From Achromobacter deleyi (GTDB lineage Bacteria; Pseudomonadota; Gammaproteobacteria; Burkholderiales; Burkholderiaceae_B), in assembly GCF_016127315.1 (NCBI RefSeq), contig NZ_CP065997.1, positions 6,138,001-6,202,000 of the forward strand: a stretch of DNA of 64,000 nucleotides, written 5' to 3'. The first letter of the stretch is position 1, and the number at the start of each line of letters is the position of its first letter. Made by a program: the position numbers and the translations under genes. Of the stretch, positions 1-64,000 are shown in pieces. The notes under the pieces are model-generated. The model was not told the DNA's origin. It saw nothing but the letters and a program-made list of their open reading frames with translations, and did no database searches.

Positions 1-1745
1 ATCTCGCTCATGTTGCGCGTGTATTCCACGTCGCGGCCCATGCGCTTGCAGAAGTCCGTCCAGATGTCGAAGTCCGAACGCGAGTGGTACAGCGGATCGA
101 CCAGCTTGTGCATGGCGATCACCCCGCGGTTCGAATAGGAACCGTAGGCATCGATGTCGTTGCGCTCGTAGGGCGTGCAGGCCGGCAACACGATATCGGC
201 GAAACGGCAGGTGGCGGTCCAGTTGTAGTCGATGGCCACCACCGTTTCCAGTTCCTGGTAGGCGCGCTTCATGCGATTGCGGTCCTGCTGCCGGTGCCAC
301 TGGTTGCAGCCCGAGAAGATCGCCACCTTGTAGGGCGGCAGCTTGACCTTGTGGCCGTTGAAATTGATTTCCTTGCCCGGCTCCAGCAATGCGTCGATCA
401 CCCGCGACACCGGCACGACGGCGCTGTACCCCTGGTAATCGTCGTTCTCGTGCCGCGGCTTGCGGCCGGTATCCAGGTTCAGCGGAAACGCGCCCGGCAT
501 CGAGGCGCCCGAGGCCGACACGCCCACCGAACTGTAGTGGTGCGAATAACTGATGCCGCCGCCGGGCAGGCCGATCTGGCCCAGCATGGCGGCCAGGATC
601 GCCCCCATCCAGTAAGGCTGCTCGCCATGCTGCTGGCGCTGGATCGACCAACCGAACATCAGCTGCGTGCGATTGGCCGCCATCAGGCGCGCCAGCTCGC
701 GGATGCGCTGCGCCGGCACGCCGCAGATCGATTCGGCCCATTCGGGGGTGCGTTCGATCTTGTCCTCGGTCTTGCCCTCGACGTAGGCGATGAACTCGTC
801 GAAGCCCACCGCATAGGTCTCGAGGAACTTGGTGTCGTACAGGCTCTCTTTCCACAAGGTGTGGGCGATGCCCAGCATGAAGGCCACGTCGGTCAGCGGG
901 TTGACGTACTGGTGTTCGCAGTCCAGGTAATTGCGCGTCTTGCTTTTCACCGGGTCGACGCAGATCACCGTGATTTCCCGGTTCGCGACCTTCCGCTTGA
1001 GCTGCTCGAAATAGGCATAGGCCTCGTGCGTTTCGGTGTTCCAGCCGACCTGCAGGTTCTTGATCGGATCGCTGGCCCAGAACACCAGCACCCGCGTTTC
1101 CTTCAGGATGATGTCCCAGGACGTGCCCTGCGAATACACCTCGGTCGAACCCAGCACGTAGGGCAGGATGGTCTGGCCAGCCCCGGTCGAATAGTCGCCC
1201 GCCGTGCCGACGCTGTAACCGTGCATGCCCATGGCGCGCAGCATGTGGTTGCCGCAGCTGTGCATCAGCCCCACCGAGCGCCAGCCGACGTTGCCCACGT
1301 GCAGCGCCCAGGGGCCGTGGTCCCGTTGCACCCGCTCGAGCTCGTGGTAGACCAGGTCCAGCGCCTCGTCCCAGCCGACCCGGATGAAGCGGTTGTCGCC
1401 GCGCAGCGCTTGGCCTGCCGCGCCGCGCTTGCGATACCAGTCGAGCCGCACCATCGGATAGCGCACCCGCGAGGCGCTGTACAGCACGTCCAGCGTGCCG
1501 TCGAGGATCGGCGTCGGATGCTTGTCGAACTCGAAGGGCTTGATTTCCACCACGTGGCCGGCCACGACCCGGGCGCGGAATGCGCCCCAGTGCGCGCCGG
1601 AGAACCGCCAGCGGCCCGCTCCGGCGCCCTCCTCGTCAAGCGTGGCGGCGCGCAGCACCCGGCCATTGCGCAGCAGCGGCGGCACCACCATGGAACCCAG
1701 CGAGGCGGCGACACCGCCCAGGAAACGACGACGGGAGAGTTTCAT
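1..1745 (-). CDS. torA: Trimethylamine-N-oxide reductase catalytic subunit (partial, C-terminus beyond the left edge)
   Basis: Periplasmic molybdopterin-guanine-dinucleotide enzyme that reduces TMAO to trimethylamine with electrons from TorC. About 581 codons are visible of the roughly 800-830 usual for the family. The N-terminus MKLSRRRFLGG is a twin-arginine signal, as expected for a cofactor-loaded export substrate. The segment around YSVGTAGDYSTGAGQ (about residues 140-155) holds the Ser expected to ligate molybdenum, and MLGQIGLPGGG is typical of the DMSO/TMAO reductase family. The ATG lies 7 bp downstream of the torC stop, so the two are cotranscribed. BisC or DMSO reductase are alternatives, but the pentaheme TorC and TorE partners favour TorA. 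The chaperone gene torD is not in the window and would be expected to the left. Confidence 0.88.
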   Translation of the reverse strand, partial: MKLSRRRFLGGVAASLGSMVVPPLLRNGRVLRAATLDEEGAGAGRWRFSGAHWGAFRARVVAGHVVEIKPFEFDKHPTPILDGTLDVLYSASRVRYPMVRLDWYRKRGAAGQALRGDNRFIRVGWDEALDLVYHELERVQRDHGPWALHVGNVGWRSVGLMHSCGNHMLRAMGMHGYSVGTAGDYSTGAGQTILPYVLGSTEVYSQGTSWDIILKETRVLVFWASDPIKNLQVGWNTETHEAYAYFEQLKRKVANREITVICVDPVKSKTRNYLDCEHQYVNPLTDVAFMLGIAHTLWKESLYDTKFLETYAVGFDEFIAYVEGKTEDKIERTPEWAESICGVPAQRIRELARLMAANRTQLMFGWSIQRQQHGEQPYWMGAILAAMLGQIGLPGGGISYSHHYSSVGVSASGASMPGAFPLNLDTGRKPRHENDDYQGYSAVVPVSRVIDALLEPGKEINFNGHKVKLPPYKVAIFSGCNQWHRQQDRNRMKRAYQELETVVAIDYNWTATCRFADIVLPACTPYERNDIDAYGSYSNRGVIAMHKLVDPLYHSRSDFDIWTDFCKRMGRDVEYTRNMSE

Positions 1746-1752
1746 GTCTTTC

Positions 1753-2973
1753 TCAGTGGGCCGCGGCCACACTGTCCTTTGCAGCAAAATCGGAGGAATG
1801 CAGTTGCAGGTATTTCAGGACCAGCTTGGCGGTCTGGTCGTCCATGTTGGTGAAGCCGACCATGCCGCCGAACAGCCCGGGCCATTGGTTGGCGTCGTGC
1901 GAGGCCTCGTTCGGCTGGCGGTGGCAGACGCTGCAGCTTTGCGAATAGCTCTTCCTGGCCACGGCCCAGATCGGCCCGACGTCATCGACCAGGCCGCCGC
2001 CACGCAGCCACACCGTCGCGGCGATCTTCTGCCATTGCAGGCCGGTCACGTCGTCGATCCGGCTTTCGACCACATGGACCACGCTCTCGTCGCGCGACAC
2101 CTCCTGGCTCAACACGGCGCTGGTGATGTTCAGGCCGAACCGGCCGTACAGCACCCGGGCGTAGCCCTTGTTCTTTCTCCAGAGCTGCAACTCGACCTGC
2201 ACCGCGTCCTTGTTCTTCTGCAGCACCTTCACGCCGGTGGCGATCTCGATGGCGCCGATTTCCCGGGCCAGCCCCTCGTCCGCGTAGATCGGCTGCGGCA
2301 TGACGCTGTAGTAATCGTGGCCGGCGTCGATGGCCGCGCCACGAGCGCCGGCCGTCAGCGCCGCCAGCGCCGGATTGCCCTGTGACTTGACCTCGGGCAG
2401 CCGGTGCGCGATGCCCTTGTGGCAGTCGACGCAACTGGCATTGCGCTCGGCCGCGCCGTGCATGGTGGTCTGCGAGGTCACCCGCATCTTGTCGAAATCC
2501 ATGCTGGCGTAATCATGGCAATTGCGGCATTCCTTGGAATTGTTGGCCTTGAAGCGGGCCCACTCGCGCGTGGCCAGCACGATGCGATGTTCCTGGAATT
2601 TTTCGGGCGTGCCGATCGTGCCCATCAGGTGCCCCAGCACTTCGCGCGAGGCCTGCATCTTGCGCGCGACCTTGGAAGTGAAGTCGTGCGGCACGTGGCA
2701 GTCCGGACAGTGGGCGCGCACGCCCGAACGGTTCTTCCAGTGCACGCTCTGCTGCAGCTCCGGCAGCACGGTGTCGCGCATCGAGTGGCAGGAAATACAG
2801 AACGCCTCGGTATTGGTGGCGTTCATGCCGGTGTTGAACAGCGCGAGGAACGTCACGCCGCCCAGGAACCCGCCGATGACCAGCACGCCCAGGCCGATGC
2901 GGGTGGCGGGGCGCAGCAACAGCGCGCCCGTCCATTGGAAGACGGATTTAGCGATCTTGAAGGGATTTTTCAT
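1753..2973 (-). CDS. torC: Pentaheme c-type cytochrome TorC, membrane-anchored quinol oxidase for TorA
   Basis: A NapC/NirT-type cytochrome that takes electrons from menaquinol or ubiquinol at the inner membrane and hands them to TorA in the periplasm. The 406-residue protein has one N-terminal membrane anchor (about residues 25-47) followed by four CxxCH heme sites (CISCH 59-63, CPDCH 89-93, CRNCH 149-153, CVDCH 181-185). A fifth, CSVCH at 347-351, sits in the C-terminal domain that separates TorC from tetraheme NapC. It lies between torE and torA on the same strand. No good Shine-Dalgarno precedes the ATG, but a 10-codon ORF ends 9 bp upstream, which suggests translational coupling. Its hemes would be attached by the neighbouring ccm system. 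Confidence 0.93.
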   Translation of the reverse strand: MKNPFKIAKSVFQWTGALLLRPATRIGLGVLVIGGFLGGVTFLALFNTGMNATNTEAFCISCHSMRDTVLPELQQSVHWKNRSGVRAHCPDCHVPHDFTSKVARKMQASREVLGHLMGTIGTPEKFQEHRIVLATREWARFKANNSKECRNCHDYASMDFDKMRVTSQTTMHGAAERNASCVDCHKGIAHRLPEVKSQGNPALAALTAGARGAAIDAGHDYYSVMPQPIYADEGLAREIGAIEIATGVKVLQKNKDAVQVELQLWRKNKGYARVLYGRFGLNITSAVLSQEVSRDESVVHVVESRIDDVTGLQWQKIAATVWLRGGGLVDDVGPIWAVARKSYSQSCSVCHRQPNEASHDANQWPGLFGGMVGFTNMDDQTAKLVLKYLQLHSSDFAAKDSVAAAH

Positions 2974-2982
2974 GTCGATGGC

Positions 2983-3015
2983 TCAGGCTGCGTTTTTCTC
3001 GGACCACGCATTCAT
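2983..3015 (-). other. 10-codon mini-ORF between torE and torC, possible translational coupler
   Basis: The peptide MNAWSEKNAA starts at an ATG overlapping the torE stop (ATGA) and ends 9 bp before the torC ATG. It has no recognisable function. Its place suggests it carries ribosomes from torE to torC, which lacks a clear ribosome binding site. It could equally be fortuitous. Confidence 0.3.
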
Positions 3016-3176
3016 GTCGGCGGCCCCCAGAACAGGATCTGGCCGAACCACACGATGAATCCGTACACGCAGATCATCAGAAACGCCACGACGGGACACG
3101 CCACGAAGGCCAGCGAGAGGAACTTCGTCCACTCGGCCCCACCACCACTACTACTGTGCTTGGGTTTGTTTTTCAC
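3012..3176 (-). CDS. torE: TorE/NapE-family small inner-membrane protein
   Basis: A 54-residue protein read from a GTG start: a short polar N-terminus rich in Ser and Gly, one hydrophobic segment (about residues 18-46), and the end FGQILFWGPPT. The pattern EWTKFLSLAF, then a Pro inside the membrane segment, then a terminal GPP matches the NapE/TorE family. In other bacteria this family is encoded first in nap or torECAD operons. Its biochemical role is not settled. The gene is first in the minus-strand tor operon. An in-frame TTG lies three codons upstream, and no strong Shine-Dalgarno is visible for either start. Confidence 0.72.
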   Translation of the reverse strand: MKNKPKHSSSGGGAEWTKFLSLAFVACPVVAFLMICVYGFIVWFGQILFWGPPT

Positions 3177-3588
3177 GGGATACAACGATTTGGAGATGAA
3201 CGACTACCGCCTCGAACCGCGCCGCGACTAAAGCAAGGCCGCGAGTCCCGCGAGGGCCGCTGGCGGTTCGATGCCTTTCCATGATCGACGCGCGACCGGC
3301 ACCCGCATGTTGATCTCCGTCAAGTGCCCCATGCCGCGCGCGCCGCGGCGCGCATTACTCAGACCGATCTGAAGCCGCGGCCGGGATACGCCCCAAAAAC
3401 GCACACCGGAGCGTGGCAATCGACATCGCGATGTCCGGGACGGTAAACGCGTCCGACATAAATCGAAATGCGCCGCGGCCGCGCAAAACCGCGGTCCGGA
3501 GTCATTAATATCCCATCCCGTTATCGGCTTCGCGCCGCCCTTGATGCAGCGGGGATTGTTGTCATGAGTATCTGGATGGGCACCGGCC
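3177..3588. other. Divergent tor/ccm intergenic region
   Basis: About 410 bp without a convincing gene, separating the leftward tor operon from the rightward ccm operon. It should hold both promoters. Visible content is an FNR-like box at 3310-3323, GC-rich palindromic runs near 3340-3350, and a 10-codon ORF at 3564-3596 (ATG preceded by GGGGA) that overlaps the ccmA start by 8 bp. No decameric E. coli-type tor boxes were seen. Confidence 0.6.
3310..3323. promoter_or_regulatory. FNR/ANR-type box upstream of torE
   Basis: The sequence is TTGATctccGTCAA, which matches 9 of the 10 conserved positions of TTGAT-N4-ATCAA. If centred at -41.5 of a leftward promoter, the start point would be near 3275. 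A GATCAT -10-like hexamer (4/6) then sits near 3281-3286 on the minus strand. It lies about 134 bp before the torE start and about 265 bp before ccmA. This is a match by eye only. Confidence 0.5.
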
Positions 3589-4215
3589 ATGCTTGAGGCG
3601 GAAGGGCTCACCTGTTCGAAAGGAACCCGTCTTCTGTTCGAAGACGTGTCGTTCCAGTTGCCCGCGGGGCAACTGCTGCGCGTGACCGCGCCGAACGGCC
3701 ATGGCAAGACCAGCCTGCTGCGCATCCTGTGTGGCCTGGCGCGCGCCGACGCCGGCACGGTGCGCTGGTGCGGGATCGACATCCACCGCCTGGGGCCGGC
3801 CTTCCGCCAGCATCTGCTCTACCTGGGCCATGCCGACGCCCTCGCCGACTCCCTGACTCCGCTCGAGAACCTGCGCTTCCTGTGCCAGGCCCAGGCCGAT
3901 GCCGTCTCCGCGGCGGCCTGTCGCGACGCCCTCTGCCAGATGGACCTGGCGGCGATGCTCGACCTGCCGGCGCGCGTCCTCTCGCGCGGCCAGCGGCGCC
4001 GCGTGATGCTGGCGCGGCTGTCGCTGCGTCCGGCGCGGCCGCTGTGGATCCTGGACGAACCCTTCAACCTGCTCGATGCGGCCACGGTGGCGGCGCTGAC
4101 GCGGACGCTGGCAAGCCATTGCGATAACGGCGGACGCGTTCTCCTGACCACGCACCAGGAGGTTGCCTTCGACCGTCCGGTGCGTACCCTCGATCTCGGT
4201 CCGGACGCGCCATGA
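3589..4215 (+). CDS. ccmA: Heme exporter ATP-binding protein CcmA
   Basis: ATPase of the CcmABCD complex, which releases heme-loaded CcmE during System I cytochrome c maturation. The 208-residue ABC ATPase has a Walker A APNGHGKTS (the usual first Gly is Ala), signature LSRGQRRR near residue 128, Walker B PLWILDEPF near 148, and a switch His in TTHQ. The length is normal for CcmA. It is the first of nine overlapping ccm genes, with its stop overlapping the ccmB start by 4 bp. A 10-codon ORF ends inside its first codons, so translation may be coupled to that leader. Confidence 0.93.
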   Translation: MLEAEGLTCSKGTRLLFEDVSFQLPAGQLLRVTAPNGHGKTSLLRILCGLARADAGTVRWCGIDIHRLGPAFRQHLLYLGHADALADSLTPLENLRFLCQAQADAVSAAACRDALCQMDLAAMLDLPARVLSRGQRRRVMLARLSLRPARPLWILDEPFNLLDAATVAALTRTLASHCDNGGRVLLTTHQEVAFDRPVRTLDLGPDAP

Positions 4216-4892
4216 CGTGGCTGGCCAGCCCCTTCTTCGCCGTCCTGCGGCGCGACCTGCTGCTGCTGGGCCGCGGCCGGGCCGACGTCATTGTCTCGCT
4301 GCTTTTCTTCGTGCTGGTCGCCTGCCTGTTCCCGCTGGGCGTCGGCGCCGATGCATCCTTGTTGCGCACGCTCGGGCCGGGCGTCCTGTGGGTCGCCGCG
4401 CTGCTCGCCACCCTGCTGTCGCAGCATCGGCTGTTCGCGCAGGACCACGCCGACGGCACGCTCGAACAACTGCTGCTTTCACCGGGCGCCGCCACGCTCT
4501 GGGTGCTGGCCAAGATCACGGCGCACTGGATCGGAACCGGTCTGCCTTTGGTGGCCGTGGCGCCCGTCATGGGCCTGCTGTTTGACCTGGGTCAGTGTTC
4601 CCGCCTGACCCTGTCGCTATCTTTCGCGCTGGGAACGCCGGTACTGGCCCTGGTCGGCGCGATCGGCGCCGCGCTCGCCCTCGGGGTGCGCGGCGGCGGC
4701 GTGCTGCAGGCGCTGTTGCTGCTGCCCTGGTTCGTGCCGGTGCTGATCTTCGGCGCGGGCTCGGTGGCCTCCTGTGCCACCGACCAGGCGCCGACGACGG
4801 CGTTCCTGCTGCTTGGCGGTGCGCTGCTGGCGGCGCTGGCGCTGGCCCCGCCCGCCTGTGTCCTGGCGCTGCGCTTCGCCGTCGAAGAATGA
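4212..4892 (+). CDS. ccmB: Heme exporter permease CcmB
   Basis: Integral membrane subunit paired with CcmA. The 226 residues carry about six hydrophobic helices. The N-terminal stretch FFAVLRRDLLLLGRGRADV, followed by an alternating hydrophobic pattern and the QDHADGTLEQLLLSP segment, is characteristic of CcmB (compare D-x-x-x-G-x-L-E-Q-L-L-L-S-P in the family). It overlaps ccmA (ATGA) upstream and ccmC downstream. The substrate of the transporter has been debated; current models have CcmAB driving release of holo-CcmE from CcmCD rather than exporting heme. Confidence 0.92.
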   Translation: MTWLASPFFAVLRRDLLLLGRGRADVIVSLLFFVLVACLFPLGVGADASLLRTLGPGVLWVAALLATLLSQHRLFAQDHADGTLEQLLLSPGAATLWVLAKITAHWIGTGLPLVAVAPVMGLLFDLGQCSRLTLSLSFALGTPVLALVGAIGAALALGVRGGGVLQALLLLPWFVPVLIFGAGSVASCATDQAPTTAFLLLGGALLAALALAPPACVLALRFAVEE

Positions 4893-5689
4893 GGATGCCT
4901 GCCATGCCGCCCACTCCCCCCGCCCGCCGCGCCACGCGCCTGCTGCGGTTCGCCGCGCCGCAGGCCTTCTATCCGCTGGCGGGCAGGCTGGTTCGCTGGT
5001 GCGCCGCGCTCGCCGCCGTGCTCGGCGCCTGCGCCTTGGCGATCGGCTTTTTCGTCGCGCCCACCGACGCCACCCAGGGCGAGGTTTACCGCATCATTTT
5101 CATCCACGTCGCCGCCGCGTGGATGTCGCTGTTCATCTATCTGCTGATGGCGTTCTGGTCCGCGCTCGGCCTGATCCTGCGCACCCGCCTGTCGTTCATC
5201 ATGGCGCGCGCGCTGGCCCCCACCGGCGCACTGTTCTGCTTCGTCGCGCTCTGGAGCGGCGCGTTGTGGGGCCGGCCCACCTGGGGCGCCTACTGGGTCT
5301 GGGACGCGCGGCTCACCTCGCAATTGATCCTGGGGTTCCTGTACCTGGGCTACCTGGCGCTGACCGCCCTGACCGTCGATCCCCATCGCGGCGACCGCGC
5401 CGGGGCGCTGGTGGCGCTGGTGGGCGCCATCAACGTACCCATCATCTATTTCTCCGTGTCCTGGTGGAGCACGCTGCACCAGGGCGCCTCGGTCAGCCTG
5501 ACCCGCGCGCCGTCCATGGCGACGACCATGCTGGCCGCCATGCTGCTGATGGCGCTGGCCGCGTGGGCCTACACCGCCGCCGTCGCACTGGCGCGTGCCC
5601 GCGTTCTGGTGCTGGAACGGGAATGGCCGGCCGGCTGGGTGCGCGACCTGGCGCGCCGCGAGGCGGTGACACGCAAGGAGCCGGCATGA
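4889..5689 (+). CDS. ccmC: Heme-handling protein CcmC
   Basis: Inner-membrane protein that presents heme to CcmE in the periplasm. The tryptophan-rich heme-handling motif is present as [16 protein letters not shown] (about residues 131-146 from this start), among six predicted membrane helices. From the ATG at 4889, which overlaps the ccmB stop, the protein is 266 residues, slightly longer than the usual 245-250. ATGs at 4895 and 4904 are in frame. The one at 4904 has GAGG nine bases upstream and gives 261 residues, so the true start may be there. Essential partner of CcmD and CcmE. Confidence 0.92.
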
Positions 5690-5898
5690 TGCACTGGGAA
5701 TCCTGGGCCGCGTTCTGGCACATGGGCGGGCGCGCCGGCTTCGTCTGGGGCAGCTATGGCGCGCTGGCCCTGCTGGTGCTAGCCGAATGCGCATCGCTGG
5801 CGCGCCGGCGCCGCCGCGCGCTGCAACGCCTGGCCGCGCTCGATCGCGCCACCCGCCCGGCGGCCAGGCGGCAACGGCAGGACGGAGGAACCGCATGA
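5686..5898 (+). CDS. ccmD: Small heme-exporter accessory protein CcmD
   Basis: A 70-residue single-span protein with the family layout. A short aromatic N-terminus ([15 protein letters not shown]) is followed by [17 protein letters not shown], a membrane helix, and then an Arg-rich cytoplasmic tail. CcmD stabilises the CcmABC-CcmE complex. The start overlaps the ccmC stop (ATGA) and a second ATG follows immediately. It ends overlapping the ccmE start. The tail is longer than in many CcmD proteins but remains basic. Confidence 0.88.
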
Positions 5899-6344
5899 CG
5901 ACACCCCGCCGCCGGCGCCTGTTCCTGCTGCTCTGTGCCTTCGCGCTGCTGAGCGCGGCCGCCGCCCTGATCCTGACGGCCATGCGCCAGAACCTGGTGT
6001 TCTTCCACACGCCCAGCGAAATCGCGCGCGGCGAGGCGCCGCGGCAGCGGCTGTTCCGCGTCGGCGGCATGGTGCTGGCCGGATCGCTGCAACGCCACGC
6101 CGACGGCCTGGGCGTGCGTTTCATCGTCACCGACACCGCCCACGACGTACCGGTGGTGTATCGCGGCGCCCTGCCCGACCTGTTCCGCGAAGGCACGGGC
6201 GTGGTAGCCCAGGGCACGCTGGACGCCGACGGCGTGTTCACCGCCACCAGCGTGCTCGCCCGCCATGACGAGAACTACACGCCGATCGAGGTCCGCGACG
6301 CCATCGAGCGCGCCCACGACGCCGGCAGGACGGTGCGGCCATGA
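5895..6344 (+). CDS. ccmE: Periplasmic heme chaperone CcmE
   Basis: The 149-residue chaperone binds heme covalently and passes it to CcmF. It has an N-terminal membrane anchor (about residues 8-29), an OB-fold domain, and the heme-binding segment [10 protein letters not shown] with the catalytic His near residue 130 and the adjacent Tyr ligand. GGAGG at 5884-5888, six bases before the ATG, supports the start, which overlaps the ccmD stop. Length and motifs are fully normal, so it should be functional. Confidence 0.95.
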
Positions 6345-8332
6345 TCGCCGAGGTCGGCCACTTTGCCCTGATGCTCGGCTTCGCGCTGGCGCTGGTGCAG
6401 GCCATCGTGCCGCTGTATGGCGCCTGGCGCGGCCGCGCCGCGCTGATGGCGGTCGGCCGCGGCGCCGCGCGCGGGCAACTGCTGTTCGTGCTGCTGTCAT
6501 ACGCCTGCCTGCACCTGCTGTTCATCGCCAATGATTTTTCCGTGCGGCTGGTGGCCGACAACAGCCACACCCGCACGCCGCTGATCTACCGGATCACCGC
6601 GGTCTGGGGCAACCACGAGGGCTCCATGCTGCTGTGGATCGTCTCGCTGTCGCTATGGACGGCGGCGGTGACGCGCTGGAGCCGCGCGCTGCCCGAGGCG
6701 TTCACGGCGCGGGTCCTGGGCGTGCTGGGCGCGGTCAGCGCGGGGTTCACCGCCTTCACGCTGCTGACCTCCAACCCCTTTGCGCGCCTGTTGCCCGCGG
6801 CGCAGGAGGGCCGCGACCTGAATCCGCTGTTGCAGGATCCCGGCATGATCATCCACCCGCCGTTGCTGTACCTGGGCTACGTGGGTTTCAGCATTGCCTT
6901 CGCCTTCGCCATCGCGGCCCTGATGACGGGGCGGTTCGACGCCGCCTGGGCGCGCTGGTCGCGGCCCTGGACCGTGGCCGCCTGGGTCCTGCTGACCGCC
7001 GGCATCGCGGTGGGATCGAGCTGGGCCTATTACGAGCTGGGCTGGGGCGGCTGGTGGTTCTGGGATCCGGTCGAGAACGCCTCGTTCATGCCCTGGCTGC
7101 TGGGCACCGCGCTGATCCATTCGCTGGCCGTGACGGAAAAGCGCGGCGCGTTCCGCGGCTGGACCGTGCTGCTGGCGATCGGCACCTTCTCGCTGTCGCT
7201 GCTTGGCACGTTCCTGGTGCGGTCCGGCGTCGTCACCTCGGTGCACTCATTCGCCACCGACCCGGCGCGCGGCCTGTTCATCCTGTGCCTGCTGGCGGCG
7301 GTGGTCGGCACATCGCTGCTGCTGTACGCCTGGCGCGCCCCGCGGCTGCAAGGCGGCGGCCACTTCCAGCTGGTCTCGCGCGACGCCGCCCTGCTGGCCA
7401 ATAACGCGCTGCTGTCCGTGGCCTGCGCGGCGGTGCTGCTCGGCACCCTGTACCCGCTGTTGCTGGACGCCCTGGGACTGGGCAGGATCTCGGTGGGTCC
7501 ACCCTACTTCGACACCATCTTCGTGCCGTTGATGACGCCGGTGCTCATCCTCCTGGTGCCCGGCGCCCTGGCGCGCTGGAAGGCCGACACCTGGCAACGG
7601 CTGGCGCGCCGGCTGGGGCCGGCCGCGCTCGCCAGCATGCTGCTGGGCCCGGCGCTGGGCTACGGGCTCGGGCACCTCACCTGGCGCACCTGCCTGGGCC
7701 TGTCGCTGGCCGCCTGGATCGTGCTGGGCAGTGTGCAATTGCTGGGCGAGCGCCTGCGCGGCGGCGGCCGGGCCGACGCCGCTACCCGCCTGCGCGGCAT
7801 TCCCGGAGGCTGGTGGGGCATGTGGCTGGGCCACCTCGGCCTGGGCGTGTTCATCGTCGGCGTCACCATGGTCAACAGCTTCCAGTCCCAGCTGGACGTG
7901 CGCATGCTGCCCGGCCAGACCGCCCACCTGGCCGGGTACACCTTCACCTTCGGCGGGGTCGAGCAGGTCGCCGGCCCCAACTGGATCGCCGCGCGCGCCA
8001 CCCTCGATGTCACGCGCGGCGACAAGCATGTCGCCACGCTGCGACCCGAAACCCGCCGCTACGTGGCGCAGGCGATGCCGATGACGCAGTCGGCCATCGA
8101 CGTCGGCCCCTTGCGCGACCTCTACACCGCCCTGGGCGAGGCCCTGCCCGACGGCGGCTGGATCGTGAACCTGTTCCACAAACCGTTCATCAGCTGGATC
8201 TGGGCCGGTTGCGCGCTGATGATCCTGGGCGGCCTGGCCGCCGCCGGCGACCGCCGCTACCGCAAGCCGGCGTCGCGGCGCGACGCCGCGCCCCCGGCCT
8301 CCCCCCAGCCACCCGAAGGCGGACAACCATGA
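6341..8332 (+). CDS. ccmF: Cytochrome c heme lyase subunit CcmF
   Basis: A 663-residue multi-spanning inner-membrane protein that reduces heme on CcmE and, with CcmH and CcmI, attaches it to apocytochrome. The WWD-type heme-handling motif [20 protein letters not shown] lies near residues 232-251. [11 protein letters not shown] near 87 and other conserved CcmF segments are present. Length agrees with the family (about 640-660). It starts overlapping ccmE (ATGA) and ends overlapping ccmG. Confidence 0.96.
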
Positions 8333-8862
8333 AACTCCGATCCCTCGTGCCCCTGCTGCTGTTCCTCGGGCTGACGGCCATGCTCGCCGTCGGCCTGGGG
8401 CTGGACCCGCGCGAACTGCCCTCGCCCCTGGTGAGTCAGCCCGCGCCGCCTTTCACCCTGGCACGGCTGGACGCGCCCGACCGCCGGTTCGGGCTGGACG
8501 ACATGCGCGGCCAGGTCTGGCTGCTCAACGTCTGGGCCAGCTGGTGCGTCGCCTGCCGCGCCGAACACCCCGTGCTGCTGCGCGCCGCCCGCGAAGGCCG
8601 CATCGCCATCGTCGGGCTGGACTACAAGGACGAAGACAGCGCCGCCCGGACGTGGCTGGCGCGCCTGGGCGACCCCTATACCGCCACGGTGGTCGATCCC
8701 GGCGGCAAGCTCGGCATCGACTATGGCGTCTACGGCGTGCCCGAGACCTTCCTCATCGACGCCCGCGGCGTCATCCGCTACAAGCACGTCGGGCCGGTCA
8801 CGCAGGACGTGCTCGACAACATCCTGATCCCCCGGGCGCGGGAGGCGCTGAATGAACCTTGA
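8329..8862 (+). CDS. ccmG: Thiol:disulfide interchange protein CcmG (DsbE)
   Basis: Membrane-tethered periplasmic thioredoxin-fold protein that keeps apocytochrome CxxCH thiols or CcmH reduced. The 177 residues comprise one N-terminal membrane anchor (about 5-24), then a thioredoxin domain with active site WCVAC in VWASWCVACRAEH. Further on come VYGVPETFLID with the cis-Pro typical of CcmG, and a C-terminal GPV segment. The start overlaps the ccmF stop, and the end overlaps ccmH by 11 bp. Reductant would come from DsbD, which is not in this window. Confidence 0.95.
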   Translation: MKLRSLVPLLLFLGLTAMLAVGLGLDPRELPSPLVSQPAPPFTLARLDAPDRRFGLDDMRGQVWLLNVWASWCVACRAEHPVLLRAAREGRIAIVGLDYKDEDSAARTWLARLGDPYTATVVDPGGKLGIDYGVYGVPETFLIDARGVIRYKHVGPVTQDVLDNILIPRAREALNEP

Positions 8863-9406
8863 CATCTCCCGCCCCGCAACCGCACGGGCCGCCTTGGCCA
8901 GCGGTCTGCAGGCGACCTGCCGCGGCATCGGGCTGGCGCTGGTCATCGCGGCCCGGGCCGTGGCCGGCGAAGCGCCCGCCGCCGCGCCCGACCCCGCCCT
9001 GGAGGCGCACGTCCAGGCCTTCACGCGCGACCTGCGCTGCCTGGTGTGCCAGAACGAATCCCTGGCGGACTCGCGCGCGCCATTGGCGCGTGACCTGCGC
9101 GACGAAGTGCGCCGCCTGTTCCAGGCGGGCCAGGGCGACGTCCAGGTGCGCCAGTTCCTGGTGTCGCGTTATGGCGATTATGTGCTCTACCGCCCACCGC
9201 TGAAGACCCGCACCGCGCTGCTCTGGATCGGGCCCGGCGTGCTGCTCGCCGGCGCCATGGGGGGCCTGCTGTGGCGCTTGCGGCGTCATGCCCGCACGCC
9301 CGAGCCGCCCCTGCCAGCGCGGCAGGCGCAAGCAGCCCGGGCCCTGCTGGCCGAGCCTGCCGAAGGCGCCGGCCCGTTCCCGCCCGACCGGGAGCGCGCG
9401 CCGTGA
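8852..9406 (+). CDS. ccmH: Cytochrome c maturation protein CcmH (CcmH/CycL, thiol-oxidoreductase part)
   Basis: A 184-residue protein with an N-terminal signal/anchor, the family motif LRCLVCQNESLADS near residues 58-71 (redox pair CxxC), conserved YGDYVLYRPP, and a C-terminal membrane helix. The tail after the helix is longer and Pro/Ala-rich. It reduces apocytochrome disulfides and takes part in the heme lyase with CcmF and CcmI. CcmH and CcmI are separate proteins here, unlike the fused CcmH of E. coli. The ATG lies inside the end of ccmG. Confidence 0.93.
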   Translation: MNLDISRPATARAALASGLQATCRGIGLALVIAARAVAGEAPAAAPDPALEAHVQAFTRDLRCLVCQNESLADSRAPLARDLRDEVRRLFQAGQGDVQVRQFLVSRYGDYVLYRPPLKTRTALLWIGPGVLLAGAMGGLLWRLRRHARTPEPPLPARQAQAARALLAEPAEGAGPFPPDRERAP

Positions 9407-10341
9407 CCCTGTTCTGGATCCTCGCGGCCGGCATGGTCGCCGTCGCGCTGCTGTTCGTGCTGCCGCCCCTGCTGGCGCCGCCTGCCACCGGCCGCCGCGA
9501 CGGTCCGCCCCAGGCGCAGGCAGCGCTGGCGGTGTTGCGCGAACAACTGGCACAGTTGCAGGCCGACCATGCCTGCGGGCGCATCGCGCCGGACCACTAT
9601 GCCCTGGCGCGCGCCGAGATCGAACGGCGCGCCCTGCGCGAAGGACGCCCGGCGCCGGACAGCCGCGACACCCGGCCCGCGCCACGCTGGGCGCTGGCCG
9701 TGGCCTTGGGGCTGGGCGCGACCAGCGTCGGCCTGTATGTCGCGCTCGGCACGCCATCCGCCCTGGTTGCAGCGGATGCCGGCCCGGATGCGTCGATCCC
9801 CGCCGGCGCCGGCGACGACGCCGGCGATCCCGTGGCCCAACGGCTGGCCGGCTTGATCCGACACCTGCAAGCCCACCCGGACGACATTGCCGGCTGGACG
9901 ACATTGGCCCACACCTACGCCTCGCTGGGTGATTTCGCCGGCGGCGCGGCAACCTGGGCCCGCATCGGCGCCCGCGCGCCGCAAGATCCCGGCGTGCTGG
10001 GAGAATGGGCCGACCTGCTGGCCACGGCGGCGGACGGGGATTTTGCCGGCGAACCCGACCGCCTGATCGACCGGCTGCTGGCGCTCGCGCCCGATGACGT
10101 GAAAGGCCTGGCCCTGGCCGGCACCCGCGCGTTTTTCCGCGGTGACTTCCACGGGGCCATTGGCTACTGGGAACGCCTGCTGCCCCTGGTCGACCCGGAG
10201 GGTCCCGTCCATGAACAGGTCCAGGCCAGCCTGGCGCAGGCCCGCCGCGCGGCCGATCGTGCGGCGTCCGGCGCCGAAGGCGCCGCTTTCCCGCCCGGCT
10301 CTTCAGCCGCTGGCGCAGGGAGTCGCGGCCCGCAGGATTGA
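9403..10341 (+). CDS. ccmI: Cytochrome c biogenesis apocytochrome chaperone CcmI (CycH)
   Basis: The protein has 312 residues from a GTG that overlaps the ccmH stop (GTGA). It has two N-terminal membrane helices (about 2-20 and 84-104) flanking a cytoplasmic segment with an Ala/Leu/Gln-rich coiled-coil-like stretch. A periplasmic TPR region follows (about 140-280; for example WTTLAHTYASLGDF and AATWARIG). The TPR part is expected to bind the C-terminal helix of apocytochromes and bring them to CcmFH. The C-terminus is Ala/Gly-rich and looks disordered. It is the last gene of the operon, followed by a GC-rich hairpin. Confidence 0.9.
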   Translation: MTLFWILAAGMVAVALLFVLPPLLAPPATGRRDGPPQAQAALAVLREQLAQLQADHACGRIAPDHYALARAEIERRALREGRPAPDSRDTRPAPRWALAVALGLGATSVGLYVALGTPSALVAADAGPDASIPAGAGDDAGDPVAQRLAGLIRHLQAHPDDIAGWTTLAHTYASLGDFAGGAATWARIGARAPQDPGVLGEWADLLATAADGDFAGEPDRLIDRLLALAPDDVKGLALAGTRAFFRGDFHGAIGYWERLLPLVDPEGPVHEQVQASLAQARRAADRAASGAEGAAFPPGSSAAGAGSRGPQD

Positions 10342-10355
10342 CCGGCTGCACCTCG

Positions 10356-10380
10356 GGGGCACCGGCTGCGCCGGCGCCCC
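10356..10380. terminator. GC-rich hairpin between convergent ccmI and glycosylase gene
   Basis: Arms GGGGC-A-CCGGC and GCCGG-C-GCCCC around a 3-nt loop, with one internal mismatch. It lies in the 49 bp between convergent genes. There is no U tract, so if it terminates at all it would do so weakly or with help from Rho. Confidence 0.4.
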
Positions 10381-10390
10381 GGACGCAGGA

Positions 10391-10933
10391 TCAGGCGGGC
10401 ACCGTCAGCGCCTCGCGCCAGGCGGCCAGCTTCTTCTCGAACGACGCGGCCGCGTGCGCCGGGCTGGTGGATGGCAGGTCGACGTACTGCAACGGGTGGT
10501 CTGCCAGCCGCGGCAGCACGTGGCGGCGGTAGAGGGTGGCGGCCTTGGCGCCGTTGAAGCAGATGCGGATGAGGTGCGGGTGGGCCTGGAGGAACGCCGG
10601 GAAGTCGTTGGGGACCAGGGTGTCTGCGCGGATGTCGGCGTCGAGGCTGCCGGGGCGTTCGCAGGCCTGCAGCACGTCCCAGAGGGCGATGCCGGCGTGT
10701 TGCAGGGCCTGCAGGCGCGCGGGGTAGTCGGCGGCGGGGTCGAAGCCGAGGACCTGGGCGGCGATGGGCCAGAAGGCGTTGCGGGGATGGGCGTAATAAC
10801 GCGCCTGCCTGAGCGAGGCGACGCCGGGCATGGAACCCAGCACCAGGATGCGGGCGTCGGCGGCGGCGACCGGGGCGAAGCTCTGGACGTGGAGGGATCG
10901 CGCTGTCCCGGCGGTATCGGCTTGAGGTGGCAT
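10391..10933 (-). CDS. DNA-deoxyinosine glycosylase (uracil-DNA glycosylase superfamily, family 6-like)
   Basis: A 180-residue base-excision repair enzyme expected to remove hypoxanthine (from deaminated adenine) from DNA. Family features are the motif [25 protein letters not shown] (quoted in parts: GSMPGVASL and [10 protein letters not shown]), then IALWDVLQ, and a C-terminal LPSTSPAHA with the conserved Ser-Pro. Length agrees with this family. It converges on ccmI and shows no operon partner. The call rests on the motif pattern; a generic UDG-fold protein is the alternative. Confidence 0.82.
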
Positions 10934-11080
10934 GGTGCAAGGATACCCGTACGGCAGTCAGCGTCCTATTCCTGGAACGGTGCTTATCAATAGGGGGGAC
11001 TACCGCAACCGGCGTCCCGCCCTTATCTTGATAGATATGACGAACGGCCCCGCAGGGGCCGCGCAACAGGAATGACGATC

Positions 11081-11944
11081 ATGAAGAAGATTCTGGGTGT
11101 GCATGCCAGCCCGCGTCCCCACTGGGTGGGCGACGGCTTTCCGGTGCGCTCGATGTTCTCCTACAACGACAAGGGCAAGAACGTAAGCCCGTTCCTGCTC
11201 CTGGACTACGCCGGGCCGGCGCAATTCACGCCGGCCACGCAACCGCGCGGCGTCGGCCAGCATCCGCACCGCGGCTTCGAGACCGTGACCATCGTCTACA
11301 GCGGCGAGGTCGAGCATCGTGACTCCACCGGCAACGGCGGCGTCATCGGGCCCGGCGACGTGCAGTGGATGACGGCCGCCTCGGGCATCCTGCATGAAGA
11401 GTTCCACTCCCCCGCGTTCACCCGCAAGGGCGGCGAGCTGGAGATGGTGCAGCTGTGGGTCAACCTGCCGGCCAAGGACAAGAAGGCGCCGGCCGGCTAC
11501 CAGAGCCTGCTGAATGCGGATATCCCGGTGGTGTCGCTGCCCGACGGCGCCGGCTCGCTGCGCGTCATCGCCGGCAGCTACGGCGGCCAGACGGGTCCGG
11601 CGCGCACCTTCACGCCGATCGACGTGTGGGACGTGCGCCTGTCCGCGGGCAAGCGCGCGACCTTCGCGATCCCGGCGGGCCGCAACAGCATGCTGGTGAT
11701 GCTGCGCGGCACGGTGCTGGTCAATGGCGACGCCGTGGCGCGCGACGCGCAGCTGACGCTGTTCTCGCAGGACGGCGACGAGATCACGGTCGAAGCCAAC
11801 AACGACGCCGTGTTCCTGGTGCTGAGCGGCGAGCCGATCGACGAGCCGGTGGTGGGGTATGGCCCGTTCGTGATGAACTCGCAGGCCGAGATCGTCGAGG
11901 CGATCCAGGACTTCAATGCCGGGAAGTATGGGCAGATGCACTGA
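11081..11944 (+). CDS. Pirin-family cupin protein (quercetin 2,3-dioxygenase-like)
   Basis: A 287-residue bicupin. The N-terminal cupin has the metal site QHPHRGFETVTIVYSGEVEH (His, His, His) with the Glu in the following strand, and GILHEEFHS continues the core. The family includes YhhW-type quercetinases and redox-sensing regulators; the physiological substrate here is unknown. I chose the ATG at 11081, which has ACAGGA eight to ten bases upstream. An ATG three codons earlier (11072) is possible but sits too close to that site. Transcribed alone and followed by a clear terminator. Confidence 0.85.
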   Translation: MKKILGVHASPRPHWVGDGFPVRSMFSYNDKGKNVSPFLLLDYAGPAQFTPATQPRGVGQHPHRGFETVTIVYSGEVEHRDSTGNGGVIGPGDVQWMTAASGILHEEFHSPAFTRKGGELEMVQLWVNLPAKDKKAPAGYQSLLNADIPVVSLPDGAGSLRVIAGSYGGQTGPARTFTPIDVWDVRLSAGKRATFAIPAGRNSMLVMLRGTVLVNGDAVARDAQLTLFSQDGDEITVEANNDAVFLVLSGEPIDEPVVGYGPFVMNSQAEIVEAIQDFNAGKYGQMH

Positions 11945-11984
11945 GGGGCGGGGCCGGCGTTGATTCGTCGGCGCCGCTGAGTGG

Positions 11985-12023
11985 GGCCGCGTTTCCTGTC
12001 GGGGGAACGCGGCCTTTTGCTTT
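11985..12023 (+). terminator. Rho-independent terminator after the pirin gene
   Basis: Perfect 9-bp stem GGCCGCGTT/AACGCGGCC with a 12-nt loop, followed by TTTTGCTTT. It starts about 40 bp after the pirin stop. Confidence 0.85.
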
Positions 12024-12199
12024 GATCCGCGGGATAGCGCGAGCGTCCCGCTACGACGCGCAGCGGTCAGCTGCCCTCCACGGTCATCGGTTTTGCAAGA
12101 CGTCAGGATCTGCGGGATCCATGTCCGAAACTTCACTGTCATGCACCAGTCCCCAACGGCTATAAAGCCTGGGGCGCCAACTCGGCGCGGCGCAATTTC

Positions 12200-13054
12200 A
12201 TGTATCGAACCTATCTCCAATTGGCCAAGCCAGGCATCGTGGCCGGCAATCTCATATCCCTCGCTGGAGGCTACTTGCTCGCATCGCAAGGCGTCGTGCA
12301 GGCAAGTCACCTTGCACTGGTGATATCTGGCGCCGCGCTCGTGATCGGATCCGGATGCGCCGCCAACAACGTGATTGACCGCGACATCGACAGGCTCATG
12401 GAACGCACCCATGCGCGGCCGATGGCCACCGGGAGCATTTCGATAAGGGCGGCGCTCGCCTTCACCTGTATTCTGGCGCTCATCGGGTTCTCGCTCCTGT
12501 ATGCCGCGACGCATCGCATCGAGCCGCTGTGCCTGATGCTCATCGGATACATCGTCTATGTCGGCCTGTACTCGCTTTTCCTGAAACGCAGATCGGTCCA
12601 CGCCACCCTGGTCGGCAGCATATCGGGAGCGATCCCTCCCGTGGTGGGCTATTGTTCGGTGCGCGGAACCATCGACACGGCGGCCGTCGCGCTCTTCGTG
12701 ATCTTCGGGATATGGCAAATGCCTCATTCGTATGCCATCGCCATGTTCAGATGGAAGGATTACGAAGCGGCGTCCATCCCCGTCCTGCCCCGGGTGAAGG
12801 GACGACCTCAAGCGAAGAGACGCATCGTCCTGTACATCGCCGCATTTCTCGCGGCCGCGCTTTCGCTCCCGGCGTTGGGATACGTGGGTAATCTCTACAT
12901 CTCAGCGGTGCTGCTGAGCGGCCTCTACTGGCTGAAAACCGCGCTGGCCGGGTTCTCGGCCAGCGATGATGCGCGCTGGGCGCGGCGGGTGTTCGCGGCC
13001 TCCATCGCGGCGGTGGTCGTGATCAGCGTCGCGATGTCCATCGATGCGGCTTGA
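12200..13054 (+). CDS. cyoE: Protoheme IX farnesyltransferase (heme O synthase), orphan copy
   Basis: UbiA-family membrane prenyltransferase that adds a farnesyl group to heme b to give heme O for cytochrome bo3 or, further on, aa3 oxidases. The 284 residues contain the first Asp-rich motif as AANNVIDRDIDRLMERT (about 55-71) and the second as DYEAASIPVLP, with about eight or nine hydrophobic helices. Length agrees with CyoE/CtaB. No oxidase structural genes are nearby, so this is either a second copy or a displaced gene. Its codon usage looks slightly less GC-rich than the neighbours. The closely following LysR gene is convergent. Confidence 0.9.
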   Translation: MYRTYLQLAKPGIVAGNLISLAGGYLLASQGVVQASHLALVISGAALVIGSGCAANNVIDRDIDRLMERTHARPMATGSISIRAALAFTCILALIGFSLLYAATHRIEPLCLMLIGYIVYVGLYSLFLKRRSVHATLVGSISGAIPPVVGYCSVRGTIDTAAVALFVIFGIWQMPHSYAIAMFRWKDYEAASIPVLPRVKGRPQAKRRIVLYIAAFLAAALSLPALGYVGNLYISAVLLSGLYWLKTALAGFSASDDARWARRVFAASIAAVVVISVAMSIDAA

Positions 13055-13059
13055 GGAAT

Positions 13060-14007
13060 TCAGCAGTCCTGGAGATTGGGACGAATGAAATCCAGAAACG
13101 CCCGGACTCTCGCCGGCACCTTGCGCGTGGGTAGCAAGGCGACCAGGGGAACCCGCGGCAGGGACCATCGTTCCAGGACATGGGCAATCTTGTCGCCGCC
13201 GCTGGCTCCCCCGGCCTCGAACTTCAAGAGGGGCCCGATTCCGACTCCCGCGCGGACCAAGGATCGAATCATGCCGGAATCGTTGGCCGCCACCTTGCCC
13301 GATACGCGCACCCTCTCCTCCCGCGCTTCTGATCGCAATACCCATTGGAACTCGCCTGTCGGCGCGCCGACCAGGCATTGATGCCTGGCCAGGTCGGCCG
13401 GCGTCCGCGGTGCGCCGTGTCTATCGAGATAGTCGACGGAGGCATACAGGCGCGGCGTCATCGCGCTGATGACGTGGACGATCAGGCTGGAACTCGGCTG
13501 CTGGCCAAAGCGCAGCGCGATGTCGCAGGTGCTGCTGATCGGGTCGACACGCTGATTGCCCAGTTCGAAATGGCAATGGATGTCCGGATACCGGCGGTGG
13601 AAGGCGTCGATCACCGTCGGCACGAATACCTGGGCCAGCGAGGCCGGCAGCGACACGCTCAGCTGGCCACCGGGGCAGGCGATGCCGGCCTGCAACTGCT
13701 CATGCGCGACGCGCGCTTCATCGATGAGGTCCCGGCAACGCTCGAAGTAGAGCGCGCCGGCCTCGGTCAAGCCGATTTTCCGGGTGCTGCGCTTGAGCAG
13801 CGGCATCCCCAGATCGCGTTCCAGTTCGCTCACTCGCCGCGACAGCGTCGAGGGGGGAACGCCGAGCGCGGCGGCGGACAGGCTGAAGCTGCCCCGCCTC
13901 GCGACCTCGACGAACAGGGCAATATCGTTCAGCTGTATGTTCGCCCGGGGCGCGCCGGCCGATGCGCGGGCCGCGCCGGGATCCGCGGCCTGGCGTTCTG
14001 TTTTCAT
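13060..14007 (-). CDS. LysR-family transcriptional regulator, next to an RND efflux operon
   Basis: 315 residues. The N-terminal winged HTH (about 30-88) contains SFSLSAAALGVPPSTLSRRV and the following linker helix; the C-terminal part is a LysR substrate-binding domain. I chose the ATG at 14007 (MKTERQAADPG) because GGAGG precedes it at good spacing; longer forms add an unlikely leader. It is the last gene in the same orientation as the mexEF-oprN-like operon, 58 bp downstream of it. It may therefore be read with it or control it, as MexT does from the other side of mexEF in Pseudomonas. Its own target is not shown by the sequence. Confidence 0.88.
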   Translation of the reverse strand: MKTERQAADPGAARASAGAPRANIQLNDIALFVEVARRGSFSLSAAALGVPPSTLSRRVSELERDLGMPLLKRSTRKIGLTEAGALYFERCRDLIDEARVAHEQLQAGIACPGGQLSVSLPASLAQVFVPTVIDAFHRRYPDIHCHFELGNQRVDPISSTCDIALRFGQQPSSSLIVHVISAMTPRLYASVDYLDRHGAPRTPADLARHQCLVGAPTGEFQWVLRSEAREERVRVSGKVAANDSGMIRSLVRAGVGIGPLLKFEAGGASGGDKIAHVLERWSLPRVPLVALLPTRKVPARVRAFLDFIRPNLQDC

Positions 14008-14065
14008 GCCTTGCGCCCTCCTTCCAGAAACAAACCGCCCCCCCCTCCATCCGGAAAACCGCGGG

Positions 14066-15502
14066 CTACCTGGCCACCACGCGCTCGGCGCTGGCAGACT
14101 CCCAGCCTCCGCCAAGCGCCTTGAACAGGTCCACCTGTGCATTCACGACCCGCGCGTCGCCCTCGGCAAGCTGCGCCTGCGCGTCGGCGTAGGTGCGCTC
14201 CGCGTCCAGCAAGGCCAGGCTGTCTGCGCGCCCTTCCCGCGCCTGCGCCCGGACGATGCGCGCCACGTTCTGCGCCTGGTCCCTGGCCGCGGCCAGGGAC
14301 ACGCGCCGGTCCAGGCTTTGGGCGTAGTTCGAGAGCGCGGTTTCCGTTTCGCTCAAGGCCTGAATCATCGTGCCGTCAAACGCCGCCAGCGCGGCCTGGG
14401 CGTCGGCGGTGGCGCCGTCGATACGGGCGCGGATCGCTTCCTGGTTCGGGAACGACCAGGACAGGAGCGAGCCGGCCAGCCAGCGTAGCGGGCCGCTCCC
14501 AAAGAAATCGTTCAGGCCGAGCCCGGTGGAGCCGACCGACGCGCCGATGGATACGCGCGGGTAAAGCTCGGCCGTCGCCACGCCGATCCGGGCCGTTTCC
14601 GCCGCCAGTCGCCGCTCCGCGGCGCGCACGTCGGGACGCCGGGCGAGCAGAGCCATGCCGTTGCCGACAGGGATGGGCTGCAGGATCGTGGGCGGCGCCG
14701 CGAGCGCGCCGGCCTCGGACGGGAGGTCCTTGGGCGATCGGCCGGTCAGCAGCGAGAGCCGGAACAGCTCGGCCTGGCGCTCGGCGACGATCTGGGGAAT
14801 GTCGGATCGCCGCTGGTCCCGAAGCGCCGCGATACGCGCGGTGTCCAGGGAAGTCGTCAGGCCCGCGTCCTCCCTGCTGCGCGTCACGCTGACCGCGCGG
14901 TCCAGCAGCTCCACGATCTGTCTTGCCACGGCCAGGCGATGCGCGGCGCTGGCGGCGCCCAGGTAGGCGCGGGTCGTCGCCGCCACGGTCGATACCCGCA
15001 CGGCGTCCAGCTCGGCCTGCGCCGCCTGGTAGTCGCCGCGTGAGGCTTCGACGTTCCGTCTCACGCGGCCGAACAGGTCGACCTCATACGCCACGGACAG
15101 ACCCGCATCGACCACGGTATTTTCGCGATCGACGCTGGGCGAGGCCTGGATGGCGGATTGCCGCTGTCGGTTCGCGCTTGCGCCAATCTCGGTGGTCGGC
15201 AGCCGATCGGTGGACGTTTGGCGAAGTTGGGCGCGCGCGCGGGCGAGCCGCGCGATCGCCACGCGCACGTCGGTGTTCGCGGCGAGCGCATCCTGCACCA
15301 GCCTGTCCAGCACCGGGTCCCGGTACAGCTTCCACCAGTCCCCGGAAACGGGAACGGCATCAGGCGCGGTGGCATCGCTTCGGGACAGGAACGGCCCCGC
15401 CGCGGAAACCGGCACCGGCGGCTTTTCGTAGTTCGGGCCGACCGCGCACGCGCTCAGGAGCAGCGGCGCAACCAGCATGGATAGGGTGTGCAATCGAGTC
15501 AC
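14066..15502 (-). CDS. Outer-membrane efflux lipoprotein, OprM/OprN (NodT) family
   Basis: TolC-like channel of a tripartite RND pump. The 478 residues start from a GTG that overlaps the end of the pump gene. The lipobox LLLSAC with Cys19 is followed by AVGPNYEKPPVPV, the usual start of mature NodT-family proteins. Two OEP repeats with long coiled-coil helices follow (for example the segments around AYEVDLFGRVRRNVEAS and ALSETETALSNYAQSL). The internal Met at residue 9 would leave too short a signal, supporting the GTG. Third gene of the efflux operon. Confidence 0.92.
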   Translation of the reverse strand: MTRLHTLSMLVAPLLLSACAVGPNYEKPPVPVSAAGPFLSRSDATAPDAVPVSGDWWKLYRDPVLDRLVQDALAANTDVRVAIARLARARAQLRQTSTDRLPTTEIGASANRQRQSAIQASPSVDRENTVVDAGLSVAYEVDLFGRVRRNVEASRGDYQAAQAELDAVRVSTVAATTRAYLGAASAAHRLAVARQIVELLDRAVSVTRSREDAGLTTSLDTARIAALRDQRRSDIPQIVAERQAELFRLSLLTGRSPKDLPSEAGALAAPPTILQPIPVGNGMALLARRPDVRAAERRLAAETARIGVATAELYPRVSIGASVGSTGLGLNDFFGSGPLRWLAGSLLSWSFPNQEAIRARIDGATADAQAALAAFDGTMIQALSETETALSNYAQSLDRRVSLAAARDQAQNVARIVRAQAREGRADSLALLDAERTYADAQAQLAEGDARVVNAQVDLFKALGGGWESASAERVVAR

Positions 15503-18500
15503 GTGAGGGTTCCTGGTTGTTCGTGTCGCGGCGCCAGCGAACGGGCGCCGGTCCGTCGGGACAGCCGATCTCCGAGCTTGCGGCACACGACGTAGAACGT
15601 GGGGGTATAGAGCAGGCCGAAGACGGTGACGCCGACCATGCCGAAAAAGACGGAGGTGCCCAGCGCCTGCCTCAGCTCGGCGCCCGCGCCCGTGGCCAGG
15701 AGCATCGGCACGGCGCCAAGAATGAAGGCAAAGCTCGTCATCAGGATCGGGCGCAGGCGGGTCTGCGCCGCGCGCACCGCCGCGGCCGCCGGACTCAGGC
15801 CGTCTTCCTCTTCCGCCTGTTTCGCGAACTCGACCACCAGGATCGCGTTCTTGGCGGCAAGGGCGATCAGCACCACGAGACCGATCTGCGTCAGGACGTT
15901 GTTGTCCATCCCGCGCAGATTGACGCCGACCATGGCCGCGAACAGGCACATGGGCACGATGAGGATGATGGCCAGGGGCAAGGTGAGGCTTTCATATTGG
16001 GCGGCCAACACCAGGAACACGAACACCACCGCCAGCGCGAAGACGAGGCCGGCGGTGTTGCCCGCGATCTTCTGCTGGAACGCGATGCCCGTCCATTCGT
16101 AGCCGTATCCCGAGGGCAGCGTCTCGCCGGCGAGCCTTTCCATCGTGGCGAGCGACCTGCCCGTGGAAGAGCCCGGCGCGGTGTCGCCATCCACCTCGAC
16201 CGCCGGGAACAGGTTGTAGCGCACCACCCGGAACGGCCCGGTTTCGCTCTTGAACGTGGCCACCGAGCCGATGGGCACCATTGCCCCGCTGTCGGAGCGC
16301 GTCTTCAGATTGGCGATGTCGGATTCGCTGTTGCGCTGGCCTTGTTCGGCCTGCGCGATCACCCGGAACGTGCGTCCCAGCAGGTTGAAGTCATTCACAT
16401 AGGCCGATCCCAGATAGACTTGCAGCGCTTCGAAGACGCGATCCGGCGGGACGCCCAGCGCCTCGGCCTTGCGCCGGTCGATGTCGGCGAAGATGCGGGG
16501 CGTGGCTGTGTTGAAAAACGAGTAGACCTGCGATAGCCCCGCGGTGCCGTTCGCCTTGGCCATGAGCTGATCGGCAGTCGACCCCAGCGGCTTGTAGCCG
16601 TGGCCGCCACGATCCTGCACCATCATCCGGTAACCGCCCGCCGAGCCGATGCCGTCGATCAGCGGAGGCGGAATGATGAGCACCCGCGCCTGATCGATGT
16701 CCGCGACGGCCTTGCGGGCTTCATCCAGGATGGCGCTGGCGGGCCGGGACCGTTCTTCGAATGGCTTGAGCGGGATGAAGGCGGTAGCGGTGTTCGGCGA
16801 ATTCGTGTTCGACGCGGCGTCGTAGCCGGGCAACATGATCGTGCCACGAATCCCGTCGATCTTCAGCAGCCGCCTGGATACCTCCTGCACCACGGCGTCG
16901 GTGCGCGCCAGCGAGGCGCCTGGCGGAAGTTGGGTGATCGATATCAGATAGCTCTGGTCTTGCGCGGGAATGAAGCCGGTGGGCGTCACCCAGAAAATGC
17001 CCAGGGTCGCCAGCACCAGGCCGCCATAGCTGACCAGGACGCGCTTCGGACGGGCCACCAGCCACTGCGTCAAGCGGCCGTAACGGGCGCTGAAGCGGTC
17101 GAATCGTTCATTGAACCCGTCGCCGGCAAGCTGCATGCGCCGGATGACGGAATGCCGGCTTTTCTCCTTGCTGTGCGTGCGCAGCAGCACCGCGGCCAAG
17201 GCGGGCGACAGCGTCAGCGACAACACGAGGGAAATGACGGTGGCGCCGGAAATGGTGAGCGCGAACTGCTTGTAGAACGCCCCGGAAAGGCCGGTCAGAA
17301 AGAACGTGGGAATGAATACCGCGCAAAGCACCAGCACGATGGCCACCAGGGCCGCCGACACTTCGTCCATCGAAACGCGCGCGGCTTCCAGCGGGCTCAG
17401 GCCCAGCGCCAGGTTTCGTTCCACGTTTTCGACCACGACGATGGCGTCGTCCACCACGATGCCAATGGCCAGGACCAGGCCGAACAACGACAGGCTGTTC
17501 AGGCTGTAGCCAAACATGGCCAGCAAGGCGAAGGTGCCCACCAGCGAGATGGGAATCGCCACGACCGGGATGATTGCGGCGCGCCAGTTCTGAAGGAAGA
17601 TGAAGATGACGAGGACAACGAGTGCCGCCGCTTCGAACAGCGTGTCCCGGACCGCTTCGGTGGACTGCGCGATGAAGCGCGTCGAATTCCACATGATCCG
17701 GTACTCAAGGCCCGGTGGAAACGCCTTTGCGGCCGCCTGCATCTCGCGTTCGAGGGTGATGCCGGTTTCCAGCGCGTTCGTGCCAGGCCGCTGGAAAATG
17801 GCGATCATGACCGATGGCTTGCCCGAGAGATAGGAATTGGTTCCGTAGTCGTCGGCGCCCAGTTCGACCCGGGCGACGTCGCGAACACGCGTCTGGCGGC
17901 CAGCGGCATCCGTGCGGATGACAATGTCGGCGAACTGCTCCGGCTCGCTCAACCGCCCCTGCGTTCGGACGTTCAGCTGGAAGGCCTGGGCGCCCGGGTT
18001 GGGCGGCTGGCCCAGCGCCCCGGAGGCGACCTGTACGTTCTGGGCGCGCATGGCGGCGACAATCTCGCCGGCGGTCAGCTCAAGCGCCGCGGCGCGCCGG
18101 GGATCGATCCAGACGCGCATGGCCACTTCGCGGCTACCGAAAATCCGGGCCTCTCCGACGCCGTCGATACGGCTCAGCTTGTCGCGCAGTTGGGTAAGGG
18201 CGTAGTTCGACAGATAGGCTTGATCCAGCGAGCCATCCGGAGAAACCAGGTTGATCGCCATCAGGGCGCTTGGCGACGTCTTGCGGGTGGTGACCCCCAG
18301 CCGCTGCACCTCTTGCGGCAGGCGAGGCACGGCCGCCGCCACCCGGTTCTGCACCAGCATCTGCGCGGCGTCGAGATCGGTCCCGACCCTGAACGTAATC
18401 GAGATGGACACCTTTCCATCCGCCGTGGACTGGCTGGACTGGTAAAGCATGTTCTCCACGCCATTGATCTCCTGCTCGATGGGAGCGGCGACGGTTTCCG

Positions 18501-18678
18501 CGACGGTTTCGGCCGATGCGCCGGGGTAGGTCGCGGACACGACGACGGTGGGTGGAATGATGTCCGGGTATTGCGCAACGGGAAGCGCGAAATAGGAGAT
18601 CGCCCCCACGATCGTGATGACGATCGCCAGCACCGCGGCGAATATCGGGCGCGTAATGAAAAAGCGCGACAGGCGCAT
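15499..18678 (-). CDS. RND multidrug efflux transporter, MexF-like (HAE1 family)
   Basis: A 1059-residue proton-driven inner-membrane pump. The N-terminus MRLSRFFITRPIFAAVLAIV and the segment ALPVAQYPDIIPPTVVVSA are typical of HAE1 pumps and close to MexF. Proton-relay Asp residues lie in IVVDDAIVVVENVERN of helix 4, and a conserved Lys lies in ALAAKNAILVVEFAKQ of helix 10. Two large periplasmic porter loops are present and the length is complete. Expected substrates, by analogy with MexEF-OprN, include phenicols, quinolones and trimethoprim, but this cannot be read from the sequence. Confidence 0.93.
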   Translation of the reverse strand: MRLSRFFITRPIFAAVLAIVITIVGAISYFALPVAQYPDIIPPTVVVSATYPGASAETVAETVAAPIEQEINGVENMLYQSSQSTADGKVSISITFRVGTDLDAAQMLVQNRVAAAVPRLPQEVQRLGVTTRKTSPSALMAINLVSPDGSLDQAYLSNYALTQLRDKLSRIDGVGEARIFGSREVAMRVWIDPRRAAALELTAGEIVAAMRAQNVQVASGALGQPPNPGAQAFQLNVRTQGRLSEPEQFADIVIRTDAAGRQTRVRDVARVELGADDYGTNSYLSGKPSVMIAIFQRPGTNALETGITLEREMQAAAKAFPPGLEYRIMWNSTRFIAQSTEAVRDTLFEAAALVVLVIFIFLQNWRAAIIPVVAIPISLVGTFALLAMFGYSLNSLSLFGLVLAIGIVVDDAIVVVENVERNLALGLSPLEAARVSMDEVSAALVAIVLVLCAVFIPTFFLTGLSGAFYKQFALTISGATVISLVLSLTLSPALAAVLLRTHSKEKSRHSVIRRMQLAGDGFNERFDRFSARYGRLTQWLVARPKRVLVSYGGLVLATLGIFWVTPTGFIPAQDQSYLISITQLPPGASLARTDAVVQEVSRRLLKIDGIRGTIMLPGYDAASNTNSPNTATAFIPLKPFEERSRPASAILDEARKAVADIDQARVLIIPPPLIDGIGSAGGYRMMVQDRGGHGYKPLGSTADQLMAKANGTAGLSQVYSFFNTATPRIFADIDRRKAEALGVPPDRVFEALQVYLGSAYVNDFNLLGRTFRVIAQAEQGQRNSESDIANLKTRSDSGAMVPIGSVATFKSETGPFRVVRYNLFPAVEVDGDTAPGSSTGRSLATMERLAGETLPSGYGYEWTGIAFQQKIAGNTAGLVFALAVVFVFLVLAAQYESLTLPLAIILIVPMCLFAAMVGVNLRGMDNNVLTQIGLVVLIALAAKNAILVVEFAKQAEEEDGLSPAAAAVRAAQTRLRPILMTSFAFILGAVPMLLATGAGAELRQALGTSVFFGMVGVTVFGLLYTPTFYVVCRKLGDRLSRRTGARSLAPRHEQPGTLT

Positions 18679-18714
18679 GAGATTTTTTCCTTTATGGCAG
18701 CCGCCGGGGCCTCG

Positions 18715-19896
18715 TTACGACGCGAACGCCGGTTCTGGCTTCGTCTGCACCTTCGCGCCCGGAATGGCGTGCTGCAGTCCGCCGACGATCACCCGGTCAT
18801 CGGCGGCCAGGCCGGCACGCACGATCCGGAGCCCGTCGACGAGCGGGCCCAGTTCGACGGTCCTGACAAGCACCGTGTCCTCGGCGGAAACGGTGAGAAC
18901 CGTCTTGCGCGTCTGGTCGATCTGGACCGCGGAGTCGGGAATCAGCAAGGCAGGCGCGCCGGATCCGCTTGCCAGCCTCATGTTTCCGAACAACCCTGGC
19001 GTCAGGAACAACGTCGGATTCTCAACCACGGCGCGCATGCGTATGGTCCCCGAGCGGGGGTCGATGCCGTTATCCGTGAAGTCGAGCTTTCCGCGCCAGG
19101 TGTAGTCCGGTTCATCCTGAAGCCGCACCTCGACCTGGGTTTGCGCCGCACCCGGTTCCCGAGCACGCATGGCTTTCAGGTACAAGGCTTCGGATGCGTC
19201 GAATGTGAAATAGATCGGGTCCAGCGCATTGATGGTGGTCAGGCGGGTGCCGTTGCCCGCTTCTCCACTCATGACCAGGTTGCCGGGGTCGACACGGCGA
19301 TCGGAAACCCTGCCCGTTATGGGCGAGCGTACCTCCGTGAATTCGAGTTCGAGCGACTTCAGCGCAACGCGGGCTTGCGCACCGGCAACGTTTGCCGTGC
19401 CGGCCCGCACGCGCGCCTGCAACTGATCGATGTCGCTCTTTGAAATCGCGCTGTCGCCCACCAGCCGCTGCGCTCGAGCCAGGTCGGCGCGCGCGAGCTC
19501 GAGCTCGCTGGTCGCGCTCGCGAGGCCGGCCTGCGCCTCGGCGTAGGCCGCCTTGTAGGGGCGCGGGTCGATGGAGAAGAGCAACTGGCCCTGCTGGACG
19601 ATTTCGCCGTCCTTGAAATGCACCCCCACGATTTGGCCAGACACCCTGGGCCGGACTTCCACCCGGCGACTGGCCTCGAAACGGCCGACATAGTCGTCCC
19701 ATTCAACGACGGTGCGCTGCTCCGGCAATGCCACGGATACCGTGGGAAGCGCGACGGCGCTGACTGCCAGCGACTTTTTGGGGGGCAGGAGAAACAAGGC
19801 GCAGGCCGTCGCCGTGGCGAGCCCCGCGGCCAGCAGCGCCGTGCGCAGGAAGACCGGTTTTTTACCCGTGCGAGAGGAAAGGCGTGGAGGGGTCAT
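18715..19896 (-). CDS. RND efflux periplasmic adaptor (membrane fusion protein), MexE-like
   Basis: A 393-residue adaptor linking the inner-membrane pump to the outer-membrane channel. An N-terminal membrane/signal segment (about 15-37) precedes the biotinyl-lipoyl-like region with RVEVRPRVSGQIVGVHFKDG. A long alpha-helical hairpin (about 110-175), a beta-barrel with PGLFGNMRLASG, and a membrane-proximal domain follow. First gene of the operon, with GGAG nine bases before the ATG. The upstream region holds an inverted repeat (GAGAA-N6-TTCTC, 19957-19972) that could be an operator. Confidence 0.92.
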   Translation of the reverse strand: MTPPRLSSRTGKKPVFLRTALLAAGLATATACALFLLPPKKSLAVSAVALPTVSVALPEQRTVVEWDDYVGRFEASRRVEVRPRVSGQIVGVHFKDGEIVQQGQLLFSIDPRPYKAAYAEAQAGLASATSELELARADLARAQRLVGDSAISKSDIDQLQARVRAGTANVAGAQARVALKSLELEFTEVRSPITGRVSDRRVDPGNLVMSGEAGNGTRLTTINALDPIYFTFDASEALYLKAMRAREPGAAQTQVEVRLQDEPDYTWRGKLDFTDNGIDPRSGTIRMRAVVENPTLFLTPGLFGNMRLASGSGAPALLIPDSAVQIDQTRKTVLTVSAEDTVLVRTVELGPLVDGLRIVRAGLAADDRVIVGGLQHAIPGAKVQTKPEPAFAS

Positions 19897-20224
19897 GCGG
19901 CCGCTCTCCGCGCAAGGTTGGACTTTCTAGGGTTCATGTTGAATGTCACTCTGTAAGAGAACTCGGATTCTCCCGCTGGCGCGCCGATGCCAAAAGGACT
20001 TAGTTCCCTCCTTTTTCGCCACGCCGGGTCAGGCGGACTTCCCGCATGCGTCGCTGCGTGGGCCATGCAATCCGGCTTGCCTGCGCGCCGCGTCACATGT
20101 CTTTTTTTGAGGGATATATGTCTTACTGGCCACCATGAAGGCTGGGTAACATCCATTCCAGGCCACGCGCCGGCCATGGCCGGGATGCGCTGGAACCTGC
20201 TTCCGAACGTGGTGCAAGAGTGTC
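19897..20224. other. Divergent promoter region between mexE-like and GlxA-like genes
   Basis: 328 bp with no supported gene. Visible structure is the inverted repeat GAGAActcggaTTCTC at 19957-19972, about 60 bp before the adaptor ATG. An AT-rich stretch near 20098-20125 may hold the rightward promoter. No nod-box of the MexT type was recognised. Confidence 0.5.
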
Positions 20225-21223
20225 ATGAACCCAATATCATCCGGCGCGAGCCGCACCCCGCGGGATATCGCTTTCCTCGTATTCCACGATTTCCAGATCC
20301 AGGACCTGACGGGTCCGCTGGCGGCGTTCGAGGTGGCCGGCGGGCTCCTGGGCGATCATTCCTACCGATACCAGGTCATATCGCTGGCGGGAGGCCCCGT
20401 GCGCAGCTCGGCAGGCCTGGAAGTCACCACGCAGAGGGCTGGGTTTTCCCCCTACGACACCGTGATCGTGGCGGGCGCCGGCCTTGGCGCCTACCCCGAC
20501 GCGGCATTGCCGGAAACCTGCGACTACCTGAATCACGTCGTCGCCAAAGGCGCTCGGCGCATCGCAAGCGTATGCACGGGCGCCTTCATATTGGCGGCAA
20601 GCGGCCTTCTTGACGGCCTGTGCGCGACGACGCATTGGAAATACGCCGCACGCCTGCAACGCGAGTACCCCAGGGTGAAGGTGGATGGCGACCGGATCTT
20701 TACCCGGGAGGGCGGCATCTGGACGTCGGCAGGCGTCACCACCGGCATCGACATGGCATTGGCGATGATCGAAGAGGATCACGGCGCAGGCTTGTCTCAC
20801 GCCGTCGCCCAGATGCTGGTCGTCTACCATCGCCGGCCCGGCGGGCAATCCCAATTCTCAGCCATTGCCGATATGGAGCCCGAGTCCGACAGGATTCGCA
20901 ACGTGCTGACTTATATTCGCGAACACCTGCATGAATCATTGTCGACCGAGCTTCTGGCTTCCGTCGCCTGCTTGAGTCCCCGGCAGTTCGGACGCGCATT
21001 CCTTGCCGAAACGGGGGAAACGCCGGCCAAGGCCGTCGAACGCCTGCGCGTCGAGGTGGCCAGGCAACGCGTCGAGCGCGGCGCGGAACCGATCGAAATC
21101 ATCGCTCACAGAATCGGCTTCACCGATCCCGAGAGAATGCGCAGGGCCTTCATTCGCGTACTGGGGCATCCGCCGCAGAGCATCCGACGCATGGCTTCGC
21201 GGCCAGCGCCGCTACTGGCCTGA
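20225..21223 (+). CDS. GlxA-family transcriptional regulator (DJ-1/PfpI domain plus AraC HTH)
   Basis: 332 residues. The N-terminal DJ-1/PfpI-like domain (about 14-185) includes ASVCTGAFILAASGLLDG, where a Cys sits at the nucleophile-elbow position. The C-terminal AraC-type double HTH (about 225-320) contains SLSTELLASVACLSPRQFG and PIEIIAHRIGFTDPERMRRA. Members often sense small amine or amide metabolites; the ligand here is unknown. It is divergent from the efflux operon, which makes that operon or the following SDR a possible target. No strong Shine-Dalgarno precedes the ATG. Confidence 0.9.
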   Translation: MNPISSGASRTPRDIAFLVFHDFQIQDLTGPLAAFEVAGGLLGDHSYRYQVISLAGGPVRSSAGLEVTTQRAGFSPYDTVIVAGAGLGAYPDAALPETCDYLNHVVAKGARRIASVCTGAFILAASGLLDGLCATTHWKYAARLQREYPRVKVDGDRIFTREGGIWTSAGVTTGIDMALAMIEEDHGAGLSHAVAQMLVVYHRRPGGQSQFSAIADMEPESDRIRNVLTYIREHLHESLSTELLASVACLSPRQFGRAFLAETGETPAKAVERLRVEVARQRVERGAEPIEIIAHRIGFTDPERMRRAFIRVLGHPPQSIRRMASRPAPLLA

Positions 21224-21325
21224 CGCGGGTTCCGGCGCGGCCGCGAGGCCGGTCTTTGCATTTGGCACCTTTCCGGCGGTTCGCGGCGACTGTCCCCCCG
21301 CGGGAGGCGCCGGCCCACCCGCCGA

Positions 21326-22084
21326 TCAAACGTGCTGGCCGCCGTTCACGTCGATTTCCGCGCCGTTCACATACGAGGCGCCGTTCGAACACAGGAAGAA
21401 CATGACGCCTGCGATTTCCGTCGGGTCGCCCAGCCTGCTCATCGGCACGCTGGCCTCGACCAGGGCCTCGGTGCCCGGAGACAGGATGGACGTGTCTATC
21501 TCCCCGGGCGCGATTGCATTGGCCCGGATTCCCATCGGACCGAACTCGAAGGCTTGTTCGCGCGTGAGCGCGGCCAGCGCCGCCTTGGAGCAGGCATAAG
21601 CCGCGCCCGCAAAGGGGTGAACGCGAGAACCGGCTATCGACGTCACGTTGACGATCGCGCCTCCCGCCAAGCGGAGCTCCGGCAGAAGCAGGCGGACGAT
21701 CATCGCGGCCGAGAAAAGATTGACGTTGAAAAGCGAGAGCCACTCTTCGTAGGTCGTCATGCTGACGCCCTTGCGCCCGCCATTCGCCAGCTTCGGTGAA
21801 ATCGCCGCATTGTTGATAATCGCGGCCAGCTTCGCGCCGCCCAGGCGCCGGCGCACTTCGGCCGCGATCCGCTCATACGAACTCGGGTCCGCCAGATCGG
21901 CGGTAATGTGGTCGTCGACACCGCCCGCCCACGCGCATTCGCTAGAAAAGCTCGCTCGCGATACGGTCAAGACACGCCACCCGCTTTGGTGAAACAGTTT
22001 CACCGTCGCATGGCCGATACCACGGCTCGCGCCGGTTAGCAGGAGAGTGGGCCGCGCCGGGCAGGCGCCCGCCAAGTCGTTCAT
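21326..22084 (-). CDS. SDR-family oxidoreductase
   Basis: A 252-residue classical short-chain dehydrogenase. The cofactor motif TGASRGIG (18-25) precedes NNAA, then the catalytic Ser in NVTSIAGS and Tyr-x-x-x-Lys in YACSK. The C-terminus EIDVNGGQHV is typical of 3-oxoacyl-ACP reductase-like SDRs. AAAGGA lies about seven bases before the ATG. It converges on the GlxA-like gene. The substrate cannot be assigned; the family covers sugar, steroid and acyl alcohols. Confidence 0.85.
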   Translation of the reverse strand: MNDLAGACPARPTLLLTGASRGIGHATVKLFHQSGWRVLTVSRASFSSECAWAGGVDDHITADLADPSSYERIAAEVRRRLGGAKLAAIINNAAISPKLANGGRKGVSMTTYEEWLSLFNVNLFSAAMIVRLLLPELRLAGGAIVNVTSIAGSRVHPFAGAAYACSKAALAALTREQAFEFGPMGIRANAIAPGEIDTSILSPGTEALVEASVPMSRLGDPTEIAGVMFFLCSNGASYVNGAEIDVNGGQHV

Positions 22085-22378
22085 GCTTCGGTCCTTTTTT
22101 TGCCAAAGGTGCCAGCCTTTGCATAGGCAATACCGAAGTTTCTCCCGCCAGGCGCTCTGCGTAAAAGACGTTGATCCCTCAGATTTCGTCAGTGCGGCCG
22201 GCGCGCTTGCACCCGGTCATGGGTCGTTGGGGATCCCGCGGCACGCATGCGCGACATGCGAGCCTTTTTGCATGGCGCTGTGCGCAGCGCCCACCCAGAC
22301 TCTGTTTCGGGGGGCATCGTGGCGACTGACGCCGAGCAACGTAAAATGTCAGGTCTCCAGCCTCCACATGCTTACCTT

Positions 22379-22669
22379 ATGAACCTTGACCGACTGCGTC
22401 GCGAATTTCCCGACTTCGACATCACAACCCTGCCGACCCTGCCCGAAGGGTATATCGACACGTCGAGCTACATCGATGCAGCGCCTTCTTTCGAGAACGC
22501 GGAGCGCGGCTTGAAAGTCTATGTCGACTACGCCAACTACGACGACCGCGAATCCGGCAGGAGCCAGCGCTTCTGTGTTTCGCGCTACGACGAGGAAGAG
22601 GGCGACTACGAGGACGTCGCCCTGTCGACCAACGATTGGGCCGAAGTCACGCGCTTCCTGACCGCCTGA
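22379..22669 (+). CDS. Conserved-looking small acidic protein of unknown function
   Basis: 96 residues, strongly acidic and rich in Tyr and Asp (for example YVDYANYDDRESGRS and RYDEEEGDYED). No signal peptide or membrane helix is present. I do not recognise a family. Coding character is good over the whole length and the protein ends with an amphipathic NDWAEVTRFL. The start is uncertain: 22379 has no clear Shine-Dalgarno, and an in-frame ATG at 22346 would add 11 residues. It sits between an SDR and the fecI gene, with no evident link to either. Confidence 0.55.
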   Translation: MNLDRLRREFPDFDITTLPTLPEGYIDTSSYIDAAPSFENAERGLKVYVDYANYDDRESGRSQRFCVSRYDEEEGDYEDVALSTNDWAEVTRFLTA

Positions 22670-22805
22670 ACGCCTTCGCCCGCGGGCGATCGGTTTCCCC
22701 TCCGATCGTCGGATGATCGGCCGAATCGCCCATCTCAGACAAACCCGATTTCCCGCCCGTCCCCTCCGAATTCGCCGGATTCCCCCACCCCATCGACTAT
22801 AAAAA

Positions 22806-22824
22806 CATAACGCTTTCCATTCGC
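22806..22824 (+). promoter_or_regulatory. Possible Fur box upstream of fecI
   Basis: The 19-mer CATAACGCTTTCCATTCGC matches about 11 of 19 positions of the Fur consensus palindrome, counted by eye. It lies 23 bp before the fecI-like ATG, in an AT-rich patch where the promoter is expected. FecI-type sigma genes are commonly Fur-repressed. Confidence 0.35.
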
Positions 22825-22846
22825 ACTCCCATCCCGCCGTTCCTCC

Positions 22847-23368
22847 ATGAAAAAGTGCCTCGCCACCACCGCCCACCAGGTCGGAGGCCTCTACCGCGAG
22901 CATCACGGCTGGCTGCGCAACTGGCTTCGCACCAAGGTCCGCCGCGCCGAGGACGCCGATGACCTGACCCAGGACACGTTCGTCCGCGTCCTCTGCGCCG
23001 CCCCTCCCCCCCATACCGACACCTCCCGCCTGCGCGAACCCCGGGCCTACCTGGCTACCGTGGCCGGACGGCTGGTCGCCAATTTCTACCGCCGGCAGGC
23101 GCTCGAGATCACCTATCTCGAAGTGCTGGCGACGCTGCCACCGCAGCAGGTCCCTTCCGTCGAGACCCAGGCGCTGGTGCGCGAAGCGCTGTTCGAGTTC
23201 GACCGCATGCTCGACGGCCTCGACCCGAAGGTGCGCCTGGCCCTCGTGCTATCGCAATTCCAGGGGCTGCCCTACGCGCAGATCGCCGTGCGCCTGAACG
23301 TTTCACTGCGCACGGTCAAGAACTACATCGCCCAGGCCATGGCGCACTGCTGCCTGGCCGCCGTCTGA
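22847..23368 (+). CDS. FecI-type extracytoplasmic-function sigma factor
   Basis: A 173-residue ECF sigma factor of the iron-starvation class. Region 2 contains YREHHGWLRNWLRTKVRR and AEDADDLTQDTFVRVL. Region 4 contains LSQFQGLPYAQIAVRLNVSLRTVKNYIAQAM, quoted here in outline: the PYAQIAVRLNVSLRTVK helix-turn-helix reads -35 elements. It is 15 bp upstream of fecR and precedes the receptor gene, the classic FecI-FecR-receptor layout. It should drive the receptor promoter and, on the evidence of a shared box, the secreted-protein promoter as well. Confidence 0.93.
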   Translation: MKKCLATTAHQVGGLYREHHGWLRNWLRTKVRRAEDADDLTQDTFVRVLCAAPPPHTDTSRLREPRAYLATVAGRLVANFYRRQALEITYLEVLATLPPQQVPSVETQALVREALFEFDRMLDGLDPKVRLALVLSQFQGLPYAQIAVRLNVSLRTVKNYIAQAMAHCCLAAV

Positions 23369-23383
23369 CGGCCGATTGACCGC

Positions 23384-24370
23384 ATGGCCGAGGCCCTCAC
23401 CCCCGCCCCGCCCTGCGCCGAACAGTTGGCCGTGCACGAGGCAGCGCGCTGGTTCGCCTGCCTGATGGCCGAAGACGCCACACCGCGCGATCATCTCGAC
23501 TGGCAGGCCTGGCTCGACGCCAGCGCCACGCATCGTCAGGCCTGGGAACGGTTGCAGACCGTGCGTTGCGCGTTCGGTCGCGTGCCCGGCAACGTCGCCG
23601 CCGCCGTGCTGAGCCAGCCCACCCGCCGCCAGGCGCAGCGCCGCAGCCTGCTGTCGCTGGCGGGCATGGGCCTGCTGGCCGGCAGTGTCTATGGCGTGGT
23701 GCGCGACAGGGACCCGGACGCGTGGCATACCGCCACCGGCCAACAGCGCCGGCTGCGGCTGGACGACGGCTCCGAGCTCTATCTCAATACGGCCACCCGC
23801 GTGACGCTGGATTTCAACGACGCGTGGCGGCGGGTCGTGCTGCGCACCGGCGAGATCCTGGTGCAGGCGCACCCGGACGACGCCGCGCGGACGACGCGGC
23901 GCCCCTTCGTCGTCAGCACCCCGCACGGCGACATCCTGCCGCAAGAGGCCCGTTTCACGGTGCGTCTGCATGATCGCTCCACGCGAGTCGAGGTGCTGCA
24001 ACAGCGCGCCACGATTCGACCTGGCCGTGCGGCGTATCCGCCCGCCGTTCTGCTGCAGGCTAGCCAGGCGGTGTCATTCGACGGCAGCGGCGCCGGCCCG
24101 GTAGGCGCCGCGGTCGCCGACGCGGCCGCATGGCTGCACGGCCAACTGGCGGTGGTCGACCGGCCGCTGGCCGAGGTCATCGCCGAACTGGCGCGCTATC
24201 GCCCCGGCATCCTGCGCTGCGACCCGGCCGTGGCGGACCTGAAGGTCTCCGGTGTCTTCTCGTTGCGCGACACCGACGAAGCGCTTGCGGCAATCTCGGA
24301 CAGTTTCCCCGTACAGGTGCGACGGCATACGCGCTACTGGGTAACGGTCATGGCGCGCCCGGTGGCGTAG
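23384..24370 (+). CDS. FecR-family anti-sigma/signal-transducing membrane protein
   Basis: 328 residues. The N-terminal cytoplasmic anti-sigma part (about 15-60) contains AARWFACLMAEDATPRDHLD and WLDASATHRQAWERL, the typical DUF4880 pattern. One membrane helix spans about 88-107. The periplasmic FecR domain contains TGQQRRLRLDDGSELYLNTA, and the C-terminal STN-like segment contains PLAEVIAELARYRPG. It relays occupancy of the outer-membrane receptor to the sigma factor. An AT-rich inverted repeat followed by T7 lies just after the gene (24423-24448). Confidence 0.93.
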   Translation: MAEALTPAPPCAEQLAVHEAARWFACLMAEDATPRDHLDWQAWLDASATHRQAWERLQTVRCAFGRVPGNVAAAVLSQPTRRQAQRRSLLSLAGMGLLAGSVYGVVRDRDPDAWHTATGQQRRLRLDDGSELYLNTATRVTLDFNDAWRRVVLRTGEILVQAHPDDAARTTRRPFVVSTPHGDILPQEARFTVRLHDRSTRVEVLQQRATIRPGRAAYPPAVLLQASQAVSFDGSGAGPVGAAVADAAAWLHGQLAVVDRPLAEVIAELARYRPGILRCDPAVADLKVSGVFSLRDTDEALAAISDSFPVQVRRHTRYWVTVMARPVA

Positions 24371-24457
24371 CCGGGCGGCGGCGGGCGGCTCGCCCATGCG
24401 TGGGTCGCCGGCCTCCAAGCGCAAATACGATCACATAAGTATTTTTTTCAATCGCAT

Positions 24458-24488
24458 TTGCACTTTTGCATCGCGTCGCGTGTCCTCG
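24458..24488 (+). promoter_or_regulatory. Candidate FecI-type sigma promoter of the receptor gene
   Basis: Bipartite box TTGCACTTT, then seven variable positions, then CGTCGCGTGTCCTCG. The same 31-bp element with 26 identical positions and no gap occurs at 27453-27483. A CGT in the downstream half fits the -10 pattern of iron-starvation sigma factors. It ends 81 bp before the receptor ATG. Confidence 0.6.
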
Positions 24489-24569
24489 TAGCGATGGCGC
24501 CCGCCCTGAACGCGAACCGAACTGCTTCCGGGCCCGCCGCATGTTCAATCTTCCTATCGCCGCATCGCC

Positions 24570-27383
24570 ATGTCCGCTACTTCCCTCGCATCACCGACCA
24601 CCCGCCCCGTCCACCCGCGCACGCGGCGTCCATCGCGCCAATTCACGCTGAATCTCACGCTGCTATGCCTGCTGGCCGCTTTCGCGCCGCTACGTGCCGG
24701 CCATGCGCAAACGCCACCGGCATCCCTGGCCGCCAGCACCTTGCAGGTGGACATCCCGGCCGGTCCGCTGGCCAATGTGCTGAACCAGTTTGCGCAGGCG
24801 ACCGACGTCAGCCTGTCGTTCGACGCATCCCTGCTGGCGGGAAAGGAATCCGCCGGGCTGCGCGGCAGCTTTGACGTGGAGACGGGTTTCCGCCGCATCC
24901 TGCAAGACAGCGGCTTCGAAGCGGTAGCGCGCGCGCCGGGACGCTACATGCTGCGCGGCTTGCCGAAGGCGGCGGATGCGCGGGGCTCGGGTTCGGACTC
25001 GTCGGACGTGACCCAGCTGAACGCCGTCACCGTCAGCGGCTACCGCGAAGGCGACGCGCCCAACCGGGGCTACACCGTCAGCAGCACCTCCAGCGCCACC
25101 AAGCTCGACCTGGCGCCGAAGGAGACGCCGCAGAGCATCACGACGTTCACGGCGCAGCAGATCCAGGATCAGGGCTTGTTGACGGTGGGCGAAGTGCTGG
25201 ACCAGACGCCGGGGATCACGCTGATCACCGCCGGGGTGGCGGGGGCCGGCAACCAGCCGATCTTTTCGCGCACCTTCCCGGTCACGTCGGTGCAGATGGA
25301 CGGCGTCATGGCCAGCAGCTACATCCTGTCGGGCCGTGCGGATGGCAACATCGGGCTGCAGGACTCCTTCCTCTACGAGCGCATCGATATCCTGCGCGGC
25401 TCCACCAGCCTGACCGGCGGCGAGGGCGACGCCTCGGCCAGCCTGAACTTCGTGCGCAAGCATCCCTACCTGGACCGCCACCTGTCGGCGAACCTGAAAT
25501 ACGGCAGCTGGAACAATCGCCGCGCCGAGCTGGACTTTTCCACGCCGATCAATGATCGGCTTCGGGTGCGGCTTGCGGCGGCCATGCAGAAGGGCAACCA
25601 CTGGGTCGAGCGGGTCAAGAGCGACCGCTCGGCGGTGTCGCTGATCGGGGACCTGGACGTGACCGAGAACAATCGTATCAGCGCCGGGGTGACGCAATTC
25701 GACTTCAAGCTGGACGGGGCCTCGCCGCATGGCGTAGCGCGGTTTTCGGAGGTGTACAACAATAGGTTTACAAAAAACGAAATCAAATATCTGCCCGAGG
25801 GCCTGCGCGACCTGCCGCCAGGCACCACCATCTTGCCGACGACCGGCGTTGCGCGCAGCTTCAACAACGCCACCCCGTGGTCGCGCACCCATCGCGCCTA
25901 CACCAATCTGTTCCTGACCTGGGATCATGATTTCAACGACGACTGGTCCTTCAATGCGAGCTACAACCATGCCAGCAACAAGGACGATATCCTGTACGGG
26001 GAAATGGGCAGCGCGTTTTACGTGCCGCAGGCGGCGGCCGATTACGCGCCGGGCGGCATCGCCAGTTACGTGGCGCGGCGCGACAATGATGTGAACATCG
26101 TCAACGCCGTGGACGTCCACCTGAAAGGCCGTATCGAGGTGCTGGGCCGGACGCAGGAATTCGTCGTGGGCGCCAATGCCTATAACACGCATCACATGAG
26201 GTATGGCGGTTATGCCAGTTACGGGACAACGGACTATCCGTATCTCGGGCTCAACCCGTGCAGCCGCTGGGGTAATTTAAATCGGTGCGACCCCCCCCAA
26301 AAAAACCCACTAAATACGATATCGAGCGGCATTCCCATCGACAGCATTGCCTCCAGACCTCCAGAGGATTGGGGCATCCTTTGGGGGGATGATAGTAGTG
26401 GCCGCAATATGTACCGCTCAGTAGAACGATACCTCACCACGTATCGGCAGACCGGATACTACTTCAGCAGCCATTTGCGCCCCATGGAGCGCGTGCACCT
26501 GATCCTGGGCGGCCGCTGGGCCAAGGATGAAAAGAGGGATGCCGGAACTGACTGTTTCGAAGAGGGGCGCTGCTCCAATTATGAGACCACGGCCCCGCTC
26601 ACCAACCCTGTGCTGCGCCCGAAATTCCTGCCCTATGGCGGCCTGATCGTCGAACTGACGCCGCAGATCAACGCCTACTACGGCTATGCCACGTCCTACG
26701 TGCGCGACCCCCAATACAACGGCGAAAATGGCGGCACCAGCCTCCAGACCGGGGCCTATCTGCCGCCGGTGCGCTCGGTCACGGAGGAAGGCGGCGTCAA
26801 GGGCGCGTTCTTCGATGACCGGCTCAATGTCGCGGCCTCGTATTTCCGGATGACACAGAAGGACTTCCCCAGCCAAAGCTACGATCCCAATGCCCCGACC
26901 ACCAACAACAAGGGCTGGCGCGTCTATGGCTGGGAGTTCAACGCCACCGGCGCCATCACCAAGGACTGGAACATCGCGCTGGGCTATGTAAAGCAAAAGC
27001 AGATCCTGCCGCCCTACGAGGGCGAAGTCATGTTCTCCGCCGTGGACGACCTGACCGGCAGCTATCGCGCCCCCGAGAAGTCCCTCAAGCTGTTCACCAC
27101 CTACCGCCTCAAGCGCCTGACCTTGGGCGCGGGTGTGCGCTGGCAAAGCGCCACGCAGTCCGCGTGGATTCCCATGGACACGCGGAAGCGCAAACAGGAC
27201 TGGATGATGAAGCAGGATGCCTACTATCTGGTGGACCTGATGGCGCGCTACCAGATCGACCAGCGTTTCGCCGTGCAGTTGAACGTCAACAACGTGTTCG
27301 ACAAGATCTATTACCAGCATGAGCGGTCCCTGAATTCTGGCGCGCCGCGCAATGCGCTGTTGACTCTGAGCTACCGCTTGTGA
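24570..27383 (+). CDS. TonB-dependent receptor with N-terminal STN signalling domain (siderophore-receptor type)
   Basis: A 937-residue outer-membrane transducer. A signal peptide ends near AGHAQ (about 47). The STN domain (about 60-130) contains VDIPAGPLANVLNQFAQATD and meets FecR. A TonB-box-like NAVTVSG lies near 153. The plug domain contains ETPQSITTFTAQQIQDQG and ILRGSTSLTGGEGDASA. The 22-strand barrel ends LLTLSYRL. Overall it resembles FpvA/FhuE-type ferric-siderophore receptors rather than classical heme receptors. Two predicted surface-loop regions carry Cys pairs (NPCSRWGNLNRCD and DCFEEGRCSNYE). The first overlaps a lower-GC patch with a C8A7 tract. The gene sits between fecIR and the secreted protein/Slam pair, which suggests that it imports the cargo of that secreted protein. 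Confidence 0.93.
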   Translation: MSATSLASPTTRPVHPRTRRPSRQFTLNLTLLCLLAAFAPLRAGHAQTPPASLAASTLQVDIPAGPLANVLNQFAQATDVSLSFDASLLAGKESAGLRGSFDVETGFRRILQDSGFEAVARAPGRYMLRGLPKAADARGSGSDSSDVTQLNAVTVSGYREGDAPNRGYTVSSTSSATKLDLAPKETPQSITTFTAQQIQDQGLLTVGEVLDQTPGITLITAGVAGAGNQPIFSRTFPVTSVQMDGVMASSYILSGRADGNIGLQDSFLYERIDILRGSTSLTGGEGDASASLNFVRKHPYLDRHLSANLKYGSWNNRRAELDFSTPINDRLRVRLAAAMQKGNHWVERVKSDRSAVSLIGDLDVTENNRISAGVTQFDFKLDGASPHGVARFSEVYNNRFTKNEIKYLPEGLRDLPPGTTILPTTGVARSFNNATPWSRTHRAYTNLFLTWDHDFNDDWSFNASYNHASNKDDILYGEMGSAFYVPQAAADYAPGGIASYVARRDNDVNIVNAVDVHLKGRIEVLGRTQEFVVGANAYNTHHMRYGGYASYGTTDYPYLGLNPCSRWGNLNRCDPPQKNPLNTISSGIPIDSIASRPPEDWGILWGDDSSGRNMYRSVERYLTTYRQTGYYFSSHLRPMERVHLILGGRWAKDEKRDAGTDCFEEGRCSNYETTAPLTNPVLRPKFLPYGGLIVELTPQINAYYGYATSYVRDPQYNGENGGTSLQTGAYLPPVRSVTEEGGVKGAFFDDRLNVAASYFRMTQKDFPSQSYDPNAPTTNNKGWRVYGWEFNATGAITKDWNIALGYVKQKQILPPYEGEVMFSAVDDLTGSYRAPEKSLKLFTTYRLKRLTLGAGVRWQSATQSAWIPMDTRKRKQDWMMKQDAYYLVDLMARYQIDQRFAVQLNVNNVFDKIYYQHERSLNSGAPRNALLTLSYRL
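26291..26305 (+). repeat. Adjacent C8 and A7 homopolymer tracts inside the receptor gene
   Basis: Eight C followed directly by seven A, read in frame as Asp-Pro-Pro-Gln-Lys-Asn. Gain or loss of one base would frameshift the receptor in its barrel domain. The copy seen here is in frame (ON). Confidence 0.85.
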
Positions 27384-27452
27384 GTGATCGAGCCAATCCT
27401 TCTACAGCCCGCAAGGAAAACCCATGCAGATACAAATTTTTCGGGCCAACCC

Positions 27453-27483
27453 TTGCACTTTCGCGGGCCGTCGCGTGTCCTCG
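27453..27483 (+). promoter_or_regulatory. Candidate FecI-type sigma promoter of the secreted-protein gene
   Basis: TTGCACTTT and CGTCGCGTGTCCTCG separated by seven bases, matching the receptor box at 24458-24488 at 26 of 31 positions. It lies 143 bp before the ATG of the secreted protein, leaving a long 5' leader. Confidence 0.6.
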
Positions 27484-27626
27484 GTAGTGTGGGCACTGAC
27501 TGGACCGGATTTCCTTGAATGTTCCGGAAACGCCGTCGGGCAGTGAATTCACGTCCCCCAGGACCAACCCGGTTGTTCCTTGGTTGCCACTGGGATTTCT
27601 TACCCTCCTTTTTCAAGGAAATGATC

Positions 27627-28520
27627 ATGAACAGACTCACCCAGATCTCCGCCGCGCTGCTTCTGGCCGGCTTTGCCGGCGCCGCCTCCGCCGGATGGAA
27701 CCAGTTGGACCTCAACCAGCCCAGCAACCTGGAAGGTCAGACAGACGTGGTCTACCAGGGTTCGTTCAACTACAACGGCCAGACCTACGGCCCGTCCACC
27801 GCCGTGGCCGCGCCCACCCAGGCCAGCGCCGGAATCGCCAACGTGTTCGACCTGAACGCCCTGCAAGCCTTCACCCTGTACGGCAAGAACGGCCCCGGCG
27901 GCACGGGCCACAACGATGACTTGAGCCTGACTTCCAACGACAGTTCCTCGGCCGCTGGCGTCAAGACGCCGGTGGTCTACCGTGTGTACCGCCAGAACTA
28001 TTCGGCAGCGGTGGTCAACCTGGCGCGCGGCACCGAGGCCCGCCATTTCGTCAAGAGCATCGTCGGCGACCGGACCGCGCCGGGCACGTTGGTGAACGGC
28101 ACGTACAACTACGCCGGGGTGACCTTCTCCAACTTCCCGCGCGGCATGTTCGACTATCAGGTCACGGTGACCGGGCCGAGCGCGGCCACGGGAGAGGGAT
28201 CGTTCTCGCTGGACGGCATCAAGATTCCGGCCAGGATTTCGCCGACCGCCAAGGATATCGTCTTCAACATCGACGATGGCAAGCTGGATCAGACGGCCCT
28301 GGCCGCGACCGATAACGGGTTGGTCTTCAAGGGGTCGGTGACGGTCAACAGCGCGGATGTCAGCAATCCGGAGGCATGGAAAGAAATCAACAAAGGACCG
28401 CAAGGTACGCCAGAGTACGCCCTGACCCTGTTCGGCCCGAACGGCGCGGAAATCGCCGGCGCCATCACCGGCCTGCCGGATCGTATCGGCGGCGTGGCCG
28501 TCATCGGCGCCAAGCAGTAA
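27627..28520 (+). CDS. Secreted Slam-dependent, hemophilin/TbpB-barrel-like protein (type XI secretion cargo)
   Basis: 297 residues. A Sec signal MNRLTQISAALLLAGFAGAA is cleaved near ASA-G and there is no lipobox Cys, so the protein should be soluble. The N-terminal half (about 23-180) would be a ligand-binding handle domain. The C-terminal third has beta-strand repeats ending in LTLFGPNGAEIAGAI and IGGVAVIGAKQ. This pattern closes the eight-stranded barrel of TbpB, factor-H-binding protein and hemophilins, which is the part recognised by Slam. The mature protein has very few His (GTGHNDD, EARHFVK), possible heme ligands. Next to a DUF560 gene and a TonB receptor it resembles the HphA-type hemophore systems. 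The ligand is not known: heme is the first guess, and another metal chelate is possible because the receptor is of siderophore type. AAGGAA six bases before 27627 sets the start. Confidence 0.72.
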   Translation: MNRLTQISAALLLAGFAGAASAGWNQLDLNQPSNLEGQTDVVYQGSFNYNGQTYGPSTAVAAPTQASAGIANVFDLNALQAFTLYGKNGPGGTGHNDDLSLTSNDSSSAAGVKTPVVYRVYRQNYSAAVVNLARGTEARHFVKSIVGDRTAPGTLVNGTYNYAGVTFSNFPRGMFDYQVTVTGPSAATGEGSFSLDGIKIPARISPTAKDIVFNIDDGKLDQTALAATDNGLVFKGSVTVNSADVSNPEAWKEINKGPQGTPEYALTLFGPNGAEIAGAITGLPDRIGGVAVIGAKQ

Positions 28521-28583
28521 ACACCGTGGCAAAGCCGGATCAGGGATTTTCATTTAATAGATATCAATCTCACTTGCACTTCT

Positions 28584-28599
28584 ATTTGAAATTTCAAAT
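28584..28599. promoter_or_regulatory. 16-bp perfect palindrome upstream of the Slam gene
   Basis: ATTTGAAATTTCAAAT is a perfect palindrome in an AT-rich island. It is preceded at 28574-28581 by TTGCACTT, the upstream half of the two sigma boxes, but without the downstream CGTGTCC half. It may be an operator or part of a separate promoter for the Slam gene. Confidence 0.45.
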
Positions 28600-28626
28600 T
28601 CCCTGACCGCCGGTCTCGCCCATCAC

Positions 28627-28658
28627 GGACTGCAAGGAGTTTTCCTTGCAGTCCTTTT
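28627..28658 (+). terminator. Strong intrinsic terminator between the secreted-protein and Slam genes
   Basis: Perfect 12-bp stem GGACTGCAAGGA/TCCTTGCAGTCC, a 4-nt loop and TTTT. It lies 106 bp after the secreted-protein stop and 36 bp before the preferred Slam start. Read-through would give little Slam relative to cargo. Confidence 0.85.
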
Positions 28659-28693
28659 GCCTATCTCTCTTCACCGCCGCATCCGGGAGACCC

Positions 28694-30220
28694 GTGCCCC
28701 CTCGTCCTCCGCGCCACCCCGTGCATTTCGCCGCGCCCGCGCTCATCCTCGCGCTGCTCACCCTGGGCCTGCCACCCGTCCTCCAGGCCCAACCCGCCGC
28801 GCCGCTCCCCGCCACCCTGCCCGCCCCCGTCCGCCCCTTGGAGCCGGACACCCCCGCCCTACCGCCCCCGCCGCGCCCCACCCCCGCCATCACGCACCGC
28901 CAGCCCGCCCAGCCCGCGAATCCACCGCTGGAACTGACCGACCAGGACCTGGCCCACAACCTCAAGCTGACCGAACGCATCCTCAACCAGGCCATGCTGC
29001 AGGAAGACTGGAGCACCTTGCGCCGGGTGATGCGCTTCTACCCGTGGATGGCCGGCGTCGACCCGATCCTGCGCGACTACGTCCATGGCGCCCTGCTGCG
29101 CCACGACGGGCGGCTGGCCGAGGCCATCGCGCTTTACCGCCAGTTGATCGCGCAGCATCCCGACCTGGACTACGTGCGGCTGGAATTGGGCACCCTGTTG
29201 ATGGAGGACCGCCAATTCGCGCAGTCCGACGCCGAACTGGCCGACCTGCGCCTGGCATCGCTGGAGCCGGCGGCGCAGCGCAGCGTGATGCAGTACCGGC
29301 AGGCGCTGGCGCAGCAGCGCCGCTGGAATTTCCGCCTGGGCGCGGGCACCGTCTACAGCGACAACGTCAACTCGGCCAACCGCGATCCGATGTTGTATCT
29401 GCCGGTCGCGACGCGGCGCGGGCCACTGTGGGTGCCGTTCGCCAAGAGCCGGGATGCCCTGCCCAAATCGGATTGGGGCTTGAAGTACAGCGGCGGCGCC
29501 AATGTCGAGCGCAATCTCGGCGGACATCACTACTACACGCTGGGCGCGGATATCGATGGCACCGCCTACCGCATGCAGCGCGACTACAGCGACCGCGCCC
29601 TGACCCTGCGCGGCGGCTACAAGTGGCAGGACGCCACGCGTTGGTTCGCCGCGACGCCGCAGGCGGGCCGCAGCTGGATGGGCAGCCGGCGCTACAGCCA
29701 CAACCACGGCATGAGCCTGGAATACGGCTGGCGGCCAACGCCCGGGTGGCAATTGATGGGAGCCTGGCTATGGCTAAAGCGCGGCTATGACGACCGCGCC
29801 TACGCCGCCTACGACGGCCACCTGGACGTGCTGTCGTTGACGGCGATCCGCATCTTCTCGCCGGCGCTGCTGGCCTACGGCAGCGTTGGCCTGCAGCGCG
29901 AGGCGGTGGCGGCGGGCGAGTACGGCTATCGCTTCCCCTGGGCGCAGCTCGGCGTGGTCAAGACCTTCGGGCGGATGCTCGGCGCGCGCTTGAGCGCCCG
30001 CTACGGCCAACAGTCGTATAAGGCGCCCTACGCCCTGTTCCTGAACCAGCGGCGACACGATCATGAATTGCGCGTGGACGCTTCGGTCTGGACGCCGGAT
30101 TTCACGATCGCCGGCCTCGAACCGAAGCTGAACCTCAGCTACCTCAAGGTCACCAGCGACTTGCCCATGTATGCGCGGGACAGGACCGAGGTCAGCCTGA
30201 TGTTGGAGAAACGGTTCTGA
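28694..30220 (+). CDS. Slam (DUF560) outer-membrane protein, type XI secretion system channel
   Basis: 508 residues from a GTG with GGGAG close upstream; a TTG at 28646 is in frame but lies inside the terminator stem. A hydrophobic signal ends near VLQAQP and is followed by a Pro-rich linker. The periplasmic TPR-like domain (about 55-190) contains YVHGALLRHDGRLAEAIALY and RLELGTLLMEDRQFAQSDAE. The C-terminal DUF560 beta-barrel begins near FRLGAGTVYSDNVNSANR and ends EVSLMLEKRF with a terminal Phe. This is the layout of Slam proteins that move TbpB-barrel cargo across the outer membrane. The cargo is almost certainly the preceding gene product. Confidence 0.9.
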   Translation: MPPRPPRHPVHFAAPALILALLTLGLPPVLQAQPAAPLPATLPAPVRPLEPDTPALPPPPRPTPAITHRQPAQPANPPLELTDQDLAHNLKLTERILNQAMLQEDWSTLRRVMRFYPWMAGVDPILRDYVHGALLRHDGRLAEAIALYRQLIAQHPDLDYVRLELGTLLMEDRQFAQSDAELADLRLASLEPAAQRSVMQYRQALAQQRRWNFRLGAGTVYSDNVNSANRDPMLYLPVATRRGPLWVPFAKSRDALPKSDWGLKYSGGANVERNLGGHHYYTLGADIDGTAYRMQRDYSDRALTLRGGYKWQDATRWFAATPQAGRSWMGSRRYSHNHGMSLEYGWRPTPGWQLMGAWLWLKRGYDDRAYAAYDGHLDVLSLTAIRIFSPALLAYGSVGLQREAVAAGEYGYRFPWAQLGVVKTFGRMLGARLSARYGQQSYKAPYALFLNQRRHDHELRVDASVWTPDFTIAGLEPKLNLSYLKVTSDLPMYARDRTEVSLMLEKRF

Positions 30221-30423
30221 CGGCATCCACGCCGGGTTCGGCTCAAGGTGGACGTGTTGAGCACAGCCTCCCTAACGAAGCTTGCCCGCCTGGGTTACGT
30301 TCACACATCGTGACTGGCCGTCTCACTCGACATATGTCGGCGGCCAACGCCGCCCCCTGAGCGAGGTTTCGCAAATAGGACGAAAGCCCCTGCGAAATAC
30401 GCGCTTGAGCGACCCAAATCATG

Positions 30424-30434
30424 CCCGTATCGGG
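30424..30434. promoter_or_regulatory. Possible toxin-antitoxin autoregulatory operator
   Basis: CCCGtatCGGG, a perfect 4-bp-arm inverted repeat directly upstream of the TAGGAGA ribosome site of the toxin gene. XRE antitoxins usually bind such sites. Confidence 0.35.
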
Positions 30435-30452
30435 TACATTTAGGAGACACCG

Positions 30453-30791
30453 ATGAAACGCATGCTGAAGCGAAAGCGCTTTGCCCGATGGCAGGCAGAG
30501 GAACGCCTGCCTGACGCCGCGCTCTGCATGGCAGTCAGGGCAATGGAACACGGCTTGATCGACGCCAGCCTGGGAGGCCTGCTCTACAAACAACGAGTCG
30601 CCCGGCCGGGCGGGGGCAAGAGCCATGGATATCGCGCGCTGCTTTCCGCCCGACTTGGTCACCGCTACGTGTTTCTGCATGGCTTCTCCAAGAACGATCA
30701 GGAGAACATAGCGCCGGACGAACAGAAGGCACTGCAATTCGCAGGAAGAGTGTTCCTCGATCTATCCCTGAAGCGCTATCGAAAGCGATAG
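30453..30791 (+). CDS. Type II toxin, RelE/HigB-like superfamily (COG4737-like)
   Basis: A 112-residue basic protein with the family pattern FARWQAEERLPDAALCMAVR, then MEHGLIDASLGG, KQRVARPGGGKSHGYRALL and YVFLHGFSKNDQENI. RelE-superfamily toxins cleave mRNA at the ribosome; catalytic residues are not certain for this subfamily. It has TAGGAGA eight bases before the ATG, and an in-frame Met at residue 4 is an alternative. It precedes its antitoxin, the toxin-first order seen in higBA-like modules. The position just after the Slam gene may be coincidental. Confidence 0.82.
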   Translation: MKRMLKRKRFARWQAEERLPDAALCMAVRAMEHGLIDASLGGLLYKQRVARPGGGKSHGYRALLSARLGHRYVFLHGFSKNDQENIAPDEQKALQFAGRVFLDLSLKRYRKR

Positions 30792-30818
30792 CGTCCGGCA
30801 TCTTATTGGAGATCCCTT

Positions 30819-31121
30819 GTGAGCAAGATCATTGAAGGCATCCGCGACGATCTGGCCGCGCTGCACGATGCGGGCGTAGTCAGCAAAGTCACCATGCGCG
30901 AATTCGACAGCATCTGCCCGCCGCCGGTCCGTCCCCTTGCCGCGGCCGACATCCGCCGCCTGCGCGAATCCCTGAATTTCAGCCAGCCGGTGTTCGCGTT
31001 GCACCTGCACACCACCGCCTCGACCGTGCGCAAGTGGGAACAAGGCGAAACCCGCCCCACGGGCCCGGCGCTCAAGCTGCTCAATCTGATCGCGGACAAG
31101 GGGTTGCGCGCCATCCTCTGA
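30819..31121 (+). CDS. XRE-family antitoxin of the adjacent RelE/HigB-like toxin
   Basis: 100 residues from a GTG with GGAG seven bases upstream. The C-terminal HTH (about 45-85) contains DIRRLRESLNFSQPVFALHL, then HTTASTVRKWEQGETRPTGP. The N-terminal part likely wraps the toxin. It lies 27 bp after the toxin gene, forms one operon with it and should repress it. The pattern resembles NadS/HigA-type antitoxins. Confidence 0.87.
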   Translation: MSKIIEGIRDDLAALHDAGVVSKVTMREFDSICPPPVRPLAAADIRRLRESLNFSQPVFALHLHTTASTVRKWEQGETRPTGPALKLLNLIADKGLRAIL

Positions 31122-31366
31122 TGGCACCCGCCGGCCCCTTCCCCCAAGAACAGCCGCCGGCGCCGGACAGTTTTCGCAGTCGGTGGACAGGCTGTGCAGA
31201 AAACGGATAGCCCGATACCGGCTGGGACGGGTTTTCCAGCAGTCCCGCCCGGGGCGCGGCGTTTTACTATGAGGACCATCATAAAGGCCTGCCGCGGACG
31301 TGGCAGCCAGGGGAACCGGTGGCCGTTGCCCGCCGGACATCAGGACCAGCGCAAGGAATCCCGGCC

Positions 31367-32434
31367 ATGCTGAACACGATGCAGTCCGATGCCGAGACAT
31401 CATGGCAACCCGCCGAGCCGCGCCCGGCAGGCGCAGGAACGGCCGGCGCCTCGGGATGGCGCATCGACACCATCCTGGCGACGCCGGCGCAGCAACTGTT
31501 CGCCTCGGGCGACCTGGACGAGGCGCGCGCGATGGTGGGCCGGGTGATGCGGCCGCACCACCTGGGCGTGGTGGGGTCGACGCAGCGCCTGAACGCGCGC
31601 ATGCACCACCAGCCGCTGGGCGAGGTATCGCTGAACCGGCTGCGCTACGGCGCGAACGTCGAGATCCGGCCGGGGCCGCTGGAGGACTTCTTCCTGGTGC
31701 AGATGCCGCTGTCGGGCACCGCCCTGATCGAAAGCGGGCCGCAGCGGGTGGATTCGACGCCGGACGTGGCGTCGGTGGTCAGCCCGGACGACGACCTGGC
31801 GATGCATTGGGCCGACGACAACGACCAGTTCATGTTGCGCGTGGGCCGCTCGCTGCTGGAGCGCACGCTGGTGGGCCACCTGGGCTGTACGCTGGAGCGG
31901 CCGCTGCGCTTCCAGCTGGGGTTCCGCTGGCGCGAGTGTCCGGCCTGGCGCTGCCTGATGGCATACCTGCTGGATTGTTCATCGCAGCATGCGGATCTGG
32001 CCGAGCACAAGCTGATCGTGCACCAGATGGAACAGCTGGTGGCGGCGACGCTGCTGTCCACCCTGCCCCACAACTACAGCGCCACGCCGGCGGGCCGGCG
32101 CGGCGCGGTGCTGCCGCGCCACGTGCGCTGCGTGCAGGATTATCTGCAGGCGCATGCGCATGAACCGGTCAGCGCCGAACAACTGGCGCGCATCGCGGGG
32201 GTCAGCGTGCGCAGCCTGTATGCGGGCTTCAAGGAATTCCTGGGAATCAGCCCCATGCATTATCTGCGCGACCTGCGCATGGAGCGGGCACGCGCCGAGC
32301 TGGTGGCGGGCGAATGCCAGAACGTCGCGGGCGTGGCGCTGCGCTGGGGTTTCGCCCACCTGGGGCGCTTCAGCGCCAGCTACAAGGCGCGCTATGGCGA
32401 AAGCCCCAGCCAGAGCGTGCGGCGGCACGGCTGA
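31367..32434 (+). CDS. AraC-family regulator with an AraC_binding_2-type ligand domain
   Basis: 355 residues from the ATG at 31367, which has AAGGAA about ten bases upstream. The N-terminal domain (about 40-200) has the pattern MHHQPLGEVSLNRLRYGANVEI and FFLVQMPLSGTALIESGPQ (quoted in parts) seen in regulators of aromatic degradation. The C-terminal double HTH contains VSAEQLARIAGVSVRSLYAG and VAGVALRWGFAHLGRFSASY. Such regulators often activate mono- and dioxygenase genes in response to aromatic compounds. The StyA-like operon 2 to 6 kb downstream is a plausible, unproven target. Confidence 0.87.
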   Translation: MLNTMQSDAETSWQPAEPRPAGAGTAGASGWRIDTILATPAQQLFASGDLDEARAMVGRVMRPHHLGVVGSTQRLNARMHHQPLGEVSLNRLRYGANVEIRPGPLEDFFLVQMPLSGTALIESGPQRVDSTPDVASVVSPDDDLAMHWADDNDQFMLRVGRSLLERTLVGHLGCTLERPLRFQLGFRWRECPAWRCLMAYLLDCSSQHADLAEHKLIVHQMEQLVAATLLSTLPHNYSATPAGRRGAVLPRHVRCVQDYLQAHAHEPVSAEQLARIAGVSVRSLYAGFKEFLGISPMHYLRDLRMERARAELVAGECQNVAGVALRWGFAHLGRFSASYKARYGESPSQSVRRHG

Positions 32435-32527
32435 AGCGGCAACATCAACCGCACGCGCGGGACCTTCGGTTCAAACCACCGTGGGGAGAGCCCATCGCAG
32501 ACGATCATCCGCGCGCGCTGAATGCGT

Positions 32528-32938
32528 TCAGCGCGGCTTCCAGGTCAGCCCGTCGGTCGAGCGGTATTCCGGCGTGCCGGTGCAGCAGCCGCCGGCGCCG
32601 AACGCCTGGCGGCCGATGAAGGCCTTCACGTAGCCCTTCTCCGCCGTCAGTTCCTGGCGCACGCAGAGCGTGGGCAACAGGTAGAAATCGCCTTCCAGCA
32701 CTTGTGTCCAGGTGACATTGCCGCCCTCTGCCGGGTCCACCTTGTAGACCTTGCATTCATGCATCAGCAGGTGGATGGGCTTGCCCGCCAAGGTGCCCTT
32801 GAACTGGAGTTCGGGCGGCGTCTCCTGCGTGGCCAGGGTCTCGGCCGTCAAGCGGGACACGGCGGGCGGCGGCAGCGACGAATCGCAGCCCGCCAGCGCA
32901 ACCGCCGCGCACAGGGCAAGGCGGGCGGCGCGTGTCAT
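32528..32938 (-). CDS. Putative lipoprotein of unknown function
   Basis: 136 residues with a lipoprotein signal ending VALAGC (Cys18). The mature part has several Cys (KVYK context MHECKVY, LPTLCVRQ, GAGGCCTGT) that could form disulfides. I recognise no family. It starts 12 bp after the glutaredoxin-like gene stop and is probably cotranscribed with it. It converges on the AraC gene. Confidence 0.68.
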   Translation of the reverse strand: MTRAARLALCAAVALAGCDSSLPPPAVSRLTAETLATQETPPELQFKGTLAGKPIHLLMHECKVYKVDPAEGGNVTWTQVLEGDFYLLPTLCVRQELTAEKGYVKAFIGRQAFGAGGCCTGTPEYRSTDGLTWKPR

Positions 32939-32950
32939 GGCGCGGCCCGG

Positions 32951-33325
32951 TCAAGCCACGTTTGCGTAGCGTTGTTCAAGGTACGCGATGATGTCGTTGG
33001 ACTCGTACATCCAGCGCGTGCCGCCCGCTTCTTCGATGCGCAGGCACGGCACCTTGACCTTGCCGCCGCCGGCCTGCAATTCAGCGCGCGCCTGGGGATC
33101 CCCCTTGGCATCGCGCAGCGCGACGGGCACGTTCAGGCGATGGATGGCGCGCCGCGTCTTGACGCAGAACGGGCAGGCATGGAATTGGTAGAGCGACAGC
33201 GCGGTCGCCTCGCGGTCGACGGCGGCCTGGCCCTGCGCCGAGCGTTGCTGCGGGCGCGGACGTGTCAGCGCATCGCCCAGAACAATCAATTGACCCAAAC
33301 CGACACGCAAGGCTTTGACAATCAT
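32951..33325 (-). CDS. Glutaredoxin-like / GST N-terminal thioredoxin-fold protein
   Basis: 124 residues. After an N-terminal extension of about 45 residues with a hydrophobic stretch (LRVGLGQLIVLGDAL) comes a glutaredoxin fold with ALSLYQFHACPFCVKTRR (CPFC active site). VPCLRIEEAGG then has the cis-Pro, and YESNDIIAYLEQRY closes the GST-N pattern. It probably exchanges disulfides using glutathione. The start is the ATG at 33325; a TTG three codons upstream is in frame. First gene of a two-gene unit with the lipoprotein. Confidence 0.82.
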   Translation of the reverse strand: MIVKALRVGLGQLIVLGDALTRPRPQQRSAQGQAAVDREATALSLYQFHACPFCVKTRRAIHRLNVPVALRDAKGDPQARAELQAGGGKVKVPCLRIEEAGGTRWMYESNDIIAYLEQRYANVA

Positions 33326-33495
33326 GGATGGCAACTTGAAACGAAAAGAGGCCTTGAGTCTAGCCGATTCGCGGCGACAGGCGGTTTACGCCCGCCTTGC
33401 CATCGCCCCTTCCCCGCGGCGGGCCCGCTGCCGGGCCGGCCCGCCGCACGCTGCCCCAAGGGCCTGTTCACCCAAAAAGGCGCCTGGCACAGGTC

Positions 33496-34389
33496 CTAGA
33501 ACGGAATCGCCAGCTTGACGTACAACTGCGCGCCTTCCGGCCGGTTCTTGACCTGGAATTCCTGCTGCCACTTGGCGGTGAACAGCCAGCCGCGGTCGTT
33601 CATGTAGCGCACCGACGGCCCCACCCCAAAGGCGCGGGCGCGGCCGGCGGCGCTGTTGGGGCCGTTGTCGTCGGTGACCTGCTGGAAGGCATGGCCGCCC
33701 ACGCCCAGCACCCAGCCCTTGCCCACGCCCCAGCCCAGCGCGTAGTCGGCGTGGATGGCCTGGCCGGAACGGGTGTCGGTGGCGCTGTTGCGGAAGTTGA
33801 AGTCGTACATCAGCTTGAGGTCGGCGTTGAAGCCGTCGGGGCTGATGCGGCTGAGCGCGAACACGGGCTGGGCGGTCCAGTAGTTCTTGCCCAGGCTGGA
33901 CGGGTCCTTGCGGTCGTATTCGCCGGTGGGCGCGTACATGTCCAGGCCAACCACGTAGTGCAGCGATTCGGACAGGTGATAGCCGAGCGCCACGCCCAGC
34001 GTCATGTCGCCCAGGCCGGTGCTGCGGTAGCGCTGGCCGCCGGCCTTGAAGGTGACGTCCAGCAGCGGCGCGATGGCATGGAAGGCCAGCTGGCCGCCGA
34101 ACACCTGCTGTGGCGTGACCCAGATCAGGCGCGGGGCCAGCACGTTGACGTCGACCTTGAAGTCCGGCACCGGCAGGCGCTCGCCGTCGTTGCCGCGCAG
34201 CTTGTCGTAGCGGGCGCCGCCGCCATAGACCAGCATGTGCACGCCGGGCGGCGGCAGCGCGCCCGACATGAAGTTCTCCAGGCCGTCCGGATAGATGCCC
34301 AGGCCGCCGCCTTCAGTGGCGTGCGCCACGCCGCCGGCCAGCGCCAATGCCGCGGCGCAAGCCAGCCGGCGTGTCAGGTGTCTGCTCAT
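33496..34389 (-). CDS. Outer-membrane transporter, phenol-degradation MetA/SphA type (COG4313)
   Basis: 297 residues. The Sec signal MSRHLTRRLACAAALALAGG is cleaved near AHA-T. The mature protein starts EGGGLGIYPDGLENFMSGAL, the hallmark of MetA-pathway outer-membrane proteins linked to aromatic degradation operons, and consists of alternating beta strands ending AQLYVKLAIPF. It likely helps a hydrophobic aromatic substrate enter. The ATG overlaps the stop of the preceding gene by 4 bp and has AGGAG upstream. Last gene of the five-gene operon. Confidence 0.87.
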   Translation of the reverse strand: MSRHLTRRLACAAALALAGGVAHATEGGGLGIYPDGLENFMSGALPPPGVHMLVYGGGARYDKLRGNDGERLPVPDFKVDVNVLAPRLIWVTPQQVFGGQLAFHAIAPLLDVTFKAGGQRYRSTGLGDMTLGVALGYHLSESLHYVVGLDMYAPTGEYDRKDPSSLGKNYWTAQPVFALSRISPDGFNADLKLMYDFNFRNSATDTRSGQAIHADYALGWGVGKGWVLGVGGHAFQQVTDDNGPNSAAGRARAFGVGPSVRYMNDRGWLFTAKWQQEFQVKNRPEGAQLYVKLAIPF

Positions 34390-36014
34390 GTTCCGCTCCT
34401 GCCCCCGCGGGGCGCGAGATGTTGTGCGACGAGATAGCCGGAACCGCCGCCCAGTCCGGGACCCGGGTGGGTGGCGGCGCCGATGTGGAAAAGGTTGCGC
34501 AGCGGCGTGCGGTGTCCGCGCGCGCCATGGCTGCCGGCAAAGGGCCGCAGCCAGAAAAACTGGTCGGGCGAACAGACACCCGAATACGGATCGCCGCCCA
34601 CCAGGTTGCAGTTCAGCGCCTCCAGGTCGGCCGGCGAGTAGCTGCGGCGGCCGATGACGCGCTGCGCCAGGCCCGGCATGACCTGCTCCAGGCGCGCCTG
34701 CACGCGGTCGGCGACGGCTTCGCGCAGGGCCTCGGTCCAGCGGCCGTCGGCGGGCGTCTCGATCTGGCCGGCGGCGTCGCCTTTGACGCGCACCGGCAGT
34801 TCCTGCATCTGCACCCACAGGATCCAGCCGCCGGCCGGCGCGCGCGACGGGTCGACGGCGACCGGCTGGCCGATGGCCAGCGTCGGCCGCGCAGGCAGCA
34901 GGCCATTGTTGGCTTCGGTGACCGAGGCGCAGACCTGCTCCATGCTTTCCGTCAGGTGCACCAGCGGCACGTGGCGCAGTTCCGGCGTGCGCCAGTCGGG
35001 CGGCGCGTCGAGCGCGAAGTGGATCTGCATGCCGCCACGGCCGTGGCGGTAGCCGGCGGCGCGGCGCCGCACCGGCTCCGGCGCGTCGGGCAGCAGCGTG
35101 CCGTACAGCTGGCCCGGCGTGACGTTGCAGACCACGGCTTCGCTGGCGCGGTATTCGCGGCCGGCGGCCACCACGCCGACGGCGCGGCGGCGGCGGCCCT
35201 CGCCGCGCGTCAGGATGCGTTCGACCGCGCAGCCGGTCAGCAGCTGGCCGCCGTGGTGTTCGATCACCTTGGCCAATGCGTCCACCACGCCCTGGCTGCC
35301 GCCCTTGACCACCGGCATGCCGCCGGCCACCACCGCGGCGAAGGTCAGTTTGCCGATCAGCGCCGAACAGGCGTCGTCCGGGCCCAGGCCGGTGTGCAGC
35401 ACCCACGGCGCGATCAGCGCGCGCACGGCGTCGGATTGCAGTTCGCGGTTCGACCAGCGGCGAAAGCTCTCCAGCGAATCGGCGGCGAACGCCATCAGGC
35501 CGTCCAGGCCGCGCCGGCGCCACTCGCCGAACAGCAGCTTGAGCATGCCGGCGCCATAGGGGTTCTGCCCCAGCAGGCCGAAGGTCAGCGCGGCGTCTTC
35601 GCCGAACAGGCGTTGCGCCATGGCGCCGAAGGCGGCGCCGTCGCCGGGCGCCCAGGCGTCCAGGCGCCGCGCGCTGTCCGCGATGTCCTGCTTGAGCGCG
35701 ATGCCGCTGCCGTCGGGCAGCACCAGGCCGGTGGTGTAGTCGCACTGGGCGAATTCCAGGCCGGCCGCTTGCAACGCCGGCTTGAGGGCGGCGTAGGCGG
35801 GACTGCCGACGAACAGCGGGTACCAGCTGGACAGCACGTCGTGGCGGTAGCCGGGAAACAGCTCTTCGGTACGGATGCAGCCGCCCAGGCGGTCGTTGCG
35901 TTCCAGCACCAGCACCGATTTGCCGCGCTGCGCCAGCAGCGCCGCGCACACCAGCGAATTCATGCCGCTGCCCACCACGATGATCTGGGCGTCGGACGCT
36001 GAAGGTAAGGACAT
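34386..36014 (-). CDS. FAD-dependent oxidoreductase, phytoene-desaturase/CrtI-like (COG1233)
   Basis: 542 residues. The N-terminal Rossmann motif is VVGSGMNSLVCAALLAQRGK followed by VLERNDRLGGCIRTEE, and the C-terminal FAD motif is LFHIGAATHPGPGLGGGSGY. It belongs to the CrtI/amine-oxidase-like group. No carotenoid genes are present, so it probably acts on a product of the StyA-like monooxygenase. GGAG lies about eight bases before the ATG. It ends overlapping the outer-membrane transporter gene and starts 92 bp after the flavin reductase gene. Confidence 0.87.
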   Translation of the reverse strand: MSLPSASDAQIIVVGSGMNSLVCAALLAQRGKSVLVLERNDRLGGCIRTEELFPGYRHDVLSSWYPLFVGSPAYAALKPALQAAGLEFAQCDYTTGLVLPDGSGIALKQDIADSARRLDAWAPGDGAAFGAMAQRLFGEDAALTFGLLGQNPYGAGMLKLLFGEWRRRGLDGLMAFAADSLESFRRWSNRELQSDAVRALIAPWVLHTGLGPDDACSALIGKLTFAAVVAGGMPVVKGGSQGVVDALAKVIEHHGGQLLTGCAVERILTRGEGRRRRAVGVVAAGREYRASEAVVCNVTPGQLYGTLLPDAPEPVRRRAAGYRHGRGGMQIHFALDAPPDWRTPELRHVPLVHLTESMEQVCASVTEANNGLLPARPTLAIGQPVAVDPSRAPAGGWILWVQMQELPVRVKGDAAGQIETPADGRWTEALREAVADRVQARLEQVMPGLAQRVIGRRSYSPADLEALNCNLVGGDPYSGVCSPDQFFWLRPFAGSHGARGHRTPLRNLFHIGAATHPGPGLGGGSGYLVAQHLAPRGGRSGT

Positions 36015-36106
36015 CACAGGCTCCGGCCGGTCACGCGGACCGGGAAGGTTGATGAAGCAAGAACGCGCGGGGTGCCGGACTTGTCGCGCCATCACGCGCT
36101 GGCGCG

Positions 36107-36610
36107 TCAGGTCAGCGCGGTGAAGCGTCCCGCGTGGAACACCAGCGGCGTGGCCTCCAGGCTGGCCACGCGCAGCACCCGGCCGAACAGCAGCAGGTGG
36201 TCGCCGGCCGGGCTCTGCTGATCGTTGGCGCAGACCAGCGTGGCCACCGCGCCGGCGATGGCGGGCACGCCCTCGGGCACCTCGTGCAGCTCGGCGCCCT
36301 CGAACTTGTCCGGCACCGCCGGGTCGGCGAAGCGCCGCGCCAGCGCCTCCTGGCCGCAGGCCAGCACGCTGATGGTGAAGTGGTCGCAGTCGCGGAACGC
36401 CGCCAGGTTGGGCGAGCGGTTCACCAGGCTCCACAGCACCAGCGGCGGATCGAGCGACAGCGAGGCGAACGAGTTGATGGTCAGCCCGACCTTGCGGCCG
36501 TCCGGACAGCGCGTGGCGACGATGGCCACGCCGGTCGGGTAGCTGCCCAGCACGCCGCGCAGGACCTTGGGATGCAGGTCGGTGCTGCCCCAATCCAGGG
36601 CCGCCATCAC
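36107..36610 (-). CDS. Flavin reductase, StyB/HpaC-like partner of the monooxygenase
   Basis: A 167-residue flavin reductase domain protein. The segments GSYPTGVAIVATRCPDGRKV, GLTINSFASLSLDPPLVLWS and FTISVLACGQEALARRFAD follow the family pattern, with the usual late GDHLLLFGRV. It supplies reduced FAD to the monooxygenase encoded immediately upstream; the two genes overlap by 4 bp, which argues for a fixed ratio. Length is close to StyB (about 170). Confidence 0.92.
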   Translation of the reverse strand: MMAALDWGSTDLHPKVLRGVLGSYPTGVAIVATRCPDGRKVGLTINSFASLSLDPPLVLWSLVNRSPNLAAFRDCDHFTISVLACGQEALARRFADPAVPDKFEGAELHEVPEGVPAIAGAVATLVCANDQQSPAGDHLLLFGRVLRVASLEATPLVFHAGRFTALT

Positions 36611-37848
36611 GCCGCCGCCCGGGTGGATTTCTCAGCGATGAAGGCCTCGCAGGCCGTGGCGTCGGTCCACCACGGGAAGAAGCTGGGCGGATGGTTGAAG
36701 CCGTTGGCGACGGCGCTGGCCAGCGCGGGCGCATCGCCGGCGGCCTGCAGCAGCTGCAGCAGGTGCGGCGGCGGCGGCAGCAGCATCGAGTTGGTCCAGT
36801 CGACCACGGCGCTGGCGTAGTCCCAGAAGCGCTCGAAGGTCTGCTGCATCCACTCGGCCGCGAAAGCCTGGTCGCCGCGCGCCAGGATCGCCTCCAGATA
36901 GACGGCGCAGGCCTTGGTGGCGTTGTTCGAGCCCTGGCCCGTGATGGGGTCGTTGGTGACCACGGCGTCGCCCAGCCCGAACACCAGGCGGCCGGACGGC
37001 AGCGTCATGACCGGCTTGCGCACCGTGGGCGCGAAGCTGCCGGCCAGGATGCCGTTGGCATCGGTCAGCTCGACCGACGCGCAGCGCTCGGCCTCCCAGG
37101 GCAGGAAGGTGCGCAGGATGTCCAGACTCCTGGCCAGGTGATCCTGCGGCGTCTTGATATCGCGCCAGCAGTCCATCGGGCCGCCCGGCACGCCTTCGAA
37201 CACCATGATTTCGCAGGGGCCGGTGGTGGTGAGCGCGGGGAACACGAAGTACTCGCCGACGCCGGGGATCAGGTTGAAGGCGACCCGCGAGAACACCGGC
37301 GCCGGGCGCATGCCGTGCACGTAGGTCAAGGCCAGCGCGCGCTGCGGCTTGTCGAAGCGCGAGCGCGCGGTGTCGCGCTCGAACAGCTTGACCACGTCGC
37401 CCTTGCCGGCGGCCAGCAGCACCAGGTCGTGCGAGGCCGCCAGCAGTTCCAGTTCGGCCACGCCGCCGTCCTGGATCAGCAGCCGGCCGCCGCGCGCCGC
37501 GAACAGTTCCATCCAGGCGGGCATCTTGATGCGCTGGTCCACCGCCTGGGCCGGGCGGTCCAGGCGCGCGGCCCAGTCGATCAGCTTGTGGCCGGGGCGC
37601 TCGGGGTGCGGCACGGCCAGGCCGATGCCTTCGACCGGCGGACACGCGGCTTCCCACTGGTTCAGGCCCAGGTCGCGCTCGATCTGCAGCGAGGCATCGA
37701 ACATGCACTGGCTGGACATGACCTTGCCGCGGCGGATGTCGTCCGGCTCGCGGTTGGTGACCACGGTCACCTCGTAGCCCTTGTCCAGCAGGCCCAGTGC
37801 CAACGGCAGGCCGGCCTGCCCGCCTCCGACGATTGCGATTCGACGCAT
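36607..37848 (-). CDS. StyA-like FAD-dependent styrene/indole-type monooxygenase
   Basis: 413 residues, matching StyA length (415). The FAD-binding motif RRIAIVGGGQAGLPLALGLL lies at the N-terminus, and the second flavin motif is GLGDAVVTNDPITGQGSNNA near residue 300. Family members epoxidise styrene or oxygenate indole using FADH2 from a separate reductase. The ATG at 37848 has GGAG eight bases upstream. Its gene order SDR-StyA-StyB recalls indole-oxidation (iif/ind) clusters more than styrene clusters, because no StyC/StyD genes are seen. The substrate remains inferred. Confidence 0.9.
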   Translation of the reverse strand: MRRIAIVGGGQAGLPLALGLLDKGYEVTVVTNREPDDIRRGKVMSSQCMFDASLQIERDLGLNQWEAACPPVEGIGLAVPHPERPGHKLIDWAARLDRPAQAVDQRIKMPAWMELFAARGGRLLIQDGGVAELELLAASHDLVLLAAGKGDVVKLFERDTARSRFDKPQRALALTYVHGMRPAPVFSRVAFNLIPGVGEYFVFPALTTTGPCEIMVFEGVPGGPMDCWRDIKTPQDHLARSLDILRTFLPWEAERCASVELTDANGILAGSFAPTVRKPVMTLPSGRLVFGLGDAVVTNDPITGQGSNNATKACAVYLEAILARGDQAFAAEWMQQTFERFWDYASAVVDWTNSMLLPPPPHLLQLLQAAGDAPALASAVANGFNHPPSFFPWWTDATACEAFIAEKSTRAAA

Positions 37849-37915
37849 GATGGATCTCCAGTGTGATGTGCGGGCCCGCCACATGGGCGGCGGGCCGGTG
37901 AACGTCAGGCCGGCC

Positions 37916-38704
37916 TTATTCGGCCAGGCGCGGGATGGCGGGACGGGCCTGTTCGGGGCCCATGGCGGAATAGCCGCCGTCCACGGCGTAGTCGGCGCCA
38001 GTGACGAAGCTGGCGTGGTCCGACAGCAGGAAGGCGACCACCTCGGCCACTTCGGCCGGATCGCCGGCCCGGCCCAGCAGGTGGAAGTCGGCGGCGACCC
38101 GGTCGGTCTTGGCGCGGTCGCCGTGGGTCAGTTCATCCATCACGCGCGACCAGGTCCAGCCGGGCGAGACGGAATTGACGCGGATGCGGTCGCCGGCATA
38201 GTCCATCGCCAGGCTGCGGGTGACCTGCAGCAAGGCGGCCTTGGAGACCGGGTAGAGCCAGCGGCCGGTCTGCGCCACGCTTGATGAGATGCTGGTGAAG
38301 TTGACGATGGCGCCGCCGCCGGCGGCGACCAGATGCGGATGCACGGCGCGGGCGGCCATGACGGCGCTGACGACGTTGATGTCCAGGGCGCGCAGCCAGT
38401 CGGCGCGGCCGGAGGCGGCGCCGTCGTCGAGGTAGGTGGCGGCGAGGTTGACCAGGTAGTCGATGCGGCCGAAGTGGGCGGCGGTCTCGGCGACGGCGCC
38501 AGCCAGCTGGGCGTCGTCGGTGATGTCGAGCGGCCAGGCGCGGATGCCGTCGGGGTCGATGGCGGCGACGCGGGCGGCGCCTTCGGCGTCGATGTCGAAG
38601 ATGGCGACGCGCACGCCCTTGGCGCGCAGCGCGGCGACGACGCCGGCGCCGATCAGCGTGGCGCCGCCGGTGACGATGGCGGTTTTATCGGCCAGTCCCT
38701 TCAT
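37916..38704 (-). CDS. SDR-family dehydrogenase, first gene of the StyA-like operon
   Basis: 262 residues. The cofactor motif TGGATLIGAG replaces the common TGxxxGIG. VNLAATYLDD, a Ser in NFTSISSSVAQ, the Tyr-Lys pair in YPVSK and SVSPGWTWSRVMDEL complete the SDR core. In indole-oxidation clusters an SDR converts the dihydrodiol formed after oxygenation; a similar role is plausible here. It lies 67 bp upstream of the monooxygenase gene. The promoter of the operon must lie in the gene-poor region to its right. Confidence 0.83.
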   Translation of the reverse strand: MKGLADKTAIVTGGATLIGAGVVAALRAKGVRVAIFDIDAEGAARVAAIDPDGIRAWPLDITDDAQLAGAVAETAAHFGRIDYLVNLAATYLDDGAASGRADWLRALDINVVSAVMAARAVHPHLVAAGGGAIVNFTSISSSVAQTGRWLYPVSKAALLQVTRSLAMDYAGDRIRVNSVSPGWTWSRVMDELTHGDRAKTDRVAADFHLLGRAGDPAEVAEVVAFLLSDHASFVTGADYAVDGGYSAMGPEQARPAIPRLAE

Positions 38705-39168
38705 TTGTTTGCCTCTTGGGTTGCTGAGATCGTGAGGCGGATGTTGAGGGCGGGCGCGGGCGGGGCGGTAGCCGGATTTGGCGGTGGGTATCCGGGGAGT
38801 GCGGGTATTGCGGGGTGGGTTGATGCCCGTCAGGGGGGGATGGCCGGTGGCTGCTGTGGGTATCCGGTTTTTGCTTCGTATGTATGCGAGCGGGGAGAGT
38901 TGTGGCTTTGGGAGGAGGTGCTTCGTAGGTCGCCCCTCGGTCTGTCGCGCTGCTGGACCCGTGTGCAGGGAATGGAACTTTCAGGGCTGCCAATCTTGGC
39001 CGCGCGGGCGGCCAAGATTGGCGTCCAGGCGTTTGAGGGGGTGGCGAATGCGCTGCGCGCCGGTGATCGATGCATATCCATCTTCCGCAACTTGCGGGGA
39101 GATAGAGAGAGGTTGGCCATTCCACCGATGCGGGGAGCGGAGGGTGAAGCGCGTATCGGGTCGTGCGG
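38705..39168. other. Gene-poor region with palindromic element
   Basis: 464 bp with no supported gene. A 96-codon minus-strand ORF (38830-39120) has poor coding character and spans the hairpin at 38989-39022. The stretch is G-rich on the plus strand at its left end. It should contain the promoter of the leftward SDR/StyA operon. The composition and the hairpin suggest an intergenic repeat unit. Confidence 0.5.
38989..39022. repeat. Perfect 15-bp inverted repeat (hairpin), possible REP-like unit
   Basis: GCCAATCTTGGCCGC, a GCGG loop, then its exact complement. No U tract follows on either strand, so it is not a standard terminator. Such elements are often dispersed through a genome. Confidence 0.6.
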
Positions 39169-39798
39169 TCAGTCCACCCTTCTCCACACGCTGGCGAGCC
39201 AGGGTTGTTGTTCGCGCGGCAGGCCGTCGGGGCGGTAGTAGTGTTCGAGTTCTTCGAAGCCGGCGGCTTGCAGCAGGGTGTGCCAGCCGTCCAGGTCGTG
39301 GTAGGCGCCGTAGCGGCCGCGGTTCCAGCCTTCCTGGTTGCCGCCGCGGGGGTTGGAGCTGAAAAGGACGCCGCGGGGTTTTAGGGTGGCGCGCAGGTCT
39401 CGCAGGACGCGGGGCAGTTCCTGGGTGGGGACGTGGAACAGGACGGCGTTGGCGAAGATGCCGTCGAAGCGGGCGGCGGGCAGTTGCAGGTGCAGGAAGT
39501 CCTGGTGCCAGACCTCGCAGCCGCTGGCGGCGCGGGCCATGGCGACGAAGCTGGGGGTGCCGTCCAGGCCGACGGCGCGGTGGCCGAGGGCGGTGAAGGT
39601 CTTGAGGTCGCGGCCGGGGCCGCAGCCCAGGTCGAGGATGTCGCAGGGGGGCTCGCCCTCGATGTGGCGCAGCAGCGCGGCGATGTTCTGGCTGACGTCG
39701 TGGTCGCGCGTGCCTTGCTCGAAGGACTGGGCGCTGTCTTCGTAGTGGGCCAGCGTCAGCGAGGTGATCTTGGCGAGGTCTTCGGCGTCGAGTTTCAT
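39169..39798 (-). CDS. Class I SAM-dependent methyltransferase
   Basis: 209 residues. The SAM motif I is CDILDLGCGPGRDLKTFTAL (about 56-75), with acidic residue GLDGTPSF after strand 2 and QDFLHLQLPAARFDGIFANA for motifs II-III. The start ATG at 39798 gives MKLDAEDLAKIT; six extra codons upstream are possible. It lies downstream of pckG but after a strong terminator. The methyl acceptor is unknown. Confidence 0.85.
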   Translation of the reverse strand: MKLDAEDLAKITSLTLAHYEDSAQSFEQGTRDHDVSQNIAALLRHIEGEPPCDILDLGCGPGRDLKTFTALGHRAVGLDGTPSFVAMARAASGCEVWHQDFLHLQLPAARFDGIFANAVLFHVPTQELPRVLRDLRATLKPRGVLFSSNPRGGNQEGWNRGRYGAYHDLDGWHTLLQAAGFEELEHYYRPDGLPREQQPWLASVWRRVD

Positions 39799-39814
39799 GG
39801 GACGATTGTGCCGC

Positions 39815-39848
39815 AAAAAAAACCGCGCACGTCACCGTGCGCGGGTTT
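39815..39848 (-). terminator. Rho-independent terminator after pckG
   Basis: On the minus strand: 9-bp stem CCGCGCACG/CGTGCGCGG with a 4-nt loop, followed by T8. It lies about 50 bp after the pckG stop and overlaps the space before the methyltransferase gene. Confidence 0.9.
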
Positions 39849-39898
39849 GTGGTCGAGAGCGGCCGGCTAAGGTTCGGCCGACTGCATTGCGACCGTCG

Positions 39899-41755
<1,857 letters not shown>

Positions 41756-41786
41756 TAGGGTTATCTCCATACTAAGGCTAATGGCG

Positions 41787-41814
41787 ATACGGCCCCTTTT
41801 GAGTGGGGCCGTAT
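41787..41814. promoter_or_regulatory. Inverted repeat in the pckG leader/promoter
   Basis: ATACGGCCCC and GGGGCCGTAT, a perfect 10-bp stem around 8 nt (TTTTGAGT on the plus strand). It ends 32 bp before the pckG ATG, so it could be an operator or a 5' leader hairpin. A downstream U tract is lacking on the minus strand. Confidence 0.45.
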
Positions 41815-41920
41815 ACATGTTTGCGCCATCATACTTGCAGCGCCGGGTCGGCCGTCAACCCGACCAAACGGACGAGTTTGTCACCGGGTTTGTCATCGCT
41901 TTTTTCAATGGCTGGCGCGC

Positions 41921-43543
41921 TCAGGCATAGCTGCCGTCACGCAGGGAACGGCGGATGATCTTGCCGGTGGCGGTGGTCGGCAAACTGGTTACAAAGCGGA
42001 TGCGGCGCGGGTATTCATGCGCCGCCAGGCGGGTGCGCACGTGCGCCTGCAGCGCCTTGACCAGCGCCTCGTCGCCGGCCACGCCGTCGTGCAGCACCAC
42101 GTAGGCCATCACCACCTCGGTGCGCTCGGCGTCGGGCACGCCCACCACGGCGGCCATGCGCACCGCGGGGTGGCCCAGCAGGCAGTCCTCGATCGGCCCG
42201 GGGCCGATGCGGTAGCCGGCGCTGGTGATGACGTCGTCGTTGCGGCCGACGAAGCGGATGAAGCCGTCGGCGTCGCGCACGCCCATGTCGCCGGTCAGCA
42301 GGTAGTCGCCGGCGAATTTCTCGGCAGTGGCCTGGGGGTTGTTCCAGTAGCCCAGGAACATCACCGGGTCGGGCCGCAATACGCCGATATTGCCCTCCTG
42401 GCCATCGGCCATTTCGGCGCCCTGCTCATCCACGATGGCGACCCGGTGTCCGGGCGCGGCGCGGCCGATGCTGCCGATGCGCGGCGCGAACAGCGACGAG
42501 CACGACGACACCAGCATGTTGCACTCGGTCTGGCCGTAGAACTCGTTGATGGCCACGCCCAGCACGCGGCGGCCCCAGTCGATCAGCTCGGCGCCGAGCG
42601 ACTCGCCGCCGCTGGCCACCGAGCGCAGCGCCAGCGCGCCTGGCGCGGGCGGCTGGGCCACGCCACGCATCATCTTGAGCGCGGTGGGCGGCAGGAAAGT
42701 GTGGCTGACGCCGTGGCGCGCCATCAGGTCGAAGGCCGCGGCGCCGTCGAATTTCTCGAAGCGCCGCGCCAGCACCGGCACGCCGTGGTGCCAGGCCGGC
42801 AGCAGCACGTCCAGCAGGCCGCCGATCCAGGCCCAGTCGGCCGGCGTCCACATCAGCGTGGCGCGCTCGGGGAAGAACTCGTGCGACATCTCCACGCCGG
42901 GCAGGTGGCCCAGCAGCACGCGGTGGGCGTGCAATGCGCCCTTGGGCTTGCCGGTGGTGCCCGACGTGTAGATGATGACGGCCGGGTCGTCGGCCGCCGT
43001 GGGCGCCGGTTCGAACTGCTCGGACTCGGCGTCCAGCGAGGCATGGAACGGCAGCGCCCCGCCCTCGCCCGGGCCGTCGATGCAATAGACCGTGCGCAGG
43101 GCCGGCAGCGTGGCGCGGATCTCCTGCAGGCGGCGGCAGCCCTCGGCGTCGGTGACCAGCGCGGCGGCGCCGCTGTCGGCCAGCCGGTACTGGATCGCGT
43201 CGACGCCGAACAACGTGAACAGCGGCACCGCCACCGCGCCCAGCTTGTAGACGGCGATGTGGGTCACGGCGGTCTCGGGCGCCTGCGGCAGGTAGACCGC
43301 CACGCGGTCGCCGCGCCGCACGCCCTGGCGCCGCAGCGCGTTGGCCAGCTGGTTGCTGCGCGCCTTGATCTGGTCGAAGCTGTAGCGCGTCTGGCTGCCG
43401 TCGCTCTTCTCGTGGATCAGCGCCAGGCGGCCGCTGCCGTCGGCCCACTTGTCGCAGGCGTCCACGCCGATGTTGTAGGCCGCCGGGACGCGCCATTGGA
43501 AGGAGGACGCCAACTGCGCGTAGGTATCGGTTCTGGACAGCAT
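41921..43543 (-). CDS. Acyl-CoA synthetase (AMP-forming, acetyl/medium-chain type)
   Basis: A 540-residue adenylate-forming ligase that activates a carboxylic acid to its CoA thioester. AMP-binding motif VIIYTSGTTGKPKGALHAHR (about 188-207), INEFYGQTECNML, GYRIGPGPIEDCLLGHP and the C-terminal catalytic Lys in TATGKIIRRSL are all present. It resembles the AcsA-like, medium-chain group. It is divergent from a TetR regulator that probably controls it; the substrate is unknown. Confidence 0.92.
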   Translation of the reverse strand: MLSRTDTYAQLASSFQWRVPAAYNIGVDACDKWADGSGRLALIHEKSDGSQTRYSFDQIKARSNQLANALRRQGVRRGDRVAVYLPQAPETAVTHIAVYKLGAVAVPLFTLFGVDAIQYRLADSGAAALVTDAEGCRRLQEIRATLPALRTVYCIDGPGEGGALPFHASLDAESEQFEPAPTAADDPAVIIYTSGTTGKPKGALHAHRVLLGHLPGVEMSHEFFPERATLMWTPADWAWIGGLLDVLLPAWHHGVPVLARRFEKFDGAAAFDLMARHGVSHTFLPPTALKMMRGVAQPPAPGALALRSVASGGESLGAELIDWGRRVLGVAINEFYGQTECNMLVSSCSSLFAPRIGSIGRAAPGHRVAIVDEQGAEMADGQEGNIGVLRPDPVMFLGYWNNPQATAEKFAGDYLLTGDMGVRDADGFIRFVGRNDDVITSAGYRIGPGPIEDCLLGHPAVRMAAVVGVPDAERTEVVMAYVVLHDGVAGDEALVKALQAHVRTRLAAHEYPRRIRFVTSLPTTATGKIIRRSLRDGSYA

Positions 43544-43566
43544 GATGCTCGGGTCTCCGTGTCGCG

Positions 43567-43608
43567 GTTCTTGTGTTCGCTGTTCTTGTGGTCGTTTTTG
43601 TAGTCGTT
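43567..43608. repeat. Imperfect tandem repeats in the acyl-CoA synthetase/TetR divergent promoter
   Basis: GTTCTTGTGTTCGCT (43567-43581) and GTTCTTGTGGTCGTT (43582-43596) are adjacent 15-mers, and a third partial copy TTGTAGTCGTT follows at 43598-43608. They may be operator half-sites for the TetR protein. Confidence 0.4.
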
Positions 43609-43650
43609 ATGATAGTAAGCCCCGGCCACTTCCGATCGTCCCAGCCACCC

Positions 43651-44376
43651 ATGCAGAAAACCGCCGCCGTCCCGATGCGCCGCCCACCGGCCAGCGCCAA
43701 GTCCGAGCAACGGATACGGGACATCCTGCGGGTCGCGCGGCAGGTGTTTTCCGAGGCCGGCTTCCAGGCCGCCACCACCACCGAGATCGCGCAGCGGCTG
43801 GGCGTGTCCGAAGGCACGGTGTTCACTTATTTCGGCGGCAAGCGCGAGCTGTGCGTGCGCGTCATCAGCGACTGGTACGACGAGATCATCGCCAAGGTCG
43901 AGGACAACCTGCCGCTGGTGCAGGGCACGCGCGCCCGGCTGCATTACCTGGTGCATGCCCACCTGCGCCACCTGCTGGCCGAGGGCACCGGGCTGTGCGC
44001 CTTCATTCTGTCCGAAGGCCGCGCCCGCAACGACGATTTCGGCGAGATCTACGCCGGCCTGCAGCGGCGCTACACGGCGCCGCTGATGCGCATCCTGGCG
44101 CAGGGCCAGGCCGACGGCCACATCCGCCAGGACATGCCGCTGCGCCTGCTGCGCTCGGCGGTCTACGGGCCGATGGAACACGTGCTGTGGGACGCCATCC
44201 TGGGCGGCGCGCGGGTCGACGTGGCCACCACCGCCGACCACCTGGTCGACTTCCTGTGGCAGGCGCTGCAGCCGCCGCGCCGCGATGCCCTGGCGCTGGC
44301 GCAGTTCCGCGGGGAAGTGCAAGACGCCCTGCATCGGCTTCAGTCCGCCGAGAACAAGGACGGCGGCGCGTACTGA
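43651..44376 (+). CDS. TetR-family transcriptional repressor of the acyl-CoA cluster
   Basis: 241 residues from ATG 43651 (MQKTAAVPMRR); a Met at 43675 is an alternative. The TetR HTH is ATTTEIAQRLGVSEGTVFTY FGGK region (about 42-62), followed by an all-helical ligand domain. It is divergent from the acyl-CoA synthetase and its last 37 bp overlap the convergent SDR gene. Acyl-CoA thioesters are common ligands of TetR regulators placed like this. Confidence 0.9.
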   Translation: MQKTAAVPMRRPPASAKSEQRIRDILRVARQVFSEAGFQAATTTEIAQRLGVSEGTVFTYFGGKRELCVRVISDWYDEIIAKVEDNLPLVQGTRARLHYLVHAHLRHLLAEGTGLCAFILSEGRARNDDFGEIYAGLQRRYTAPLMRILAQGQADGHIRQDMPLRLLRSAVYGPMEHVLWDAILGGARVDVATTADHLVDFLWQALQPPRRDALALAQFRGEVQDALHRLQSAENKDGGAY

Positions 44377-45251
44377 GGAAAGCCGTCGTAGGTGTCGCCG
44401 CGCTCGGCCGGCGGCAGGGTCCAGGAATGGCGCGCGTTGGGCACGCCGCCATCGACGCGGATGACGCTGCCATTGATGAAGGCCGCCGCCGGCGACAGCA
44501 GGAACACCACCGCCGCCGCCAGCTCGGCCTCGGTGCCGAAGCGCTGCAGCGGCACCTTGGCGGCCAGCCCGCGCAGCACCGCGCGGTATTCCTCGTCGTA
44601 GCTGTCCATGCCGCTGGAGGCGATCCAGCCCGGCGCCACCGCATTCACGCGCACGCCGGCATGGGCCCATTCGCAGGCCGCCGTCTCGGTCAGGTTCCAG
44701 ACGCCGGCGCGGGCCGCGCCGGAATGCCCCATGCCCGGCATGCCGCCCCAGATGTCGGCCAGCATGTTGACGATGGCGCCGCCGTGCTGGCGCATGTGCT
44801 GGGTGTAGACCTCGCGCGCCACCAGGAAAGTGCCGTGCAGGTTGTTCTGCACCACCGCGTTCCAGCCGTTGAAGCTGATCTGCTCCAGCGGCGCGGGGAA
44901 CTGGCCGCCGGCGCAGTTGAACAGGCCGTCGATGGCCCCATGCGCGGCCAGCGCGTCGGCCACCGCGCCGCGCACGCCGGCTTCGTCGCGGATGTCGCAG
45001 GCGTGCAGTGTGATGCGGCCGGCGGCCTCGGGGTAGACGCGCGCCAGTTCATCGCGCGTGGCCGTCAGCTTTTCCGGCTTGCGGCCCACCAGCGCCAGGC
45101 CCGCGCCCAGCGAGGCCAGCTCGTGCGCGGTGCAGCGGCCCAGGCCGCTGCCGCCACCGGTCACCATGACCGTCTTGCCATCGAACAGGCCCGGCCGGAA
45201 GACCGACGCGTAGCGCGCCGCGGCGCCCGCGCCGTCGGGGGAATGGCTCAT
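44340..45251 (-). CDS. SDR-family oxidoreductase of the acyl-CoA cluster
   Basis: 303 residues. The cofactor motif TGGGSGLG follows LFDGKTVMV, with NCAGGQF, then NMLADIWGGMPGMGHSGAAR where the usual Tyr of the YxxxK motif is replaced by a His-Ser-Gly-Ala-Ala-Arg context, so the classical catalytic Tyr/Lys pair is not evident. This resembles the 2,4-dienoyl-CoA reductase/AtuG-like SDRs, which lack that pair. GGAG six bases before 45251 sets the start; an ATG at 45263 is in frame. It is divergent from the enoyl-CoA hydratase gene. Confidence 0.82.
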   Translation of the reverse strand: MSHSPDGAGAAARYASVFRPGLFDGKTVMVTGGGSGLGRCTAHELASLGAGLALVGRKPEKLTATRDELARVYPEAAGRITLHACDIRDEAGVRGAVADALAAHGAIDGLFNCAGGQFPAPLEQISFNGWNAVVQNNLHGTFLVAREVYTQHMRQHGGAIVNMLADIWGGMPGMGHSGAARAGVWNLTETAACEWAHAGVRVNAVAPGWIASSGMDSYDEEYRAVLRGLAAKVPLQRFGTEAELAAAVVFLLSPAAAFINGSVIRVDGGVPNARHSWTLPPAERGDTYDGFPQYAPPSLFSAD

Positions 45252-45388
45252 GTCTCGCTCCATCGTTATTTTTTTGAGGATAACTCAATATTCGTCCTAC
45301 AAATATCCCGTATTGGCGTAACACCCTATATCTTCATTGAATTGGTCCGGGTTATTAATTGAGTTGAAATCAATATACGGAGACCCGC
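45252..45388. promoter_or_regulatory. AT-rich divergent promoter between SDR and enoyl-CoA hydratase
   Basis: A 137-bp low-GC region. AACTCAAT at 45282-45289 and its complement ATTGAGTT at 45358-45365 flank the middle. These may be operator arms for the nearby TetR protein; the wide spacing would need looping or two separate sites. Confidence 0.4.
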
Positions 45389-46180
45389 ATGACATCCGAC
45401 AGCCCGCTGCTGGCGACCCGCGACGGCCCCGTCGCCCGCCTGACGCTGAACCGCCCCGACCTGCGCAACGCCTTCGACGAGACGCTGATCGCGGCCCTGA
45501 CCGCCGCGGTGCGCGAGGCGGCGGACGATGCGGCCGTGCGGGTGCTGCTGCTGACCGGCGCGGGCAAGGCCTTCTGCGCCGGCGGCGACCTGAACTGGAT
45601 GCGCCAGATGGGCACGCTGACGGACGCCGACAACCGCGCCGACGCCGCCCGCCTGGCCGACATGCTGCGCGTCATCTGGACCTGCCCCAAGCCGGTGGTG
45701 GCCGCCGTCAATGGCGACGCCTATGCCGGCGGCATGGGCCTGGTGGCCGCGTGCGACATCGCCATCGCCGCCGACCATGCGCAGTTCTGCCTCTCGGAAA
45801 CCCGCCTGGGCCTGCTGCCGGCCACCATCAGCCCCTACGTCATCCGCGCGATGGGCGAGCGCGCCGCCAACCGCTACTGCCTGACCGCCGAGCGCTTCGA
45901 CGCCGCGGCCGCCTACCGCATGGGGCTGCTGCACGGCGTGGCGCCGGCCGCGCGATTGCAGGACGAAGCCGAGGCGATCTGCCGCGCCCTGTGCGACAAC
46001 GGCCCGCAGGCGGTGCAGGCCAGCAAGCGGCTGGTGCGCGACTTCGCCGGCCAGCCGCTGGACGCCGCGCTGATCGCCGATTCGGTCGAGCGCATCGCCA
46101 CCGTGCGCGGCTCGGACGAAGCGCGGGAAGGCGTCAGCGCCTTCCTCGAAAAGCGCCAACCCGCCTGGCGCGCGCGGTGA
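45389..46180 (+). CDS. Enoyl-CoA hydratase/isomerase family protein
   Basis: A 263-residue crotonase-fold enzyme. The oxyanion-hole segments are AFCAGGDLNWMRQMG (about 61-75) and NGDAYAGGMGLVAACDIAIA (about 105-124), and the catalytic Glu position falls in CLSETRLGLLPATISPYV. The closest pattern is methylglutaconyl-CoA or isohexenylglutaconyl-CoA hydratase. With the acyl-CoA synthetase, SDR and TetR genes it suggests a short catabolic route for a branched or isoprenoid acid. GGAG six bases before the ATG supports the start. Confidence 0.9.
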   Translation: MTSDSPLLATRDGPVARLTLNRPDLRNAFDETLIAALTAAVREAADDAAVRVLLLTGAGKAFCAGGDLNWMRQMGTLTDADNRADAARLADMLRVIWTCPKPVVAAVNGDAYAGGMGLVAACDIAIAADHAQFCLSETRLGLLPATISPYVIRAMGERAANRYCLTAERFDAAAAYRMGLLHGVAPAARLQDEAEAICRALCDNGPQAVQASKRLVRDFAGQPLDAALIADSVERIATVRGSDEAREGVSAFLEKRQPAWRAR

Positions 46181-46319
46181 CACGCCATGTGACGCGCCAC
46201 ACAGCAGGCCGCGGCGCCCCGCCCGCATTGCGGACGATGCCCCGCGCGGGCCAGGGGAAATATCCGGGTTAACCCCAGCCGGCGTTTAACATGCGGGCTT
46301 CGTCCACAAGAGAAGCCGC

Positions 46320-47714
46320 ATGTCCGCCTGCCGTCGCGCCGCCTGGAAACGTGAAATCGTCGCCACCCTGCTGCTGAGCCTGCCGCTGGTGCTGACCAAT
46401 CTCGCCCAGATCGCCATGACGGTGACCGACGTCATGTTCATCGGCCACCTGGGCTCGCAGCCGCTGGCGGCGAGCGCGCTGGGCGCCAACCTGTATTCGG
46501 CCATCGCTTTCTTCGCGCTGGGCCTGGTCAGCGCCACCGCGCCGATGGTGGCGCGGGCCGAGGGCGCGCGCCGCAACTCGGTGCGCGATGTGCGCCGCAC
46601 CGTGCGCCAGGGCCTGTGGACCGCGGTGCTGGTCTCGGTGCCGGGCTGCCTGGCGCTCTGGTATGGCGAGCAGATCCTGCTGTTGCTGCGCCAGCCGCCC
46701 GAGTTGGCGGCGCCGGCCGGCCAGTACCTGCGCGCCCTGCTGTGGGCCATGCCGCCGTTCCTGGGGTTCCTGGTGCTGCGTTCGTTCGTGGCCGCGCTGC
46801 AGCAGGCGCGCTGGGCCTTCATCGTGGCGGTCGGCGCGATCCTGTTCAACGTGCTGGGCAACTGGGTGCTGGTGTTCGGCAACCTCGGCTTTCCGGCGCT
46901 GGGCCTGATCGGCGCGGGCGTGGCCAGCGCGATCGCCAGCCTGAGCCTGTTCCTGGGCATGGTCGTGGTGGTGCTGCGCGACCGGCGTTTCCGCCGCTAT
47001 CGCCTGTTCGGCGACCTGTTGCAGCCCGACTGGAAGCGCCTGAAGGCGTTCTGGAAACTGGGCCTGCCGATCGGCGTGGCCACCGCCTTCGAAGTCACCA
47101 TCTTCAACGCCGCGGCCTTCCTCATCGGCTGGCTGGGCGAATCCGAGCTGGCGGCGCACGCCATCGCCATCCAGATCGCCAGCGTGACCTTCATGATTCC
47201 CTACGGCGTGGCCCAGGCGGCCACGGTGCGGGTCGGCTACGCCCAGGGCGCGGGCGACAGCGTGGGCGTGACCCGCGCCGGCTGGAGCGCCTTCGGCCTG
47301 GGCATCGGCTCGATGGTGATCGCCGCGGCCCTGATGGTGACCGTGCCGTACGCGCTGGTGTCGGTGTTCATGGACGTGCGCGATCCGGCCAACGCCAAAG
47401 TGCTGGCCTTCGCGGTCAGCTACCTGGCGGTGGCGGCGGTGTTCCAGATCGTCGACGGCGCGCAGGTGCTGGGCGCGGGCATGCTGCGCGGCCTGCACGA
47501 CACCCGCGTGCCGATGATCTACGCGGCCATCGGCTATTGGGGCGTGGGCCTGCCGTGCGGCGCCTGGCTGGCATTCCAGGCAGGCTGGCGCGGGGTCGGC
47601 ATCTGGAGCGGACTGGCGATCGGCCTGGCGGTGGTGGCGGTGCTGATGATGCAGCGCTGGACCCGTCGCGGCACGCTGGGGCTGGTGGGGCGGCACGTGT
47701 CCCACATGCCATAA
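46320..47714 (+). CDS. MATE-family multidrug/Na+ antiporter (NorM-like)
   Basis: 464 residues with 12 predicted membrane helices in two homologous halves. The N-terminal half contains [20 protein letters not shown] and [18 protein letters not shown]; the C-terminal half starts [20 protein letters not shown]. It exports cationic drugs or metabolites in exchange for Na+ or H+. It is followed 26 bp later by an M20 amidohydrolase, and the two may be cotranscribed. Confidence 0.92.
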
Positions 47715-47740
47715 TCGCCGATGCATTTCCTGGAACCCCC

Positions 47741-49024
47741 ATGCCCACCGATTCGCCCGCTTTGCCCCCGTCCTTTCCGCCCCTGAACGCCGAGCGCCTG
47801 TGGGCGCGCGTCGAAACCCTGGCGCGCTACACCCTGCCCGACCAGCCCTGGACCCGGCGCGCGTTCTCGCCGCTGTTCCTGGAGGCGCGCGAGTGGCTGC
47901 GCGGCGAATTCGAAGCCGCAGGCCTGACCACGCGCCTGGACGCCGGCGGCAACCTGGTCGGCGCCCGCGCCGGCCGCAACCCCGCGGCAAAGCCCATCGC
48001 CACCGGCTCGCACTGCGACACCGTCATGAGCGGCGGCCGTTTCGACGGCATCATCGGCGTGCTGGCCGGCATCGAGGTCGCCCACGCGATGCAGGAACAC
48101 GGCATCGAGCTGGAGCACCCGTTCGAGGTCATCGACTTCCTGTCGGAAGAGCCCAGCGACTACGGCATCTCGTGCGTCGGCAGCCGCGCCCTGAGCGGCC
48201 AGCTCAGCGCCGACATGCTGGCCGCCCGCAACGCCGACGGCGAGACGCTGGCGCAAGGCATCGCCCGCATCGGCGGCGACCCCGCCGCGCTGGCCCGGCC
48301 CTTGCGCGGACCGGACGGCACCGCCGCCTTCGTCGAACTGCACATCGAGCAAGGTCCGGTGCTGGAGTGCCGCCAGCTGCCGATCGGCGTGGTCACCAAC
48401 ATCGTCGGCATCCGCCGCGTGCTGATCACGGTCGAGGGCCAGCCCGACCACGCCGGCACCACGCCCATGGACATCCGCCGCGACGCCCTGGTCGGCGCGG
48501 CCCGCATCATCGACGCCGCCAGCCGCCAGGCCAGCGCCGCCAGCGGCAATCCGCACTACGTGGTCGCCACCGTCGGCAAGCTCGCCATGACGCCCAACGC
48601 CGCCAACGCCGTGCCCGGCCGCGTCGAGCTGACGCTGGAAATGCGCAGCGACAGCAACGCGGTGCTGGACGCCTTCCCCGAGACGCTGATGGCCGGCGTG
48701 GCCGCCGACCTGAAGGCGCTGCGCCTGAGCGCCGGCTTCGTGCCACTGAGCCGGGCCCAGCCCACGGACTGCACGCCGCTGGTAATGGACGCGGTGCAAG
48801 CCGCCGCCGACCAGCTCGGCTACGCCAACATGCGCCTGCCCAGCGGCGCCGGCCACGACGCCGTCTACATGGCGCCCACCGGCCCCATCGGCATGATCTT
48901 CATCCCCTGCCTGAACGGGCGCAGCCACTGCCCCGAGGAATGGATCGAGCCGGCGCAGCTGCTGGACGGCACCCGCGTGCTGTACCAGACCGTGCTGGAA
49001 CTGGATCGCAGGCTGTCCCGATAA
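47741..49024 (+). CDS. M20-family Zn-dependent amidohydrolase (N-carbamoyl-L-amino-acid hydrolase/allantoate amidohydrolase type)
   Basis: 427 residues. The metal site includes TGSHCDTVMSGGRFDGIIGV (about 86-105) with His and Asp ligands. EE occurs in DFLSEEPSDYG, then HIEQGPVLE, QPDHAGTTPMD for the dimer lid, and PSGAGHDAVYMA near the C-terminus. The family hydrolyses N-carbamoyl amino acids, allantoate or ureidoglycine; no pyrimidine or purine catabolism genes are adjacent, so the substrate is open. The start is the ATG at 47741. Confidence 0.9.
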   Translation: MPTDSPALPPSFPPLNAERLWARVETLARYTLPDQPWTRRAFSPLFLEAREWLRGEFEAAGLTTRLDAGGNLVGARAGRNPAAKPIATGSHCDTVMSGGRFDGIIGVLAGIEVAHAMQEHGIELEHPFEVIDFLSEEPSDYGISCVGSRALSGQLSADMLAARNADGETLAQGIARIGGDPAALARPLRGPDGTAAFVELHIEQGPVLECRQLPIGVVTNIVGIRRVLITVEGQPDHAGTTPMDIRRDALVGAARIIDAASRQASAASGNPHYVVATVGKLAMTPNAANAVPGRVELTLEMRSDSNAVLDAFPETLMAGVAADLKALRLSAGFVPLSRAQPTDCTPLVMDAVQAAADQLGYANMRLPSGAGHDAVYMAPTGPIGMIFIPCLNGRSHCPEEWIEPAQLLDGTRVLYQTVLELDRRLSR

Positions 49025-49043
49025 CCTCCACCCCGATGCCGCC

Positions 49044-49379
49044 ATGGACCAGATAGAACTGAACGACAGCACCGCCGACCGCTACCTGCTGGACACCCCC
49101 GGCCTGACGCTGCTGGTGTTCCACAGCCGCACCTGCGGCACCTGCCGCATCGCGCGCGAACAGTTGCCGAAGCTGGACCTGCCGGTGGAACGCGTGTGCT
49201 GGGTCGATGCCGGCGAGAACGGCGGCCTGGTGGAACGCTACGAGGTCTTCCACCTGCCGGCCATGTTCGTGACCCGCGACGGCGCTTTCTTCGGCCCGGT
49301 GCAGGCCAGCCTGGCCGAATGGGACCTGCGCCAGCAAATCGGACTGGCACTGGACAGCTACCCGGCCGAACTGCCATGA
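49044..49379 (+). CDS. Thioredoxin-like protein with CGTC motif
   Basis: 111 residues with a thioredoxin fold: LTLLVFHSRTCGTCRIAREQ puts a redox CxxC (Cys-Gly-Thr-Cys) at about 31-34 without the usual preceding Trp. HLPAMFVTRDG holds the cis-Pro. It is cytoplasmic (no signal). It lies 19 bp after the amidohydrolase gene and overlaps the following transporter by 4 bp, so all three are one transcription unit. Confidence 0.85.
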   Translation: MDQIELNDSTADRYLLDTPGLTLLVFHSRTCGTCRIAREQLPKLDLPVERVCWVDAGENGGLVERYEVFHLPAMFVTRDGAFFGPVQASLAEWDLRQQIGLALDSYPAELP

Positions 49380-50332
49380 GCGCCGTCGCCGCCCTCGCGC
49401 CCCCGGCCCGCCGTCCGCTGGACTCGCTGGCCACCGGCGTGATGCTGCTGCTGTGCGTCTGCTGGGGCTTCCAGCAGATCGCCATCAAGCTGGTGGCTGC
49501 CGACATCTCGCCCATCATGCAGGTCGGCCTGCGCTCGGCCTTCGCGGCGCTGGTGCTGGGCGTGGTGGTATGGCGCGGCGAAGGTTCGCGCGCGCTGCGC
49601 GACGGCACGCTGGGCGCCGGCATCCTGGTGGGGCTGCTGTTCGGCTTCGAGTTCCTGGCGATCGCGCAGGGGCTGGTCTACACGACGGCCTCGCACATGT
49701 CGGTGTTCCTCTACACCGCGCCGATCTTCACCGCGCTGGGGCTGCACTGGCGCGTGCCCGAGGAACGCATGGCGCCGCTGCAATGGCTGGGCGTGGCGGT
49801 GGCGTTCGGCGGCATCGCCGTGGCCTTCCTGGGCAATGGCCAGCCGCAGGCCGCGGCCGCCGCCAGCAACATGCTGCTGGGCGACGCGCTCGGCCTGCTG
49901 GGCGGGCTGCTGTGGGGCGCCACCACGGTCGCGATCCGCCGCACCGCGCTGTCGGAAGCGGCGCCGTCCAAGACCCTGTTCTACCAGATGGCGATCGCCG
50001 CGCTGGTGCTGCTGGCATATGCGGCCGCGACCGGCAACGCCGGCATCCGCTACACGCCTTCGGCCATGCTGAGCGTGGCGTTCCAGTCGGTGGTGGTGGC
50101 GCTGTCGAGCTACCTGGCGTGGTTCTGGCTGCTGCGGCGCTACCTGGCCTCGCGCCTGTCGATCCTGTCGTTCATGACGCCGCTGTTCGGTGTGTCGTTC
50201 GGCGTGCTGATCCTGGACGAGCCGCTGGACGGCGCATTCGTGATCGGCGCGCTGATGGTGCTGGCCGGCATCTCGCTGGTGAGCGGCGCCGGCCTGCTGC
50301 GCGAGAAGCTGCGGCGCGGCCGGCGGGTCTGA
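49376..50332 (+). CDS. EamA/DMT-family metabolite exporter
   Basis: 318 residues with ten predicted membrane helices in two EamA repeats. The first has CVCWGFQQIAIKLVAADISP, the second GALLGGLLWGATTVAIRRT-like sequence near 175-190 and FLTPLFGVSFGVLILDEPL-like sequence near 265 (here SFMTPLFGVSFGVLILDEPL). The substrate is unknown; members export amino acids, nucleobases or thioesters. The start overlaps the thioredoxin-like gene (ATGA). Confidence 0.9.
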   Translation: MSAVAALAPPARRPLDSLATGVMLLLCVCWGFQQIAIKLVAADISPIMQVGLRSAFAALVLGVVVWRGEGSRALRDGTLGAGILVGLLFGFEFLAIAQGLVYTTASHMSVFLYTAPIFTALGLHWRVPEERMAPLQWLGVAVAFGGIAVAFLGNGQPQAAAAASNMLLGDALGLLGGLLWGATTVAIRRTALSEAAPSKTLFYQMAIAALVLLAYAAATGNAGIRYTPSAMLSVAFQSVVVALSSYLAWFWLLRRYLASRLSILSFMTPLFGVSFGVLILDEPLDGAFVIGALMVLAGISLVSGAGLLREKLRRGRRV

Positions 50333-50357
50333 CCGGCGCCGGGCCACGCGCCGGCCT

Positions 50358-51245
50358 TCAGGCCCGGCGCGCGCCGCCCAGGTTCAAGACGATCAGCGCC
50401 GCGCCCGCCAGCACCAGCGCGAAGCCCCACCAGTCGGCCGCGGCCGGGCGATCCCCCACCAGCGCCATCGCGCCCAGCACGCCGACCACCGGCACCATCA
50501 ACGTGGTCAGGGCCGCCACCGTGGCGCTGACCCGTTCGCTCAGCACGAACCACAGCCAGTACGCCACCGCCGTGCCCAGCACGATGTGGAACGTCAGCGC
50601 CGCCGCCACCCGCGGGCTCCAGCCCTGCAGCGGAAACGCCTCGCCGGCCAGCAATACGCCCGCCAGCGCGCAGGCCGCGCCCACCGCCAGCTGCCACGCC
50701 GTCACCACGATGCGATGCCCCATCACCGGCCAGCGCTTCAGGTAGACCGTGCCGGCGGCCCACCCGAAGGCGGCGGTGAGCGGAAACACCAGGCCGCGCG
50801 CGGCGGCCAGGTCGTGATCGGCAAAGATGGCGCGCAGCACCGGCCAGGCCAGCACCGCCACGCCCAGGCCGCCCAACAGCAGCGCCAGGCCGCGGCGGCG
50901 ATCCAGGCGTTCACCCAGCACGGCCCAGGCCAGCAGCGCCGACATCATCGGCATGGTGAAGGTCAGCACCGCCGCGCGCGAGGTGCTGGTGCTGAGCTGG
51001 GCCCAGGCCACCGCCAGGTTGAACACCGCCACGGCCAGGATGCCGCCGATGACGATGCCCGGCCAGGAGGCGCGCGGCGGCAGCAGCGACAGCCCCTTGG
51101 CGCGCGCCAGCGCCAGCAGCAGCAAGGCGCCGCTGCCCAGCCCCAGCAGGCGCAGGGTGAACGGCGGGCAGATCGACAGCACGATCTTGACCGCCGGCCA
51201 GTTCAGGCCCCAGAACAGGGCCAACGCAACGGGGATCAGGCGCAC
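50358..51245 (-). CDS. EamA/DMT-family transporter
   Basis: 295 residues from a GTG overlapping the end of the GNAT gene. It has ten hydrophobic helices, with the family start LIPVALALFWGLNWPAVKIV and a second-half motif PVVGVLGAMALVGD before the last helix. It is cotranscribed with the acetyltransferase and convergent with the other EamA gene. The divergent MocR regulator probably controls the pair. Confidence 0.9.
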   Translation of the reverse strand: MRLIPVALALFWGLNWPAVKIVLSICPPFTLRLLGLGSGALLLLALARAKGLSLLPPRASWPGIVIGGILAVAVFNLAVAWAQLSTSTSRAAVLTFTMPMMSALLAWAVLGERLDRRRGLALLLGGLGVAVLAWPVLRAIFADHDLAAARGLVFPLTAAFGWAAGTVYLKRWPVMGHRIVVTAWQLAVGAACALAGVLLAGEAFPLQGWSPRVAAALTFHIVLGTAVAYWLWFVLSERVSATVAALTTLMVPVVGVLGAMALVGDRPAAADWWGFALVLAGAALIVLNLGGARRA

Positions 51246-51970
51246 GCGGCCTTTTCCCGGGCGATCAGCGCTGCCAGGCCCTGGCGCTGGTTGCCTTCGG
51301 CGTCGAAGTTGTCGGGGCTGAGCCAGCTTTCGTAGGCCGCGCGCAGGGCGGGCCATTCGCTGTCGATGATCGAGAACCAGGCGGTGTCGCGGCTGCGGCC
51401 GCGATAGACGATCGCCTGGCGGAAGATGCCCTCGAACTGGAAGCCCAGGCGGGCTGCCGCCGAGCGGGACGGCGCGTTCAGGCTGTCGCACTTCCATTCA
51501 TAGCGGCGGTAGCCCAGCTCGTCGAAGGCGCGGCGCATCAGCAGGAACTGCGCCTCGGTGGCGATGCGGGTGCGCTTGAGCAGGCGCGAAAACGCCACGT
51601 GGCCGACCTCGATCACGCCGTGCGCGGGTTCGATGCACATCAGCGACAACGAACCGACCGCGCGGCCGCTGGCCAGGTCGATGACGGCGTGGTGGAACGG
51701 GTCGCTGCCCGGCTGCGCCTGCGCCTGCTCGGCGAACTTGCGGTAGGCGGCCTCGTCGGCAAAGGGGCCGGCGGTCATGTAGGTCCAGTCGCTGCCATCG
51801 GGCGCCTGGTTGAAGGCATGGAACAGGTCGGCCGCGTGGCGCTCGGCCGACAGCGGTTCGAGGCGGCAGTAGCGGCCCTGCGCGTTCGCCATGGGCGGGC
51901 GCGGACGCGGCCTCCAGTCGGGGAGCGCGGGGCCGACGGGTTGTTGGTATTCATTGACGCGGGGTTGCAT
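51236..51970 (-). CDS. GNAT-family N-acetyltransferase (RimJ/RimL-like)
   Basis: 244 residues. The acetyl-CoA fold includes HAVIDLASGRAVGSLSLMCI, VIEVGHVAFSRLLKRTRIAT with the pantetheine-loop-like LLKRTRIATEAQF, and YRRYEWKCDSLNAPSRSAAA followed by RLGFQFEG. This is the RimJ/RimL-type layout acting on protein N-termini or small molecules. The start ATG 51970 precedes an 11-residue polar leader; the overlap of its stop with the EamA GTG shows one operon. Confidence 0.87.
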   Translation of the reverse strand: MQPRVNEYQQPVGPALPDWRPRPRPPMANAQGRYCRLEPLSAERHAADLFHAFNQAPDGSDWTYMTAGPFADEAAYRKFAEQAQAQPGSDPFHHAVIDLASGRAVGSLSLMCIEPAHGVIEVGHVAFSRLLKRTRIATEAQFLLMRRAFDELGYRRYEWKCDSLNAPSRSAAARLGFQFEGIFRQAIVYRGRSRDTAWFSIIDSEWPALRAAYESWLSPDNFDAEGNQRQGLAALIAREKAACA

Positions 51971-52070
51971 GCTGCGAGGCCTTGTCCAGGTTGGAAAGCA
52001 GGTGGGGTGACGCCGCCGCCATCGGCGGGCGCCAGCCAGGTTTTTCCGTCGCGGCGGGCCTGGCATGCTC

Positions 52071-52110
52071 CCACGATAGCCAAATCGTGGCATGATAAAA
52101 AGCACCACGA
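52071..52110. promoter_or_regulatory. Operator candidate between GNAT/EamA operon and MocR gene
   Basis: CCACGAT-N6-ATCGTGG, a perfect 7-bp-arm inverted repeat at 52071-52090, and a further half-site CCACGA at 52104-52109. MocR proteins typically bind repeated half-sites in such divergent regions. Confidence 0.5.
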
Positions 52111-52130
52111 CCCTTGAATTTAATAGAGCC

Positions 52131-53621
52131 ATGACCGACCAAGCCGCCCTGCTCTCCAGCCCGCTGGCGCGCGGGCCGGGCGCCCTGCCGCGCCAACGCC
52201 AGCTGATCCAGCGGCTCAAGCAGGCCATCCTGGCGGGCCAGTTGCCCGCCGGCGGCAAGCTGCCGGCCTCGCGCGTGCTGGCCGACGAGCTCGACATCTC
52301 GCGCAACACGGTGCTGATCGCCTATGAGCAGCTGACGGCCGAGGGTTATGTCATCGCCGACCGCCAGGGCACCCGCGTGGCGCCGTTGTCGGCCACGGCC
52401 GCCAGCGCCGCGAGACAGGCCGCCCAGCGGACCACCGGGCGGGGCTCCCTCCCCGAAGCGCCGGCCTTCCGCACCGCCACGCGGCTGTCGCGCATCGTCT
52501 CGACGCGCGCGCCCAACGACGGCTCGCTGCCGCTCACGCCGGGCACGCCGGCCCTGACCCAGTTCCCCATCAACGCCTGGCGCCGGGCCCAGGACCGGGC
52601 GCTGCAGGCCGCCCCCGCCGCCACCCTGGGCTACGGCCCGCCGGTGGGCGAACCGGCGCTGCGCGAAGCTATCGCCCAATACCTGCGGGTCTCGCGCGGG
52701 GTGCGCTGCGACGCCTCGCGCATCGTCATCACCGAAGGCGCCCAGGGCGCGCTGGCGCTGTGCGTGCAACTGCTGACCAACCCCGGCGACACCGCCTGGC
52801 TCGAAGAGCCCGGCTACCGGGGCGCCAAGTCGGCCTTCCACGCGGGCGACCTGAACGTGGTGGCGATGCGGGTCGATGTCGATGGCGTGGCGATCAGCGA
52901 CGACGACTGGCGCGCGCGGCCGCCGCGCCTGATCCAGACCACGCCGACGCACCAGTACCCGACCGGCGCCGTGCTGTCGCTGGCGCGCCGGCTCGACCTG
53001 CTGGAACGGGCGCGCCGCGCCGGCGCCTGGATCATCGAGGACGACTACGACAGCGAATTCCGCCACCAGGGCGAGCCGATCGCCGCGATGCAGGGCCTGC
53101 TGCCGGACGCGCCGGTGCTGTACGTGGGCACCTTCAGCAAGACCATGTTCCCCGCCCTGCGGCTGGGCTTCCTGGTGCTGCCGCAGGCCATCGCCGAACC
53201 GGCCATGCCGTCGATCACGGAAATGCTGCGCGGCGGGCACCGGCTGGAACAGCTGACCATGGCCGCCTTCATCGACAACGGCCAGTTCTCGCGCCACCTG
53301 GGCCGCATGCGGCGGCTGTACCGCGACCGCCAGGCGGCCCTGCGCGAGGCGCTGGCGCAGCACCTGGGCGTCGACCATGAAGTGCTGGGCGGCCACAGCG
53401 GCCTGCACCTGACGGTGCGGCTGCCGCCGGACATCCCGGACCGCGCCATCGTCGAACAGGCGCGCCAGCTGGGCATGAATCCCAACGCGCTGTCGACCTT
53501 CGCCATCACGCCGCAGCCGCAGGACAACGGCCTGGTGATCGGCTACGGCAACACCAGCGCCGACCGTTTCCCGGCGCTGGTCCGGCAATTGGGAAGGCTG
53601 GCCGCGACGCCGCGACGCTGA
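52131..53621 (+). CDS. MocR/PdxR-family transcriptional regulator (GntR HTH plus aminotransferase domain)
   Basis: 496 residues from ATG 52131; an in-frame ATG at 52092 would add 13 residues, and neither has a good ribosome site. The N-terminal GntR wHTH (about 15-85) contains GQLPAGGKLPASRVLADELD and ISRNTVLIAYEQLTAEGYV. The C-terminal fold-type I aminotransferase domain contains EGAQGALALCVQLL and the PLP Lys in YVGTFSKTMFPALRLGF. It probably senses an amine or PLP adduct and regulates the divergent acetyltransferase/exporter operon. Confidence 0.92.
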   Translation: MTDQAALLSSPLARGPGALPRQRQLIQRLKQAILAGQLPAGGKLPASRVLADELDISRNTVLIAYEQLTAEGYVIADRQGTRVAPLSATAASAARQAAQRTTGRGSLPEAPAFRTATRLSRIVSTRAPNDGSLPLTPGTPALTQFPINAWRRAQDRALQAAPAATLGYGPPVGEPALREAIAQYLRVSRGVRCDASRIVITEGAQGALALCVQLLTNPGDTAWLEEPGYRGAKSAFHAGDLNVVAMRVDVDGVAISDDDWRARPPRLIQTTPTHQYPTGAVLSLARRLDLLERARRAGAWIIEDDYDSEFRHQGEPIAAMQGLLPDAPVLYVGTFSKTMFPALRLGFLVLPQAIAEPAMPSITEMLRGGHRLEQLTMAAFIDNGQFSRHLGRMRRLYRDRQAALREALAQHLGVDHEVLGGHSGLHLTVRLPPDIPDRAIVEQARQLGMNPNALSTFAITPQPQDNGLVIGYGNTSADRFPALVRQLGRLAATPRR

Positions 53622-53654
53622 CGCGCGGCCGGGGCCGCGTTCAGCGGAGAATGT

Positions 53655-54287
53655 TCAACGGCGCGAATCCAGCGCCATGCGCACCGCCAGGCCGGCCAGC
53701 ACCGTGCCCATCAGCCAGCGCTGGATCACGATCCACAGCGGCCGGCCGGCCAGGAAACCGGCGATCGAGCCAGCCATGATGGCGATGACCGCGTTGACCG
53801 ACAGGCTGATGGCGACCTGCGTCAGGCCCAGCGCGATCGACTGGGTGAATACGCTGCCATGGTCGGGCTGGATGAACTGCGGCAGCAGCGACACGTACAG
53901 CACGGCGATCTTGGGATTGAGCAGGTTGGTCACCAGGCCCATCGTGAACAGCGTGCGCGGGCTGCTGGCCGGCAGCTCGCGCACCTGGAACGGCGAGCGG
54001 CCGCCCGGGCGCACCGCCTGCCAGGCCAGGTACAGCAGATAGAGCGCGCCGCCAAAGCGCAGCGCGTCGTAGGCGAACGGCACCGACATCAGCAGCACCG
54101 TCAGGCCAAAGGCCGCGCACAGCACATAGAAGATGAACCCCACCGCCACCCCGGACAGCGAAATCAGGCCGGCCTTGGGCCCCTGCGAAATCGAGCGCGA
54201 CACCAGATAGATCATGTTGGGCCCGGGCGTGAGCACCATGCCCAGGGCGACCAGGGCGAACGTCAGGAGATTGGCAATGTCAGGCAT
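53655..54287 (-). CDS. LysE/RhtB-family amino-acid exporter
   Basis: 210 residues with about six membrane helices. The family signature is VALGMVLTPGPNMIYLVSRS (about 13-32), then FGGALYLLYLAWQAVRPGG and LVTNLLNPKIAVLYVSLLPQ. It exports an amino acid or derivative using the proton gradient. It converges on the MocR gene. Confidence 0.92.
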   Translation of the reverse strand: MPDIANLLTFALVALGMVLTPGPNMIYLVSRSISQGPKAGLISLSGVAVGFIFYVLCAAFGLTVLLMSVPFAYDALRFGGALYLLYLAWQAVRPGGRSPFQVRELPASSPRTLFTMGLVTNLLNPKIAVLYVSLLPQFIQPDHGSVFTQSIALGLTQVAISLSVNAVIAIMAGSIAGFLAGRPLWIVIQRWLMGTVLAGLAVRMALDSRR

Positions 54288-54546
54288 GATGCGCCGGCGC
54301 GGGCCGGTCGGTAGTGGGGGGATGAGCCGTCACATTATCTGAAATCTGTATCGGAACAGCGCGATTTTTCTGGGACCGCGGCGCGCCTGTTGCGCGGCCG
54401 CCGCGGACCGGCCCGCGCAGGCGGCGGCGCCGGCGCGCGGCCCGCATACAACAATCGCGCCGCTTTTAAATGTGGCCGGATGGGCCGCCCGGCCGGACCG
54501 GGATACAGTGGTCGGGTCGCACCGCCAGTCGCGGGAGGATCCGCCC

Positions 54547-55380
54547 ATGCCGCCACGCCCATCGTCCCCGTCCGCCGCCCCTCGCGCCGGCGCCATCCGC
54601 GTCGGCATCGGCGGCTGGACCTACGCGCCATGGCGCGGCCCCTTCTACCCGGAAGGCCTGCCGCACGCGCGCGAACTCGAATACGCCAGCCGCCAGCTCA
54701 CCGCCATCGAGATCAACGGCACCTATTACAGCAGCCAGAAACCGGCCACCTTCGCCAAGTGGCGCGACGAGACGCCGGATGGCTTCGTGTTCTCGCTCAA
54801 GGCCTCGCGCTACGCCACCAACCGCCGCGAACTGGCCGGCGCGGGGGAATCCGTGCACCGCTTCGTGCATGGCGGCATCGCCGAGCTGGGGCCCAAGCTG
54901 GGACCGATCGTGTGGCAGTTCGCGCCCACCAAGGTGTTCGACGCCGACGACTTCGGCGCCTTCCTGGCGCTGTTGCCGGACCAGGTCGACGGCCTGCCGC
55001 TGCGCCACGTGATGGACGTGCGCCATGCCAGCTTTGCCTGCGAGGCCTACCTGGCCCTGGCGCGCCGCTACCGCGTGGCCACGGTCTACACCGACAGCGA
55101 GGACTATCCGTCGCTGGCCGACCGCACCGCCGATTTCGTCTATGCCCGCCTGATGCGCGCCAGCGCCGCCTTCAAGGCCGGCTACGCGCCCAAGGTGCTG
55201 GACGCGTGGGCCGAGCGCCTGCGCACCTGGGCGCAGGGCGGCGATCCGGCCGACCTGCCGCGGGTGGACCCGCGCAAGCCGGCCGGCGCGGCGCATGCGC
55301 GCGACGTGTTCGCGTTCTTCATCAACGGCGCCAAGGAGCGCGCGCCGGCGGCGGCGCGCGCCATGATCGAGCGGCTGTAG
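54547..55380 (+). CDS. DUF72 family protein
   Basis: 277 residues with the TIM-barrel-like DUF72 pattern: VGIGGWTYAPWRGPFYPEGL near the N-terminus, EINGTYYSSQKPATFAKW, GFVFSLKASRYATNRREL, and LPLRHVMDVRHASF. The function of the family is not established; a role in nucleic-acid or Fe-S metabolism has been proposed. GGAGG nine bases before 54547 fixes the start. Upstream is 259 bp of divergent promoter with no other feature seen. It converges on the glutathione reductase gene. Confidence 0.88.
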   Translation: MPPRPSSPSAAPRAGAIRVGIGGWTYAPWRGPFYPEGLPHARELEYASRQLTAIEINGTYYSSQKPATFAKWRDETPDGFVFSLKASRYATNRRELAGAGESVHRFVHGGIAELGPKLGPIVWQFAPTKVFDADDFGAFLALLPDQVDGLPLRHVMDVRHASFACEAYLALARRYRVATVYTDSEDYPSLADRTADFVYARLMRASAAFKAGYAPKVLDAWAERLRTWAQGGDPADLPRVDPRKPAGAAHARDVFAFFINGAKERAPAAARAMIERL

Positions 55381-55459
55381 CGGGCGCGCGGGCGTCCGCC
55401 GCCGCCATGCCGGCCGGGGTCGCATGGAATGCCGGCCCCGGGGAAGGCCGGCGCCGGCC

Positions 55460-56818
55460 TTAGTTCGCGACCGGCGTGCGCAGCGTCACGAACTCTTCGG
55501 CCGCGGTCGGGTGGATGCCGATGGTGTCGTCGAACACGCGCTTGGTGGCGCCGGCCTTGAGCGCGATGGCGATGCCCTGCACGATCTCGCCGGCTTCCGG
55601 GCCGACCATGTGCACGCCCAGCACCTTGTCGGTGTCGGCGTCCACGATCAGCTTCATCAGGGTCTTTTCCTGCGACTCGGTCAGCGTCAGCTTCATGGGG
55701 CGGAAGCGGCTTTCGAACAGCTTGACCGTGTGGCCGGCCGCGCGCGCCTCTTCGGTCGTCATGCCGACGGTGCCGATGTTGGGCAGGCTGAACACGGCGG
55801 TCGGGATCAGCTTGTAGTCGACCTTGCGGTATTCCTCGGGGCGGAACAGGCGGCGCGCCACCGCCATGCCCTCGGCCAGCGCCACCGGCGTCAGCGGCAC
55901 GCGGCCGATGACGTCGCCGATCGCCAGGATCGACGCTTCGCTGGTGCGGTATTCGTCGTCGACCGCGATGAAGCCCTTGGCGTCGAGCTTGACGCCGGTG
56001 TTCTCCAGGCCCAGGTTGTCCAGCATCGGGCGGCGGCCGGTGGCGTAGAACACGCAATCGGTCTCGATCACGCTGCCGTCCTTGAGCGTGGCGGCCAGAG
56101 TGCCGTCGGCGCGCTTGTCGATGCGGGCCACGTCGGCGTCGAACTTCAGGTCGATGCCCTTCTTGAGCAGCTCGTCGCGCAGGTGCTCGCGCACCGCCTG
56201 GTCGAAGCCGCGCAGGAACAGCGGGCCGCGGTAGACCTGGGTGGTCTGCGCGCCCATGCCGTTGAAGATGGAGGCGAACTCGACCGCGATGTAGCCGCCG
56301 CCCACCACCAGCACGCGGCGCGGCAGCGTCTCCAGGAAGAAGGCCTCGTTCGAGGTGATGGCGTGTTCCTTGCCAGGGATGTCCGGCACCTGCGGCCAGC
56401 CGCCGGTGGCCACCAGGATGTGGGCGGCGGTGTAGGTCTTGCCGTCGACCTCGACCGTGTGCGGATCCTTGATGCGGGCATGGGCTTCCAGCAGCGTCAC
56501 GCCGCTATTGACCAGCAAGTTGCGGTAAATGCCGTTAAGACGCTCGATCTCGCAGTTCTTGTTGGCGATCAACGTGGGCCAGTCGAAGCTGGGCTGGCCG
56601 GCGCTCCAGCCAAAGCCGTGGGCCTGCTCGAAATCTTCGCTGTAGTGGGCGCCGTAGACCAGCAGCTTCTTGGGCACGCAGCCCACGTTGACGCAGGTGC
56701 CGCCCAGGTAGCGGCTTTCCGCCACCGCCACGCGGGCGCCGAAACCGGCCGCGAAGCGGGCCGCGCGCACGCCGCCGGAGCCCGCGCCGATCACAAACAG
56801 GTCGAAATCGAATGCCAT
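55460..56818 (-). CDS. gor: Glutathione reductase (NADPH)
   Basis: 452 residues. The FAD motif [16 protein letters not shown] is followed by the redox disulfide [18 protein letters not shown] (Cys pair near 43 and 48). The NADP motif is [40 protein letters not shown] and the dimer-interface [16 protein letters not shown] with the catalytic His-Glu are present. The residues following the GxGxxG support glutathione reductase rather than dihydrolipoamide dehydrogenase. GAAGGA lies about seven bases before the ATG. It maintains cytosolic GSH. Confidence 0.93.
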
Positions 56819-57029
56819 GGTGTTTCCTTCGCCGTCCCGGAGCCGGGACGCGTTCACTGTCGGGAGAAGCGCTATTTTGCACCACCGCGCCCTTGCCTGC
56901 CGGCTTGCCCCCACTGGCCATGGCCCCTTGCGCCGCCGGAATCCGGCGAATGCCCGGGGCGCGCCGCCTTGCGCTACAGTGGCCGCCTGGGGCGCCATCG
57001 CCGTCCCGTCCTTCCACGGAGCAAGATCC

Positions 57030-57653
57030 ATGTCGCTCGACACCTGGCTGGCTTTCGTCGGCGCGTCCGCCCTGCTGCTGATGCTGCCCGGCCCCACGAT
57101 CCTCACCGTCATCAGCTATTCCATCACCCATGGCCGCCGCGCCCGCCTGCCGCTGGTGCTGGCGGTGGCGCTGGGCGATTCCACCGCCCTGGCCCTGTCG
57201 CTGCTGGGCCTGGGCGCGCTGCTGTCGGCCTCGGCGTTCTGGTTCACCGTGGTCAAGACCGCAGGCGGCCTGTACCTGCTGTACCTGGGCGTCAAGCTGC
57301 TGCGCGCCGGGGTGGCTCCCGCCACGCTGCCGCAGGCCGGCGCGGCCGGCTCGCGCTGGAAGCTGTTCGCCAACACCTACCTGGTGACGGCGCTGAACCC
57401 CAAGGGCATCATCTTCTTCGTCGCCTTCCTGCCGCAGTTCATCGATCCGGCGGGCGACGTCACGCGCCAGCTGTGGACGCTGTCGGCCACCTTCGTGGCC
57501 TGCGCCGGCCTGAACGCCACCGCTTACGCGGTGTTCGCCGGTTCGGCGCGCCGCCTGCTGGCCTCGCCGCGCGCGCAGCGCGGCTTCAACCTCGGCGGCG
57601 GCGCGCTGCTGTCCGCCGCCGGCATCTGGGCGTTGCTGGCGCGCCGCGCCTGA
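57030..57653 (+). CDS. LysE/RhtB-family exporter
   Basis: 207 residues with about six membrane helices: [20 protein letters not shown] and [20 protein letters not shown] at the N-terminus, then [20 protein letters not shown], which is the conserved LNPK turn. It is divergent from glutathione reductase and converges on aceE. GGAG eight bases before the ATG supports the start. The substrate is unknown; homoserine, threonine or a related amino acid is typical. Confidence 0.92.
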
Positions 57654-57661
57654 AGATCGAC

Positions 57662-57703
57662 GGGGCGCGGGCGACGGCAGCGCCGCCGCCCGGTCCGCGC
57701 CCC
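57662..57703. terminator. Long GC hairpin between convergent rhtB-like and aceE genes
   Basis: Outer arms GGGGCGCGG (57662-57670) and CCGCGCCCC (57695-57703) are a perfect 9-bp stem, with a further GC-rich inner stem. There is no U tract on either strand, so its action as a bidirectional terminator is only inferred from its place. Confidence 0.35.
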
Positions 57704-57706
57704 GCC

Positions 57707-60367
<2,661 letters not shown>

Positions 60368-60437
60368 GGGCATCCTCCTTGTGGTGCGGAAGCGGCGCCT
60401 GGACACGAAAGGTCGGCGCCATCGTTTCACATCGTGA

Positions 60438-60499
60438 ATTGCATTTGCATAATGTGCAATTGCAATCGTATGGAGGTTTTTGAACAATTGCAAGTGCAA
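60438..60499. promoter_or_regulatory. Repeated TTGCA/TGCAA operator upstream of aceE
   Basis: TTGCA-TAATG-TGCAA (60445-60459) is a perfect dyad, flanked outside by ATTGCAT and TTGCAAT in mirror position. A second dyad TTGCA-AG-TGCAA lies at 60488-60499. The whole block is an AT-rich island 70-130 bp before the aceE ATG. The regulator is not known. Confidence 0.6.
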
Positions 60500-60590
60500 C
60501 TATTCAGAAGGATCGCCAGGAAACGGCCGCTGGCCGCAAAAGACGCGGGGCCACGACCCGACTGGCGGACCGTGGCCCCATCGCGCCGCG

Positions 60591-60917
60591 CTAGCGCGCG
60601 GCGGCCATCATGTACGCCACGGCGGCGCGCAGCGAGGCCTCGTCGGCGGCGGTGCCGCCGCGCGGCGGCATGGCGCCCTTGCCCTTGAGCACGGTGGCCA
60701 GCAGCGCGTCGGCGCCCTGCGCCAGGAACGGCGCCCAGGCCTGTTTGTCGCCCAGCTTGGGCGCGTTGGCCACGCCGCTCGCGTGGCACACCACGCAGGC
60801 CGAGCGGTAAAGCTTTTCACCGGCCGGGTCGAGCTGCGCCGGGGACTCTGCCGCGGCGGTGGCGAGCCCGCCCGCGGCCAGGCCGACGGCCACGGCGATT
60901 CTGATTGCGGGAAACAT
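60591..60917 (-). CDS. Small periplasmic cytochrome c (c5/c-type), partner of NirK
   Basis: 108 residues. A Sec signal ends near ATAAAES; a single heme site CVVCHASG lies near 41-48. The axial Met is in GAMPPRGGTA, and a C-terminal helix AAVAYMMAAAR completes a monoheme cytochrome c5-like protein. It is encoded 13 bp downstream of nirK and is the obvious electron donor to it. Its heme would be attached by the ccm system in this window. Confidence 0.9.
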   Translation of the reverse strand: MFPAIRIAVAVGLAAGGLATAAAESPAQLDPAGEKLYRSACVVCHASGVANAPKLGDKQAWAPFLAQGADALLATVLKGKGAMPPRGGTAADEASLRAAVAYMMAAAR

Positions 60918-60930
60918 GGCGGGTTCCTCT

Positions 60931-62013
60931 TCAGCGCGGGATCGGCGCGGGCGCCTTGATCTGCTTCATCAGGTCGTCGTTCCACTTGCCCTCGACCTTG
61001 ATGTGGCCGGCCGCGCCCAGCTCGAACGCCTCGATCAGGTTGTGGTTCAGGTAGGCGTACACCCCGGGCTGCTTGAAGGTGTAGAGCGCGGCGCCAGCCG
61101 ACCCGCCACGGATGAACCAGGTCTCCAGGTTGCGCTGCGGCGGATTGGCGAACTTGCCGGTCTCCCAGACCCAGTCGCCATGGCCGCCGATCAGGTGCGG
61201 ACGGGTGTCGCGGTTGGCCTGCGAGTGGATCAGCAGCACGGTCTCGCCAACCTTGGCGGTGAGCGCATTGGCGCCGGTCAGCGCGCCGACCTTGCCGTTG
61301 AAGACGATGTGCGACGGCGTCAGCGTGCGCATCACCTGCACCGTGTCACCGTAGCTTTCGGCCAGCGTGGCGTAGTCCTTGTACTTGCCGTCCGCGCCCT
61401 TGGGGATGTACAGGTCGAACTCGCCGATGGTGTAGGCGCGGTCGTAGTGCAGCGGCTTGCCCTGCGGGTCCTTGAGACCGTCGCGCGGCAGCACCATCAG
61501 CGTGCCGCTCATGCCCGACACCACGTGCCACGGCACCATGCCTTCGGGCGCACAGTGGTAGACGAAAGTGCCGCTGCGGTCGGCCTTGAAGCGCAGCGTG
61601 GCCTGTTCGCCCGGATTGACGTTGGTCAGCTTGGCGCCGCCCAGCGCGCCGGTGGCTGCGTGGAAGTCGACGTTGTGCGGCATGGCGTTGGTGGCCGGGT
61701 TGACCAACGTCAGCTGGACGTAGTCGCCCTCGTGCACCACCAGCGTGGGGCCGGGCATGGAGCCATTGAACGTCATGGCCTGCAGCGTCGTGCCCTTGTC
61801 GTCGATCACCATCTTCTTTTCCTCGATGGTCATGGTGAATTCGACGACCTTGGGACCCGACTTGGTCGCCTGCTCGTGCGGATGCACCTGGGGCGGGGCC
61901 ACCAGCGTGACCTTGGTGTGGGGCAGCTTGTCGGCGTCCTGCGCCCAGGCGGTCCCCGCGGCCATCGAGAAAGCCAGCGCCGCCGCCAGCAAAGTGGGCC
62001 GTAATGCGTTCAT
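60931..62013 (-). CDS. nirK: Copper-containing nitrite reductase
   Basis: A 360-residue periplasmic trimer subunit reducing nitrite to nitric oxide in denitrification. The signal peptide ends near TAWAQ. Type 1 copper ligands are His113 (MPHNVDFH), Cys154, His163 and Met168 in the stretch [20 protein letters not shown]. Type 2 ligands are His118, His153 and His324 ([10 protein letters not shown]). Catalytic Asp116 and His273 (PHLIGGHGD) are present. All key residues are intact. AAGGAG seven bases before the ATG sets the start. No nor or nos genes are in the window. Confidence 0.97.
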
Positions 62014-62089
62014 GTCCAGCTCCTTATCGGGTTTTCAACTGCCGTGTAGGTCGGCAGCCCTATTGAAAGGCGCGCGCCCTCCCCGTTCT

Positions 62090-62103
62090 TTGCTGTAGCG
62101 CAA
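62090..62103. promoter_or_regulatory. FNR/NNR-type dyad upstream of nirK
   Basis: TTGCTgtagCGCAA has the spacing of FNR-family sites (TTGnn-N4-nnCAA) and is centred about 83 bp before the nirK ATG. With its centre at -41.5, a TTCAAT -10-like hexamer (4/6) falls at 62062-62067 on the minus strand. Matched by eye. Confidence 0.45.
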
Positions 62104-62196
62104 ACTCGGCGCCAACCTGACGCGGCGCGCGCATTGCCACGGCCGCGTGGCGATGCCACCATGAAAGCGGCATCCCCGCCCTGTCCGGAGCCCGTC

Positions 62197-62973
62197 ATGT
62201 CGTCGCCCCTTTGTCATGCCCTGCTGCGCAATCTGGACCTGTTCAAGCCCCTGTCCGACGCGCAGCTGGAATCCGCGTTGCGCGGCGCGCAGCCCTGCCG
62301 GCTCGAGGCCGGCGCCGTGGTCTACCACCAGGGCGCCAGCGCGGCGCATTTCTTCGTGCTGCTCAGCGGCTGCCTGAAAGTGGCGCAGGTCACGCCCGAA
62401 GGCGGCCAGGTGGTGGTGCGCTACGTCAATCCCGGCGACCTGTTCGGCCTGGCCTGCGCCATGCGCCAGCCGCGCTATCCCGCCACCGTGCTGGCGGTGC
62501 AGGAAAGCGTCTGCCTGGCCTGGCCGGACGCGCTCTGGGAACGCTTCACCAGCCACCATCCGCAACTGGCGGCACTCGCCCTGCAGACCATGGGCCAGCG
62601 TCTGCAGGACGCGCACCTGCGCATCCAGGAGCTGTCCAACGAAGAGGTTGAACAGCGCGTGGCGCGCGCCATCCTGCGGCTGGTGGACAGCGCCGGCCAA
62701 CCCACCGCCGACGGCATCGGCATCGCCTTCCCGATCACGCGCCAGGACATCGCCGAGATGACCGGCACCACGCTGCACACCGTCAGCCGCCTGCTCAGCG
62801 GCTGGAAGCAGCGCGGCATCGTCGACAGCGGCCGCAAGCGCATCGTGCTGCGCTCGCCCGCCGCGCTGGCGCGGGTCGGCGCGCATGCGCCGGCGGCGGG
62901 CTGTGCGGGCTGCGCGTCCTGTATCGACGGGCCGCCAGGCATCGCTACGGATTTGAGCGCTGAAAAGCGGTAG
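62197..62973 (+). CDS. CRP/FNR-family regulator, probable NO/nitrite-responsive (NNR/DNR-like)
   Basis: 258 residues from ATG 62197 with GGAG six bases upstream; ATGs at 62134 and 62161 are in frame. The cyclic-nucleotide-like beta-roll (about 10-125) contains AGAVVYHQGASAAHFFVLLS. The C-terminal winged helix contains ITRQDIAEMTGTTLHTVSRL, whose recognition helix TLHTVSRLLS fits TTG-type half-sites. No N-terminal FNR Cys cluster is seen, but the tail has CAGCASC, an unusual C-terminal Cys triplet. It is divergent from nirK and likely activates it. Confidence 0.88.
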   Translation: MSSPLCHALLRNLDLFKPLSDAQLESALRGAQPCRLEAGAVVYHQGASAAHFFVLLSGCLKVAQVTPEGGQVVVRYVNPGDLFGLACAMRQPRYPATVLAVQESVCLAWPDALWERFTSHHPQLAALALQTMGQRLQDAHLRIQELSNEEVEQRVARAILRLVDSAGQPTADGIGIAFPITRQDIAEMTGTTLHTVSRLLSGWKQRGIVDSGRKRIVLRSPAALARVGAHAPAAGCAGCASCIDGPPGIATDLSAEKR

Positions 62974-63066
62974 CTGCTGCTACTGCTCGACCACCTTCTC
63001 GGCCCGCTGATATCGTTTCTTGCGACAGGAATTGCGTCCACCAGAAGCTGCGCACAAATCGACCCA

Positions 63067-63082
63067 GTGTCAAAAATGACAC
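63067..63082. promoter_or_regulatory. Palindromic operator candidate of the DUF433/PIN module
   Basis: GTGTCAaaaaTGACAC, a perfect 6-bp-arm inverted repeat about 58 bp before the antitoxin ATG. Its place fits autorepression by the antitoxin. Confidence 0.5.
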
Positions 63083-63139
63083 CCTCATGCCCGGCATGCC
63101 CGGTGCTAAACTGGATTCCACCTTTTCAGCACTTTCACC

Positions 63140-63862
63140 ATGTACAACGGCACTGGAATCTATTCTCTGCGGGAAGCCGGCAGACTGGTGCAGGCCAAAC
63201 CGCGCGACTTGAACCGTTGGCTATTTGGGTATCACTTTCCCAAAAAAGGCCCGGACGGCGAACACATGCGAGCGTTTTCTCCACCGCTCTGGCAGACGCA
63301 GGTGGACACCTCCGAATACGAAGAGCCGATCATTGGCTTCCAAGACCTTCTGGAAGTCCGGTTCGTCCGAGCGTTTATCCAACATGGAATTCCGCTCATC
63401 GTCATACGGAAATGCCTGGAAAGCGCGCGCTCCATCTACGGTGTCGCATATCCGTTCACGAACCTGCAATTCAAGACCGATGGCAAGACGATCTTTGGCG
63501 AAGCGCTGAAAGAGGCTGAAAGCGAAGGAGCGTCGCTCGTCGATTTGAAGAATCGTCAAAACGTCTTCCGCGACATCATTACGCCATCGCTATACACGGG
63601 TATCGAATACAACGGCACCCAGGCGACAAAGTGGTATCCAACCCCAAAACGCGAACGGATTGTCCTTGATCCATCAAGGCAATTCGGCAGCCCCATCATC
63701 GAAGATACAGGGACGCCGACGGACGTTCTTTACGCCTCATATCTTGCGGAAGGTGAAAACGAAGGCGCCATCGTGACTACGTCGGCGATCTACGATGTTC
63801 CGCACAGATTTGTGCGCTCTGCTGTCCGGTTCGAATCCGGTCTGAAGCAGAGGAATCATTGA
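63140..63862 (+). CDS. DUF433-domain antitoxin with MerR-like N-terminus
   Basis: 240 residues. The N-terminal MerR-like helix-turn-helix contains GIYSLREAGRLVQAKPRDLN, and EPIIGFQDLLEVRFVRAFIQ with HGIPLIVIRKCLESARSIYG continues it. The C-terminal DUF433 part contains RIVLDPSRQFGSPIIEDTG and PTDVLYASYLAEGE. It is the usual partner of DUF5615 PIN-like toxins. GC content and codon use are clearly lower than the neighbours, suggesting recent acquisition. There is no evident Shine-Dalgarno. Confidence 0.85.
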   Translation: MYNGTGIYSLREAGRLVQAKPRDLNRWLFGYHFPKKGPDGEHMRAFSPPLWQTQVDTSEYEEPIIGFQDLLEVRFVRAFIQHGIPLIVIRKCLESARSIYGVAYPFTNLQFKTDGKTIFGEALKEAESEGASLVDLKNRQNVFRDIITPSLYTGIEYNGTQATKWYPTPKRERIVLDPSRQFGSPIIEDTGTPTDVLYASYLAEGENEGAIVTTSAIYDVPHRFVRSAVRFESGLKQRNH

Positions 63863-64000
63863 ACTTTCTCTTCGACAACAATCTACCGCCTGCCTGGGCG
63901 GCCACCATGGCCGTGGCAAGCATACGCAGATTTACAAGCACCGCACTGGGAAAGGTTGTTCAACTGCGCGAACGATTCCCCGCCAACACCAAAGACCTGG
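63859..64000 (+). CDS. DUF5615 PIN-like toxin (partial, runs off the right edge)
   Basis: 47 codons are visible from a TTG that overlaps the antitoxin stop (TTGA). The N-terminus NFLFDNNLPPAWAATMA carries the Asp pair typical of the PIN-like nuclease start (FDNNLPP). KVVQLRERFPANTKDL follows the family pattern. It is probably a metal-dependent RNase neutralised by the DUF433 protein. It is complete at the 5' end but cut at the window edge. Confidence 0.75.
   Translation, partial: MNFLFDNNLPPAWAATMAVASIRRFTSTALGKVVQLRERFPANTKDL

Follow-up and report, generated by a model that had tools for sequence, protein, structure and literature searches.

The window analysed here is a stretch of 64,000 nucleotides from Achromobacter deleyi, in which five consecutive plus-strand genes (22847..30220) encode a FecI-type Sigma factor, a FecR-type regulator, a TonB-dependent receptor, a secreted cargo protein and a Slam channel; the first-pass annotation had read the locus in this way, and both coordinates and families are borne out by Pfam, NCBIfam and PDB searches. 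The first gene (22847..23368) encodes an ECF Sigma factor with the Pfam domains Sigma70_r2 and r4_2, which scores 183.6 bits with the NCBIfam FecI model, below its 260-bit equivalog cut-off. The second (23384..24370) carries DUF4880 and a FecR domain (Pfam and NCBIfam; FecR 59.7 bits). The third (24570..27383) encodes a receptor/transducer in which domain, PDB and profile matches identify an STN domain and a plug and barrel of the FpvA/FauA/FhuE type. The STN signalling domain spans receptor residues 57-131 (24738..24962, plus strand); the Pfam STN match (residues 80-129) reaches 27.0 bits (E 4e-6), slightly below the 28.4 cut-off, and the PDB search returned PupB, FecA and HasR, with E values of about 5e-10 for the solved signalling domains of PupB and FecA. 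The layout of FecIR-type signalling, an ECF Sigma factor and a FecR regulator adjoining an STN receptor, is present. According to the available text of the Kerstersia genome paper, receptors lie beside fecIR there and the pairing of FecIR with a receptor is common in the family of our host, so this half of the wiring is ordinary; the same text holds no mention of "DUF560", "factor H" or "hemophore".

The other half of the wiring lies downstream. The last gene (28694..30220) encodes a Slam (DUF560) outer-membrane channel of the type XI secretion system, with SlipAM at 150.9 bits and TPR_Slam at 87.7 bits, and no second SlipAM gene turned up in the genome; a phmmer search of this protein against the PDB returned two weak TPR matches only. 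The features of type XI secretion are found here as TPR repeats, a SlipAM barrel and a neighbouring cargo with predicted Sec export and a C-terminal eight-stranded barrel. Comparison of candidate starts suggests that translation more likely begins at GTG 28694 than at TTG 28646, because the TTG falls within a terminator-like hairpin, whereas the GTG is preceded by GGGAG and shares its alignment column with a GTG in three other loci (L007-L009); in L010 an ATG (11045) lies close to this position, in a different column. The hairpin itself (28627..28654, plus strand; fold z -5.2, with 0/200 shuffles as good) separates cargo from Slam, and hairpins were also found in all five of the other loci folded. 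Further upstream of Slam, an AT-rich element noted by eye (28553..28591, without assigned strand) is similar in near relatives and scores 12 of 19 as a Fur box. The same score occurs upstream of FecI, and 13 is reached upstream of FecI in L012, L013 and L015, all against a 19-base consensus; since 82 of 1500 background windows also reach 12, we make no claim of a Fur box.

The cargo gene (27627..28520, plus strand) encodes a soluble protein of 297 amino acids with a type I signal peptide, predicted by eye, and no cysteine. In the AlphaFold2 model (mean pLDDT 86.7, pTM 0.84), eight strands fall within residues 158-296, and the AlphaFold2, Foldseek and VIA-align results together delimit a predicted C-terminal barrel at residues 158-297 (28098..28517, plus strand). 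The barrel expected by the first-pass annotation is present in the model, yet its type is not the expected one: by sequence profile and fold, the protein is a homologue of the factor H binding protein fHbp, with a barrel of the fHbp/lipoprotein-C type and not TbpB_B_D. FHBP_C scores 27.8 bits, slightly short of the 28.1 cut-off, and the fHbp fold match covers model residues 22-297. A TbpB-like cargo was rejected, as fHbp is closer by both profile and fold. Membership in the hemophilins, which had also been proposed, fares no better: HphA_N and HphA_C gave no Pfam match to the cargo at E 0.1, while other loci of the order do match, no histidine column is kept through the 21 aligned cargo relatives (alignment A1, into which 21 of 40 homologues entered) and the receptor is not of the heme type. 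Cysteine is absent from all 21 of these sequences, the window included, leaving no residue for lipid anchoring in the manner of fHbp. A phmmer search with the single cargo sequence against the PDB returned weak, unrelated matches only; HasA does not appear among the cargo fold matches listed, which does not exclude a HasA fold.

The gene arrangement is not accidental, because receptor, cargo and Slam occur together in 9/9 loci of other species (in two of them one additional gene separates cargo from Slam); in a decayed copy of the locus, the cargo again lies beside the same kind of receptor. The refuting case named in the first-pass annotation, cargo homologues regularly standing without Slam, was not encountered: among 101 relative genomes examined, all six that bear the cargo have an adjacent Slam. 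Some distant relatives of the fHbp type do lack an adjacent Slam, and four of the fHbp type fetched from other genomes have neither a receptor nor a Slam match nearby, unlike the cargo of the window. A genome search with PF08794 gave zero matches, even in the window's own genome; the search evidently missed the domain, because hmmscan detects it in the cargo. Carriage on plasmids or viruses was rejected, as plasmids gave no cargo match at E 1e-5 and none of seven viral-contig stretches fitting a pattern encodes a cargo relative. We also surveyed 40 hand-picked Slam neighbourhoods (L019-L058), mostly the strongest, several of which stop at contig ends; the locus HMMs derive from the window together with L007-L015, so that matches there arise by construction, which does not hold for matches in L019-L058. 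Three of these stretches (L040, L047 and L053) hold a receptor matching the window-receptor HMM well, of the FauA type in L047; the cargo is not established there and they are left out of the receptor-cargo count. Elsewhere in this survey, L034 holds a heme-type receptor (no cargo was found there), L023 a transferrin-type receptor, and L036 matched none of the models.

Regulation of the locus appears to extend to the cargo. A promoter-like motif, TTGCACTTTY-N7-GTCGCGTGTCC, lies upstream of the receptor (24458..24485, plus strand) and again upstream of the cargo gene (27453..27480, plus strand); the genome pattern search found just these two sites at up to three mismatches and none with the reversed motif. 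It occurs in 5/5 loci with this FecI and in 0/5 with another FecI. The copy upstream of the cargo is exact in two of the five motif-bearing loci, one base off in L007 and degenerate in L008 and L009; judged as plain similarity, L007 barely exceeds shuffles and L009 does not. Covariation of a genome-unique motif with the FecI orthologue supports the proposal that FecI drives both promoters. In relatives, STN and FecR have been exchanged together and lost together, which supports a possible partnership of the two; the receptors of L012 and L013 lack STN. Cargo divergence tracks that of the receptor barrel, and the STN-cargo distance correlation is 0.67 with these two loci excluded, although pairwise distances are non-independent and linkage by itself inflates such values; the STN-cargo contrast leans on one locus, as the correlation climbs to 0.81 without L010. 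Between L010 and L011, a natural exchange of modules has split sensing (STN, FecR, FecI and promoter) from uptake (barrel, cargo and Slam), so that the question of sensing versus uptake is directly testable. The first-pass proposal of a signalling receptor of the siderophore type, under FecIR control and paired with a soluble protein encoded next to Slam, is supported, and linkage, module exchange and promoter motif strengthen it.

These patterns bear on whether the cargo takes part in uptake at all. It might instead serve at the cell surface or in immune evasion, as meningococcal fHbp does, and simply be iron-regulated with its neighbours, as its homology to fHbp in sequence and fold and the four relatives standing apart from receptor and Slam would allow. 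We consider this improbable, given an unanchored protein that adjoins the same kind of receptor in every counted locus and in the decayed copy, that diverges in step with the receptor barrel, and whose relatives occur not only in clinical species but also in species whose names refer to soil or plants.

From its sequence matches, the receptor is siderophore-type (FauA/FhuE/FpvA-type) and not heme-type; our receptor profile leans siderophore-ward because it includes 12 outgroup receptors, several of them named siderophore receptors, and the PDB search, free of this bias, gives carriers of ferric siderophores as the nearest solved receptors. The receptor has histidines conserved across the 23 sequences of at least 40% identity, taken as the family on identity alone, notably H387 and H917, each present in 23/23 of them against 4/12 and 0/12 outgroup sequences, respectively; six truncated receptors (P0052, P0053 and P0055-P0058) were excluded from the receptor alignment A2. 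Such conserved histidines would be compatible with heme or metal binding. Alternatively, the cargo could be a hemophore passing heme to the receptor, as HphA and HasA do, with the siderophore look of the receptor reflecting ancestry only, a reading that we regard as unlikely. A still slimmer chance is given to a cargo supplying a non-iron metal or a protein-bound nutrient: the receptor histidines, loop insertions specific to the window-receptor family and the cofactor uptake role proposed for type XI secretion speak for it, but the nearest solved receptors carry ferric siderophores and the cargo has few histidines and no cysteine. For the ligand as such, we see an even chance of a siderophore or another small ferric chelate.

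Taken as a whole, the locus is, somewhat more probably than otherwise, best explained as a has-like self-regulating uptake system built from different parts, and we are highly confident of the wiring. Under iron limitation, FecI and FecR would be made. The fHbp-fold cargo would be exported by Sec and then by Slam across the outer membrane as a free soluble protein, as its family, signal peptide and linkage suggest. Outside the cell, it may bind chelated iron, in all likelihood as a ferric siderophore, and present this chelate to the FpvA/FauA-type receptor, although the two could be neighbours without touching. Engagement of the receptor would be relayed through STN to FecR, as their co-exchange supports, and FecR would then let FecI fire the two promoter sites ahead of receptor and cargo, while the terminator-like hairpin would keep exporter expression below that of the cargo.

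Among the closest parallels is the has operon of Serratia marcescens (hasI-hasS-hasR-hasA-hasD-hasE-hasB; PMC9249621), which, as far as the available text goes, shares the order and logic of Sigma factor, anti-Sigma factor, signalling receptor, secreted binder and exporter (secretion and binding being presumed for our locus), and in which hasS and hasR have a word in common in their -35 regions, as in the repeated motif here. It differs in using HasDE where Slam directly follows the cargo, in the fHbp-fold binder and FpvA/FauA-type receptor of the window locus, and in its TonB gene, none being found among the window-locus genes scanned. Hemophilin systems (Acinetobacter HphA-HphR-Slam; Xenorhabdus HrpC-HrpA-HrpB) likewise combine a soluble Slam cargo, a C-terminal barrel and a TonB receptor, but neither Pfam nor histidine conservation marks our cargo as HphA-like (an HphA H43A/H106A mutant is named in the available text of PMC8560813), and our locus pairs a siderophore-type receptor with a FecIR/STN module. 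FpvA/FpvI/FpvR, PupB/PupI/PupR and FecA/FecI/FecR have the same STN receptor, FecR-type regulator and ECF Sigma factor; in the rows of the review table, they respond to the iron carrier itself, with no secreted protein partner. The solubility of the cargo, thought noteworthy by the first-pass annotation, is not so in itself, because soluble Slam cargo is already known, including 285 soluble fHbp-like proteins beside 54 lipidated ones (Grossman et al. 2025, PMC12282271). Our cargo is of that kind by its lipoprotein-C/FHBP_C barrel; according to the available text, the N-terminal domain of fHbp was not matched there, whereas our fold match extends over residues 22-297. "FecR" and "sigma factor" are absent from the main text of that study; a receptor partner and regulation are described here.

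In conclusion, the compact five-gene locus appears to be a self-signalling iron-uptake system with a Slam-secreted protein, in which known parts would be wired in a new way. We tentatively go further, without thinking it probable, and propose that the cargo is an extracellular ferric-siderophore carrier (a "siderophore-phore"), Slam-secreted, loaded outside the cell, retrieved by its own receptor and detected via FecIR, of which meningococcal fHbp, a lipoprotein unlike our soluble cargo, would be a lipidated descendant or sister co-opted for factor H binding. The siderophore binding reported for fHbp in vitro would then follow from this descent or sisterhood. The locus as explained here would join cell-surface signalling and type XI secretion, separate fields in the literature searched, and for fHbp-type proteins, known from a vaccine antigen, an earlier role in iron uptake would become plausible.

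This analysis rests on gene order, protein families, predicted fold, linkage, module exchange and motif distribution, all of which were seen directly or computed. The first-pass annotation had described five consecutive genes, and both their presence and their order were verified in the window sequence. On the plus strand, family scans identified FecI (22847..23368), FecR with FecR and DUF4880 domains (23384..24370), a TonB-dependent receptor with STN, plug and barrel (24570..27383), a 297-amino-acid cargo whose sole notable Pfam match is FHBP_C (27627..28520), and a Slam channel of the type XI secretion system (T11SS) with SlipAM and TPR_Slam domains (28694..30220), the one SlipAM gene detected in this genome (6.99-Mb contig). 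The STN score is slightly below the curated cut-off (27.0 vs 28.4), and the assignment is backed by signalling domains of known structure, those of PupB, FecA and HasR. The FHBP_C score is also slightly below its cut-off (27.8 vs 28.1), and is above it in 5/5 scanned relatives of the cargo; the named near relatives are from Achromobacter. A type I signal peptide is recognizable by eye in the cargo, which lacks cysteine (none occurs in any of 21 aligned cargo sequences); on this basis we treat it as a presumably soluble secreted protein, in agreement with the earlier description. Between Slam and an AraC-type regulator, the window also holds, at 30453-31121 on the plus strand, a RelE-family toxin gene (PF06296, 121 bits) followed by an HTH antitoxin-like gene.

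The cargo is present in 6/101 nearest genomes, always with an adjoining Slam (6/6), and Slam itself in 20/101. Across the family of the window organism, the cargo was found in 9/268 genomes. At the level of the order it was found in 8/399, seven of these eight from one other family, which we take to be Neisseriaceae, and six of these seven being weak matches. The nine loci compared with the window (L007-L015) come from Achromobacter dolens, A. ruhlandii, A. insuavis, Paracandidimonas soli, Corticimicrobacter populi, Alcaligenaceae bacterium CGII-56, Allopusillimonas ginsengisoli, Lampropedia cohaerens and Corticibacter populi. In all nine, the receptor is immediately upstream of the cargo and Slam is downstream. 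FecI/FecR-type genes are likewise present in 9/9, with the set downstream and inverted in L010, FecR reduced in L012 and L013, and the Sigma factor of L015 chosen by position. In Lampropedia and Corticibacter, a protein of 587-606 amino acids with a lipobox (by eye) lies between cargo and Slam (L014:11014-12777, L015:10953-12773); the L014 copy has no Pfam match, and this protein may be a further cargo, in this case a lipidated one. A decayed copy (L059), in which receptor, cargo and Slam are all fragmented and no FecI/FecR match was detected, occurs in a genome of the other family. Four of the weak fHbp-type matches (L060-L063) have starts that look lipobox-like by eye, with neither a receptor nor a Slam match within 18 kb. 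Among the receptor homologues, four (P0052, P0053, P0055, P0056; three named Achromobacter xylosoxidans) measure 608-634 amino acids with 64% query coverage, and the receptor seems to be shortened in some strains. Another (P0067, 40% identical) is labelled Salmonella enterica, probably a mislabelled contig.

Comparison of these loci separates a sensing part from an uptake part. L010 and L011 share 82% identity in the receptor plug-barrel, 83% in the cargo and 79% in Slam, vs 36% in FecI, 39% in FecR and 40% in STN, and along their receptors, in windows of 40, identity rises from 20-55% to 85-100% right ahead of the plug. Over the eight loci with all parts (28 pairs, which are not independent), distances correlate at 0.99 for STN-FecR, 0.98 for plug/barrel-cargo and 0.67 for STN-cargo. 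Without L010 the first two values are unchanged (0.99 and 0.98) and the last rises to 0.81, and the contrast between modules therefore leans on this locus. Furthermore, the FecR of L012 is shortened to its DUF4880 domain, that of L013 has a length suggesting the same, and no STN match was obtained for the receptor of either locus. Taken together, these sequence comparisons suggest that STN travels with FecR and FecI, that the cargo travels with the transport part of the receptor, and that the two modules move apart. The association of STN, FecR and FecI is as predicted by cell-surface signalling.

The candidate promoter also appears to go with the Sigma factor. The motif TTGCACTTTY-N7-GTCGCGTGTCC ends 84 bases ahead of the receptor start and 146 ahead of the cargo start, and these are its only sites genome-wide with up to 3 mismatches (reversed control, 0). 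Upstream of the receptor, it occurs in 5/5 loci (window included) whose FecI is at least 71% identical to that of the window, and in 0/5 whose FecI is 24-54% identical. Upstream of the cargo, the window and L011 carry an exact copy and L007 a copy with one mismatched base; the copies of L008 and L009 are degenerate. Scored plainly over 30 bases, similarity between the two upstream regions is well over 20 shuffles in the window and L011 (25 vs 19), slightly over in L008 (22 vs 20) and L007 (22 vs 21), not over in L009 (20 vs 20), and under their own shuffles in the five loci with another FecI. A review of the Serratia marcescens has operon (Has) describes, in its accessible text, a common word ahead of hasS and hasR (PMC9249621).

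In the gap between cargo and Slam, positions 28627-28654 fold as a strong hairpin with TTTT behind it (z -5.2), matched by 0/200 shuffles. All five of the other loci that were folded have a hairpin of different sequence at the equivalent position, with z between -3.1 and -6.0; 4/200 shuffles fold equally well for L010 and none for the others. TTG 28646, the less probable Slam start, sits within this hairpin. GTG 28694 is preceded by GGGAG and shares its alignment column with the GTG of L007-L009, while ATG 11045 of L010 is near that column but outside it; GTG 28694 is the more probable start. An AT-rich, partly palindromic element (28553-28591) precedes the hairpin, alike by eye in L007-L011, with a Fur-box score not clearly above background.

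In this family there is nothing unusual about FecIR next to a receptor, and the accessible part of a Kerstersia genome paper lists many such sets. The combination of FecIR and Slam is rarer. In a chosen selection of 40 other Slam neighbourhoods, FecI was detected in four (L020, L024, L033, L034) and FecR with STN in two (L033, L024). L033 is a window-type system in another genome of the same genus. L024 (10849-18180, minus strand) is a second FecI-FecR-STN receptor-cargo-Slam locus of the genome taken to be Paracandidimonas soli; its receptor (1094 amino acids, with STN) is of the heme type and its cargo shares 48% identity with a protein that is weakly HphA-like. This locus has the Has wiring, except that the exporter is Slam. 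With this heme-type example, there therefore seem to be two Slam-containing versions of the wiring, and receptor class tracks cargo class in the seven loci with both scanned.

We propose that the window locus would run on the Has plan, in which a Sigma factor is paired with an anti-Sigma factor, one receptor serves both import and signalling, and a secreted binder comes with its exporter; secretion of the cargo, ligand binding, recapture and signalling would follow this scheme. According to the accessible text of the same review (PMC9249621), the inducing stimulus in Has consists of heme at the receptor plus hemophore, making the binder part of the signal; by analogy, the cargo may be part of the inducing signal. 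The ligand that we favour is a small chelate, either a ferric siderophore or another; the reasons are the kin of the receptor (FpvA/FauA/FhuE-type) and the reported in vitro binding of xenosiderophores by fHbp (Veggi et al., 2012, as cited in the accessible text of PMC3731240 and PMC5607398). The main rival is heme. It is established that Slam cargo can be soluble and that such cargo makes use of heme (accessible text of PMC8406197, PMC8560813), and 285 soluble fHbp-like cargo proteins are placed in one group (accessible text of PMC12282271). The terms "FecR" and "sigma factor" are absent from the main text of two T11SS surveys (PMC12282271, PMC8406197), and no report linking FecI/FecR signalling with Slam or with type XI secretion was found in a partial coverage of the literature, with subscription journals mostly outside it. 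The parts of this system are known and their combination appears new, with a testable new class of ligand.
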